From IMG/VR virus record IMGVR_UViG_3300019762_000018, positions 1 to 36,145 of that record: DNA of 36,145 nt; one strand, written 5' to 3'. Within the stretch, counting starts at the first letter, position 1. Each line of letters begins with the position of its first letter. This DNA comes from a virus. The notes below the pieces were generated by a model. That model did no database searches. It saw only the letters and a program-made list of their open reading frames with translations, and was not told the DNA's origin. The translations under genes were made by a program, and so were the position numbers. Positions 1 through 36,145 of the stretch are shown here, piece by piece.

Positions 1-489
1 CCAGCTGGTGGTGCAATAGGTGCTTTAGTATCAAGTGCTTTGGGAACTGAAAACAATCCTGACGATGTTATGAGAGCTTTAAGTGGTAATCCTGAAATAT
101 CAATAAAACTAAAACAATTAGAAAACGATAAAATAGATTTATTAAATAAACACTTAGAAAAAATGGCAGAAATAGATTTAAAGTATGAGGAAAATAGAGT
201 TAATGATCTACATAGTGCAAGAGTTCGTGAAACAGAATCTTTAAAAACTGGGGATAGTAACTTCACTCAAAACGCTTTGGCTTTGGTAGGTGTATTAGCT
301 TTTTTTGGCTTTTCGTGGTATATTGTTAGTAATGGGTTGCCATCAATGGAAAAAGAAGAAGCTTTTATAGTTGGTACTGTAATAGGTTCAATTATGATGA
401 TAGGAAAAGATATCTATGGTTACTATTTTGGTTCCTCAAGTGGAAGCAAGGATAAAACTAAACAGATGAGTTCAGGAGCTAAAAGATAA
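1..489 (+). CDS. Holin, GTA three-TM type, C-terminal part (gene continues from the far end of the window)
   Basis: The frame is open from base 1 with no start codon, so this is the 3' part of a gene. The first residues (P-A-G-G-A-I-G-A-L-V-S-S-A-L-G, then a D-D-V-x-x-A-L-x-x-N-P-E run) match the conserved start of the GTA holin 3TM family. A charged helix (about residues 30-75) follows, then two strong hydrophobic segments (about residues 90-110 and 118-140) and a Lys/Ser-rich tail. The family forms lesions in the inner membrane that release endolysin. The stop overlaps the endolysin start (TAATG at 487-491), so the two are probably translated together. Joining this to the open frame at 35693-36145 gives one 313-residue protein. 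A TTG at 40 is a possible start only if the window is not circular. Confidence 0.8.
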   Translation, partial: PAGGAIGALVSSALGTENNPDDVMRALSGNPEISIKLKQLENDKIDLLNKHLEKMAEIDLKYEENRVNDLHSARVRETESLKTGDSNFTQNALALVGVLAFFGFSWYIVSNGLPSMEKEEAFIVGTVIGSIMMIGKDIYGYYFGSSSGSKDKTKQMSSGAKR

Positions 490-1046
490 TGGCAGATTTT
501 AAAGAAGCATATAAACATATAATAAAAGCAGAATTTTCTAATAAACCAGAATCATTCTTACACATAAATAAAAATGAGACAGGCTTCACAATTGGAGGAG
601 TGTATGAACGATGGAATCATAAAGCCATTGATTGGACTTTTATAGATAGGGTAATGAAAATGTGTCAAGGCGATATAAAAACAGCTTCAAGGCTTTTATA
701 TTTCGATAAAGAGATACATATACAAGTTTACAAAGCCTTTGAATTAAAATACTGGAATAAACATAAAATAGGTGAGATTAATTCACAAATTATAGCAAAT
801 GAAATTATTTTAGCACTTATTAATTTTGGTACAGATGCAATCGTATATGCTCAGCAAATAGTAGGTGCTAAAGATGATGGAATTATAGGAAGTAAAACAA
901 TCTACGCTTTAAATAAATATGATGAAAATAGATTCAGTTTAGAGTTTGATATTAAAGAGATTGAACACTATCGAAAAATAGTAAAAGCAAATCCAAAAAT
1001 GGCGATTAATCTTAAAGGATGGATTAATAGAGCTAATTATGTTTAG
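489..1046 (+). CDS. Endolysin, glycoside hydrolase 108 / N-acetylmuramidase type
   Basis: A 185-residue protein expected to cut the peptidoglycan glycan strand at lysis. The N-terminal part (about residues 1-105) resembles GH108 lysozymes: Glu15 sits where the family has its N-terminal catalytic glutamate, and a G-F-T-x-G-G-V-Y segment (residues 32-39) fits the family's GxT-x-x-GI-Y strand. The W-x-x-x-x-I pattern near residue 89 and the Q-x-x-x-G-x-x-x-D-G-x-x-G-x-x-T motif (about residues 122-140) fit the C-terminal peptidoglycan-binding module usually attached to this domain. It has no signal peptide, so release through the holin directly upstream is likely. Family membership is by motif reading; the divergent active-site region lowers certainty about the exact catalytic residue. 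Confidence 0.75.
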   Translation: MADFKEAYKHIIKAEFSNKPESFLHINKNETGFTIGGVYERWNHKAIDWTFIDRVMKMCQGDIKTASRLLYFDKEIHIQVYKAFELKYWNKHKIGEINSQIIANEIILALINFGTDAIVYAQQIVGAKDDGIIGSKTIYALNKYDENRFSLEFDIKEIEHYRKIVKANPKMAINLKGWINRANYV

Positions 1047-1055
1047 GAGTAAATT

Positions 1056-1241
1056 ATGGAAGAACAAAAAACAAAAAAACAATTTAAAATAAAGTTAGTA
1101 CCGATTTTATTAATAATAATAGGATTATTGCTATCATTCAGCTTATATCAAACAGTATCTTTAAAATTAGAAAGTATGAAAAATATGTTAATTATTCACT
1201 ATTCATTCAATTTAAATAAAAATAATTTACAAATAGATTGA
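1056..1241 (+). CDS. Small single-pass membrane protein of the lysis cluster
   Basis: A 61-residue protein with a clear Shine-Dalgarno sequence (AGGAG) 6-7 bases before the ATG. A short basic N-terminus (residues 1-13) precedes one hydrophobic helix (about residues 14-34), then a mixed tail. The basic start predicts N-in topology. It lies directly behind holin and endolysin, so a role in lysis is reasonable (antiholin, second holin or spanin-like), but I see no lipobox or coiled coil that would identify a spanin. The last codons overlap the -35 box of a strong promoter (1238-1243), so its 3' end is also regulatory DNA. Function not recognised. Confidence 0.6.
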   Translation: MEEQKTKKQFKIKLVPILLIIIGLLLSFSLYQTVSLKLESMKNMLIIHYSFNLNKNNLQID

Positions 1242-1266
1242 CATTTTAGAAACAAGTTGTTATAAT
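1238..1266 (+). promoter_or_regulatory. Perfect sigma-70 consensus promoter
   Basis: TTGACA (1238-1243), exactly 17 bp, then TATAAT (1261-1266). Both hexamers and the spacing match the bacterial housekeeping consensus. The -35 box overlaps the stop codon of the membrane-protein gene. The predicted transcript starts near 1272 and meets a terminator at 1317-1345, so the promoter seems to serve a short non-coding RNA. Confidence 0.85.
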
Positions 1267-1271
1267 ACGCA

Positions 1272-1345
1272 TACCCTTTGAGGGAATCCATTTTCTAAAA
1301 TCAATTTTTACAACCCAACCGACTGCCTCTCTCAGTCGGTTTTTT
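1272..1345 (+). ncRNA. Putative small RNA of about 73 nt
   Basis: The segment lies between a perfect consensus promoter and an intrinsic terminator and contains no plausible reading frame. It can form a small CCCT/AGGG hairpin near its 5' end (1274-1284), an ATTTT/AAAAT hairpin (1290-1301) and the terminator stem. The first two are short and could be chance. A strong promoter driving a terminated, non-coding transcript is seen in the sequence; existence of a stable RNA and its target are inference. Confidence 0.6.
1317..1345 (+). terminator. Intrinsic terminator
   Basis: A 9-bp perfect stem (AACCGACTG, 1317-1325, with CAGTCGGTT, 1333-1341) with a 7-nt loop, followed by a run of Ts to 1345. 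It ends the putative small RNA and would also stop read-through from the tail and lysis genes. Confidence 0.85.
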
Positions 1346-1413
1346 AATCAACTAACTGAAGCGAATGAACAGAAATAAGTAAGAAGTAAGTTAGTTATTA
1401 TTTACTTAATTAC

Positions 1414-1433
1414 ATACTTTTTATTAAAAGTAT
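1414..1433. repeat. Perfect 8-bp inverted repeat
   Basis: ATACTTTT (1414-1421), 4-nt spacer, AAAAGTAT (1426-1433). It lies between two terminators in a gene-free stretch (1242-1554) that also holds a second loose pair, AACTAACT (1350-1357) and AGTTAGTT (1389-1396). It could be a hairpin or an operator; no promoter elements are obvious beside it. Confidence 0.4.
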
Positions 1434-1446
1434 ATGCGCACAATAT

Positions 1447-1475
1447 AGGTCGGTATTAAACAGCCGACCTTTTTT
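1447..1475 (+). terminator. Second intrinsic terminator
   Basis: A 7-bp perfect stem (AGGTCGG, 1447-1453, with CCGACCT, 1464-1470), a 10-nt loop and six Ts. With the terminator at 1317 it forms a double barrier between the lysis operon and the early operon that starts near 1520. Confidence 0.8.
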
Positions 1476-1511
1476 AATGTCTGAAATTAACGATAAGCTA
1501 AAATAAAGATT

Positions 1512-1523
1512 TATAATGTTATA
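1512..1523 (+). promoter_or_regulatory. Palindromic early/moron promoter, copy 1
   Basis: TATAATGTTATA is a perfect 12-bp palindrome whose left half is the -10 box. The same core occurs at 6920, 13040, 25121 (reverse) and 27115 (reverse), with a near-copy at 19997. Here it is followed by CTTCTATTAC, as at 6920, and by the leader AAAGGATTTAG before the ATG at 1555. No good -35 is visible, which together with the palindrome suggests control by a dimeric regulator. Promoter function is inferred from recurrence and position. Confidence 0.7.
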
Positions 1524-1554
1524 CTTCTATTACAAAACAAAAAGGATTTAGTAA

Positions 1555-1887
1555 ATGAAAGATGAGATAATTAGTAAAGAGTTGTTGAGTGAGGTTTTAT
1601 ATTTTAGAATAAGAATAATTAATAAATTAGAAGATAACAAATTGTATTATGATGATATTTTTGAAATTAATATTCACGAATTAGCACATAAATGTAAAGA
1701 GTGGGCTTTTAAAAAGGGGTTATTTTCTTGGGATTTACAATATGATGAAGATTATTATTATTTGATTGTAAAATTATTTAATGGTAAATTTTACCAAGCA
1801 TTAAATTTTTCAGAAGAAGATATTATTAAACAAGAATTTAAAGCTTGTCAATGGATATTAGAAAATAAAAAGGATAAAGATGATTAA
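1555..1887 (+). CDS. Unknown early protein, 110 aa
   Basis: Not recognised. An acidic, aromatic-rich protein with the segment H-E-L-A-H-K-C-K-E-W-A (about residues 41-51), which looks like an amphipathic helix; H-E-x-x-H recalls a zinc-metalloprotease motif, but nothing else supports a protease. It is the first gene behind palindromic promoter copy 1, with a good ribosome-binding site (AAAGGA, 8-9 nt before ATG). It overlaps the next gene by 8 bp, so the two form an operon. Confidence 0.65.
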   Translation: MKDEIISKELLSEVLYFRIRIINKLEDNKLYYDDIFEINIHELAHKCKEWAFKKGLFSWDLQYDEDYYYLIVKLFNGKFYQALNFSEEDIIKQEFKACQWILENKKDKDD

Positions 1888-2188
1888 AAAAACTGCATAC
1901 GAAGAAAGCAAGTTTACAACTATAAGAGTAGCAAAAGAAACAAAAGAAACATTTAAGCATATGAGTTTTATTGTTGAAGATATAAACCAAAGAGATTATA
2001 TGCAAAAGTTAGTAGATATGGATATAGGGAAGCATTTTAAAGGTTATGAATATAAATACTTCACTAAAGCTAAAAGCCCTATGATACAAGTTTATAAAAC
2101 AACTAGAAATCAATTAAACAAACAAGCAAAAGAAAGAGGATTGAAAGTTAATCACTATGTTCAATATCTTTTGGAAAATTACAAATAA
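1880..2188 (+). CDS. Possible tandem ribbon-helix-helix DNA-binding protein
   Basis: A 102-residue basic protein. Two segments look like ribbon-helix-helix units: T-T-I-R-V-A-K-E-T-K-E-T-F-K followed by a helix (about residues 13-45), and M-I-Q-V-Y-K-T-T-R-N-Q-L-N-K followed by K-V-N-H-Y-V-Q-Y-L-L-E-N-Y (about residues 68-101). Each has a short polar strand, a helix and a second helix, as in the Arc/MetJ fold. Two units in one chain would let a monomer fill a palindrome. It is the second gene of an operon whose promoter contains the phage's recurrent palindrome, so it is a candidate regulator of that promoter class. The fold call is by eye; the role is inference. Confidence 0.55.
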   Translation: MIKKTAYEESKFTTIRVAKETKETFKHMSFIVEDINQRDYMQKLVDMDIGKHFKGYEYKYFTKAKSPMIQVYKTTRNQLNKQAKERGLKVNHYVQYLLENYK

Positions 2189-2204
2189 AGAGAGGATTTA
2201 GAAA

Positions 2205-2240
2205 ATGAAAAATGATAAAGGAAACAAATGTGCAAGATAA
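2205..2240 (+). CDS. 11-codon mini-ORF behind a moron-type leader
   Basis: The leader GGATTTAGAAA followed by ATG, used at full-size moron genes elsewhere in this genome, is here followed by only 11 codons (first residues M-K-N-D-K-G). The stop (2238-2240) lies just inside the next gene, which starts at 2228. It may be a leader peptide coupling translation to the next gene or the remains of a shortened moron. Confidence 0.35.
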   Translation: MKNDKGNKCAR

Positions 2241-2704
2241 AAAATAGCCAGTTAAATACAATCCTTAGTTGGCTAAATCACATTTGCTTTAATGATATAG
2301 AAAAAACATTTAAAGAATGTAACGAAATTGAAAAGCTTATTTTTAATGTAGAAAAATATTACTCTAAAATGAAACCAACAAAAATAAGCAACAATGATTT
2401 ACCAAAAGTAACAGAAAAATTAAAACAAGTTCAGAAAGTATTTGAAGATGAAATAACGCTGTTTGATGATAAAGGCGAACCAATGTATCAAGGAGAAGAT
2501 ATTAAGTGCATAGACTACAGCCCTCAGCTTTTAATGATAACTTCTTTAGATTATTTAATAAATGTTGAGCGTGATTTATCATTACGAGTTAAATTTAGTC
2601 ATTTAGATTTTAATAAACTCTTTGAAGATGTAGAAAAACAAGATAGCAAATTGTTTTACAGTACAATGAAAATATACAATAAAATGATAAAGGTAATAAT
2701 TTAA
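2228..2704 (+). CDS. Unknown early protein, 158 aa
   Basis: Not recognised. The sequence is mostly helical and charged, with no signal or membrane segment. The start has a Shine-Dalgarno sequence (AAGGAAAC) and overlaps the end of a mini-ORF. The stop is followed at once by an inverted repeat and a promoter (2706-2744), so it ends the first early operon. Confidence 0.6.
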   Translation: MCKIKNSQLNTILSWLNHICFNDIEKTFKECNEIEKLIFNVEKYYSKMKPTKISNNDLPKVTEKLKQVQKVFEDEITLFDDKGEPMYQGEDIKCIDYSPQLLMITSLDYLINVERDLSLRVKFSHLDFNKLFEDVEKQDSKLFYSTMKIYNKMIKVII

Positions 2705-2705
2705 C

Positions 2706-2744
2706 ATTATACCGCTTGATAATTAATTTATCTTTTGGTATAAT
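2706..2744 (+). promoter_or_regulatory. Promoter flanked by an 8-bp inverted repeat
   Basis: TTGATA (2716-2721), 17 bp, TATAAT (2739-2744): one mismatch to consensus. The arms ATTATACC (2706-2713) and GGTATAAT (2737-2744) are exact reverse complements, and the right arm includes the -10 box. This looks like a repressible promoter for the replication operon. Promoter elements are visible; repression is inference. Confidence 0.65.
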
Positions 2745-2753
2745 ACATACATA

Positions 2754-2790
2754 AGACTTCACGGCTCTTAATATCCGCACCCCGAAGTCT
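2754..2790 (+). promoter_or_regulatory. Leader stem-loop
   Basis: AGACTTC (2754-2760) pairs with GAAGTCT (2784-2790); ACGG and CCG inside can add a short inner stem. It starts about 3 nt after the predicted transcription start of the promoter at 2716-2744. No T-run follows, so it is more likely a leader structure than a terminator. Confidence 0.5.
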
Positions 2791-2816
2791 GCTTAATTTA
2801 GTTTAAATAAATTAAT

Positions 2817-2828
2817 AGTATAATGTTA
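2817..2828 (+). promoter_or_regulatory. Half-palindrome -10 promoter upstream of a structured RNA
   Basis: AGTATAATGTTA matches the left arm and centre of the phage's palindromic promoter, but the right arm is lost (ACAT follows). TATAAT is at 2819-2824. No clear -35 box. It would start transcription near 2831, directly before the structured segment 2839-2940. Confidence 0.5.
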
Positions 2829-2838
2829 CATAATATTT

Positions 2839-2940
2839 TTGTTGAGCGTCCTAGTTCAGCGAGTCCATATCACTTGATATGGGCGTCCAACAAAGGTATT
2901 TATTTATTAGATTAGCTGAATTAGGACGCGACTAATCTAA
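2839..2940 (+). ncRNA. Structured leader or non-coding RNA with mutually exclusive stems
   Basis: This 102-nt stretch has no reading frame. It contains: TTGTTG (2839-2844) pairing with CAACAA (2888-2893), extendable inward by GCGT pairs; a perfect hairpin CCATATCA/TGATATGG (2865-2882); a 15-bp stem GCGTCCTAGTTCAGC (2846-2860) with GCTGAATTAGGACGC (2915-2929), one G-T pair only; and a 9-bp stem TTAGATTAG (2907-2915) with CTAATCTAA (2932-2940). The loop of the last stem contains the partner of the 15-bp stem, so the segment can form either a long-range duplex or a kissing or pseudoknot fold. It lies directly upstream of the replication genes. Pairing is seen in the sequence; RNA function is inferred. 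Confidence 0.6.
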
Positions 2941-2975
2941 AACCTTAAAATTTATTGTTCCGAAAGTATGAAAAA

Positions 2976-3467
2976 ATGGAATTAACTGAATATATAGCCA
3001 TATCAATATCAAATATAGAAAAGAAAATATATAGAGCTAAAAGTAAAAATATAGAGTATGATTTTGATATGAATATCCTAAAAAGAAAAGATATTTGCAT
3101 AGATAATGTAGATTTAAATAGTAAAAAAGTAATAGACTATTTAAAGTTATATCAAATACATAGAGCTACAAAGATAAAATGTAGTGATATTGAAAATGAT
3201 ATGGATTACGAAGTAGAAACAGAACAACACGATTATTGTCATAGTAGTACTTGGATAACTGATATTGTAGATAATTATGTATATTCATTTTATGATATTA
3301 AGAAAAAAGAAGATATTGATCTATTGATGGTTCTTAAAGAATCAGTAAAAATTGCAGAAAGAAAAAAACAAGAAGATGATTTAAAAATGATTTATAATTT
3401 TATTAGATTAATAAGTAGTAAAAAAATAGAAAATAGAAATATGTGGTTACAAAATAATGGCAACTAG
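2976..3467 (+). CDS. Unknown protein upstream of the replication initiator
   Basis: Not recognised; about 163 residues, helical, rich in Lys, Ile and Asp. I chose the ATG at 2976 because the in-frame TTG at 2955 has no ribosome-binding site and lies against the structured RNA; the site before 2976 is itself weak. The 3' end overlaps the initiator gene by 11 bp, so it belongs to the replication operon. Confidence 0.55.
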   Translation: MELTEYIAISISNIEKKIYRAKSKNIEYDFDMNILKRKDICIDNVDLNSKKVIDYLKLYQIHRATKIKCSDIENDMDYEVETEQHDYCHSSTWITDIVDNYVYSFYDIKKKEDIDLLMVLKESVKIAERKKQEDDLKMIYNFIRLISSKKIENRNMWLQNNGN

Positions 3468-4119
3468 ATTTATAACAGTTAGCATTGAAATAATGCACGA
3501 TAAGAACCTAAGCCCAAATCAAAAATTTATACTTGCAGAGATACAGCAATTGTCTCAACTTGACAAGGGTTGTATCGCAACCAATAATCATTTTAGTGAA
3601 CTAATTGGAATAAGTAAAGCTGGTGTATCAAATGCAATAAATGACCTTTCAAAAAAAGGATACATAGTCATTGACAATTCAAATACCAAAAGAAACTATG
3701 GGCGTGTAATTACTATACACTCAGATGTACCCCCCCTACACTCAGATGTACAAGGTATACACTCAGATGTAGAGACTAAAGAGAATAAAACAACTAATAA
3801 AACAGTTAATACTTATTCAGATTCTTTTCTTAAGTTATGGAGTATATATTCAGAGGGTAATAAGTATAAAGCTAATCAATCATATACAAAGTTTAAAAAG
3901 ACTTTCAAAACAAATTTAGAAGAAAGTAAAAACAAATTAAAAAAAGTTTTAGATGTAGAACTAAGGAAAGAATCATATCAAAAGCATTTAACAACAATTC
4001 TAAATGGAATGATAAAAGATATTGATGGTTATATGGAAGAGTATGCAGAAAAAGAAATTAAATTAAAAGATAACCAATTCGTAAAAGATGGCGTTACTTA
4101 TTCATCGGTGACAATGTAA
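3457..4119 (+). CDS. Replication initiator with winged-helix N-terminus (lambda O-like role)
   Basis: A 220-residue protein. Residues about 15-75 read as a winged helix-turn-helix of the phage replication type: N-Q-K-F-I-L-A-E-I, then L-I-G-I-S-K-A-G-V-S-N-A-I-N-D-L as the recognition region, then K-K-G-Y-I-V-I as the wing. The middle (about residues 88-107) is a low-complexity linker with H-S-D-V three times at 7-residue spacing, encoded by three DNA iterons. The C-terminal half is a charged helical domain that could contact a helicase or loader. It should bind the origin embedded in its own gene and recruit the downstream helicase. Its stop overlaps the next start (TAATG at 4117-4121). Role from domain and context; no orthologue recognised. 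Confidence 0.75.
   Translation: MATRFITVSIEIMHDKNLSPNQKFILAEIQQLSQLDKGCIATNNHFSELIGISKAGVSNAINDLSKKGYIVIDNSNTKRNYGRVITIHSDVPPLHSDVQGIHSDVETKENKTTNKTVNTYSDSFLKLWSIYSEGNKYKANQSYTKFKKTFKTNLEESKNKLKKVLDVELRKESYQKHLTTILNGMIKDIDGYMEEYAEKEIKLKDNQFVKDGVTYSSVTM
3716..3771. repeat. Three iterons: probable replication origin
   Basis: TACACTCAGATGTA occurs exactly three times, at 3716-3729, 3737-3750 and 3758-3771, with a strict 21-bp period (two helical turns). Each copy has TACA and TGTA ends, so it is partly palindromic. The repeats lie inside the initiator gene, as the lambda iterons lie inside gene O, and are followed by an AT-rich stretch (about 3772-3830) suited to unwinding. The variable 7 bp between copies shows the DNA repeat is conserved beyond what the codons need. 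Confidence 0.75.
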
Positions 4120-4472
4120 TGATAATGCAACACATAGATATATACAAAATAGAATGTACAGTACTAAATACTTTTTTAGGAACATCAGAACTCATAGGCT
4201 TCAACATAGAGCCTTTTGAGATGGAAGCTAAGTATTTCACTAATGATTTTAATAAATTGATTTGTGAGCGACTTATGAAAGAATTAGAGCATGATGGAAG
4301 CATGAGCTTATTAGAAAAAAAATTAACAGCATGGGTACGAGATATAAAACCTAAATATCAGCAAACAATGATGAATATTTTAACAGCTAATCCAATTCCA
4401 ATGAGCGTAGCTAAAAAATATTATGAAGAAATGAAAATACAATACATGGAGAGGTTAGCAAATGGAAGATAG
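4119..4472 (+). CDS. Small replication protein, possibly DnaB N-terminal-domain-like
   Basis: 117 residues, helical, between the initiator and the helicase core. The pattern I-E-x-x-V-L-N-x-F-L then a K-Y-F-x-x-D-F-N-K-L-I segment (about residues 9-50) resembles the N-terminal helical domain of DnaB-type helicases, which binds loaders and primase. Here that domain would be a separate polypeptide. It overlaps the gene before by the TAATG junction and the helicase gene by 11 bp, which fits a fixed stoichiometry. It could equally be a helicase loader. The family call is weak. Confidence 0.5.
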   Translation: MIMQHIDIYKIECTVLNTFLGTSELIGFNIEPFEMEAKYFTNDFNKLICERLMKELEHDGSMSLLEKKLTAWVRDIKPKYQQTMMNILTANPIPMSVAKKYYEEMKIQYMERLANGR

Positions 4473-5475
4473 AAAATTAAAACTAATAGATAAACTACAA
4501 AGCGAAATAAAAGAAAAACAAAATATTTTAGATGAAATACAAGGCGAATTTAAAACTAAAAGATTATTTGAACCTAAAAAGATAAGAGATATTAAAGGAT
4601 TAAATCTTGAAGTAGTAGGACTTAATTACATACCATTTATCAAAGGAGCATATAATATTTTAACTGGTCGAGGTGGAAGTGGTAAATCTGCAATAGCTTT
4701 AAAAAGTATGATTATGTATTTAGCAATTAATACAGACAAAACAGGACTAGCTTTTTTTACAGAAGATGGCAAAGATGATATTTTATCAAGATTAGAAATA
4801 ATATGTAGAGTAGAGAATATAGATAGCAACGATATTATAAATCGTGTTCATTTTATTACAGTTGAAAATGATGACCGTATCAAGTGGGCGAAAACTTCAA
4901 GAGATGGTTATCAAGTTGAATCTGTTTACATAAATGAGGTAATAGAATTCGCAAAAAGTCAAAATGTAGGATTTATTATAATTGACCCATTGAAAAGATT
5001 CCATTCGTTAAGCGAAAATTCTAATGATGATATGGATATTTTAGTAAGAGATATATTCGTAGATATGGCAGTTAAAACAGAAGCTGTACTTTTGGTTTTA
5101 CATCATAGTTCAAAGAGTGGAGAAAATGGAGCAGCAAGGGGGGCAGGAACTATTACTGACTCGGCTCGTTTAGGTTGGCAAATAGGAAAGTTTTATATCA
5201 AGAATGAAAAGACCCACGAAATTGTATTAGATGAGGCAAAAAGAAATAAAGTTAAGCTATCAATTATAAAAGACAATTTAGGTCTTGAAAATAAATGTTC
5301 AATTAGAGATATTTCAGATAACTCAATACATAATCCATTGAGCGGTTTTAATGGCAGATACAGTAGTAATACACAGCCAATCGAAACAACAACATACGAA
5401 TATAAAGAAAATACAAACAACATAATAAACGATGCACCTGCAATAGATGTAGATATACCAGACATGGGCTTTTAA
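4462..5475 (+). CDS. RecA-fold replicative helicase/ATPase (RepA/AAA_25 type)
   Basis: A 337-residue ATPase. Walker A is G-R-G-G-S-G-K-S (residues 69-76), Walker B F-I-I-I-D-P-L (171-177), and H-H-S-S-K (214-218) followed by G-A-A-R-G-A-G is the sensor and loop typical of RepA-like and DnaB-core hexameric helicases. An N-terminal coiled segment (residues 1-30) replaces a full DnaB N-terminal domain, and the C-terminal 50 residues are Asn/Thr-rich and probably disordered. It should unwind DNA at the fork together with the small protein encoded just before it. Confidence 0.8.
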   Translation: MEDRKLKLIDKLQSEIKEKQNILDEIQGEFKTKRLFEPKKIRDIKGLNLEVVGLNYIPFIKGAYNILTGRGGSGKSAIALKSMIMYLAINTDKTGLAFFTEDGKDDILSRLEIICRVENIDSNDIINRVHFITVENDDRIKWAKTSRDGYQVESVYINEVIEFAKSQNVGFIIIDPLKRFHSLSENSNDDMDILVRDIFVDMAVKTEAVLLVLHHSSKSGENGAARGAGTITDSARLGWQIGKFYIKNEKTHEIVLDEAKRNKVKLSIIKDNLGLENKCSIRDISDNSIHNPLSGFNGRYSSNTQPIETTTYEYKENTNNIINDAPAIDVDIPDMGF

Positions 5476-5549
5476 AATAATAGATAAAAGATGCAGTAAA
5501 TTCAAAACAATAATAGTAAATATATTAATAAAATTAAAAGGAATGTAAA

Positions 5550-5693
5550 ATGAAAGAATACAAAGAAAAAACAGCAGAAGAGATAAAAGCTAATAAAATA
5601 AAAGTTTACTACTTATTAGCGAATAGAAAACCAAAGCCGAAAGAGTGCTTTGAAATTGTTACTGTTTATGGTAAAGCTAAGGTTTTGGTGTAA
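5550..5693 (+). CDS. Small basic protein, 47 aa
   Basis: Not recognised. ATG at 5550 with a ribosome-binding site (AAAAGGAA). Lys-rich, with a helix (K-E-K-T-A-E-E-I-K) and a short beta-like C-terminus. It ends 10 bp before the methyltransferase start. Confidence 0.5.
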   Translation: MKEYKEKTAEEIKANKIKVYYLLANRKPKPKECFEIVTVYGKAKVLV

Positions 5694-5703
5694 GGTGGAT
5701 AAC

Positions 5704-6750
5704 ATGGAATTTAATTACAAATGGAATTTATCAGATTTAAAAAAAGTTAAACCTAACGGATATAAAGTATTTAGTTGTTTTGCTGGTGGTGGTGGAAGTT
5801 CACAAGGTTATAAAATGGCTGGATATGATGTAATAGGCTGTAACGAGATAGACCATAGACAAATGGAAATATATAAATATAATTTAAAACCTAAATATTC
5901 ATACTTAGAAGATATTAGAACTTTTAGACTTAGAGAAGATTTACCAAAACAATTATTTGAATTAGATATTTTAGACGCTTCATTTCCTTGTAGTTTATTT
6001 TCAACTGCAAATCCTAAAGCTGATGCAAAAAAAGGTAAAGAGGTTAAATTTAGAGAGGGTCAAGTTAAGCAAACTTTGGATGACCTGGCTTTTGAAGCGA
6101 TAAAACTAGTCGATAAAATAAAACCTAAAATTTGTGTATTTGAAAATGTAAAAGGTTTATTACAAGAAAAAAATAAATGGTATGTAGAACAGATATATTC
6201 TCAATTTGATAAAATAGGATATAGAATTTGTCATCATCTTATAAACTGTGCTGATTTAGGAGTTCCACAAAATAGAAGAAGAGTTTTTTTCTTTGCTGTT
6301 AGAAATGATATATTTGTTCCTACTGCTGATATATTTGAAACTGAACCATTGATAAACCTAAATATCAAGGAGAATCATGTGCCATTTAAAGACATAGAGA
6401 GCTTTGATGAAAGTCCATTATTTAATAATCCCTCTCCTAGTTGTAAAAAAGGTTGGGATAATGCTTTACCTGGTCATAAACTTTATGAAGATAAAAAATT
6501 TACAAGCTATAAAATTGACCCAAATAAAACATTGAAGACAATAGCTTCAAATTCATCAAAGGCCAGGGAGGGAGCATTACACTATAAAGATTTCAGGATG
6601 CTTACTCAAAGCGAAGTGTACAAAGCTTTTTCATTTCCTTTGGATTATGAATGCAAAGACCCATATTATGTTTGTGGTATGTGTGTTCCACCTTTAGCAA
6701 TGTATAGAATAAGTAAAGAGATTCAAATACAATGGTTAGATAAGTTATAA
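5704..6750 (+). CDS. DNA (cytosine-5-)-methyltransferase
   Basis: A 348-residue C5-cytosine methyltransferase. Motif I (F-S-C-F-A-G-G-G-G-S-S-Q-G, residues 23-35) binds S-adenosylmethionine; motif IV is F-P-C-S (nucleophile Cys96); motif VI F-E-N-V-K-G; motif VIII G-V-P-Q-N-R-R-R-V-F-F; a target-recognition region follows; the C-terminus has the C-V-P-P form of motif X. The ATG at 5704 follows GGTGG; an open frame extends upstream but lacks a better start. No restriction endonuclease is adjacent, so it is probably an orphan enzyme that protects phage DNA. The stop overlaps the next start (TAATG). Confidence 0.92.
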   Translation: MEFNYKWNLSDLKKVKPNGYKVFSCFAGGGGSSQGYKMAGYDVIGCNEIDHRQMEIYKYNLKPKYSYLEDIRTFRLREDLPKQLFELDILDASFPCSLFSTANPKADAKKGKEVKFREGQVKQTLDDLAFEAIKLVDKIKPKICVFENVKGLLQEKNKWYVEQIYSQFDKIGYRICHHLINCADLGVPQNRRRVFFFAVRNDIFVPTADIFETEPLINLNIKENHVPFKDIESFDESPLFNNPSPSCKKGWDNALPGHKLYEDKKFTSYKIDPNKTLKTIASNSSKAREGALHYKDFRMLTQSEVYKAFSFPLDYECKDPYYVCGMCVPPLAMYRISKEIQIQWLDKL

Positions 6751-6914
6751 TGGCTAAACAAAAAGAAAAACCAAAAAAGTTCTTTGACTGCAATACCTGT
6801 ACCGAAAATAAAGACAATTATTGTAGCCTTAGAATAAATACAAAGCCAACAGAATCAGCAAAATGTGAGAATATTACAATTTGCGACTTCTTTGGATTAA
6901 CTAAGTTAGATTAA
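6750..6914 (+). CDS. Cys-rich small protein, probable metal binder
   Basis: 54 residues with C-N-T-C near residue 14 and further cysteines at N-Y-C-S, K-C-E-N and I-C-D-F: six in all, suited to binding Zn or an Fe-S cluster. The start overlaps the methyltransferase stop, so translation is coupled and a functional link is possible. Not recognised as a named family. Confidence 0.55.
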   Translation: MAKQKEKPKKFFDCNTCTENKDNYCSLRINTKPTESAKCENITICDFFGLTKLD

Positions 6915-6919
6915 AGATT

Positions 6920-6931
6920 TATAATGTTATA
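6920..6931 (+). promoter_or_regulatory. Palindromic early/moron promoter, copy 2
   Basis: TATAATGTTATA, preceded by AAAGATT and followed by CTTCTATTAC exactly as at copy 1 (1512). It lies immediately after the Cys-rich gene and serves the gene at 6967, whose leader is GAGAGGTTTGGAAA. Confidence 0.7.
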
Positions 6932-6966
6932 CTTCTATTACATTAAAACAAAGAGAGGTTTGGAAA

Positions 6967-7224
6967 ATGAAGACATTTAAAGATTTAGAAGATATGAAAA
7001 GTGATACTTTTTTTACAAGAAGAGGTTTAACTTTTGAAAATGGTTATGGAATATCTGTAGTTACAGGAGCAGGTGCTTATACAGACAATGAAGATGAATT
7101 TGAAATCGCAGTTATTGGTAAAGATGGTCACATAACATATGATACTGAAATTACTAACGATGTAATAGGTCATCTTTCAAGAGATGAAGTAACTGATATT
7201 ATGAAAAAAATTCAGGAGCTTTAA
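6967..7224 (+). CDS. Unknown phage protein, 85 aa
   Basis: Not recognised. First gene behind palindromic promoter copy 2. An acidic, probably alpha/beta protein; a G-L-T-F-E-N-G-Y-G-I-S-V-V-T segment (about residues 20-33) precedes an acidic loop, D-N-E-D-E-F-E, and a helix ends the chain. The next gene starts 1 bp after its stop. It probably acts early, since it precedes the recombination genes. Confidence 0.6.
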   Translation: MKTFKDLEDMKSDTFFTRRGLTFENGYGISVVTGAGAYTDNEDEFEIAVIGKDGHITYDTEITNDVIGHLSRDEVTDIMKKIQEL

Positions 7225-7225
7225 A

Positions 7226-7432
7226 ATGTTAGAAAGTTGTTATGCAGATGAATATAAAATGGAAGAGAAAGAGCGTTTAGAAGATGAAGCGTTTGAGCGG
7301 TTTCAAAAGTTAATAGAAGCAGAACTTTTAGAATACGAAAGATTAGTTGCAGTTATGCAAATTGCAGCAGAAAAGTTTGAAAATTATGACTTTAGAGAAA
7401 AGTTAAATGATATTTTGATAGGAGAGATTTAA
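7226..7432 (+). CDS. Unknown acidic helical protein, 68 aa
   Basis: Not recognised. Almost entirely charged amphipathic helix, strongly acidic, without membrane or metal motifs. The C-terminal four residues (I-G-E-I) and their codons recur in a 9-codon ORF at 7484. It might be a protein-protein adaptor; no function assigned. Confidence 0.5.
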   Translation: MLESCYADEYKMEEKERLEDEAFERFQKLIEAELLEYERLVAVMQIAAEKFENYDFREKLNDILIGEI

Positions 7433-7438
7433 AATAAC

Positions 7439-7466
7439 ACCACATCGTTGAAGCTAACGGGGTGGT
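7439..7466 (+). promoter_or_regulatory. Intergenic stem-loop before the recombinase gene
   Basis: ACCAC (7439-7443) pairs with GTGGT (7462-7466), with an inner CGTT/AACG stem (7446-7449, 7456-7459). No T-run follows. It sits between the acidic protein gene and the recombinase, so it may be a processing or attenuation structure. Confidence 0.4.
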
Positions 7467-7483
7467 AAAAATAGGAGAAAAAG

Positions 7484-7513
7484 ATGAATGAAATTTTTAT
7501 AGGGGAGATATAA
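7484..7513 (+). CDS. 9-codon mini-ORF coupled to the annealing protein
   Basis: ATG at 7484 after AGGAGAAAA, nine codons (M-N-E-I-F-I-G-E-I), with its TAA overlapping the next ATG (7511-7515). Its end repeats the end of the gene at 7226 in both protein and DNA. It may be a leader peptide for coupled initiation or a duplicated gene end. Confidence 0.35.
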   Translation: MNEIFIGEI

Positions 7514-8127
7514 TGGAAGATAATTTAAAGCTTTGGGATAGTGTAAAAGCAACAGACCCAAAATATTTAAAAAAAGTAAAAAGCGGCGGTCGTGAATATT
7601 CTGCTATTGATGCTTATTATCAGATGGAAGTAGCAACTAAGAAATTTGGAAGCTATGGGAGTTCTTGGGGACTTAGAAACATAGAAACAAATTTTTTAAC
7701 AATAGGAAACGACACTTTGGGAAATTTAAAGGCAGAATTTTATTATCCTGATGGAAAGTTTGATATTATAAACAGTATCAAGGTAGTCTACAAAACAAAT
7801 GGCTATCAAGGTAAAGAGGGATATATGAAATCTGATGAAGATTGGGCTAAAAAGATAGAAACAAATACTATTTCCAAAGCACTTTCAAAATTAGGGTTTA
7901 ATGTAGATGTGTTTATGGGTAAATTTGAAGATAATGAATATGTGCAAGAGTTAAATTATATTCACGCGAAAGTAAGCGGTGCAGTAATAGATACAGAAAA
8001 AATATCAGAGCTTATTGTTCATCTTAAAAAAAGAGGTATTTCAGTACAGTCAGTAGTTACAAGTTATAGCGTTAATCACTTAGGACAATTAACGGAATCA
8101 CAATATAAAGAAATTTTAGGGAATTAG
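7513..8127 (+). CDS. Single-strand annealing protein, Rad52-like (Sak3-type)
   Basis: 204 residues. The N-terminal part (W-D-S-V, then Y-L-K-K-V, then Y-S-A-I-D-A-Y-Y-Q-M-E-V-A-T-K-K-F-G, then W-G-L) and the N-T-I-S-K-A-L-S-K-L-G-F segment (about residues 118-129) fit Rad52-superfamily phage recombinases such as Sak3. The C-terminal 50 residues form the short helical appendix often seen on phage recombinases (S-E-L-I-V-H-L-K-K-R-G, then L-T-E-S-Q-Y-K-E-I). It would coat and anneal single strands in recombination-dependent replication. Neighbours support this: a DUF1351 protein, nucleases and an SSB-like protein follow. Confidence 0.7.
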   Translation: MEDNLKLWDSVKATDPKYLKKVKSGGREYSAIDAYYQMEVATKKFGSYGSSWGLRNIETNFLTIGNDTLGNLKAEFYYPDGKFDIINSIKVVYKTNGYQGKEGYMKSDEDWAKKIETNTISKALSKLGFNVDVFMGKFEDNEYVQELNYIHAKVSGAVIDTEKISELIVHLKKRGISVQSVVTSYSVNHLGQLTESQYKEILGN

Positions 8128-8130
8128 AAA

Positions 8131-9183
8131 ATGGAAAAAATAAATCAAGAAACAGGCGAATTTGAAACAGTAGAAGTTGTAAGTGAAAATTTACCAATAG
8201 ATATAAATATAGAGCCAATAGTTGACTATAAAGCATTAGAAATTAAGTTTAACTATGAAGAACTTAAAAGTATGATGACTAGAGGACTTGAAGAGTATAA
8301 AATAGAAGTAAACTATGATAATCTAAAAGATGCAAATAAAATGGCAACTAAACTAAACAAACTAGCAGGAACAATCAAAAGAGCTAGAATCGATAATAAA
8401 AAAGAAATGCTAAAGCCTTTGACGGATTTTGAAACAAAGATGAAAGACTTAGAAGATACAGCACAAAAAGGGCGTGAGTTTATTTTAAATCAAGTAAATG
8501 TTTTTAATGATGAATTAAAAAGTATTTGTCTGAATCTTTTAGAAAAACTATTAAAAGAAAAGTACGAAGAAAAAGGAATATTAGAAGAGTTCCAAACTTT
8601 AGATATAAGCGATTTATCAATAATATCTAATATTAGCGAATCAATGAAACTTACAAAAAAAGCAAAAGACACTTTAGAAACTAGAGTAAATATGCAACTT
8701 ACGGCACAAACAAATAAAAAAATGCGTTTAATGATGTTAGAAAATGAATGTTTAAAAGCTGGATTAAAAGTTCTATTAAATGAAAATGATGTGTCTAGTT
8801 TTATTTTAGAATCTGATTTAAAATACAATGAACAGTTAGCAAACTTAATTAATAGAGAGCTAGAAAAACAGAAGCAAATAGAATTAAATTTAGAAGCAGA
8901 AAGACAAAAAAAAGAAGAGTTTAAAAAGAAACAGAAAGAAATAGAAGAGAGAAGAATCGAAAGAGAAGCAGAAGAAGAGCTAGAAAAACAGAAGCAAATA
9001 GATATTAAAGAAGTTGAAAAAGTTAAAGAAATTGAAAAAGAAACTGGTGTTCGAGTTGTTCACTATGTAGCCACTTTTGAAATGGAAGTTCCTTTAAATA
9101 CAACAGATGAAGCTATTAAAAGTAAGTATGACAAAAAGATGAGAGAATTTTCAACAACTTTTTATAAATCTGAAATCATATAA
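8131..9183 (+). CDS. DUF1351 family protein
   Basis: 350 residues. The order beta segment (residues 25-45), long helical region with K-L-N-K-L-A and K-K-E-M-L-K-P-L (80-110), a middle domain, then a Glu/Lys coiled coil (about 285-325) matches DUF1351 proteins, which accompany phage annealing proteins. The coiled coil contains a repeated E-L-E-K-Q-K-Q-I unit (DNA near 8860 and 8980). A role in recombination, probably as a partner of the annealing protein encoded just before it, is inferred from conserved neighbourhood. Its stop overlaps the next ATG. Confidence 0.7.
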   Translation: MEKINQETGEFETVEVVSENLPIDINIEPIVDYKALEIKFNYEELKSMMTRGLEEYKIEVNYDNLKDANKMATKLNKLAGTIKRARIDNKKEMLKPLTDFETKMKDLEDTAQKGREFILNQVNVFNDELKSICLNLLEKLLKEKYEEKGILEEFQTLDISDLSIISNISESMKLTKKAKDTLETRVNMQLTAQTNKKMRLMMLENECLKAGLKVLLNENDVSSFILESDLKYNEQLANLINRELEKQKQIELNLEAERQKKEEFKKKQKEIEERRIEREAEEELEKQKQIDIKEVEKVKEIEKETGVRVVHYVATFEMEVPLNTTDEAIKSKYDKKMREFSTTFYKSEII

Positions 9184-9587
9184 TGAAAATAAACAATAAT
9201 TACAATCGTTTCCATCATGGAGCAATATTAAACGATATGTTTCATAATAGAAGCTTTTTATCGTTTGGGTTTTTAAATATAATAGATACTCAAACGAATC
9301 AACCATTTACAATTGTAAAAGGAGAACATTATACAGAAGTAGCGAATAACTATGATGATATAAAATCTCCTTACACTTTAAAAAATTGGTTAAAATTAGC
9401 AGATTGTAATTATCCTAGAAACAAAGATGGAGAGCTTAAGGATTATCCAAAAAGCACAACAGAACTAACAAGCAAAGAAGTGCACGAGCATCAAGAGTTT
9501 ATAAGACTAGTAGCTGTAAATAATGGCTACACGCTTAAGATAGATGATGAAGAGTGGAATAGAATGATACAGATGTACAATAGATAA
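9183..9587 (+). CDS. Unknown protein, 134 aa
   Basis: Not recognised. TAATG coupling to the DUF1351 gene suggests a shared recombination role. It begins with an Asn/His/Phe-rich segment and continues as a mixed alpha/beta protein; no metal, membrane or nucleotide motif is clear. Confidence 0.55.
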   Translation: MKINNNYNRFHHGAILNDMFHNRSFLSFGFLNIIDTQTNQPFTIVKGEHYTEVANNYDDIKSPYTLKNWLKLADCNYPRNKDGELKDYPKSTTELTSKEVHEHQEFIRLVAVNNGYTLKIDDEEWNRMIQMYNR

Positions 9588-9602
9588 AATGGGTTAAGTA
9601 AA

Positions 9603-9749
9603 ATGAATACTACAATTTTTATAATTTCGATTGTTTGGGCATTTATATATAATAATCATTTCGGATTTAATTGGACTTCCAAAAGTTCGGAAGAAATTAT
9701 TTGCGATGGTATATTCGCAATATTAATATGTATGTCGATAATTAAATAA
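9603..9749 (+). CDS. Small two-TM membrane protein, 48 aa
   Basis: Two hydrophobic segments (residues 4-16 and about 34-47) are separated by a polar W-T-S-K-S-S-E-E loop. It lies in an early operon, where small membrane proteins often alter host physiology or block superinfection. The ribosome-binding site is weak. Function unknown. Confidence 0.45.
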   Translation: MNTTIFIISIVWAFIYNNHFGFNWTSKSSEEIICDGIFAILICMSIIK

Positions 9750-9761
9750 AAACAGAATAGC

Positions 9762-9777
9762 ATAGTATAAATACTAT
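9762..9777. promoter_or_regulatory. 16-bp palindrome, possible operator
   Basis: ATAGTAT-AA-ATACTAT, perfect. It shares the AGTAT/ATACT half-sites of the phage's palindromic promoters but with 2 bp rather than 6 bp between them. A -10-like TATAAA lies inside. It stands 14 bp before the gene at 9791. Confidence 0.35.
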
Positions 9778-9790
9778 AAAAAGGATAAAA

Positions 9791-9886
9791 ATGATAAAAA
9801 TAAAACTAAATCAAATTACAGACTTTACAGCAACTTTTAAATTTAAAGGCGAAGTTGGATTTTATAGAGTGAAGATTTTTCAATGA
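9791..9886 (+). CDS. 31-aa basic peptide
   Basis: ATG at 9791 with AAGGAT in front; the stop overlaps the ATG of the HNH gene (ATGA at 9883-9886). Alternating hydrophobic and Lys residues suggest a small beta structure. Possible leader or true microprotein; not recognised. Confidence 0.4.
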   Translation: MIKIKLNQITDFTATFKFKGEVGFYRVKIFQ

Positions 9887-10212
9887 TTGGAATATCAAAA
9901 GCCGAACAGTTAAAGCATAATGAAAATCAAAAAGACAAAAGAGTAAGCAAATCAGAATTAAAGTCAAGAGTAGAATTTATACTAAGTAAAGAAGTTTGTC
10001 AAGTGTGTAATGTATCAACAAATTTAGATTATCCACATCATAGTGAGTTTGGATTATCTAAGAAGAATGATTATAGTTTAATAAACATTTGTATTGATTG
10101 TCATAGACATATTCACACTAAAGGATTTCCTATACACGGACTAAGCAGAAACGACACTATACAAATAGGAATAAGAAACAATACGGAGTATTTTTTAAAT
10201 GAAAAAAGATGA
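9883..10212 (+). CDS. HNH-type zinc endonuclease-like protein
   Basis: 109 residues. C39-x2-C42, P-H-H (52-53), then N-I-C70-I-D-C73-H74-R-H-I-H78: the cysteine pairs and His cluster of a compact HNH/treble-clef nuclease, as in DUF968 and NinG-like phage recombination proteins. The first 30 residues are a basic helix. Its place between the annealing protein and a VRR-NUC nuclease points to processing recombination intermediates rather than homing. The 3' end overlaps the next gene by 14 bp. Confidence 0.65.
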   Translation: MIGISKAEQLKHNENQKDKRVSKSELKSRVEFILSKEVCQVCNVSTNLDYPHHSEFGLSKKNDYSLINICIDCHRHIHTKGFPIHGLSRNDTIQIGIRNNTEYFLNEKR

Positions 10213-10586
10213 ACAGAAACTATCTGAAAACATAGCTAAATTTTTAAGAACTCAATACAAAGATATTATATTTCGATTTGATATAGGAGCAGACATAAAG
10301 CTTACAATTGGACAAGCCACAAGAGTAAAAAATAAACTTCTACATGATAGAGGATATCCCTGACCTACTTATTTGTGAAATGCGAAGCGGATTTGGTGGT
10401 TTATACATAGAATTAAAAAAGAACAAAGGAGAAGTTTATAAGATAAATGGAGAGTTTAAAAAGAATGAACATCTAGCAGAGCAGTTGAGATATCACGAAA
10501 GACTTAGAGAAAAAGGCTATAAAGTGATTTTCGGATTAGGATTTGACGATACAGTCAAAAAAATAAAAGAATATTTAAAAGGATAA
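10199..10586 (+). CDS. VRR-NUC nuclease expressed by +1 frameshift
   Basis: The frame opened at 10199 ends at TGA (10361-10363) after 54 codons, exactly between Pro and Asp of the family's G-x-P-D motif. The +1 frame supplies D-L-L-I, then G-G-L-Y-I-E-L-K-K (catalytic E-x-K) and the helical end, up to 10586. Reading CCC, shifting +1 and continuing at GAC (10362) gives one 128-residue protein with D55, E71 and K73 in place. VRR-NUC enzymes are PD-(D/E)XK nucleases that cut structured DNA. The 54-residue zero-frame product would be inactive. An ATG at 10344 could start the second frame but has no ribosome-binding site and would lose the first helix. A plain inactivating frameshift is the alternative. 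Confidence 0.7.
10349..10363 (+). other. prfB-like +1 frameshift signal
   Basis: AGAGGA (10349-10354), TAT, CCC, TGA, then C. The E. coli release-factor-2 signal has AGGGGG, TAT, CTT, TGA, C: same order, same 3-nt spacing between the internal Shine-Dalgarno-like element and the slippery codon, same weak TGA-C stop. CCC followed by T allows proline tRNA to re-pair with CCT. CCC-TGA +1 shifting is reported for Listeria phage PSA (from memory). Confidence 0.65.
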
Positions 10587-10589
10587 ATC

Positions 10590-10913
10590 ATCAAAAATTT
10601 AAGTGTAGCAAATGGAACATACGAAAAAGACGGACAACAAAAGACAAGATGGGTAAATGTAGGTAAGATTATGGAAAAAGATGGAAAAGAATTTATGCTT
10701 ATTGACCCATTAGTAAACTTTGCAGCATTTCCAAGAGAAGCTGGAAAAGATATGGTAATGGTTGGAATCTTTGAAGAACAAAATAGCAATAATCAAAACC
10801 AAGGTAATTATAATAATCAACAACCGCAACAAAACTATAACAATCAAGGACAACAACAATATAGCCAACAACCGCAACAAAACTACAACCAGCCACCGCA
10901 ACAACAATATTAA
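10590..10913 (+). CDS. SSB-like protein with Q/N-rich tail; probable ATC start
   Basis: A conserved-looking N-terminal domain (K-N-L-S-V-A-N-G-T-Y, then K-T-R-W-V-N-V-G-K-I-M, then F-P-R-E-A-G-K-D) of about 63 residues is followed by about 45 residues of Q/N/P/Y repeats ending Q-Q-Q-Y, like the disordered tail of single-strand DNA-binding proteins. The domain runs upstream of the first ATG (10671) without a break to the TAA of the nuclease gene. The only start that keeps it whole is ATC at 10590, 6 nt after AAGGA. An ATG start at 10671 would remove 27 residues. It probably covers single strands in replication and recombination. Confidence 0.6.
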   Translation: MKNLSVANGTYEKDGQQKTRWVNVGKIMEKDGKEFMLIDPLVNFAAFPREAGKDMVMVGIFEEQNSNNQNQGNYNNQQPQQNYNNQGQQQYSQQPQQNYNQPPQQQY

Positions 10914-10925
10914 AAAAAGAATTTA

Positions 10926-10973
10926 TAAATATTTACTAAAACTATTGACAATAGTAAATATTTATTATATAAT
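10926..10973 (+). promoter_or_regulatory. Consensus promoter embedded in overlapping palindromes
   Basis: TTGACA (10945-10950), 17 bp, TATAAT (10968-10973): perfect consensus. The -35 is the centre of ACTATTGACAATAGT (10941-10955), a perfect 15-bp palindrome. A 13-bp inverted repeat, TAAATATTTACTA (10926-10938) with TAGTAAATATTTA (10952-10964), overlaps it. A regulator bound here would block the -35. Transcription should start at about 10980, the A of the next gene's ATG. Confidence 0.8.
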
Positions 10974-10979
10974 TACAGC

Positions 10980-11171
10980 ATGAAAGAAAATACAACATTA
11001 AAAAAAGTAACAGACCAGCAGTTGATTAATGAAAGCGGAATAAATAGAACCACTTTTTTTAAGATAAAAAAACAATACCCAAAAGCAATTAAATTAATGC
11101 AAAAAGGTTTTATTGTTGGAATGATACTAAAAGATGATGTTGTAAATTCTTTACTTAAAAACAAGGAATAA
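10980..11171 (+). CDS. Small HTH regulator, apparently leaderless mRNA
   Basis: 63 residues. T-D-Q-Q-L-I-N-E-S-G-I-N-R-T-T-F-F-K-I-K-K (about residues 11-31) reads as a helix-turn-helix of Cro/MerR-like type, followed by a basic helix and a short C-terminal helix. There is no Shine-Dalgarno sequence, and the -10 box ends 6 bp before the ATG, so the transcript should begin at the start codon, as lambda cI mRNA from PRM does. Palindromes over the promoter suggest self-regulation. It is a candidate for the switch protein of this phage. DNA binding and autoregulation are inferred. Confidence 0.65.
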   Translation: MKENTTLKKVTDQQLINESGINRTTFFKIKKQYPKAIKLMQKGFIVGMILKDDVVNSLLKNKE

Positions 11172-11174
11172 AAT

Positions 11175-11387
11175 ATGAATTTAGATAAGCTAACTATTTT
11201 TAATAGTGAAGAAAAAACAACTGAGATGCGGGAAGTAACCGTTACGCTTACTTTCGAGATGGAAGATGGAAAATGTGTAGATGAAAGTTTACAACCATTA
11301 TATGATTATGTAGCGCCAAAAAAAGAAGAGGTTGAAGAACCTGAAACAACAAGCACAACAGATGGACTTAATTATTTTGAGGAATAA
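11175..11387 (+). CDS. Unknown acidic protein, 70 aa
   Basis: Not recognised. A predicted beta segment (V-T-V-T-L-T-F-E-M-E, about residues 22-31) is followed by an acidic, Thr/Glu-rich and probably disordered tail ending Y-F-E-E. It lies 3 bp after the HTH gene and so is cotranscribed with it. DNA mimicry or an adaptor role is possible but unsupported. Confidence 0.5.
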   Translation: MNLDKLTIFNSEEKTTEMREVTVTLTFEMEDGKCVDESLQPLYDYVAPKKEEVEEPETTSTTDGLNYFEE

Positions 11388-11393
11388 TAAAAC

Positions 11394-11413
11394 TTAGGGA
11401 GTAAAATCCCTAA
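11394..11413 (+). promoter_or_regulatory. Intergenic stem-loop
   Basis: TTAGGGA (11394-11400) and TCCCTAA (11407-11413), a perfect 7-bp stem with a 6-nt loop. No T-run follows, so it is not a classic terminator. It may shape mRNA between the HTH operon and the following small genes. Confidence 0.4.
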
Positions 11414-11469
11414 ATTATCAAATAAGCAGTTAATGACTGTTTAAAGATGATTTTAAAATGGAGAAGAAA

Positions 11470-11559
11470 ATGAAAGAAATAAGAGAACAAATGAAAACGG
11501 ATAAAGACTTAGTAAAAAGAATAAGTGAATATGTGAAAGGTTTAGAAGATGACAAATAA
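11470..11559 (+). CDS. 29-aa charged helical peptide
   Basis: ATG at 11470 with GGAGAAG in front (an in-frame ATG at 11458 is less well placed). All charged helix. Its end overlaps the next gene's start (11549). Not recognised. Confidence 0.4.
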   Translation: MKEIREQMKTDKDLVKRISEYVKGLEDDK

Positions 11560-11758
11560 TGAAGAATTAAAAGCAATGCTAAATAAGATGGAAAATGTAC
11601 TTGAACAAGCTATTGCATTAAAAGAAGAAAATAGACAACTTAGAATAGAAAATCAAAAGCTAAAAGAAAAAGACGAAGTGCTTGATAAAGATATAAGTGA
11701 CTTCAACAAAAAGCTTGAATACTTTACAGCAAAAAGAGATGGTGCAGTAAATGAGTGA
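11549..11758 (+). CDS. Coiled-coil protein, 69 aa
   Basis: About residues 5-55 form a heptad-type coiled coil (L-K-A-M-L-N-K-M, L-E-Q-A-I-A-L-K-E-E-N, L-R-I-E-N-Q-K-L). It resembles small phage coiled-coil accessory proteins. The gene overlaps its neighbours on both sides (11549-11559 and 11751-11758), so it is part of a tightly packed operon. Function unknown. Confidence 0.55.
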   Translation: MTNNEELKAMLNKMENVLEQAIALKEENRQLRIENQKLKEKDEVLDKDISDFNKKLEYFTAKRDGAVNE

Positions 11759-11861
11759 ATATAACTTTAAAGAAAACAAACTGACAGCATTTGGAATATT
11801 TATAAGATTTGCACTATTTACTGGATTAATTGTTGCATTAAGTTTATGGATAGCAAAATGA
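11751..11861 (+). CDS. 36-aa single-TM protein
   Basis: A short polar N-terminus, then one hydrophobic helix (about residues 13-34) ending in Lys. Start overlaps the coiled-coil gene; stop overlaps the next ATG (ATGA at 11858-11861). First of several membrane or exported products in this operon. Not recognised. Confidence 0.45.
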   Translation: MSEYNFKENKLTAFGIFIRFALFTGLIVALSLWIAK

Positions 11862-12025
11862 AAAATGAAGAAATAGGCTCAAAAGAAACAAAAGAGTTTT
11901 TGCAGGAAAAAATCTACTTAATGAAATTTATTGAAGATATAAAAACTATGACAATGAATGAATTAATAGAGCTTGAGTCTGCATTAGAAAATGAAAAAAA
12001 TAATAGATTTGGAATTGATATTTAA
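11858..12025 (+). CDS. Unknown helical protein, 55 aa
   Basis: Charged, helical, no motif. ATGA overlap before and TAATG overlap after show coupled translation with the TM peptide and the lipoprotein. Not recognised. Confidence 0.45.
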   Translation: MKNEEIGSKETKEFLQEKIYLMKFIEDIKTMTMNELIELESALENEKNNRFGIDI

Positions 12026-12372
12026 TGATTAAAGAAATACTTGCAATAACAACAATTATTTTATTAACAGGTTGTAACCAAGTAACTAAAAACACAGTTA
12101 GCTATAAGTACGCAGAATGTGTTGGTAGTGGAGATGTTGGTATTGTACTAAAAGGAAATTTATATGTATGTATTGACGAAAAAACAACAGTTAAGAGATA
12201 CATTCCAATTAAGAAAAAAGAAGTTAAACAAGTTCGAATTAAAAAAGGTGAATGCGAAACAGAAATAACAGCTATTTACAAAAAAAGCAAACATATAGGT
12301 AAAAAGTCTTTAATTATTTGCGAGGGTAAATTGCTAGAAGATGGTCAAAAATCAAGAATAGTTTATAAATAA
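12025..12372 (+). CDS. Phage-encoded lipoprotein, 115 aa
   Basis: The N-terminus is a short signal peptide with hydrophobic core I-L-A-I-T-T-I-I-L-L and lipobox L-T-G-C, lipidated Cys17. The mature part is basic with four further cysteines that could form disulfides, which suits the periplasm or outer membrane. Small phage lipoproteins often block receptors or DNA entry and so exclude later phages (Llp- and Cor-like roles); that role is inferred only from export and position among accessory genes. A spanin role is less likely since it is far from the lysis genes. Confidence 0.65.
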   Translation: MIKEILAITTIILLTGCNQVTKNTVSYKYAECVGSGDVGIVLKGNLYVCIDEKTTVKRYIPIKKKEVKQVRIKKGECETEITAIYKKSKHIGKKSLIICEGKLLEDGQKSRIVYK

Positions 12373-12416
12373 CTAATAATATGTTAAAATAACCAAACCA
12401 AATAAAAAGGATAACA

Positions 12417-12938
12417 ATGTTAGAAAAAATTAAAATGTGGTTACGAAACAACAATAGTAAAATTGTAGGGGTGTCTTTTATTGTGATAGCTGTTGCGTTT
12501 GTAATATCACAATTCACAATACACCAGCTAAAAGAACAAAACAAGGTAATTTTTCCAAAAGTAGAAAAAGAAATTAAAAAGTTAGAACCAAAAGTCATAA
12601 GCGTTTCAGTAGATAAACAACTTGAAAAAATAGAAAAAAATCAAGATGCAAAAGCCAAAGAGTGCAAAATAGTCGATGGCAATATAGTTTTATCAGAAAG
12701 CGAATTTTTAAAAGGCAGAAATCTAGCTATATTTGATTTAAATACTTTTGAATATAACGAAAATAAATATCATCTCACAACTTCAAGGGATACAGGTGCA
12801 GAAATATTTGGAGTTCGATTAAAGAAAATTAATCGCGATGGAACACAAACATACATTACACACTATGAGCTTGTTAGTAATCTGCAACTAAATAAAAAAG
12901 AGTATGAAAGATACTTGTTGATAAAAGGAAAGAAATAA
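12417..12938 (+). CDS. Membrane-anchored protein, 173 aa
   Basis: One N-terminal membrane helix (about residues 16-36), a charged stalk that may be a coiled coil (38-80), then a soluble domain of about 90 residues outside the membrane with beta character. The ribosome-binding site is AAGGAT. A -10-like element (TATGTTAAAAT) lies about 30 bp upstream. It follows the lipoprotein, and both could work at the envelope, for example against superinfection. Not recognised. Confidence 0.55.
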   Translation: MLEKIKMWLRNNNSKIVGVSFIVIAVAFVISQFTIHQLKEQNKVIFPKVEKEIKKLEPKVISVSVDKQLEKIEKNQDAKAKECKIVDGNIVLSESEFLKGRNLAIFDLNTFEYNENKYHLTTSRDTGAEIFGVRLKKINRDGTQTYITHYELVSNLQLNKKEYERYLLIKGKK

Positions 12939-12962
12939 TGAAAGGCGAGGGAGGAATTTAAT

Positions 12963-12980
12963 AGGCGGATAAAACCGCTT
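12963..12980 (+). terminator. Weak terminator-like hairpin
   Basis: AGGCGG (12963-12968) with CCGCTT (12975-12980), six pairs including one G-T, 6-nt loop, followed by the T-rich ATTGTTCTGT. It closes the envelope-protein operon and precedes a new promoter. Weak stem, so moderate confidence. Confidence 0.4.
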
Positions 12981-13039
12981 ATTGTTCTGTCAAGTCAATT
13001 AGTTTGATTTAATAGAGTGATAAAGTGATATTTAAGTTT

Positions 13040-13051
13040 TATAATGTTATA
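13040..13051 (+). promoter_or_regulatory. Palindromic early/moron promoter, copy 3
   Basis: TATAATGTTATA, followed by CTCTATTATC and then the leader AAAAGGATTAGAAA before the mini-ORF at 13085. Same design as copies 1 and 2. Confidence 0.7.
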
Positions 13052-13084
13052 CTCTATTATCAAAAGAGAGAAAAGGATTAGAAA

Positions 13085-13117
13085 ATGAATGAGTTTATAG
13101 TATGGGATAAAAGATGA
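13085..13117 (+). CDS. 10-codon mini-ORF (leader peptide or shortened moron)
   Basis: It has the strong moron leader and ATG, encodes M-N-E-F-I-V-W-D-K-R, and its stop overlaps the next ATG (ATGA at 13114-13117). The peptide resembles the beginning of YopX proteins (compare M-R-E-I-K-F-R-A-W at 27093), so it may be what remains of one, now used for coupled initiation. Confidence 0.35.
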   Translation: MNEFIVWDKR

Positions 13118-13317
13118 AAGTAGATGATTTTGTAGAAACAGAAAATGGGCAAAGATGGAGAGTAGACCAAATGGATAAAAAAGGAAAGTATCCAATATCG
13201 GCACATAACTATAATACAAAAGAAAGTATTTGCTGGACTAAAGATGGTTATTTTGAATCAGACAAAAGAGATAGTGAATATAACTTAAAAAAAGAATATA
13301 GAGAGCAATTAAAATGA
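13114..13317 (+). CDS. Unknown protein, 67 aa
   Basis: Not recognised. The sequence G-Q-R-W-R-V-D-Q-M (about residues 12-20) with surrounding strands suggests a small beta domain with SH3/KOW-like character; this is only a shape impression. Coupled by ATGA junctions to mini-ORFs on both sides. Confidence 0.5.
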   Translation: MKVDDFVETENGQRWRVDQMDKKGKYPISAHNYNTKESICWTKDGYFESDKRDSEYNLKKEYREQLK

Positions 13318-13358
13318 TAGACACTATACAAGAAAATAAACTAGGACTAAGAAAATGA
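13314..13358 (+). CDS. 14-codon mini-ORF
   Basis: ATG at 13314 overlaps the previous stop; its own stop overlaps the next ATG at 13355. Such unbroken ATGA chains suggest it keeps ribosomes on the message rather than making a functional protein. Confidence 0.3.
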   Translation: MIDTIQENKLGLRK

Positions 13359-13606
13359 AAACAGTAAAAATAAGATTCGATAGCATAGAGAATATTGAAA
13401 AAAAATATCACGGTATGGAATGTACTCTAAATAATCCAGTAATAGAAGATATAAGCGAATTAGCTATCGAGTCATTACTTAGTCATATAGACACAAAAAA
13501 GCTTTTTAAAGAGATTGTAGATAGAGATGAAGATTTATTAAAAGATTATTTAAAAAGATTAGATGACGATATTAAATATTTTGGATTAAGTAGGAATGCA
13601 TTATGA
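13355..13606 (+). CDS. Unknown protein, 83 aa, with duplicated C-terminus
   Basis: Not recognised. The C-terminal 25 residues (E-D-L-L-K-D-Y-L, then Y-F-G-L-S-R-N-A-L) recur at the end of the HTH protein encoded at 13934. The stop overlaps the next start. The shared tail may be a common interaction element or simply a trace of DNA duplication. Confidence 0.5.
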   Translation: MKTVKIRFDSIENIEKKYHGMECTLNNPVIEDISELAIESLLSHIDTKKLFKEIVDRDEDLLKDYLKRLDDDIKYFGLSRNAL

Positions 13607-13633
13607 AACACTTTAAAGAATTATCAGATTTAG
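13529..13633 (+). repeat. Duplicated gene junction, copy 1
   Basis: Covers the end of one gene and the start of the next. Its counterpart is 14156-14263, about 627 bp downstream. The 3' half is nearly identical (TTTTGGATTAAG, then TTATGAAACACTTTAAAGAA and TTATCAGATTTAG in both), while the 5' half has diverged with a net 3-bp length change. Confidence 0.75.
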
Positions 13634-13836
13634 CGAATCATTGTAAAGTAGATACTTGCGTAACTTTTAAACATAATTTAATATGTAAGACAGATAGTAA
13701 TAGCTGGAAAATAATACCATACGACAAGGATGAAGATGGGTATTTTCTAAATAATGAAATAGATATTTTAGAATTTGATTGTTATGCAAAAGCAAGAAAT
13801 CATTTTATAAACAATTTGAAAAAGGTTTCATTATGA
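13603..13836 (+). CDS. Unknown protein, 77 aa
   Basis: Not recognised. Begins M-K-H-F-K-E-L-S-D-L, identical to the gene at 14233, then diverges completely: here a mixed alpha/beta sequence with three Cys. ATGA overlap with the gene before. Part of the duplicated junction. Confidence 0.5.
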   Translation: MKHFKELSDLANHCKVDTCVTFKHNLICKTDSNSWKIIPYDKDEDGYFLNNEIDILEFDCYAKARNHFINNLKKVSL

Positions 13837-13877
13837 GTAAATCACTAGAATTAGCAAAATCACAATTAGAAGAATAA
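13833..13877 (+). CDS. 14-codon mini-ORF
   Basis: ATGA overlap with the previous stop, 14 codons, then TAA. It could be the start of a decayed gene; the following 56 bp hold no other frame up to the ribosome-binding site of the HTH gene. Confidence 0.3.
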   Translation: MSKSLELAKSQLEE

Positions 13878-13933
13878 AACATAAACAGAACATACGAAGA
13901 TAACGACTATGTATTTTTATTAGGGGTAAGAAG

Positions 13934-14236
13934 ATGAGTAGAGCAAAATTAGACAAAAATGAAGTATTAAAATTATATTTAAAAGATGGATATACAAGAA
14001 AACAAATAGCAGGAATGTTAGGAGTCACAAGAGGTACACTAGATAATTTTATGTTTATACATAAAATAAAATATGGTGCAGATTCTGAAGAGCTAGAGAG
14101 TAGAATAAATTATGGAACACCATCGAAAATTAGAGATAGTAGAACTGTAAAAGTTGAAGATTTATTAAAAGATTACTTGAATAATTTGGATTATGGAACT
14201 CTTAATTATTTTGGATTAAGCAGGAATGTATTATGA
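13934..14236 (+). CDS. HTH DNA-binding protein, 100 aa
   Basis: Residues about 7-40 (K-N-E-V-L-K-L-Y-L-K-D-G-Y-T-R-K-Q-I-A-G-M-L-G, then T-R-G-T-L-D-N-F) are a clear resolvase/MerR-like helix-turn-helix. The ribosome-binding site is GGGGTAAGA. The C-terminal tail is shared with the protein at 13355 through segmental duplication. Lying just before the terminase and head genes, it is a reasonable candidate for the activator of the tandem-repeat late promoters, but nothing in the sequence proves this. Confidence 0.6.
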   Translation: MSRAKLDKNEVLKLYLKDGYTRKQIAGMLGVTRGTLDNFMFIHKIKYGADSEELESRINYGTPSKIRDSRTVKVEDLLKDYLNNLDYGTLNYFGLSRNVL

Positions 14237-14263
14237 AACACTTTAAAGAATTATCAGATTTAG
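14156..14263 (+). repeat. Duplicated gene junction, copy 2
   Basis: Counterpart of 13529-13633. It joins the end of the HTH gene to the start of the gene at 14233. The two copies are direct repeats and would allow deletion of the 627 bp between them by recombination. Confidence 0.75.
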
Positions 14264-14421
14264 AAAAAATGTTAGACTTAAATTTGAAAACAGATGCAGA
14301 ACTATTAAAGCTAAGCCTTAAAATAATAAAGATATTAAATGATAGAGGTGTTAATATTAGAGAGGATAATAAAAGCTTTGAATCGCAGGAATGTGAAGTA
14401 TTAGATAGGAGTCAAAGATGA
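14233..14421 (+). CDS. Unknown helical protein, 62 aa
   Basis: Shares its first ten residues with the gene at 13603, then L-D-L-N-L-K-T-D-A-E-L-L-K-L-S-L-K-I-I-K-I-L, an amphipathic helical stretch. ATGA overlaps at both ends. Not recognised. Confidence 0.5.
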   Translation: MKHFKELSDLEKMLDLNLKTDAELLKLSLKIIKILNDRGVNIREDNKSFESQECEVLDRSQR

Positions 14422-14690
14422 AAAAATCAATATTAACAATAGCATTAGTAACTAGCTTATTTAGTAATGAGTTTAGAGAATTTCAAAAGATAGATGTAGT
14501 AGATAGAAACTACAAAGATATTAGATACTTTTGTTTAGGTGGACTTTTGCATTTCATAAAGAGCGAAACATACAAAAATACTATTATAATGCGAGTAATT
14601 AATCCAAGAAGCAATTTTCCGTATAAGTGTCAGGTTCATTTAAAAGATGTGCTAACAGGAATAACGCAAATTGAAATATTAGGGGATTAA
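14418..14690 (+). CDS. Exported protein with signal peptide, 90 aa
   Basis: M-K-K-S-I-L-T-I-A-L-V-T-S-L-F-S is a typical Sec signal peptide with no lipobox; cleavage is likely near residue 16-18. The mature domain of about 72 residues has two Cys and beta character, so it should be periplasmic. With the lipoprotein and the membrane protein at 12025-12938 it is a third envelope-directed accessory product. A role in superinfection exclusion or host modification is inferred; not recognised. Confidence 0.6.
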   Translation: MKKSILTIALVTSLFSNEFREFQKIDVVDRNYKDIRYFCLGGLLHFIKSETYKNTIIMRVINPRSNFPYKCQVHLKDVLTGITQIEILGD

Positions 14691-14783
14691 ATGAGTAAAT
14701 ATAAAGAACAGCAGCAAATAGTAGTTGTAAGAGATAGAAGAACAAAAGAAACAAGAAATATATTAGTTAAGAGCAAGAGGTAG
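14691..14783 (+). CDS. 30-aa basic peptide
   Basis: ATG directly after the previous stop; one strand-like stretch (Q-I-V-V-V-R-D) and many Arg/Lys residues. It may bind nucleic acid. Not recognised. Confidence 0.4.
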   Translation: MSKYKEQQQIVVVRDRRTKETRNILVKSKR

Positions 14784-14787
14784 GAAG

Positions 14788-15105
14788 ATGCAAAATAAGA
14801 ATATAATCATTAGTAAACACGCCATTAAAAGAGCTAGAAAAAGATTAAAGTTAGGAGCAACAACAATTAAAAGAATGTTTGAAAAGGCTTTATCTGAAAA
14901 TTTGAAAGTTTACAATGCAGAAGACAATTTAAAAGTAATAAACAAAAGTAATATAAGATTCTTGTATGATGATTGTAAAAACGAAATAAGATTAATAACA
15001 GTAACAAATCTTGCCAACATAAAAGAGCATAAAGAGAATCAAACAGTACCTATCTATTTAAAGGGCAATAAGACAAAAAGAACTATGAGAATAAGAGGTC
15101 AATAA
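14788..15105 (+). CDS. DUF4258-like small protein (RelE/BrnT-fold resemblance)
   Basis: 105 residues, strongly basic. I-S-K-H-A-I-K-R-A-R-K-R-L (about residues 8-20) is the H-A-x-x-R-x-x-x-R pattern of DUF4258-type proteins, and I-R-L-I-T-V-T (about 68-74) supplies the expected strand. Families with this pattern are related to small toxins of RelE/BrnT type, but here no antitoxin gene is adjacent, and it may serve as a phage nucleic-acid-binding protein. Resemblance only. Confidence 0.45.
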   Translation: MQNKNIIISKHAIKRARKRLKLGATTIKRMFEKALSENLKVYNAEDNLKVINKSNIRFLYDDCKNEIRLITVTNLANIKEHKENQTVPIYLKGNKTKRTMRIRGQ

Positions 15106-15106
15106 G

Positions 15107-15253
15107 ATGCGAAAATTAATAATAAAGATATATGAAACTTCCCATGCTTGGGGAGGAGGAAAGATTATAGAGAGAGTTTATTATATAATAAGAGAAAGTC
15201 AAATAAAAGACAAAAAACCATATAACAATCCAATACAGGGAAGATGCTACTAA
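15107..15253 (+). CDS. Unknown small protein, 48 aa
   Basis: Contains S-H-A-W-G-G-G-K (about residues 12-19) and ends P-I-Q-G-R-C-Y. Its stop overlaps the terminase small subunit start (TAATG at 15251-15255). Not recognised. Confidence 0.45.
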   Translation: MRKLIIKIYETSHAWGGGKIIERVYYIIRESQIKDKKPYNNPIQGRCY

Positions 15254-15777
15254 TGGCTAGACTAACACAAGATACAAAAGATAAAATATTAGCAGACTAT
15301 CATGTAGGTAAATCACAAAATCAATTGGCTAAAGATTATGAATGTAGTCCTGCAACAATAAACAAGATTTGTAAGGGTGTAACTCCAAAGTATTCGGATA
15401 AAGTGAATAGCGTAGTTGCGATAAAGACTGAACTTAATAGCGAAAGTGAATATCAAAGTGAATGTTTTGAGCGTGAAGTGAATGCTAAACTAAGAAGAGC
15501 TAATTTAGTATATGGTGGAGTAGAAAAAGCACTAAAGAAAATGACTGAAATAGTAGAGAGTGGTTATGTAGAAGATAAAATAAATGTTGGCGATGGAATG
15601 CAAAAGTTTGAACAAAGAAAACTTAATACAACTGATGTAAAGAATGCACTTGATGGGTATGACAAAGCATCAATCACTTTAGGAGTTAATCAAAGACACG
15701 CTAACACGGTAATAGCTAATACAAATAATAATCAACAAACCTCACCTACTCAAATAAATATAATAAGAGATAATTAA
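15253..15777 (+). CDS. terS: Terminase small subunit
   Basis: 174 residues. Residues about 8-40 (D-K-I-L-A-D-Y-H-V-G-K-S-Q-N-Q-L-A-K-D-Y-E, then S-P-A-T-I-N-K-I-C-K-G) are a helix-turn-helix, as in many small terminase subunits that recognise the packaging site. A central helical oligomerisation region and an Asn/Gln-rich C-terminus follow. I use the ATG at 15253 (TAATG junction) rather than the in-frame ATG at 15244. The large subunit lies 7 bp downstream. Identity rests on HTH plus position. Confidence 0.8.
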   Translation: MARLTQDTKDKILADYHVGKSQNQLAKDYECSPATINKICKGVTPKYSDKVNSVVAIKTELNSESEYQSECFEREVNAKLRRANLVYGGVEKALKKMTEIVESGYVEDKINVGDGMQKFEQRKLNTTDVKNALDGYDKASITLGVNQRHANTVIANTNNNQQTSPTQINIIRDN

Positions 15778-15784
15778 AGAATAG

Positions 15785-17017
15785 ATGGATATTAAACTAC
15801 TTAACCACCAATATGAAGTATTAAGCGATACAACCACTAAGATATTAGGAATGGTTGCCGGATATGGAAGTGGTAAGACTTATACAGCTTGTAGAAAAGC
15901 AATACAATTAAGTTATTTAAACGAGGGTTGTGTAGGTATTGTTACTGAGCCAACTTTCCCTATGATTAGAGATATTTTAGTCCCTGAAATGAAGTTAGCA
16001 CTTGAAGAGTGGAATGTAGAATATAAATTCAATGCTTCAAGTTCAATATTTACACTTACTATAAACGGAAAAGAGAATAAGCTTATTTGTATGAGTATGG
16101 AAAATGTAGAGCGATTAGTAGGTATAAATGCAGCTTTTGTAATTTGTGATGAGTTTGATACATCAAAAACAGATATCGCATATAAAGCTTTTATGAAATT
16201 ATTGGGTAGATTAAGAGCTGGAAATGTAAGACAATTTGTTATTACGACAACGCCTGAGGGTTTTAAAGCTGCTTATAGAATATTTGTCGAAGAAATTGGA
16301 AGTGATAGAAGATTAATAAAGGCAAGAACTCAAGACAATAAATATCTACCTGAGGATTTTATCGAAACATTAAAAAAACAATACCCTGAACAACTATTAG
16401 AAGCATATCTTAATGGCGAGTTCGTAAATCTTACAAGTGGTACAGTATATTATTTCAATAGAGATAAACATAACACTGATTTAGTACATACAGATAGAGA
16501 TTATTTAATCATAGGCCAAGATTTTAATGTAGGTTCGTGTTGTAGTGTAGTTTATATTCGTGATGGAAGAAATATGTATGCTATAGATGAATTTGCAAGC
16601 CACGACACATTCAGAATAATAGATAATATTAAAAGAAGATATCCACATAACAACTTAGAAGTGATACCAGACGCGAGTGGTAATCAAGGACAAACTAATG
16701 CGAGCAAATCAGATATACAACTTATAAGAGATGCTGGAATTAAAGTAAATGTACCAAGTTCTAATCCAAGAGTAATGGATAGAATAAACACTACTAATAA
16801 TCACTTTGAAAAGATGAACTTATTTATTAATGTAAAGAAGTGTCCTAATTTTGCAAAAGCTATGGAACAACAAGCGTATGATGATAAAGGAGTGCCAGAG
16901 AAGCTTAATGGAGCTGGAACAATAGATGATTGGACTGATGCTGGAACTTATCCGTTGCATAGATTATTTGGAGTCGACAGAGGAATGGCTACATCTTATC
17001 AAGGTAGTTTTTTATAA
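15785..17017 (+). CDS. terL: Terminase large subunit
   Basis: 410 residues, the DNA-packaging motor. Walker A G-Y-G-S-G-K-T (26-32), Walker B F-V-I-C-D-E-F-D (118-125), coupling motif T-T-T-P-E-G, then an RNase H-fold nuclease domain with the acidic motifs G-Q-D-F-N-V, I-P-D-A-S-G and a C-terminal D-D-W-T-D-A. All ATPase and nuclease residues are present. It is on the short side for the family but complete. The nuclease cuts the concatemer; circular ends of this sequence would fit headful packaging. Confidence 0.93.
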   Translation: MDIKLLNHQYEVLSDTTTKILGMVAGYGSGKTYTACRKAIQLSYLNEGCVGIVTEPTFPMIRDILVPEMKLALEEWNVEYKFNASSSIFTLTINGKENKLICMSMENVERLVGINAAFVICDEFDTSKTDIAYKAFMKLLGRLRAGNVRQFVITTTPEGFKAAYRIFVEEIGSDRRLIKARTQDNKYLPEDFIETLKKQYPEQLLEAYLNGEFVNLTSGTVYYFNRDKHNTDLVHTDRDYLIIGQDFNVGSCCSVVYIRDGRNMYAIDEFASHDTFRIIDNIKRRYPHNNLEVIPDASGNQGQTNASKSDIQLIRDAGIKVNVPSSNPRVMDRINTTNNHFEKMNLFINVKKCPNFAKAMEQQAYDDKGVPEKLNGAGTIDDWTDAGTYPLHRLFGVDRGMATSYQGSFL

Positions 17018-17023
17018 TATATA

Positions 17024-17087
17024 TAAGTACAATATTGTTATCTTTTCTCTAATTTTAAGTACAATTTAATATATAGTGTATTATAAT
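17024..17087 (+). promoter_or_regulatory. Variant moron promoter with direct repeats
   Basis: TATAAT (17082-17087) before the gene at 17119. TAAGTACAAT occurs twice (17024-17033 and 17056-17065, 32-bp period) upstream. The palindrome of the other moron promoters is missing, but the leader AAAAGGATTTAGAAA is the same. Confidence 0.5.
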
Positions 17088-17118
17088 TGTATTACATAAA
17101 AAGAAAAGGATTTAGAAA

Positions 17119-17358
17119 ATGAAAGATTTAATGAGCGAAGTTGAAATAAAAAAAGATTTAGTAGAGGCTGGAATGATTCTAACTTATTCTGATATGAATA
17201 ATTATATGACTTATACTATTTTAGATGTGGATAATGAATCATTTGAATGTATCGATAATGAAACAAAAGAAGAGGAAGTTTATTTCTTTGACGAATTACA
17301 AATAGGATGGAATTTTAAAGAAAATGATTTTAACAAATATATAGCAAGAGTAGCATAG
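17119..17358 (+). CDS. Moron protein between terminase and portal, 79 aa
   Basis: Not recognised. Own promoter and the conserved moron leader. Acidic, with E-C-I-D-N-E-T-K-E-E-E-V-Y-F-F (about residues 42-56), probably a small alpha/beta fold. It splits the terminase from the portal operon and is followed 0 bp later by another small gene. Confidence 0.55.
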   Translation: MKDLMSEVEIKKDLVEAGMILTYSDMNNYMTYTILDVDNESFECIDNETKEEEVYFFDELQIGWNFKENDFNKYIARVA

Positions 17359-17517
17359 ATGAAAATATCTAAACAGCTAACAATGAAAGAAGCAAACCTA
17401 ACAGAGCGGCAGTATACTTATATGCGAGACAATTATCCTGAAAGGTTAAAGCTTTTAAAGTTTGGTATTCTGTATAAGCAGATAAAGAGCGGAGAGATTG
17501 AAAAGGAGAAAATGTAA
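17359..17517 (+). CDS. Unknown small protein, 52 aa
   Basis: ATG directly after the previous stop. Starts M-K-I-S-K-Q-L-T, identical to the start of a 19-codon ORF at 20490. Basic helical sequence with L-T-E-R-Q-Y, perhaps a short HTH. Its stop overlaps the ATG at 17517. Not recognised. Confidence 0.5.
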   Translation: MKISKQLTMKEANLTERQYTYMRDNYPERLKLLKFGILYKQIKSGEIEKEKM

Positions 17518-17681
17518 TGATTGCTATTAAAATATTATAAAAAATACTTAAAGAAAAATATGATAATAGACCTTTCTTTTTTGGAGCAGAAGAAGCAAAT
17601 GAAGAAATATATCAGATTCATGAAGCTTTGGAAGAGTTGGAGCAGATAGAAAGCAAAGAATTAGCAAAGGAAAAGATATAG
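17517..17681 (+). pseudogene. Small gene interrupted by an in-frame TAA
   Basis: ATG at 17517 gives seven codons, then TAA (17538-17540). The same frame continues for 46 sense codons without another stop (K-I-L-K-E-K-Y-D-N-R-P-F-F-F-G, then an acidic helix) to TAG at 17679. No start codon lies after the TAA before the conserved-looking part. Either a nonsense mutation in an accessory gene or a small error in the sequence. Confidence 0.45.
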
Positions 17682-17974
17682 ATAAACAACAATATCATAA
17701 CAGATTAAGAATTATAAATGAATATGTGTTTAACGAGAGGTTATCTAAAATTCTATTTGACAAGATGGTACAAAAAGCAGAATCAGACAATGAATATATG
17801 ACTAAGTTTTTATTATGGCTTAGTGAAAAAAAATCAACTGTATTTTTAAGAGATGAATTAGCAAGTGTTTTTGAGAATGATAAGTTTATTAAAAATAGTA
17901 AAGAACCTTGCCCCTTTTTTAACGCCTGGGTAAGTATTGATAGTGCAAGTATAAAATTGAAAGGCGTAAAATGA
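17678..17974 (+). CDS. Unknown protein, about 98 aa, possible ATA start
   Basis: Not recognised. The frame reads well (D-K-Q-Q-Y-H-N-R-L-R-I-I-N-E-Y, then K-I-L-F-D-K-M-V-Q-K-A-E) right back to ATA at 17678, which overlaps the previous TAG as ATAG and stands 6 nt after AAAGGA. No ATG exists upstream in frame; GTG at 17726 has no ribosome-binding site and would cut the first helix. The C-terminal half has the look of a small helical adaptor (P-C-P-F-F-N-A-W). Confidence 0.5.
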   Translation: MDKQQYHNRLRIINEYVFNERLSKILFDKMVQKAESDNEYMTKFLLWLSEKKSTVFLRDELASVFENDKFIKNSKEPCPFFNAWVSIDSASIKLKGVK

Positions 17975-18000
17975 CAAAACAAGAGTTTAAAAATAATTAA
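17971..18000 (+). CDS. 9-codon mini-ORF ending at the late promoter
   Basis: ATGA overlap with the previous stop; its TAA lies inside the first repeat of late promoter A. Probably no more than a coupled tail of the operon. Confidence 0.25.
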   Translation: MTKQEFKNN

Positions 18001-18044
18001 CAAACTGCAACTAACTTAACAAATAGCAATAATTATGTTATAAT
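17997..18044 (+). promoter_or_regulatory. Late promoter A (tandem-repeat type)
   Basis: TTAACAAACTGCAAC (17997-18011), 4 bp, TTAACAAATAGCAAT (18016-18030), 8 bp, TATAAT (18039-18044). The same geometry recurs at 21526, 27155 and 29883. No -35 hexamer. It drives the portal operon starting at 18064. Confidence 0.8.
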
Positions 18045-18063
18045 AAACTAAAAAAGGTTTGTT

Positions 18064-18645
18064 ATGGCATTTATGCAAGGTTTACTCGATACTTACAAAG
18101 GTCTTGATATTCAAGGAATCTTGCGAGGTAGCAGAAAATCAAAACCTATTTATACAGAGAGCAACAGTTCTCTATCAGTTGACAATGCTAGTCTTATTGA
18201 AATAAATAACTTTCCTTTATCAGCTAACACAGAATCAATACTTTTAACCATACGCAATAGAGCTAATTTTGGCGGAAATACAAACACAACAACAATAAAA
18301 ATAGCAACACTAACACTTAAAACAGATGGTGCAAAACCCGTAGACTTCAAAATCTACAAAGATAGCACAACAGGTGGCACTTTCAACTATTGGGATGAAA
18401 CCAATAGCCGAATAGAAGTAAGCACTAATGCTACATTATCAACTACTACAGAAACAATCGGAACAATAACAAAAATAATTAATCAAATAGGTTCAACAAT
18501 ACTTAGTAAAGAAGAAACACAAAGAATTAATTTATTAGATGGAGATATCATTCTGGATTTAAAACCGAGTGAAGAAGTTACAATCACAGCAAAAAGCACT
18601 AATACAAGTATAATATCAATAGTTACACGAATAAAGGAAAAATAA
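18064..18645 (+). CDS. Probable structural protein upstream of the portal, 193 aa
   Basis: First gene behind late promoter A. Thr/Ser/Asn-rich with beta-strand alternation over most of its length (about residues 45-190) and almost no Cys, like capsid decoration or fibre proteins. It ends directly at the portal start. A head-fibre or decoration role is inferred from composition, late promoter and location; not recognised by family. Confidence 0.5.
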   Translation: MAFMQGLLDTYKGLDIQGILRGSRKSKPIYTESNSSLSVDNASLIEINNFPLSANTESILLTIRNRANFGGNTNTTTIKIATLTLKTDGAKPVDFKIYKDSTTGGTFNYWDETNSRIEVSTNATLSTTTETIGTITKIINQIGSTILSKEETQRINLLDGDIILDLKPSEEVTITAKSTNTSIISIVTRIKEK

Positions 18646-19977
18646 ATGGCAACACCTGACTTTGAAAGTGAAGAATACAAAGCATATAAGCATCAACTAA
18701 TTAAAGTAAATGATATTTACAAAGGTACAGATACAGCAGTTAAATATTTACGAAAGTTTGAAAAAGAAGCTGATTTTGAAATAAGACAACAAGATACTAA
18801 TTTAGATAACTATGTATTTCGTACAGTTGATACTATTAAAAACATTGTATTTAGAAAACCTATTGACATTACTAATCTTACTAATCCTTTAGTTATAGAA
18901 TGGGCTGAAAAAATTAATCACAAAGATAATTTAAATGAGTTCTCTAAAAAGATTCTAACATCAAGAGTTCGTGATGGCTTTACATTTATATTGGTTGATT
19001 CAGTTGCATATAAATCGGAAGAGATTATCACTAAAGCAGACCAGGAGAAAGCAGGGATAAGACCTTATTTTGTAAACATATTAAGAAGTCAAGTAAAGAA
19101 TTGGCAAGTAGATGAATACGGTCAATTTTCAGTATTTTCTATATTTGAAACCTATGAAGAAAAAACAGATAGATTTAAAACTGAAGTAAAAGAACAAATA
19201 AGAGTTTATGAGTTGATAGAGGGTAAAGTACAAGTATCTATTTGGCGAGATGGTGCTGAGGTATCTGAATTTACACAAATATTAAACATTCCTATTGTTC
19301 CAGTTGTGCAAGTGGGTAGGGATATGATACCTCCTCTTTACGACCAAGCAAAGATAAACATAGCACACTTAAATAGAAACAGCGAGAAAGCTAACTATGT
19401 TCGTGTAGGAGCGTGTCCGTTTCCAATCATAAAAGGACAACTTGAAAACGATACTAGCAAACCACAAACTTTATCCATTAACCAAGGATTACATTTTACC
19501 GATGAAAATGGTTCTTTTTCGTGGGCTGAAACAAGTGGTTCTAATTATGAGATGATACAAACTGAAATTAAGTACCTTGAGGAGCAAATGGAGCGTACAA
19601 GCGTTGAATTTGCTACACAGATAAAAAATACTACAGCAACAGAAGTAGAAAAGGCTAGTACATCAAACGAAAGTAAGCTAACAGATTATGCAACTGAAAT
19701 CGAACAAGGCATAAATACAGCTTTGGAGTTGCTAGAATGGTATAAAACAAATGGAAGTTTAGGAGAGAATACAATTACAGTTAATAAAGATTTTGATAGC
19801 AATATACTTACGAATGAACAAGCTAACTTCTTATTGAACTTGCGAACTCAAGGCGTACTTAGCTATGAATTGCTTATGGATATGTTAATACAAGGTGAGT
19901 TGCTTCCTTATCTTGATAAAAAAGAGCGTGAAACCGAAAAGTTGTTGTTAAGAGATGAGTTAGGAACCATTGGATAG
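18646..19977 (+). CDS. Portal protein (DUF4055 type)
   Basis: 443 residues; forms the dodecameric ring through which DNA enters. The N-terminal pattern (E-Y-K-A-Y, then N-D-I-Y-K-G-T-D-T-A-V-K-Y-L, then D-N-Y-V-F-R-T-V-D-T-I-K-N-I-V-F-R-K-P), R-S-Q-V-K-N-W, and the helical S-V-E-F-A-T-Q-I-K-N-T-T-A-T-E-V-E-K-A segment (about residues 320-338) fit DUF4055 portals. Position between terminase and head morphogenesis gene supports this. Complete length. Confidence 0.85.
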   Translation: MATPDFESEEYKAYKHQLIKVNDIYKGTDTAVKYLRKFEKEADFEIRQQDTNLDNYVFRTVDTIKNIVFRKPIDITNLTNPLVIEWAEKINHKDNLNEFSKKILTSRVRDGFTFILVDSVAYKSEEIITKADQEKAGIRPYFVNILRSQVKNWQVDEYGQFSVFSIFETYEEKTDRFKTEVKEQIRVYELIEGKVQVSIWRDGAEVSEFTQILNIPIVPVVQVGRDMIPPLYDQAKINIAHLNRNSEKANYVRVGACPFPIIKGQLENDTSKPQTLSINQGLHFTDENGSFSWAETSGSNYEMIQTEIKYLEEQMERTSVEFATQIKNTTATEVEKASTSNESKLTDYATEIEQGINTALELLEWYKTNGSLGENTITVNKDFDSNILTNEQANFLLNLRTQGVLSYELLMDMLIQGELLPYLDKKERETEKLLLRDELGTIG

Positions 19978-19996
19978 TTAAGCTGTATTTAATTAT

Positions 19997-20008
19997 TGTA
20001 ATGTTATA
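19997..20008 (+). promoter_or_regulatory. Palindromic early/moron promoter, imperfect copy
   Basis: TGTAATGTTATA: one base differs from TATAATGTTATA, weakening both the -10 box and the left half-site. Followed by CT, ACGGTTAC and the leader AAAAGGATTTAGAAA before the gene at 20043. Confidence 0.6.
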
Positions 20009-20042
20009 CTACGGTTACAAATTAAAGAAAAGGATTTAGAAA

Positions 20043-20282
20043 ATGGTATTTACACTAAATAAAGATGTTGTAAGAGATGAAGAATATTTATTATTTGGAT
20101 TAAATGAAAATGTTGTAAGAAATGAAAATTTTGGAGACCAAATAGGAATACGAGAGGTTGAAAATGTTTTATGGTTACATAGTGAAGTAGATATTGAAGA
20201 TTGTGACATAATAAATTTTTTAGAAAATTTTTTTGAAAGTCCGATTAATACTGTAAATTTTATTAATAGATATTTAAAATGA
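20043..20282 (+). CDS. Moron protein, 79 aa
   Basis: Not recognised. Inserted between portal and head morphogenesis genes with its own promoter and leader. Acidic; an internal near-repeat, N-K-D-V-V-R-D-E-E-Y-L-L-F-G-L and N-E-N-V-V-R-N-E-N-F, opens the protein. Confidence 0.55.
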   Translation: MVFTLNKDVVRDEEYLLFGLNENVVRNENFGDQIGIREVENVLWLHSEVDIEDCDIINFLENFFESPINTVNFINRYLK

Positions 20283-20298
20283 TTAATAAAGGCTTAGT

Positions 20299-20493
20299 AT
20301 GAAAACTAAAAATATTTTTATAAAAATTAAACAATATTTTTGTTTGCATCATTTTGATTTAAATAAGATATATAGAAAAGATAATTTATCTTATTTAGAA
20401 TGTACAAAGTGCAATAAAGTGTATAGTGCCTATTATGGCTATACATTGACAAAATATGCTAAAACAATAACACCAATAGGAGAAATTAAATGA
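20299..20493 (+). CDS. Small zinc-ribbon-like protein, 64 aa
   Basis: C-L-H-H (about residues 15-18) and C-T-K-C (about 35-38) form a His/Cys zinc site within a basic protein with strands Y-L-E and K-V-Y. Such proteins are frequent phage accessory products and may bind nucleic acid. The gene is cotranscribed with the moron before it; its end overlaps the next mini-ORF. Confidence 0.5.
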   Translation: MKTKNIFIKIKQYFCLHHFDLNKIYRKDNLSYLECTKCNKVYSAYYGYTLTKYAKTITPIGEIK

Positions 20494-20549
20494 AAATATC
20501 AAAACAACTGACAACAAAAGAAGAATTAAATCAACTGGGATATAAATGA
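20490..20549 (+). CDS. 19-codon ORF coupled to the head morphogenesis gene
   Basis: Begins M-K-I-S-K-Q-L-T, as the protein at 17359 does, and stops at 20547-20549, overlapping the ATG at 20546. It may be a leader ensuring initiation of the head gene after the moron insertion, or a truncated paralogue. Confidence 0.4.
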   Translation: MKISKQLTTKEELNQLGYK

Positions 20550-21529
20550 ATGAACTACTAGACAAAATATTAATAGACTCAACATTATTCGAGAATGTAA
20601 AGCTAGAATCATACGACAATCTACTTCTAGCTTTAAAGTTAGCAGATGAAAATATAACCAATAGACTTTTAAAGACCAAAGGTATATGGACTAAAGCAAA
20701 ACTAAACGAAATTAAAAAACTTATTCAAGATGAGATACTAAAGGCTTATGGTGGAGTTTTCGCAACTGTTCAAGATGAAGCGGTTGAAGCTGCTAATATC
20801 TCTTATGCTTTATTAGGTAGCACTATAGGTGCAACTATTCCAACAGGAGTCGCAAATGAATTAATTAATAGTAGAAGATTAATACAAATGAGTGAGAATA
20901 AAGCTTATGAGTTTAAACAATTATTTGATTTAGCAAGTGATAACCACGAAAGACAATTAAGAACAGTTGTCGCAAGTGGAGTAGTGCAAGGTCGCCCAAT
21001 AGATGCAATGATTAGAGATTATCAGATAAAAAGTGGGAATCTAGCTAAAGCAAACATTAGAACTAATATAAATACTGTTATCGGACAAAGTAGAGCTACT
21101 GCAAAATTTGCACAGTTTAAAAGACTTGAAGATTTAGGAGTGGTTAAAGGCTATATTTATTCAAGTGTATTTGATGGAAGAACATCGGATTACTGCATTA
21201 GAATGAGTGGTAAAAAGTTTTATAAACCTATTGAAGAGATATCACACTTAGTAAAAACGCACGCAAATTGTAGGTCAGAACTGGTCGGTCTTACTGATAA
21301 TGAAGTCCAAAATAGAAGAGCATCAGAATTTGGCGAAACAGATGCAGAAGATTATCCTACTTGGTTCGAAACAACTCCTGAATATTTCAAGCGTGCCAAA
21401 CTAACTAAGAAACAATACGAGGGATATAAAAAAGGTATTTACAAGGTTGGAAGCTTAAATGATGTTACAAAACAAATGACGCTTAAACAAATTAGAGAAT
21501 TAAGTGATAGAATAATAAAAAATAACTAA
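20546..21529 (+). CDS. Head morphogenesis protein (SPP1 gp7 / Mu F type)
   Basis: 327 residues. The C-terminal half has the diagnostic minor-head pattern: R-T-N-I-N-T-V-I-G-Q-S-R-A, then Y-I-Y-S-S-V-F-D-G-R-T-S-D-Y-C, then H-A-N-C-R-S-E-L (about residues 172-250). These proteins bind the portal and a few copies enter the capsid, affecting DNA ejection. It lies between the portal and scaffold as usual. The ATG at 20546 is used (ATGA junction). Confidence 0.85.
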   Translation: MNELLDKILIDSTLFENVKLESYDNLLLALKLADENITNRLLKTKGIWTKAKLNEIKKLIQDEILKAYGGVFATVQDEAVEAANISYALLGSTIGATIPTGVANELINSRRLIQMSENKAYEFKQLFDLASDNHERQLRTVVASGVVQGRPIDAMIRDYQIKSGNLAKANIRTNINTVIGQSRATAKFAQFKRLEDLGVVKGYIYSSVFDGRTSDYCIRMSGKKFYKPIEEISHLVKTHANCRSELVGLTDNEVQNRRASEFGETDAEDYPTWFETTPEYFKRAKLTKKQYEGYKKGIYKVGSLNDVTKQMTLKQIRELSDRIIKNN

Positions 21530-21573
21530 CAAAATGTAATACTATTAACAAAATGTAATTTTTATGTTATAAT
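21526..21573 (+). promoter_or_regulatory. Late promoter B (tandem-repeat type)
   Basis: CTAACAAAATGTAAT (21526-21540), 4 bp, TTAACAAAATGTAAT (21545-21559), 8 bp, TATAAT (21568-21573). It begins within the stop region of the head morphogenesis gene and drives scaffold and capsid. Confidence 0.85.
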
Positions 21574-21603
21574 AAAACTGAAAATAAAATTACGGAGTGT
21601 TTT

Positions 21604-22287
21604 ATGAGTTTTGAACAGCTAAGAAAAATTGTCGGAGACAATGCAGAGGCTACAGCGTTAATTGATACTTTAGAAGAATCATCAAGTAACAATGTTAAAA
21701 AGATAAATAATTTAGAATCTAAATTTGAAGAAGCACAAAAAGGACGGGATAGTCTTAAGAGCTTAATTAAAACAGGTACTGGACTAGAGGAGGTAACAGA
21801 GGACACTATAAAAGAGTTTGTTACAAAGATGAAAGAAACTAAAGGCGATGAGAAATTAACAAGCGAGATTGAAAATCTTAAGTCTTTAATAGAAAAAGCA
21901 AATAATGAGAAAAGTACTCTTACAAGTGAATATGAGAGTAAACTTTCAAATATGGCTTTAACTAATAGTTTAAGAGATTTAGGAATCGGAAGTTTAGCAA
22001 GTACGCCAATAGCTGAAAAGATGATACTTGACCATTTAAAGCAAGGTGCTACTTTAGACGGTGACAAAATTGTTTATAAAAATGAAGACGGTTCAACAAT
22101 TTACAATGGTACAAATATTATGACACCACAAACAAGACTAGAATCGCTTAAGAGTGATGACAATTGGAAACCCTTGTTAAAGGCTGATATTGCAGGTGGT
22201 GGTGGTGCAAGAGAATCAAGCGGTGGTGGTGTTCAGACAGAGCAATCTATGAACTCAACCGAATTAATGAAACAAGGAAGGAAATAA
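21604..22287 (+). CDS. Capsid scaffolding protein
   Basis: 227 residues. A long coiled coil (about residues 24-120), then a globular region, a Gly-rich linker and an E-S-S-G-G-G tail, as in phage scaffold proteins (GP20 type). It directly precedes the major capsid gene (3 bp gap) and sits behind late promoter B. No protease motif seen. Confidence 0.75.
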   Translation: MSFEQLRKIVGDNAEATALIDTLEESSSNNVKKINNLESKFEEAQKGRDSLKSLIKTGTGLEEVTEDTIKEFVTKMKETKGDEKLTSEIENLKSLIEKANNEKSTLTSEYESKLSNMALTNSLRDLGIGSLASTPIAEKMILDHLKQGATLDGDKIVYKNEDGSTIYNGTNIMTPQTRLESLKSDDNWKPLLKADIAGGGGARESSGGGVQTEQSMNSTELMKQGRK

Positions 22288-22290
22288 TAA

Positions 22291-23196
22291 ATGGCATTAA
22301 CATTATTAGAAGCATCAAAATTAAATACTGGTGATACATATAAAATGGGAGTTATGATGAAGTTTGCAGAAACTTCGGACATACTTAGACTATTACCATT
22401 CGAGGGGATTCAAGGTAATTCACTTAAATACAATGTAGAGGAAACTTTACCAGGTATTGGTTTTAGAGGTGTAAATGGTTCTTATACAGAATCTACAGGT
22501 ATAATTAATCCAAAAAGCGAAAACCTAGTTATTGCTGGTGGTGATTTAGATGTGGATAAATTCATCGTTGATACAATGGGAATGGACCAAAGAACTGTAC
22601 AAGAAGCAATGAAGATTAAAGCTTTAGCGTTATCTTGGACTAAAACATTTATCAAAGGTGATTCAGAGTCTGACCCAAGAGAATTTGATGGATTACAAAA
22701 AAGACTAAGCGGTGATGCAGTTATTGCGAATCATGCAACAGGTGCTGGATTATCTTTAGCAAAACTTGATGAAGCTATTGACTATGTAGATGATGCAAAT
22801 GTAATTCTTATGAGTAAAGCAATGAGAAGAAGATTAACAGAAGCTGCAAGAGATACAGCAGTAGGTGGTTACATTACTTATATGCAAGATGAGTTCGGTA
22901 GACAAGTTACAATGTATAACGATTTACCTATTGTTATTATAGATAAAGATAACAACAACAATCAAATACTAGACTTTTCAGAAGCAGGAAACACTACATC
23001 TATCTATATATTGTCTATTGGTGAGGGTAGAGTTTCAGGAATTGAAAACGGTTCTATGGATGTTCGTGATATGGGTGAGCTTGAGGGTAAACCATCGTTC
23101 AGAACTAGAATAGAATGGTATAACTCAATGGCTGTTTTTGCTCCATATAGTGCAGCAAGAATCAAAAATATTACTAATGTTGCAGTAACTAAGTAA
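22291..23196 (+). CDS. Major capsid protein
   Basis: 301 residues, HK97-fold type by pattern. The start (L-L-E-A-S-K-L, then T-S-D-I-L-R-L-L-P-F), Y-N-V-E-E-T-L-P-G-I-G-F-R-G-V-N, F-I-V-D-T-M-G, and the C-terminal G-M-D-V-R-D-M-G-E-L-E with W-Y-N-S-M-A-V-F-A-P-Y-S-A-A-R (about residues 250-290) are typical of this capsid family. The position behind the scaffold and the strong promoter agree. Confidence 0.85.
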   Translation: MALTLLEASKLNTGDTYKMGVMMKFAETSDILRLLPFEGIQGNSLKYNVEETLPGIGFRGVNGSYTESTGIINPKSENLVIAGGDLDVDKFIVDTMGMDQRTVQEAMKIKALALSWTKTFIKGDSESDPREFDGLQKRLSGDAVIANHATGAGLSLAKLDEAIDYVDDANVILMSKAMRRRLTEAARDTAVGGYITYMQDEFGRQVTMYNDLPIVIIDKDNNNNQILDFSEAGNTTSIYILSIGEGRVSGIENGSMDVRDMGELEGKPSFRTRIEWYNSMAVFAPYSAARIKNITNVAVTK

Positions 23197-23209
23197 AAGG
23201 AGATATATA

Positions 23210-23599
23210 ATGTCACAAAAAACATTTGATGAATTAGGATTAATAACAGAGGGAAGTGCAGTAACTGCTACTGCATCGACAACTGGAATTAATATTGTTG
23301 GTTTAAACTTAGGTGATGCTGCATATCATGCTGTTATTGATGCGAGTGCTTTAGCAGGAACTTTTGACGGTTCTAACTACTACACAGTTGCATTAGAAGC
23401 ATCTGATTCAGTTGGTGGTACTTATGTTAAAGTTGGTAATGTTGCTACAATTTCAGCAGCTGGTAGAAGTGAGATAGGTTTTACTTCGGTACAATTAAAC
23501 GACTTAGTAGATGGTGCGGACTTCTTTAGAGTAACAGTTACTAAAGTTGGAACAACAGCTACAGGCGTAACAGTAACAGCGTTTTTAACAAGAGTTTAA
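23210..23599 (+). CDS. Probable capsid decoration or head protein, 129 aa
   Basis: Small Ala/Thr/Gly/Val-rich beta protein immediately after the capsid gene, with a strong ribosome-binding site (AAAGGAGA). Strand alternation throughout and no charged clusters resemble head-stabilising or decoration proteins such as those downstream of many major capsid genes. Role inferred. Confidence 0.55.
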   Translation: MSQKTFDELGLITEGSAVTATASTTGINIVGLNLGDAAYHAVIDASALAGTFDGSNYYTVALEASDSVGGTYVKVGNVATISAAGRSEIGFTSVQLNDLVDGADFFRVTVTKVGTTATGVTVTAFLTRV

Positions 23600-23600
23600 T

Positions 23601-23741
23601 ATGGTAGTTATCTACGATAAGAAAACAGGAAAGCCGATTGAAGTTAAACACTCAATCGACGCTAAAGAATGGTTAGCGACTGGCAAATATGTAGATAAGA
23701 AGCCAGTTAGAAGAACAGCTCAACCAACAGAAGAAAAGTAA
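23601..23741 (+). CDS. Unknown basic protein, 46 aa
   Basis: ATG one base after the previous stop. Contains K-T-G-K-P-I-E-V and D-A-K-E-W-L-A-T-G-K-Y; small proteins with such W-x-x-x-G-x-Y sequences often sit between capsid and head-tail genes. Not recognised further. Confidence 0.5.
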   Translation: MVVIYDKKTGKPIEVKHSIDAKEWLATGKYVDKKPVRRTAQPTEEK

Positions 23742-23748
23742 TCTTTTC

Positions 23749-23771
23749 AAGTCCATCTCAATGGTGGGCTT
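23749..23771 (+). terminator. Possible attenuator hairpin after capsid genes
   Basis: AAGTCCA (23749-23755) with TGGGCTT (23765-23771), seven pairs including one G-T, 9-nt loop, then only TTTATAAAG. It may reduce transcription into the head-tail genes after the highly expressed capsid genes. Weak T-run. Confidence 0.35.
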
Positions 23772-23796
23772 TATAAAGTTTATTAAAGGGGATTAA

Positions 23797-24219
23797 ATGT
23801 TAATTGAATATCCAACAACAGGTTATGATACATTTTGTAGTTTAGCAGATGCAGGAACAATACTATTAAATAATGTTCCACCATCACAAAGAACAGATTG
23901 GGATGCAATAACTGAGGACACTACTAAAGAAATCTATTTAAGACAAGCTACATTGGTAATAAAAGGTAAAATCACACTACCTGAAACATTAGAATATGAT
24001 TTAAAACTTGCTACTGCATACTTAGCAAATTATTCTATTGGTAAAGATATGGTTGATGATGGAGAGAAATCAAATATCAAGGTTAAGAAAGTTGATGATA
24101 TTTCAGTAGAATACTTTAACCCTAGAGATGCAGATAACGAACTCCCTGACTTAGTAATAAATTTATTAGCAAAGTACGAAGTTTCTTCAAGTGGAACTTT
24201 CTCTCTCGTTAGAGGTTAA
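23797..24219 (+). CDS. Head-tail connector protein (gp6-like)
   Basis: 140 residues. Begins with Y-x-T-x-G-Y-D-T-F-C-S-L-A-D-A, then a helical R-Q-A-T-L-V-I segment, a second helix (L-K-L-A-T-A-Y-L-A) and a C-terminal helix. This arrangement resembles gp6/DnaT-like head-tail adaptor proteins that extend the portal ring. Called by order: capsid, connector, closure, completion. Confidence 0.6.
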   Translation: MLIEYPTTGYDTFCSLADAGTILLNNVPPSQRTDWDAITEDTTKEIYLRQATLVIKGKITLPETLEYDLKLATAYLANYSIGKDMVDDGEKSNIKVKKVDDISVEYFNPRDADNELPDLVINLLAKYEVSSSGTFSLVRG

Positions 24220-24220
24220 T

Positions 24221-24601
24221 ATGGCAACACAACAAGACGGATTACAAGCAAGACAAGATTATATCGAAGCACAAAACGAATACGGTTCAGATATTATCAT
24301 TTGGCAAGAAACCGAAGAGGTATGGGATGATGCTTTTGAAAATATTATCACACCTGAAGTCAAGCAAGATTATCCACAAAAAGCATTCGTTAAAAATGTT
24401 GCAACGGATAAGATACTTGCAAAATTAACAGATAACGAAAAGCAATCTTATAGCTTGTATTTAAAGTTTTACACAGACCAACCAATCAATAAAGAAGATT
24501 ATAAAATCGAATATAAAGGCTTAAAATACGCTATTACTTTTATTGATAGTTCACAAATACAAAATATTATCTATAAGTATGAAGTCCTTTTAGCGAGATA
24601 A
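24221..24601 (+). CDS. Head closure / head-tail joining protein
   Basis: 126 residues starting at ATG 24221, one base after the connector stop; longer frames overlapping the connector are not needed. Beta-rich (I-I-I-W-Q-E-T-E-E-V-W, then I-E-Y-K-G-L-K-Y-A-I-T-F-I), which matches the small barrel of head-closure proteins. Function by context. Confidence 0.55.
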   Translation: MATQQDGLQARQDYIEAQNEYGSDIIIWQETEEVWDDAFENIITPEVKQDYPQKAFVKNVATDKILAKLTDNEKQSYSLYLKFYTDQPINKEDYKIEYKGLKYAITFIDSSQIQNIIYKYEVLLAR

Positions 24602-24621
24602 AAAACTAAGCAAATTGTATA

Positions 24622-24650
24622 TAGTTTAAGGTGGTTACTTATAGCTAGTT
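24622..24650 (+). repeat. Displaced copy of the tail terminator 3' end
   Basis: 29 bp matching 26715-26743 with one mismatch (28/29). At 26715 the sequence encodes the last residues and stop of the tail terminator gene; here it is non-coding and stands directly before a reverse-oriented moron, just as the true copy stands before the reverse YopX gene. The rest of 24602-24672 holds no gene. Confidence 0.75.
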
Positions 24651-24672
24651 ATTATTTTATCTATTAACTTAT

Positions 24673-25098
24673 TCATATTTTTCTACTTAAAAACCCTATT
24701 GATAATATTTTACCATCTATAAAATTTCCATCGTGAAAAGGTGATGTGTCCCAAACATATCTTAACTCATATAAGTTATCTTTATTTAAAGTTATTTTAC
24801 CTATAACAATATGATTATAGTCTCCTCTTGGACTCTTGCCAGAAATAGTACAGTATCCTAAAGGAATATATCCTGAGTGCTTAAAGGACTCTTCCGTAAC
24901 CTCTATATATGTCAAATTATTTTCATCCAGCCAATTATATATATTTCGTACAAAATTATTTTCCATTAATTCTTTATTTTCTTCCATTTCTGTAAAATTT
25001 GGAACATCTAAAGGGCTTTCATATCCCAATAGACACGCAAATACTGTTCTTTGGCAATCCCCAATAGGGTAATTTTTTAATTGTTTAAGTCTTGTCAT
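24673..25098 (-). CDS. Moron: papain-like cysteine peptidase-fold protein, 141 aa
   Basis: G-D-C15-Q-R-T-V-F-A-C-L-L-G, S-P-R-G-D-Y-N-H96-I-V-I-G and V-W-D117-T-S-P-F supply a Cys-His-Asp arrangement in the order expected for a C39/NlpC-like fold. I recall a family of phage and bacterial proteins with G-N-C near the N-terminus and S-P-R-G-x-x-H in the middle; its function is not known to me. Reverse oriented within the head-tail operon, with its own palindromic promoter (25121-25136) and the leader AAAAGGATTTAGATA. A host-directed or defence-related activity is possible, not shown. Confidence 0.6.
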   Translation of the reverse strand: MTRLKQLKNYPIGDCQRTVFACLLGYESPLDVPNFTEMEENKELMENNFVRNIYNWLDENNLTYIEVTEESFKHSGYIPLGYCTISGKSPRGDYNHIVIGKITLNKDNLYELRYVWDTSPFHDGNFIDGKILSIGFLSRKI

Positions 25099-25120
25099 TA
25101 TCTAAATCCTTTTCTATTTA

Positions 25121-25136
25121 AGTATAACATTATACT
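25121..25136 (-). promoter_or_regulatory. Palindromic moron promoter, reverse copy 1
   Basis: The perfect 16-bp palindrome AGTATAATGTTATACT on the reverse strand, -10 TATAAT at 25134-25129, drives the peptidase-like gene. The element TTAAGTTAG lies about 17 bp upstream, as in reverse copy 2. Confidence 0.75.
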
Positions 25137-25150
25137 ACAATCTAACTTAA

Positions 25151-25182
25151 ATTAAAATTTGTAATAAAAATTATGTTATAAT
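25151..25182 (+). promoter_or_regulatory. Degenerate late promoter
   Basis: TATAAT at 25177-25182 within TTATGTTATAATAAA, like promoters A and B, but only one partial repeat (ATTAAAATTTGTAAT, 25151-25165), 11 bp rather than 8 bp from the -10, and the first repeat is absent. It precedes the gene at 25201. Confidence 0.5.
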
Positions 25183-25200
25183 AAATAAAAAGGTTTGTTT

Positions 25201-25578
25201 ATGGGAGCAATACTAAACGAATTAAATCAGATAATATCTAAAAAGAATTTAGTTGTAGCTACTATTGCGAATGATTTATATAACGAGTTAGTAAATGCTA
25301 CTCCAGTTGGTAATCCTAGTATATGGAAAAATCCTAACTCCGCACCAAAAGGGTACTCAGGTGGTTATCTAAAAGGTGGATGGGAATTAAAAGAATTATC
25401 GAATGGAAGTTGGATAATAGACAATCCTACTGAGTATGCAGAGTTAAGAATTGCCCCTTTAATAATAGATAGTGACGGAGCAGTATTACAGGGTAGTAAA
25501 CAATTTAGCGCTGGAGCTGAGCAGATAATAGACAAGTATAACAGAATATTAGAATCTAAGCTAAAGGCAATTAAGTAA
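25201..25578 (+). CDS. Tail completion protein (HK97 gp10-like)
   Basis: 125 residues from ATG 25201. The sequence N-A-T-P-V-G-N-P-S-I-W, then G-Y-S-G-G-Y-L-K-G-G-W (about residues 28-62) and Y-A-E-L-R form the P-V-x-T-G-x-L-x-x-x-W-like core of gp10 head-tail/tail-completion proteins. Its last codons overlap the end of a convergent HNH gene by 8 bp. Confidence 0.7.
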   Translation: MGAILNELNQIISKKNLVVATIANDLYNELVNATPVGNPSIWKNPNSAPKGYSGGYLKGGWELKELSNGSWIIDNPTEYAELRIAPLIIDSDGAVLQGSKQFSAGAEQIIDKYNRILESKLKAIK

Positions 25579-26242
25579 TGTTTCTAATGTGTGGTAAGTT
25601 ATTTTTTATTATATATTCATCCCTTATTTTTACAGCATCCATTATATCTATAAAGCATCCTAGATATACATAACTATTGTTAATAGATATCTTCGCAATC
25701 CATTTGTTTATTTTTTTGTTAAAATAAACTCCCCTATAACCACTAGTATTTGTCTTTATTAATTTTCTTGTATTTGTAGCTTGTATTGTATTGTTAGACC
25801 ATCTACAATTGCTAGGCTCATAGTTTCCATCATTATCAATTCTATCTATCGTTAAGTTATCTTCATATCCATTTAGCATAGCCCAATTATAAAAATTAAT
25901 AAAACTATTTTCCCATTCTTTACACACAGTAATTCCTCTATTACCGTAATCATTAAATTTATGGCTATTCTTATTCGTGCATCTTGCCTTGATTCCATAA
26001 TAAATATTATACAATCTATGTCTACATAAATTATGCACAGTTGCTTTTTCAGTTAGTATTCTTTTTTTATGACATCCGCATGATTTACAACTACCGTTCT
26101 TTGCTATATTTGTATTAGTTTTAAACTCTTTACCGCAGTAACATTTATATAACCCATATCTTCTTTTTTGTTTACTGTTTTCATTAGCATATTGCATACC
26201 TAAGTCTTTTATTAATATTGGTTTAGTGATTTTTGTTTCCAT
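25571..26242 (-). CDS. Free-standing homing endonuclease, HNH plus AP2, copy 1
   Basis: 223 residues from the ATG at 26242, preceded by AAGGAAAC. Order: N-terminal zinc finger (C-Y-C-G and C-K-S-C-G-C), HNH core (L-T-I-D-R-I-D-N-D-G-N-Y, then N-C-R-W), and a C-terminal AP2 DNA-binding domain (S-G-Y-R-G-V-Y-F, then W-I-A-K-I, then Y-L-G-C-F). Such genes spread by cutting genomes that lack them. It is inserted against the tail operon and has a leader RNA shared with copy 2 (29137). An ATG further upstream (26290) is unlikely since it lies within the leader. Confidence 0.88.
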   Translation of the reverse strand: METKITKPILIKDLGMQYANENSKQKRRYGLYKCYCGKEFKTNTNIAKNGSCKSCGCHKKRILTEKATVHNLCRHRLYNIYYGIKARCTNKNSHKFNDYGNRGITVCKEWENSFINFYNWAMLNGYEDNLTIDRIDNDGNYEPSNCRWSNNTIQATNTRKLIKTNTSGYRGVYFNKKINKWIAKISINNSYVYLGCFIDIMDAVKIRDEYIIKNNLPHIRNIT

Positions 26243-26318
26243 TGAAGTTTCCTTGTATTCATTTTGTATTCTTATGGAATGGGGACTCATGACTTTCCCC
26301 GAATACTTTTATATTATA
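26243..26318 (-). promoter_or_regulatory. Promoter and co-varying leader RNA of HNH copy 1
   Basis: Reverse strand: TATAAT (26318-26313), 6 nt, then GTATTC at the predicted transcript start (26306-26301), a GGGGA/TCCCC hairpin (26300-26281), TCCATAA, GAATAC (26271-26266), AAAAT, GAATAC (26260-26255), AAGGAAAC and ATG. GTATTC can pair with either GAATAC copy; the second touches the Shine-Dalgarno sequence. HNH copy 2 has the same layout with GTTATC and two GATAAC copies. Confidence 0.75.
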
Positions 26319-26330
26319 CCAAAAATATGA

Positions 26331-26336
26331 TATAAT
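26331..26336 (+). promoter_or_regulatory. -10-only promoter before the tail terminator gene
   Basis: TATAAT within TATGATATAAT, resembling the -10 of late promoter C (ATGATATAAT), but the tandem repeats are missing; the HNH leader occupies their expected place. Could be a late promoter that lost its upstream half. Confidence 0.35.
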
Positions 26337-26356
26337 ATAAATAAAAAGGCTATAAA

Positions 26357-26740
26357 ATGAGTGCAAAAGTAACACTAACAACTATAAGAACATATTTTAA
26401 AACTAACTGGAATCAAACAGCTTTACAATACCCAGCACAAACCCCATCTTTTGACAATACAGGCTTAAATGAATATGTTAGAATAGAATTTGTAAACAAT
26501 GGAAGCGACTTAGTAGGGTACAGCACTCCTGAGATAACACACTCTTATGTACAAGCTTTTTGTTATCATAAAAACGAGATACTATCTATTGATTTAGCAG
26601 ATGATATTAAAACTTTCTTTGATAATAAATTGCTTGATAATGATATACAAGTCAAAGACGGGCAGATGTATCCTACTACTAAACTAGAAAATGACTTTTA
26701 TGTTACTCTAGTTCAGTTTAAGGTTGTTACTTATAGCTAG
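26357..26740 (+). CDS. Tail terminator protein (DUF4128-like)
   Basis: 127 residues. T-T-I-R-T-Y-F-K-T-N-W (residues 8-18), Y-V-R-I-E-F-V-N, then a helix, D-I-K-T-F-F-D, and a final Y-V-T-L-V-Q-F-K-V strand fit DUF4128/gpU-type proteins that cap the tail tube. Its stop overlaps the stop of the convergent YopX gene. Its last 29 bases are copied at 24622. Confidence 0.7.
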   Translation: MSAKVTLTTIRTYFKTNWNQTALQYPAQTPSFDNTGLNEYVRIEFVNNGSDLVGYSTPEITHSYVQAFCYHKNEILSIDLADDIKTFFDNKLLDNDIQVKDGQMYPTTKLENDFYVTLVQFKVVTYS

Positions 26741-26743
26741 TTA
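26715..26743 (+). repeat. Parental copy of the 29-bp duplicated segment
   Basis: Encodes the end of the tail terminator protein (F-K-V-V-T-Y-S and stop). Matches 24622-24650 at 28 of 29 positions. Confidence 0.75.
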
Positions 26744-27093
26744 AGTAACTCTTTGTTTTCGTGTATGTTTCCGATAACTTCAAGTGGGATAGTAGTGTAA
26801 TTAATATCGTGCCATTCTCTTTTATCATTCCAACTAATATCTATAACAGACCATTTTGCTTCTTCATTGTTCCATGTTACTATACCCTCTACATGAAGAA
26901 TATCCCCCTCATAAATCTCTACTCCATTTTTATCTCTTAATCCTGTATATTGCATAATGACTCTTGAATCTTTAAAAGATTTTTCATTTGATAAATATTG
27001 CATTGTATTATTTACCATCTGTTCGTAACTTTCCATTTTTGCACTTATTCCATTTTTTGCAAATTTCCACGCTCTAAATTTAATCTCTCTCAT
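26737..27093 (-). CDS. Moron: YopX family protein, 118 aa
   Basis: M-R-E-I-K-F-R-A-W at the start and M-Q-Y-T-G-L-R-D-K-N-G-V-E-I-Y-E-G-D-I-L in the middle (about residues 47-67) are diagnostic for the YopX family, common in phages and of unknown function. Reverse oriented between tail terminator and tail tube genes, with its own palindromic promoter (27115-27130) and the leader AAAAGGATTAGAAA. Confidence 0.9.
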   Translation of the reverse strand: MREIKFRAWKFAKNGISAKMESYEQMVNNTMQYLSNEKSFKDSRVIMQYTGLRDKNGVEIYEGDILHVEGIVTWNNEEAKWSVIDISWNDKREWHDINYTTIPLEVIGNIHENKELLN

Positions 27094-27114
27094 TTTCTAA
27101 TCCTTTTCTTTTTA

Positions 27115-27130
27115 AGTATAACATTATACT
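27115..27130 (-). promoter_or_regulatory. Palindromic moron promoter, reverse copy 2
   Basis: Perfect 16-bp palindrome AGTATAATGTTATACT on the reverse strand, -10 at 27128-27123. Preceded by TTAAGTTAGTTGTT, nearly as in reverse copy 1. It lies back to back with late promoter C, 24 bp away. Confidence 0.75.
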
Positions 27131-27154
27131 AACAACTAACTTAATAAAGTATAA

Positions 27155-27202
27155 ATAGCAAAATGCAATAAGATTAACAAAATGTAATTTTTATGATATA
27201 AT
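27155..27202 (+). promoter_or_regulatory. Late promoter C (tandem-repeat type)
   Basis: ATAGCAAAATGCAAT (27155-27169), 4 bp, TTAACAAAATGTAAT (27174-27188), 8 bp, TATAAT (27197-27202). It drives the tail tube gene at 27250. Confidence 0.85.
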
Positions 27203-27249
27203 CTAATATGTTTTTTGCAAAACACAAACAAAATTAAAAAGGATATATT

Positions 27250-28224
27250 ATGGCAAGAATTAATACCAAAGCAAGTGCTTTATATTTTCTAAGCGGTTCG
27301 ACTTTACCAGTTCCTACGGCAGGGTTTATAGATTCAACGGAAAAGATTGTATGGACTCCAACTGTTAAAACTGATAAATTTATGGTTATTAATGGTAAAT
27401 TAGGTCAATGGGATTCATACGCTGATGTAGATGATACTGTTATTGAGGGCGAAACTATTTCACATAGAGTAAGGTTTCAAAACAGTGCAGCAGATGCTTT
27501 AGGCACTCAACCAGCTTATGGAGAGATGCTTAAAAGTTCAGGATTTGGAGAAGTAATAGATACTACAACACCAGGAGAAGAAACTGTTACTTATACTTGG
27601 GATAACACTACTTCGCAAATAAATGGGTCGGCTGTTTATTATATGAACGGTAAAAAGCAAACATTCACAGGAACTATGGCTGTATCAAGTGCATTCAATA
27701 TAACTGTAGGGGAACCAGTTACATTTGATTTCACAGTTTCAGGATTCTTTGATAATAAAGGTATTGCAATAGATGAAGCGAATCCAACACCACCATCATT
27801 GACTGAGCCAGTAGTTGTTGCACAGAAAGTGGATGTTATGACAAAAGGCGGTACTGCTATTGTAGGTGCGAATAATATCTCTTTAGATATGGCTTCGACT
27901 ATTAACAAGCGGTATGGACTTGGACTTGGCGAGTATGAGGGTACAGACTTTGAACCGACTTTCAGCGTAGAGTTTCCACCTGATTTAACTGAATACAATC
28001 AAGGAATTTTGGACTTACAAGCACAAAGCTTATATGATATAGTAATTAAACTTGGTACAAACAACGGTACAGAAGTAAATGGCAAAACTATTGTTATGAC
28101 TATTACAAATGTAAAGCTGTTTAATTCTAGTGATGCAGATAATGAAGATAATATTATAAGAACAAATGATTTTATTTTCACTTCTAATACAGCGTTTACA
28201 ATCAAAACAGGATTTTTTAGTTAG
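27250..28224 (+). CDS. Tail tube protein (major tail protein)
   Basis: 324 residues. Beta-rich with W-T-P-T-V-K-T-D-K-F near residue 37, Y-G-E-M-L-K-S-S-G-F (the A-x-x-x-L-L-x-x-x-G-F-type element of siphovirus tube proteins) and V-T-F-D-F-T-V-S-G-F-F (about residues 158-168). It has its own late promoter and a following stem-loop, and it precedes the G/GT chaperone genes. Called from order, size and composition. Confidence 0.8.
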   Translation: MARINTKASALYFLSGSTLPVPTAGFIDSTEKIVWTPTVKTDKFMVINGKLGQWDSYADVDDTVIEGETISHRVRFQNSAADALGTQPAYGEMLKSSGFGEVIDTTTPGEETVTYTWDNTTSQINGSAVYYMNGKKQTFTGTMAVSSAFNITVGEPVTFDFTVSGFFDNKGIAIDEANPTPPSLTEPVVVAQKVDVMTKGGTAIVGANNISLDMASTINKRYGLGLGEYEGTDFEPTFSVEFPPDLTEYNQGILDLQAQSLYDIVIKLGTNNGTEVNGKTIVMTITNVKLFNSSDADNEDNIIRTNDFIFTSNTAFTIKTGFFS

Positions 28225-28233
28225 ATAGTGCTC

Positions 28234-28301
28234 GTGGGTAGGTGCTTAAGTCCCACCTATCCACTTTAATTGCAAGGACTTAAAAAAAATAAAGGACTTA
28301 A
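28234..28301 (+). promoter_or_regulatory. Stem-loop whose loop complements the next gene's ribosome-binding site
   Basis: An 11-bp stem (GTGGGTAGGTG, 28234-28244, with CACCTATCCAC, 28254-28264, one G-T) follows the tail tube gene. Its loop contains TTAAGTCC (28246-28253), the exact complement of GGACTTAA, which occurs twice: 28276-28283 and 28294-28301, the latter being the Shine-Dalgarno region of the chaperone gene. A loop-to-ribosome-site pseudoknot could hold chaperone synthesis below tube synthesis. Pairing is visible; control is inferred. Confidence 0.6.
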
Positions 28302-28303
28302 AA

Positions 28304-28813
28304 ATGGCAACAAAGCTACAATTCACGGAAAACTTTACAATAGAAGTACCAAAAAAAGATGGAACATTCGATGAAATTAAAGGTAAAGTATTAGCAATAA
28401 CACCAAAATTAGAAAAATCAATAAAGCTTAAATTTAAAGAGCGAGATAACATCGCAAAAGCAAATAAAAAAAATCAAAATAAAATATCAAGATTACAACA
28501 AAAAGCACAAAACTTAGAATTAAGAATACCAATAACAAAAGATGAAGATAAAAAGAATCAATTATTAGAAGAACAACAGTCAATAATGGACGAAGCTTAT
28601 AGATTAAGCGACAAATTAGAAGATGCGATTATAGATAATGATGATAACATATCTGAGATTATCGCCAAAGAGCATATAGATAACAGAGTTCGTTTAAATG
28701 AAGAAAACAAAGTTAGATTGGATTTAATATGCGAAAATTATGGGTACACAATCGTATGGGAAACTATAAACAAAGATATTAAAGAGGGAAAGTCACAAGA
28801 TACGAAAAATTAG
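28304..28813 (+). CDS. Tail assembly chaperone, G-type (zero-frame product)
   Basis: 169 residues. Beta start (L-Q-F-T-E-N-F-T-I-E-V-P) then long charged helices, as in tail assembly chaperones. The zero-frame stop is at 28811-28813, 19 bp after the slippery sequence GGGAAAG (28786-28792). In lambda the G protein and the G-T fusion coat the tape measure during tail assembly; gene order here (tube, this gene, tape measure) is the same. Confidence 0.75.
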   Translation: MATKLQFTENFTIEVPKKDGTFDEIKGKVLAITPKLEKSIKLKFKERDNIAKANKKNQNKISRLQQKAQNLELRIPITKDEDKKNQLLEEQQSIMDEAYRLSDKLEDAIIDNDDNISEIIAKEHIDNRVRLNEENKVRLDLICENYGYTIVWETINKDIKEGKSQDTKN

Positions 28814-29133
28814 TCGAATGGGCTGGGCAGTTTGCAAGGAAAAAATCTTTTGAAAACTACGATAAAGAAGATTTAAAAGGTATCTTAGAGCAAGGTACGA
28901 ATCTTGCAGTATTTGAAGATGATGACAACGAAGCGAATACATTGCTTTATATATTCAAAAGACTAAAATTTGAATATGATGGTATGTCTTCAACTCCAAC
29001 AGGCTACGATTATCTAAAAGCAAAAGATTATGTTAAATGGATTGGCTTAAAACCTAGAGATTATATACCGATACTGGATAGTATGTTTGATAAATTTGTG
29101 AGTTCACTTCCTAAGCCTAAAAAGAAGAAATAG
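28304..29133 (+). CDS. Tail assembly chaperone, GT fusion by -1 frameshift
   Basis: At G-GGA-AAG (28786-28792) a -1 slip moves ribosomes to the frame that opens after a TAA at 28780-28782 and runs to 29133, adding V-T-R-Y-E-K-L-V-E-W-A and about 100 further residues. Fusion length is 276 residues. The downstream frame has no start with a ribosome-binding site; a TTG at 28942 lies in mid-domain. The heptamer is the one used at lambda G-T. The T part ends in P-K-P-K-K-K-K, 3 bp from a convergent HNH gene. Confidence 0.82.
28786..28792 (+). other. -1 ribosomal slippery site GGGAAAG
   Basis: In zero frame it reads G-GGA-AAG, so both tRNAs can re-pair after a -1 slip (GGG, AAA). It lies within the only overlap of the two frames (28783-28813). 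Confidence 0.85.
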
Positions 29134-29136
29134 AGC

Positions 29137-29784
29137 CTAAGAAAAATTCTTAGTATGCTCTAAATTATTATCTGTTACATATTTATCGTACGCATAAGCT
29201 GCTTGCAGTCTACAGGTATAACAACCTAAGCTAAATTTTTTATAATTTACTGTTATTTCACATGCCCATTTGTTAGTATCTTTTCTAAAAGACACTCCTC
29301 TATAACCACTTTTATTATTACTTCTTAATTTTCTTTGATTTCTATTTTGAATAAGTTGAGTAGTCCATCTACAATTATTAGGATTATAACCCTCATCGTT
29401 TTTAATTCTATCAATACTTAGATTATTTGCATATCCATTTGCTAAAGACCATTGCTTAAATATTTCAAAGTCTTTTAGCCACTCATTACACATAGTAATA
29501 TTTTTAGATTTATAAACAATAAATTCTTTTCCATCTTTTGCGTTAGTTCTTTGTTTTATTGAGTGCCAAATTCTATAAAGTCTTTTGTCTTCCAAAGTAA
29601 ATAGTTTTTTAGATGTACATGATTTACAAACACCGCTCTTGTTATTTATTTTTCTATCTGATACTATTAAAACAAATTCATTATCACATTTGGGACATAT
29701 TGCTATATGTTTCTCACTTAAATGTCTTGTTTTATCTCTAATAGGTTCGTATGATTTTATTATATTGAAGTCTTTTAATTCCAT
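29137..29784 (-). CDS. Free-standing homing endonuclease, HNH plus AP2, copy 2
   Basis: 215 residues. Zinc finger C-P-K-C and C-K-S-C (about residues 31-66), HNH core L-S-I-D-R-I-K-N-D-E-G-Y-N-P-N-N-C-R-W, and AP2 domain S-G-Y-R-G-V-S-F, W-A-C-E-I, L-G-C-Y. Paralogous to the gene at 25571 over the HNH and AP2 parts. Inserted against the tail genes between chaperone and tape measure. Start ATG 29784 with AAGGAAAC. A CTAAGAA/TTCTTAG hairpin (29137-29153) lies at its 3' end. Confidence 0.88.
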   Translation of the reverse strand: MELKDFNIIKSYEPIRDKTRHLSEKHIAICPKCDNEFVLIVSDRKINNKSGVCKSCTSKKLFTLEDKRLYRIWHSIKQRTNAKDGKEFIVYKSKNITMCNEWLKDFEIFKQWSLANGYANNLSIDRIKNDEGYNPNNCRWTTQLIQNRNQRKLRSNNKSGYRGVSFRKDTNKWACEITVNYKKFSLGCYTCRLQAAYAYDKYVTDNNLEHTKNFS

Positions 29785-29859
29785 AGTAGTTTCCTTGTTA
29801 TCATTTTGTTATCTTATGGAGTGAGGGGTAATTAATCCCTCGATAACAGTAACATTATA
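29785..29859 (-). promoter_or_regulatory. Promoter and co-varying leader RNA of HNH copy 2
   Basis: Reverse strand: TATAAT (29859-29854), 6 nt, GTTATC (29847-29842), a GAGGG/CCCTC hairpin (29841-29823), CTCCATAA, GATAAC (29813-29808), AAAAT, GATAAC (29802-29797), AAGGAAAC, 4 nt and ATG. Every spacing matches HNH copy 1 except one nucleotide in the hairpin region. Confidence 0.75.
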
Positions 29860-29882
29860 TCATAAATTAAAATATTAATCAA

Positions 29883-29930
29883 TTAACATATTGTAATGAT
29901 ATTAACAAATAGCAATTTTTATGCTATAAT
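29883..29930 (+). promoter_or_regulatory. Late promoter D (tandem-repeat type)
   Basis: TTAACATATTGTAAT (29883-29897), 4 bp, TTAACAAATAGCAAT (29902-29916), 8 bp, TATAAT (29925-29930). The predicted start (about 29937) lies downstream of the only in-frame ATG (29896) for the tape measure gene, so that ATG cannot be used from this promoter. Confidence 0.85.
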
Positions 29931-29958
29931 TAAAATAATAAATTACTGGGGGTGTACT

Positions 29959-32900
29959 ATCGCAATATTACCAATTGAAGTAACTACAAAAAATGCAGAT
30001 AAAGTTACACAACTCACAAACAAAATAAGTCTTTTAGAGAAATCGCAAGATAGATTAAAATCACAAAATATTGAATATGAAAAACAATTAATTTCGTTAG
30101 ATAAAAAATCAGAAGACTACTTAAAGCAAAAAGAAAAATTAACAACTTCTATTAAAAAGAATAATATTGCTATAAAAGAAAACAGCTTAGAGTTAAGAAT
30201 CTATAATAAAGAACTAAGCACTACTAAAACAGAATCTAAAAAAGCTGAAGTTGCACAAGCAAAATTTAATAAAGAGTTGAAGAAAGCTGAAGCACTTAAA
30301 GCAAAAGAAGAATTAAGTAAATATAATCAAGAGTTAAAAGAAAATGAAAGACAATCAAGAGAAGCACAAAAAGCACAAAATAAACTTTTGCAAGAATATA
30401 AAAAACAAGAAGCAATTAAAGCTAAAGAAAGTTTAAACAGATATAACGAAGAACTAAAGAGGTCTGCAAAAGAAGCAAAGGAAGCTCAAGAAAAAACAGA
30501 TAAATTCAATAATGCTTTGAAAACTTTAGCTACAGGAATATTGGCAGTAGTGGTAGTAGATAAACTTACAACAGCTTTTAAAGATTTAACAGTCCACGCA
30601 GTCACAGTTAGTGCTGAATTTGAAAGGATAGGAACTGTTTTAAATACAATAGAGGGTGGTGCTGATAAAGCAGAAGAATCTATGCAATGGATAAAAGAAT
30701 TTGCAACAACAACACCATACGATATTCAAAGGGTTTCGGAGTCATTCGCAAGTCTTAGAGCTTATGGACTTAATCCTACTAATGGACTTCTTAGAACTCT
30801 TGGTGATACTGCAAGTGCAATGGGTAAAGACTTACAACAAGCTGTTGAAGCAATGGCTGATGCAGTTGTAGGGGAAAACGAAAGACTTAAAGAATTTGGT
30901 ATTCGTGCAAGTCTTATGGGCGAGGAAATAAAATACTCTTGGACTAATTCAAGCAATGAGGGTAGGGAGATAGTAGTAGCTAACAACTCTCAAATAATAG
31001 AAAGTACTTTATCTGCAATATTCAACTCTAAGTATGAGGGTGCAATGGAAATGCAATCTAAAACTTGGAACGGTATGATATCAAATATGAATGATATGTG
31101 GACTAATTTTACTCTTGATATTATGAACGGTGGACTTTTTGACTATTTAAAAGCTGGTGCGATGACAATGTCCGATTTTATGAACGAGGGATTTAAAACA
31201 GGAGCAGAGGGTGCTGAAGCATTTTCAAATATAGCAATAGACGGTATTAATTCTGTAATAGGTGCATTAGGTTTTATGTATGATTGGGGCAATGGCATAG
31301 GGCTTATGATTGATTTAATGATAACTGGATTAGGTGGATTACTTAAACCATTACAGGGAACTATAAATCTTGTAATTGCTGGAGTTAATGCGTATAATAG
31401 TGTTATGGGCGGACCACAAATATCAAAAGTTAATTTTGCTGATAGAATACTAGCAAAAGGGATAAGTGGTGCTTTAGAAAACTTTAACCAATTAAGAAAC
31501 TCAGAGGGTGGAGCATTAGCAGAAAGATTTAACGCAGACACTAACTTAAAATTTAAAGAAATAAGATTTTCAGATATTGAAGACAAAACAACTAAAGTAA
31601 AAGAAGATTTTGGAAACAAAGTTAATAATTCTAAAGCTTCAGATAATGCAGAAATAACAGCAAATGACATATACCAGGGAACGAAATTTTTACAAGATTT
31701 AGCAGATAAATACGAAGCTGAACAAAAAGCAAAAAAAGAAAATCCTATTGCAGATAATTTTAACATTCAAGATGAAATAGTAAAACAAGACGAATACACT
31801 AAAACAATGCTAGAAAATATGAATACTACAAGGGAGGTAACAGAAGCTACAGAAGAAACAACAGAGGTAAAAAAAGAATTCATAGATACTTTCTACAACG
31901 ATAAAGACTCAGTTTACGAAACTATTCAAGACACAACTAAAAAAGCTGATAATTTTTCAGGTAGTTTAAATACTTTAGACAATGGACTTACTAAAGTTAT
32001 CGATACAATGGATACTTTTATATTTCAGTTTACAGATACATTATTTAATAGCTTAAAATCAAACGCAGACCAATTAGGAAACATAGGTAAGCAAACAGCA
32101 TTTAATACAATTAATTATAGTCAAGCTTTAAGCCTTGCAGTAAAAGCTAAAAATGATTTAGCATTAAATCCTATGGATAGAGATATAGGTACTATTTACA
32201 CAGAAGCTTATAATCAATTCGTTTCAAGCGCAACAGACTACTTAGACCCATCTAACTTTAGCAATATTTCAGAGATGAGATTTGCACAGTCTACAGTAGG
32301 AACACAGGCAGGACAATTTGAAAGTACAGCACAAATTGCAAGTCAAACTTTAACATCAATGAATGAATTTTTAGAAGCTATTAATTTGGCTAATGAAGAT
32401 GGCAATATAAGTGAAGATGAACAAATAGAATTGCAAAAGTTAGCTTTAAAAACTCAAGATTCAAATAATGCTTTATTATTAATTGGTTTAAAAAATGTTG
32501 CAGGTACGGTAGATAGCCAAACTTATTATGACAACAAAGGATTAGCAACAGATAAAAGCCTTACAGGAGAAACAAATTCTGTACAATCTGTAATATCTGA
32601 TTTGATGGGAGATGGTAATAAAGGTATTTCTATAAATGGATTACTTGCAGGAGCTAAAGCTTTATCAGTTGCAACTGGACTAGATGTTAGCCAATTAAGT
32701 AATCTTTCTGCTATTGAAAAATCTAATAAAGTATTAACAAATAATGATACTACATCTTTGAAAAACTTACAAATTAAGCAAGTAAATCATAATAAAAGAG
32801 AATGGACTGAATGGGACTATGGCAAGAGAACTGAGGTAAAACATTTTAGAGAGTCAACATACTATGACTACTTTGCGAAAGGTGGATACACAGACGGTAT

Positions 32901-33198
32901 AGGAAAAAAAGACCATACAGGCTTTAAGCAAGCTGGAATCGTACACGAGGGCGAATATGTAGCACCTAAGTGGATGGTTGATTCTAATCCTATGCTATTT
33001 AATCAAATGGAAGTAGCTAGACAAAAAGGAAGCTTTGCAGATGGTGGATTTACTTCACAACCGTCATTTAATGTAAGTGCGACAATGGGAAACAATAGCG
33101 ATTTAGCAGAAATTAGAAAAGATATTAAACAATTAACAATGATATTAAACAATGTAACGGAGGGGGGTAACTTAATGAATGTTGCTTTAAGAGCATAA
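29959..33198 (+). CDS. Tape measure protein; probable ATC start
   Basis: About 1,080 residues; sets tail length. Order: N-terminal coiled coils rich in Lys/Glu/Gln (to about residue 185), a hydrophobic helix near A-T-G-I-L-A-V-V-V-V, the conserved S-A-E-F-E-R-I-G, then Y-D-I-Q-R-V-S-E-S-F-A-S-L region of tape measures, hydrophobic central segments (about residues 425-480), and a C-terminal F-A-K-G-G-Y-T-D-G with H-E-G-E-Y-V-A-P-K-W. I start it at ATC 29959 (reading as A-I-L-P-I-E-V onward), 6 nt after GGGGG; the ATG at 29896 lies upstream of the late promoter's start point and has no ribosome-binding site. The stop overlaps the next ATG. Confidence 0.85.
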   Translation: MAILPIEVTTKNADKVTQLTNKISLLEKSQDRLKSQNIEYEKQLISLDKKSEDYLKQKEKLTTSIKKNNIAIKENSLELRIYNKELSTTKTESKKAEVAQAKFNKELKKAEALKAKEELSKYNQELKENERQSREAQKAQNKLLQEYKKQEAIKAKESLNRYNEELKRSAKEAKEAQEKTDKFNNALKTLATGILAVVVVDKLTTAFKDLTVHAVTVSAEFERIGTVLNTIEGGADKAEESMQWIKEFATTTPYDIQRVSESFASLRAYGLNPTNGLLRTLGDTASAMGKDLQQAVEAMADAVVGENERLKEFGIRASLMGEEIKYSWTNSSNEGREIVVANNSQIIESTLSAIFNSKYEGAMEMQSKTWNGMISNMNDMWTNFTLDIMNGGLFDYLKAGAMTMSDFMNEGFKTGAEGAEAFSNIAIDGINSVIGALGFMYDWGNGIGLMIDLMITGLGGLLKPLQGTINLVIAGVNAYNSVMGGPQISKVNFADRILAKGISGALENFNQLRNSEGGALAERFNADTNLKFKEIRFSDIEDKTTKVKEDFGNKVNNSKASDNAEITANDIYQGTKFLQDLADKYEAEQKAKKENPIADNFNIQDEIVKQDEYTKTMLENMNTTREVTEATEETTEVKKEFIDTFYNDKDSVYETIQDTTKKADNFSGSLNTLDNGLTKVIDTMDTFIFQFTDTLFNSLKSNADQLGNIGKQTAFNTINYSQALSLAVKAKNDLALNPMDRDIGTIYTEAYNQFVSSATDYLDPSNFSNISEMRFAQSTVGTQAGQFESTAQIASQTLTSMNEFLEAINLANEDGNISEDEQIELQKLALKTQDSNNALLLIGLKNVAGTVDSQTYYDNKGLATDKSLTGETNSVQSVISDLMGDGNKGISINGLLAGAKALSVATGLDVSQLSNLSAIEKSNKVLTNNDTTSLKNLQIKQVNHNKREWTEWDYGKRTEVKHFRESTYYDYFAKGGYTDGIGKKDHTGFKQAGIVHEGEYVAPKWMVDSNPMLFNQMEVARQKGSFADGGFTSQPSFNVSATMGNNSDLAEIRKDIKQLTMILNNVTEGGNLMNVALRA

Positions 33199-34112
33199 TG
33201 AAAATAGTTGAGAATAAAGTTACTGACTATTTGAGTATAAATGTAACAGAAGATGAAACGCTTTGGAGTGATACAGCTTTATATGATTACTATGATGAAG
33301 TACGCTATGGGCATTATATTTATAGATATGCTGGTGAAGATAACACTAACACAGACGAAAATCCTGAGTTCATTTGGAATAGAGATAAAGACGCCTATAG
33401 TGTGTGGGTTTTAATAACTGCTACTAACTATTTCGCTGCATTAGATGACAAAACAAAAACACAAACAACTAATGCAGATGAACTAATAATAGAAATTGAA
33501 AATAATGATTTTGATAATGTTGGGTTGTTGAATGTAAAAGCTACAAATGTAATGATAGAATTAATAGATTTATCTACAATGTTAGCAATACAAAGTTTTA
33601 ATTATGATATGCAAAACAATGATGATATAGTAGATGAAAAAACATATTTGTATGAACCTTTTAATTTAGATACTGAAGTTTACGAGCCAAATATTACATT
33701 GTTTCTAAATACTAAAATAAAAATAACTATTACAAATATTGGTGGTATTGCAGCACTTGGAAGATTAGTTGCAGGTCGTTCATTCTTTTTAGGAGATACG
33801 ATTTATCCAGCAACCGTTGACCAAATAACTTACAGTAGATTTAATACTAACATATTCGGAGATACAGATTTAGTACAAGGGAATAGCGCTAGACAAGTTC
33901 AATATAATATAATCGCACCTTTGACTAAGATAAGATATTTAGAGCGTAAACGAAAAGAGTGGACTGCTATTCCAGTTTTATTTATTGCAAACGAGAATGA
34001 TAATTCAGGTGTGGGTTTTTTATTGGTTTATGGTTATTTCACATCTGCACCATTCAACATATCAAACGGTAGCAGAATGACAATACCAATTAACATAAAA
34101 GGATTAATTTAA
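33198..34112 (+). CDS. Tail tip protein, 304 aa
   Basis: Follows the tape measure by a TAATG junction. It contains a Y-D-E-V-R-Y-G-H-Y-I-Y-R-Y-A-G segment (about residues 31-45) followed by N-P-E-F-I-W, like repeats in phage adhesion proteins where a strand is followed by an aromatic cap; the rest is beta-rich, ending in a L-L-V-Y-G-Y-F region. By position it is the distal tail or hub component; I do not recognise a Dit or Tal fold. Confidence 0.55.
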   Translation: MKIVENKVTDYLSINVTEDETLWSDTALYDYYDEVRYGHYIYRYAGEDNTNTDENPEFIWNRDKDAYSVWVLITATNYFAALDDKTKTQTTNADELIIEIENNDFDNVGLLNVKATNVMIELIDLSTMLAIQSFNYDMQNNDDIVDEKTYLYEPFNLDTEVYEPNITLFLNTKIKITITNIGGIAALGRLVAGRSFFLGDTIYPATVDQITYSRFNTNIFGDTDLVQGNSARQVQYNIIAPLTKIRYLERKRKEWTAIPVLFIANENDNSGVGFLLVYGYFTSAPFNISNGSRMTIPINIKGLI

Positions 34113-34127
34113 TATGAAAGGATTTAA

Positions 34128-35087
34128 ATGCCAAATATAACAGAAACGATACCGAGAGTAGTTCCTTACACTACAACTCCAACAAGGACAAGTCCATCGA
34201 CTTTCTTTGAGGATAGAGAAACAAGGCTACAAGAGGAAGAAACTAGAATACCACAGCAAAATACACAGGCTGATAGTATAAACACTTTTGCAACTCAAGC
34301 TAACGCTTTAAAAGATGAAGTAAACACAGCAAGAGATGAAGCAGTAACAAGTGCAAATGTAGCAACAGCAGGGGTTAATTATAAAGGCGATTGGGTAGCA
34401 GGTTACAATACAACAGGTTACTCTTTAAATATGAGCGTATCTTATTCAGATGGATATAATTATCGTTCTAAAGTAAATAACAACTTAGTAGAGCCAACAA
34501 GCCAAACAAATACATCAAATTGGGATTATATAGAAGCTGTAAGCCCTGCACAGTTAGCTTTAAAAGCAGACAAAGCAGATGTGTATACAATAGATGAAGC
34601 TGATAACCTTTTAGGTACAAAACTACCAATAAACAATCCAACAGCTACAGGAACACAAACATTTCCACGCTCAATACTAGGCTTCAACGATGCAGATAGA
34701 GTATTCACAATAGGTACAAGCACAGGCGATGCTATTTACGAGTATGTAGACCCAAGTGGTACCATTGTTGGTAAGAATAGTAATGGTGAGTATTGGAAGT
34801 ATGTTGATGGGATGCTTATTTGTAAGCATACAATACCAGGGCTTAGTACGGAAAGTATAGAAGGGAATTTATTTTCAAGTTTGGCTATTTTGTGGACATA
34901 CCCAAACTCTTTTATAGAAAAACCAACTTGTGCAGCCGATTGTGTTTTTCGTTCAAGATTTATAACACTAACAGGTGCAGAATCAGGACTTTCATCTATT
35001 TCTGCTTCATTTTCGTTTCTGAGCACGGTTAGTTCAGTGGCGGTAACACCCGCATATCTTATGGCAATAGGGAGATGGAAAGTATGA
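34128..35087 (+). CDS. Tail fibre protein
   Basis: 319 residues. An N-terminal tail-attachment segment with P-x-R-T-S-P-S-T-F, then a coiled coil (about residues 28-80), the G-D-W-V-A-G-Y-N-T-T-G-Y-S-L-N-x-S-V-S-Y-x-D-G-x-x-Y-R-S element common in phage fibres (about 90-115), a second coil, and a C-terminal receptor-binding domain (about 225-319) with D-G-M-L-I-C-K-H-T. It probably trimerises and binds the host. Leader GAAAGGATTTAA resembles the moron leader but no promoter is seen. Stop overlaps the next ATG (ATGA at 35084-35087). Confidence 0.75.
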   Translation: MPNITETIPRVVPYTTTPTRTSPSTFFEDRETRLQEEETRIPQQNTQADSINTFATQANALKDEVNTARDEAVTSANVATAGVNYKGDWVAGYNTTGYSLNMSVSYSDGYNYRSKVNNNLVEPTSQTNTSNWDYIEAVSPAQLALKADKADVYTIDEADNLLGTKLPINNPTATGTQTFPRSILGFNDADRVFTIGTSTGDAIYEYVDPSGTIVGKNSNGEYWKYVDGMLICKHTIPGLSTESIEGNLFSSLAILWTYPNSFIEKPTCAADCVFRSRFITLTGAESGLSSISASFSFLSTVSSVAVTPAYLMAIGRWKV

Positions 35088-35395
35088 GAATACTAATAAC
35101 AGAAATAGCAAGCAACGAAGTACCAAACTTCACAGTAATCGGTAAAACATTAACAATAGATAACGAAGTATTGGACTTCACAACAATACCTTTAGGTGCA
35201 ACAGTTAAAGCAGATGAAACAGATAATAAATACTTTAAAGGTGCAGAAGTAGATGAACTAGGCGAGATAACAGTATCAATCCTATTTCCATACAATGCAA
35301 CAACATTTGAAAAAGGCAAGACAATAGCTAAAGAGATTGAAGTTATTGAGGGCGTAGTTAATCCGTATGTAGAAATAATAGGGGGTATAAAATGA
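35084..35395 (+). CDS. Unknown protein downstream of the fibre, 103 aa
   Basis: Start at the ATGA junction (35084); an in-frame ATG at 35075 is also possible. Beta-rich with an acidic patch. Genes in this place often encode fibre assembly factors or fibre-associated proteins. ATGA overlap with the next gene. Not recognised. Confidence 0.5.
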   Translation: MRILITEIASNEVPNFTVIGKTLTIDNEVLDFTTIPLGATVKADETDNKYFKGAEVDELGEITVSILFPYNATTFEKGKTIAKEIEVIEGVVNPYVEIIGGIK

Positions 35396-35691
35396 AAATT
35401 ATTACAAAAGAAGATAAAGACGCAACACTTTTAAAATCACTAAAAGACAATATAGAAAGTGAAGTAAATAAACACCTAAACAATGAAGCTAAAAGCTATG
35501 GTTATGACAACATAGACAAAGCTAGAGCAGTTTCAACATCTACAGTACTAGAATGGCAACAAGATGGTATTTTATTTAACAAGCTTTATGATGATTGCTG
35601 GACTTTATATATCGCAGCACAAAACAATATAACTTTAGATTTTGATATAGAATTATTTAAATCAAATTTACCGATAGCACCAAAGGAATAA
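35392..35691 (+). CDS. Unknown tail-associated small protein, 99 aa
   Basis: The pattern S-Y-G-Y-D-N-I-D-K-A-R-A-V-S, then E-W-Q-Q-D-G-I-L-F-N-K-L-Y-D-D-C-W-T-L-Y (about residues 36-75) resembles small phage proteins downstream of tail fibres with Y-D-x-I-x-x-A and W-x-x-x-x-x-x-x-C motifs. Role unknown; perhaps fibre assembly. One base separates it from the holin gene. Confidence 0.55.
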   Translation: MKIITKEDKDATLLKSLKDNIESEVNKHLNNEAKSYGYDNIDKARAVSTSTVLEWQQDGILFNKLYDDCWTLYIAAQNNITLDFDIELFKSNLPIAPKE

Positions 35692-35692
35692 A

Positions 35693-36145
35693 ATGCCACC
35701 ATTAATAAAAAAAATAATACAAAAAGAAGTATTACAGCCTTTTGAAGTTCCAACAGAAGATGAAGAACACAAAGACTTATCTACTATTTTAGATGAAGAG
35801 ATTCAAAAGGTTAAGATAGAAGAACTTGAAAATGAAGAGGTTGTAAATTATGACTTTATAGAAGAAACACTAAAAGAAGAGGTTATTCCATTGGAAAATG
35901 AATGCGAAGTTAAAAACATATTAGTTGATATTAAAGAAAAGATTGTCGATTTAAGAAAACAAGACCACGATTCAAGTATCGATATCTTAAGAGAAACTCA
36001 TTATATTAAAAAAAATATGGCTTTGCATAATAAAACTACTTATACATTAATGTTTATTAGTGGTGTTGCTTTTGGTATGGCTGATGCAAAATGGATGCCT
36101 TACGCTTCATTATTATACGATGGTGTTAAACAAATTTTAGGTAAG
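35693..36145 (+). CDS. Holin, N-terminal part (gene continues at base 1)
   Basis: 151 codons open to the last base with no stop. An acidic N-terminal extension (residues 1-70), an amphipathic helix (V-D-I-K-E-K-I-V-D-L-R-K), and a hydrophobic segment (T-L-M-F-I-S-G-V-A-F-G-M-A-D-A, about residues 120-134), ending Q-I-L-G-K. The frame continues at base 1 with P-A-G-G-A-I-G, completing the L-G-x-P-x-G-G-x-x-G motif of GTA-type holins. The acidic extension is unusual for the family and may time lysis. Confidence 0.75.
   Translation, partial: MPPLIKKIIQKEVLQPFEVPTEDEEHKDLSTILDEEIQKVKIEELENEEVVNYDFIEETLKEEVIPLENECEVKNILVDIKEKIVDLRKQDHDSSIDILRETHYIKKNMALHNKTTYTLMFISGVAFGMADAKWMPYASLLYDGVKQILGK

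Follow-up and report, generated by a model that had tools for sequence, protein, structure and literature searches.

A phage VRR-NUC nuclease gene whose frame is broken between the Pro and Asp of its active-site PD motif, at a shift-prone site

The structures of the stand-alone VRR-NUC nucleases of bacterial or phage type, psNUC (PDB code 4QBL) and stNUC (PDB code 4QBN) were described by Pennell et al. 2014 (PMC4103454). In psNUC, Mg is bound by the E-PD-ExK motif, which is stabilized by a conserved Gln contacting the catalytic Lys (PMC4103454). The phage protein described here shares with these enzymes the predicted fold, the E-PD-ExK motif and the Gln, but its reading frame is broken between the P and the D of PD, whereas the gene is continuous in 22 homologues.

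The frameshift signal of the release factor 2 (RF2) gene prfB has the consensus AGGGGG (PMC12421855) and the slip codon CTT, the latter being nearly universal. The phage junction has in common with prfB a purine hexamer, a 3-nt spacer, a pyrimidine slip run, TGA, a C after the stop and the +1 direction of the shift. It differs in having CCC rather than CTT and AGAGGA rather than AGGGGG, and in the signal not being conserved in the gene family.

The phage junction shares its slip codon and stop with the tsh gene of the Listeria phages PSA, A118 and A500, where CCC_UGA is a utilised +1 shift site (PMC5009743). These are likewise low-GC phages with a rare CCC proline codon, which accounts for only 5% of proline codons in the host (PMC5009743). 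There the shift gives a tail protein gene an additional product, whereas the phage nuclease would need the shift for any activity. Of the E. coli genes that end in CCC_UGA, about half show more than 1% shifting (PMC5009743). A further likeness is to the corrective, or “savior”, frameshifting over indels, where a frame lesion at a shift-prone spot leaves some full-length product (PMC5009743), whereas for the phage nuclease such partial rescue is plausible by inference from the site.

The window, that is, the whole stretch of DNA that was analysed, is a viral record of 36,145 bases with about 30% G+C, whose + strand carries head and tail genes. The split nuclease gene sits in a recombination operon, and its layout is given in Table 1. 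When CCC is read and a +1 step follows, the two frames join into a product of 128 amino acids, ...HDRGYP-DLLICEMRSGFGGLYIELK.... The earlier note had claimed that the zero frame stops inside a catalytic motif and continues in the +1 frame, with the spelling AGAGGA-TAT-CCC-TGA-C at the junction. Both statements are accurate, as the +1 frame runs to 10586 and the spelling is exact at 10349–10364.

Table 1. Features of the split nuclease gene and its immediate neighbours
Feature	Position	Strand	Remarks
Small HNH-like gene, upstream	9883..10212	+	14-nt overlap with the nuclease start
Zero-frame ORF, N-terminal 54 aa of the VRR-NUC nuclease	10199..10363	+	ATG start, TGA end; first helix with conserved E5, FRFDIGADIKLTIGQA, through R-G-Y-P
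+1-frame open stretch, C-terminal 74 aa from D55	10329..10586	+	First ATG at 10344
SD-like purine hexamer AGAGGA	10349..10354	+	Encodes the conserved Arg-Gly
Spacer codon TAT	10355..10357	+	Conserved Tyr
Candidate slip codon CCC (Pro54)	10358..10360	+	Rarest Pro codon of the phage
TGA stop and following C	10361..10364	+	TGA at 10361–10363, C at 10364
Downstream gene	10587..10913	+	Homologous to the small phage protein after the exonuclease gene in Cobetia and Sulfitobacter phages

The homologue alignment finds conserved E5, Y20, D28, G38 and A40 all in the zero-frame half, and PD, E71-x-K73, H91 and Q95 in the +1-frame stretch. The LH..RGYPDL of the homologues agrees with the zero frame as far as Gly-Tyr and with the +1 frame from Asp onward, which places the frame change at the GYP|D junction. 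An alternative position, upstream of Gly-Tyr, was also considered, the +1 frame reading EDIPDLL and some homologues having I-P-D; it is ruled out by the closest homologues, which match the zero-frame LH..RGY.

The joined 128-amino-acid protein is a stand-alone VRR-NUC nuclease resembling Holliday junction resolvases, and evidence from PHROGs, profile, fold and motif upholds the proposal of a VRR-NUC nuclease split at its active-site PD. The protein matches PHROG 5702, “Holliday junction resolvase” (E 1e-12), and aligns end to end with an intact protein of Thiohalocapsa phage LS06-2018-MD03 (44% over 1–127, E 2e-16), while the family profile matches PDB 4QBL (E 2.4e-11). The AlphaFold2 model of the joined protein has a pLDDT of 76 and a pTM of 0.72, and its best Foldseek matches are 4QBL and 4QBN, of the restriction-endonuclease-like fold, with a probability of 0.99–1.00 and a TM score of only about 0.5–0.6. 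In Pfam the joined protein itself has no match, and 9 of 10 aligned family members match VRR_NUC (PF08774; best E 6e-4). By its family the enzyme would be a nuclease of the dimeric Holliday-junction-resolvase type, with putative dimerization and junction cleavage.

The equivalents of the E-PD-ExK motif are E5, P54-D55 and E71-x-K73, each conserved in at least 20 of the 21 aligned homologues, and the conserved Gln is Q95 (21 of 21). E5 and P54 precede the break and D55, E71, K73 and Q95 follow it, so that the active site is divided and neither fragment holds the whole of it.

Further homologues were gathered by iterated searches of viral and genome contigs. The comparison covers 22 distinct sequences about 31–52% identical; 21 of these enter the conservation alignment, L004 being the other. 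The closest one, L036, is 52% identical to the joined protein. Neither a stop nor any frame change is found at the D55 position in any of the 22, L036 included, and L037, which has the same order of HNH and VRR-NUC genes, also reads straight through the junction. The conservation of the stop and of AGAGGA, which the earlier note named as support for programming, is thus not seen at these distances, with the stop in 0 of 22 homologues, none of them closer than 52%. Since identity reaches only about one half even in the closest homologues, there is room for a young signal confined to this lineage.

Several other searches looked for relatives of the site. When IMG/VR was scanned for [K/R]-G-Y-P directly before TGA, one match came up, to an unrelated in-frame EDIPD in another protein, and no second VRR-NUC case, and an exact-pattern scan of IMG/VR around the shift site gave nothing, in databases from which close relatives of the window may be missing. 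Scans with single proteins (the nuclease, the terminase and the product of the 7513–8127 gene) returned either none or only 40–48% relatives without the nuclease. No VRR-NUC match was found in plasmids, and among 297 genomes sampled from the phylum of G002, which was reached via the Polaribacter contig L017, there was no family member besides L017. The 15-mer AGAGGATATCCCTGA recurs in an unrelated phage protein (L033, 11176–11200, − strand), where it lies in another frame and is read as EDIPD; this spelling can therefore arise without any shift.

The downstream half of the gene keeps 17 of the 18 positions that are conserved in at least 80% of homologues, all catalytic ones included, and contains no further stop. 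This lack of decay indicates that the break is recent, erroneous or translated through.

The likeness to the prfB signal has a source in the protein. The Arg/Lys-Gly-Tyr codons of the conserved motif make up both the purine tract and the TAT spacer, and intact homologues spell this motif as AGA GGG TAT CCG GAC (L018), AGG GGA TAC CCG GAC (L040), AGA GGT TAT CCA GAC (L037) and AAA GGT TAT CCC GAT (L003). As purine tracts occupy the same place in intact genes, the SD-like and spacer parts are independent of a stop. The E. coli RF2 peptide at its own shift site is R-G-Y-L-D, and the resemblance is largely due to this shared peptide, R-G-Y-(P/L)-D. What sets the phage gene apart is the frame change alone, by which P-D becomes CCC TGA C.

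Of the mirroring of the RF2 signal claimed in the earlier note, the SD-like element, the spacing and TGA-C stand, whereas the slip codon is CCC, not CTT, and the SD-like element is weaker than the prfB consensus. The pairing of AGAGGA with the anti-SD sequence ACCUCCUUA, which may not be that of the host, amounts to −5.8 kcal/mol, as compared with −8.3 kcal/mol for AGGGGG. In intact genes an SD energy as strong as that of AGAGGA is found at 92 of 9087 codon positions (1%); three of these 92 have a latent out-of-frame TGA, and none of the three has a pyrimidine-pyrimidine slip codon. The 9702 codons of 56 intact genes, which contain 480 latent TGA triplets in the relevant frame, were also searched with a loose rule combining a latent TGA with a pyrimidine slip codon and, at the proper distance, an SD-like 4-mer. 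The rule selects 10 codons, two of them with C after the stop. The probability that a random break looks this good is about 1e-3 to 1e-4. These figures make the match better than a random break would give, yet its SD-like and spacer parts are fixed by the R-G-Y coding.

CCC is the rarest proline codon in this phage (7 of 206, or 3.4%). No downstream RNA stimulatory structure is found (z about +0.5 to +0.6), which counts against programming, though the prfB shift needs none. The further suggestion that a purine tract followed by CCC_TGA_C makes a credible site for a +1 shift is sound, given the use of CCC_UGA by Listeria phages (PMC5009743), and the shifting seen in E. coli genes with this ending supports leakiness of the phage site. 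If the sequence is right, some full-length nuclease is likely to be made in any case.

The gene following the nuclease begins, by homology, with ATC (TAA ATC ATC AAA) directly after the nuclease stop, and no ATG, GTG or TTG occurs in its frame before 10671. Explanations for it would be a rarely used ATC start, reinitiation coupled to termination of the nuclease, or another fault in the sequence. The odd start keeps the possibility of a sequence error alive, though about 50 other genes look intact. Beyond this gene lies an AT-rich promoter-like stretch, TTGACA...TATAAT (10915–10986, + strand), which over 72 bp shares 79% identity with a Helicobacter prophage. This is the only host-related match and may be taken as a weak hint at a Campylobacterota host.

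Elsewhere in the record, the heptamer G_GGA_AAG (28786–28792, + strand) lies in the overlap of the ORFs 28304–28813 and 28783–29133, upstream of the tape measure gene, which is the usual layout for the −1 programmed frameshift of tail assembly chaperones; neither ORF has a PHROG match. Two − strand genes (25571–26290 and 29137–29784) are of similar make-up, with a zinc-ribbon-like start, an HNH-like middle and an AP2-like end, and sit between structural genes, as homing endonucleases do. The product of the gene at 5695–6750 (+ strand) is a DNA cytosine methyltransferase that shares 41% identity with an enzyme encoded by a phage-like Bacillus altitudinis plasmid, which also has terminase and portal genes.

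If the shift were programmed, an RF2-like +1 signal would set the amount of full-length nuclease through slow termination at UGA, and most ribosomes would end with an inactive fragment of 54 residues. Such programming is unlikely, and the estimate of about one in four is a judgement rather than a computed posterior. It is favoured by the position-by-position match of the SD-like element, the spacing, the CCCT slip run, UGA and the C at +4, by the rarity of such sites in this genome, by the intact C-terminal half, by the canonical-looking −1 site in the tail-chaperone overlap of the same phage, and by the precedent of Listeria tsh, where CCC makes up 5% against 3.4% here (PMC5009743). The match is, however, conserved in 0 of 22 homologues, coding accounts for its SD-like element and spacer, CCC stands for CTT and the SD pairs less strongly than the prfB consensus. 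Outside prfB, programmed +1 sites are also rare, and in the GeneTack survey homology-confirmed singleton frame breaks were mostly indels or errors (PMC3711429). The more elaborate proposal, in which an RF2-type shift is placed in the resolvase PD so that the enzyme is active only under slow UGA termination, possibly with tuning of the next gene and its ATC start, is rather doubtful.

The metagenomic contig may also be off by one base at the junction, the real gene being continuous. Consistent with this, the break falls at a short C run, every homologue is intact, the downstream half is undecayed and a second anomaly follows 240 nt on, where the next gene has no standard start at the point where its homologues begin. 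A run of three is nevertheless a weak error hotspot, and the absence of another obvious frame break among about 50 other open genes of the contig points to a low overall error rate; an error here is a rather improbable cause. Far less probable is a two-subunit nuclease, in which ORFs of 54 and 80 amino acids would be translated apart, the second from ATG 10344, and form one joint active site. This ATG lies 17 nt upstream of the stop of the first ORF, so that reinitiation is geometrically possible, and the 80-residue ORF alone still matches resolvase PHROGs. However, the ATG lacks a ribosome-binding site (SD energy +1.6; 50 of 52 gene starts have a stronger one), the second ORF would have MIEDI in place of the conserved RGY, E5 of the E-PD-ExK site would be left on the other chain, and no homologue is split.

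The explanation tentatively preferred, although it falls somewhat short of an even chance, is a lineage-specific change of frame by one base, of recent origin and probably leaky, at a shift-prone site, rather than an evolved switch; recent mutation and sequence error, as a pair, are more likely than such a switch. The data show a split gene of this family, with conserved residues flanking the break and homologues that lack it, while a real recent mutation and leaky shifting are inferred. The one-base change would have hit the conserved R-G-Y-P|D motif of the VRR-NUC gene, where the R-G-Y-P codons by accident amount to a purine tract, a spacer of 3 nt and CCC ahead of TGA-C, and this accident would have created a +1 shift-prone site. 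Slow termination at UGA-C would let tRNA-Pro slip from CCC to CCU and yield some full-length nuclease, so that the lesion would probably be leaky rather than null. Counting against the recent mutation, sites this good occur at 10 of 9702 codons under the loose rule and at none under the strict one, and the missing standard start of the downstream gene also fits a sequence error. The term lineage-specific would apply relative to distant homologues, the closest of which is 52% identical.

The gene thus belongs to a known class of nucleases and carries its frame break where a shift is likely; programming is possible there, but conservation does not support it. If programmed, it would represent an RF2-type shift outside prfB that cuts exactly through an active site and puts a phage DNA enzyme under the control of host termination capacity. 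If not, the conserved R-G-Y-P-D motif lets a broken gene mimic the prfB signal, which calls for caution in frameshift predictors, and the locus shows how leaky shifting may buffer an indel at such a spot.
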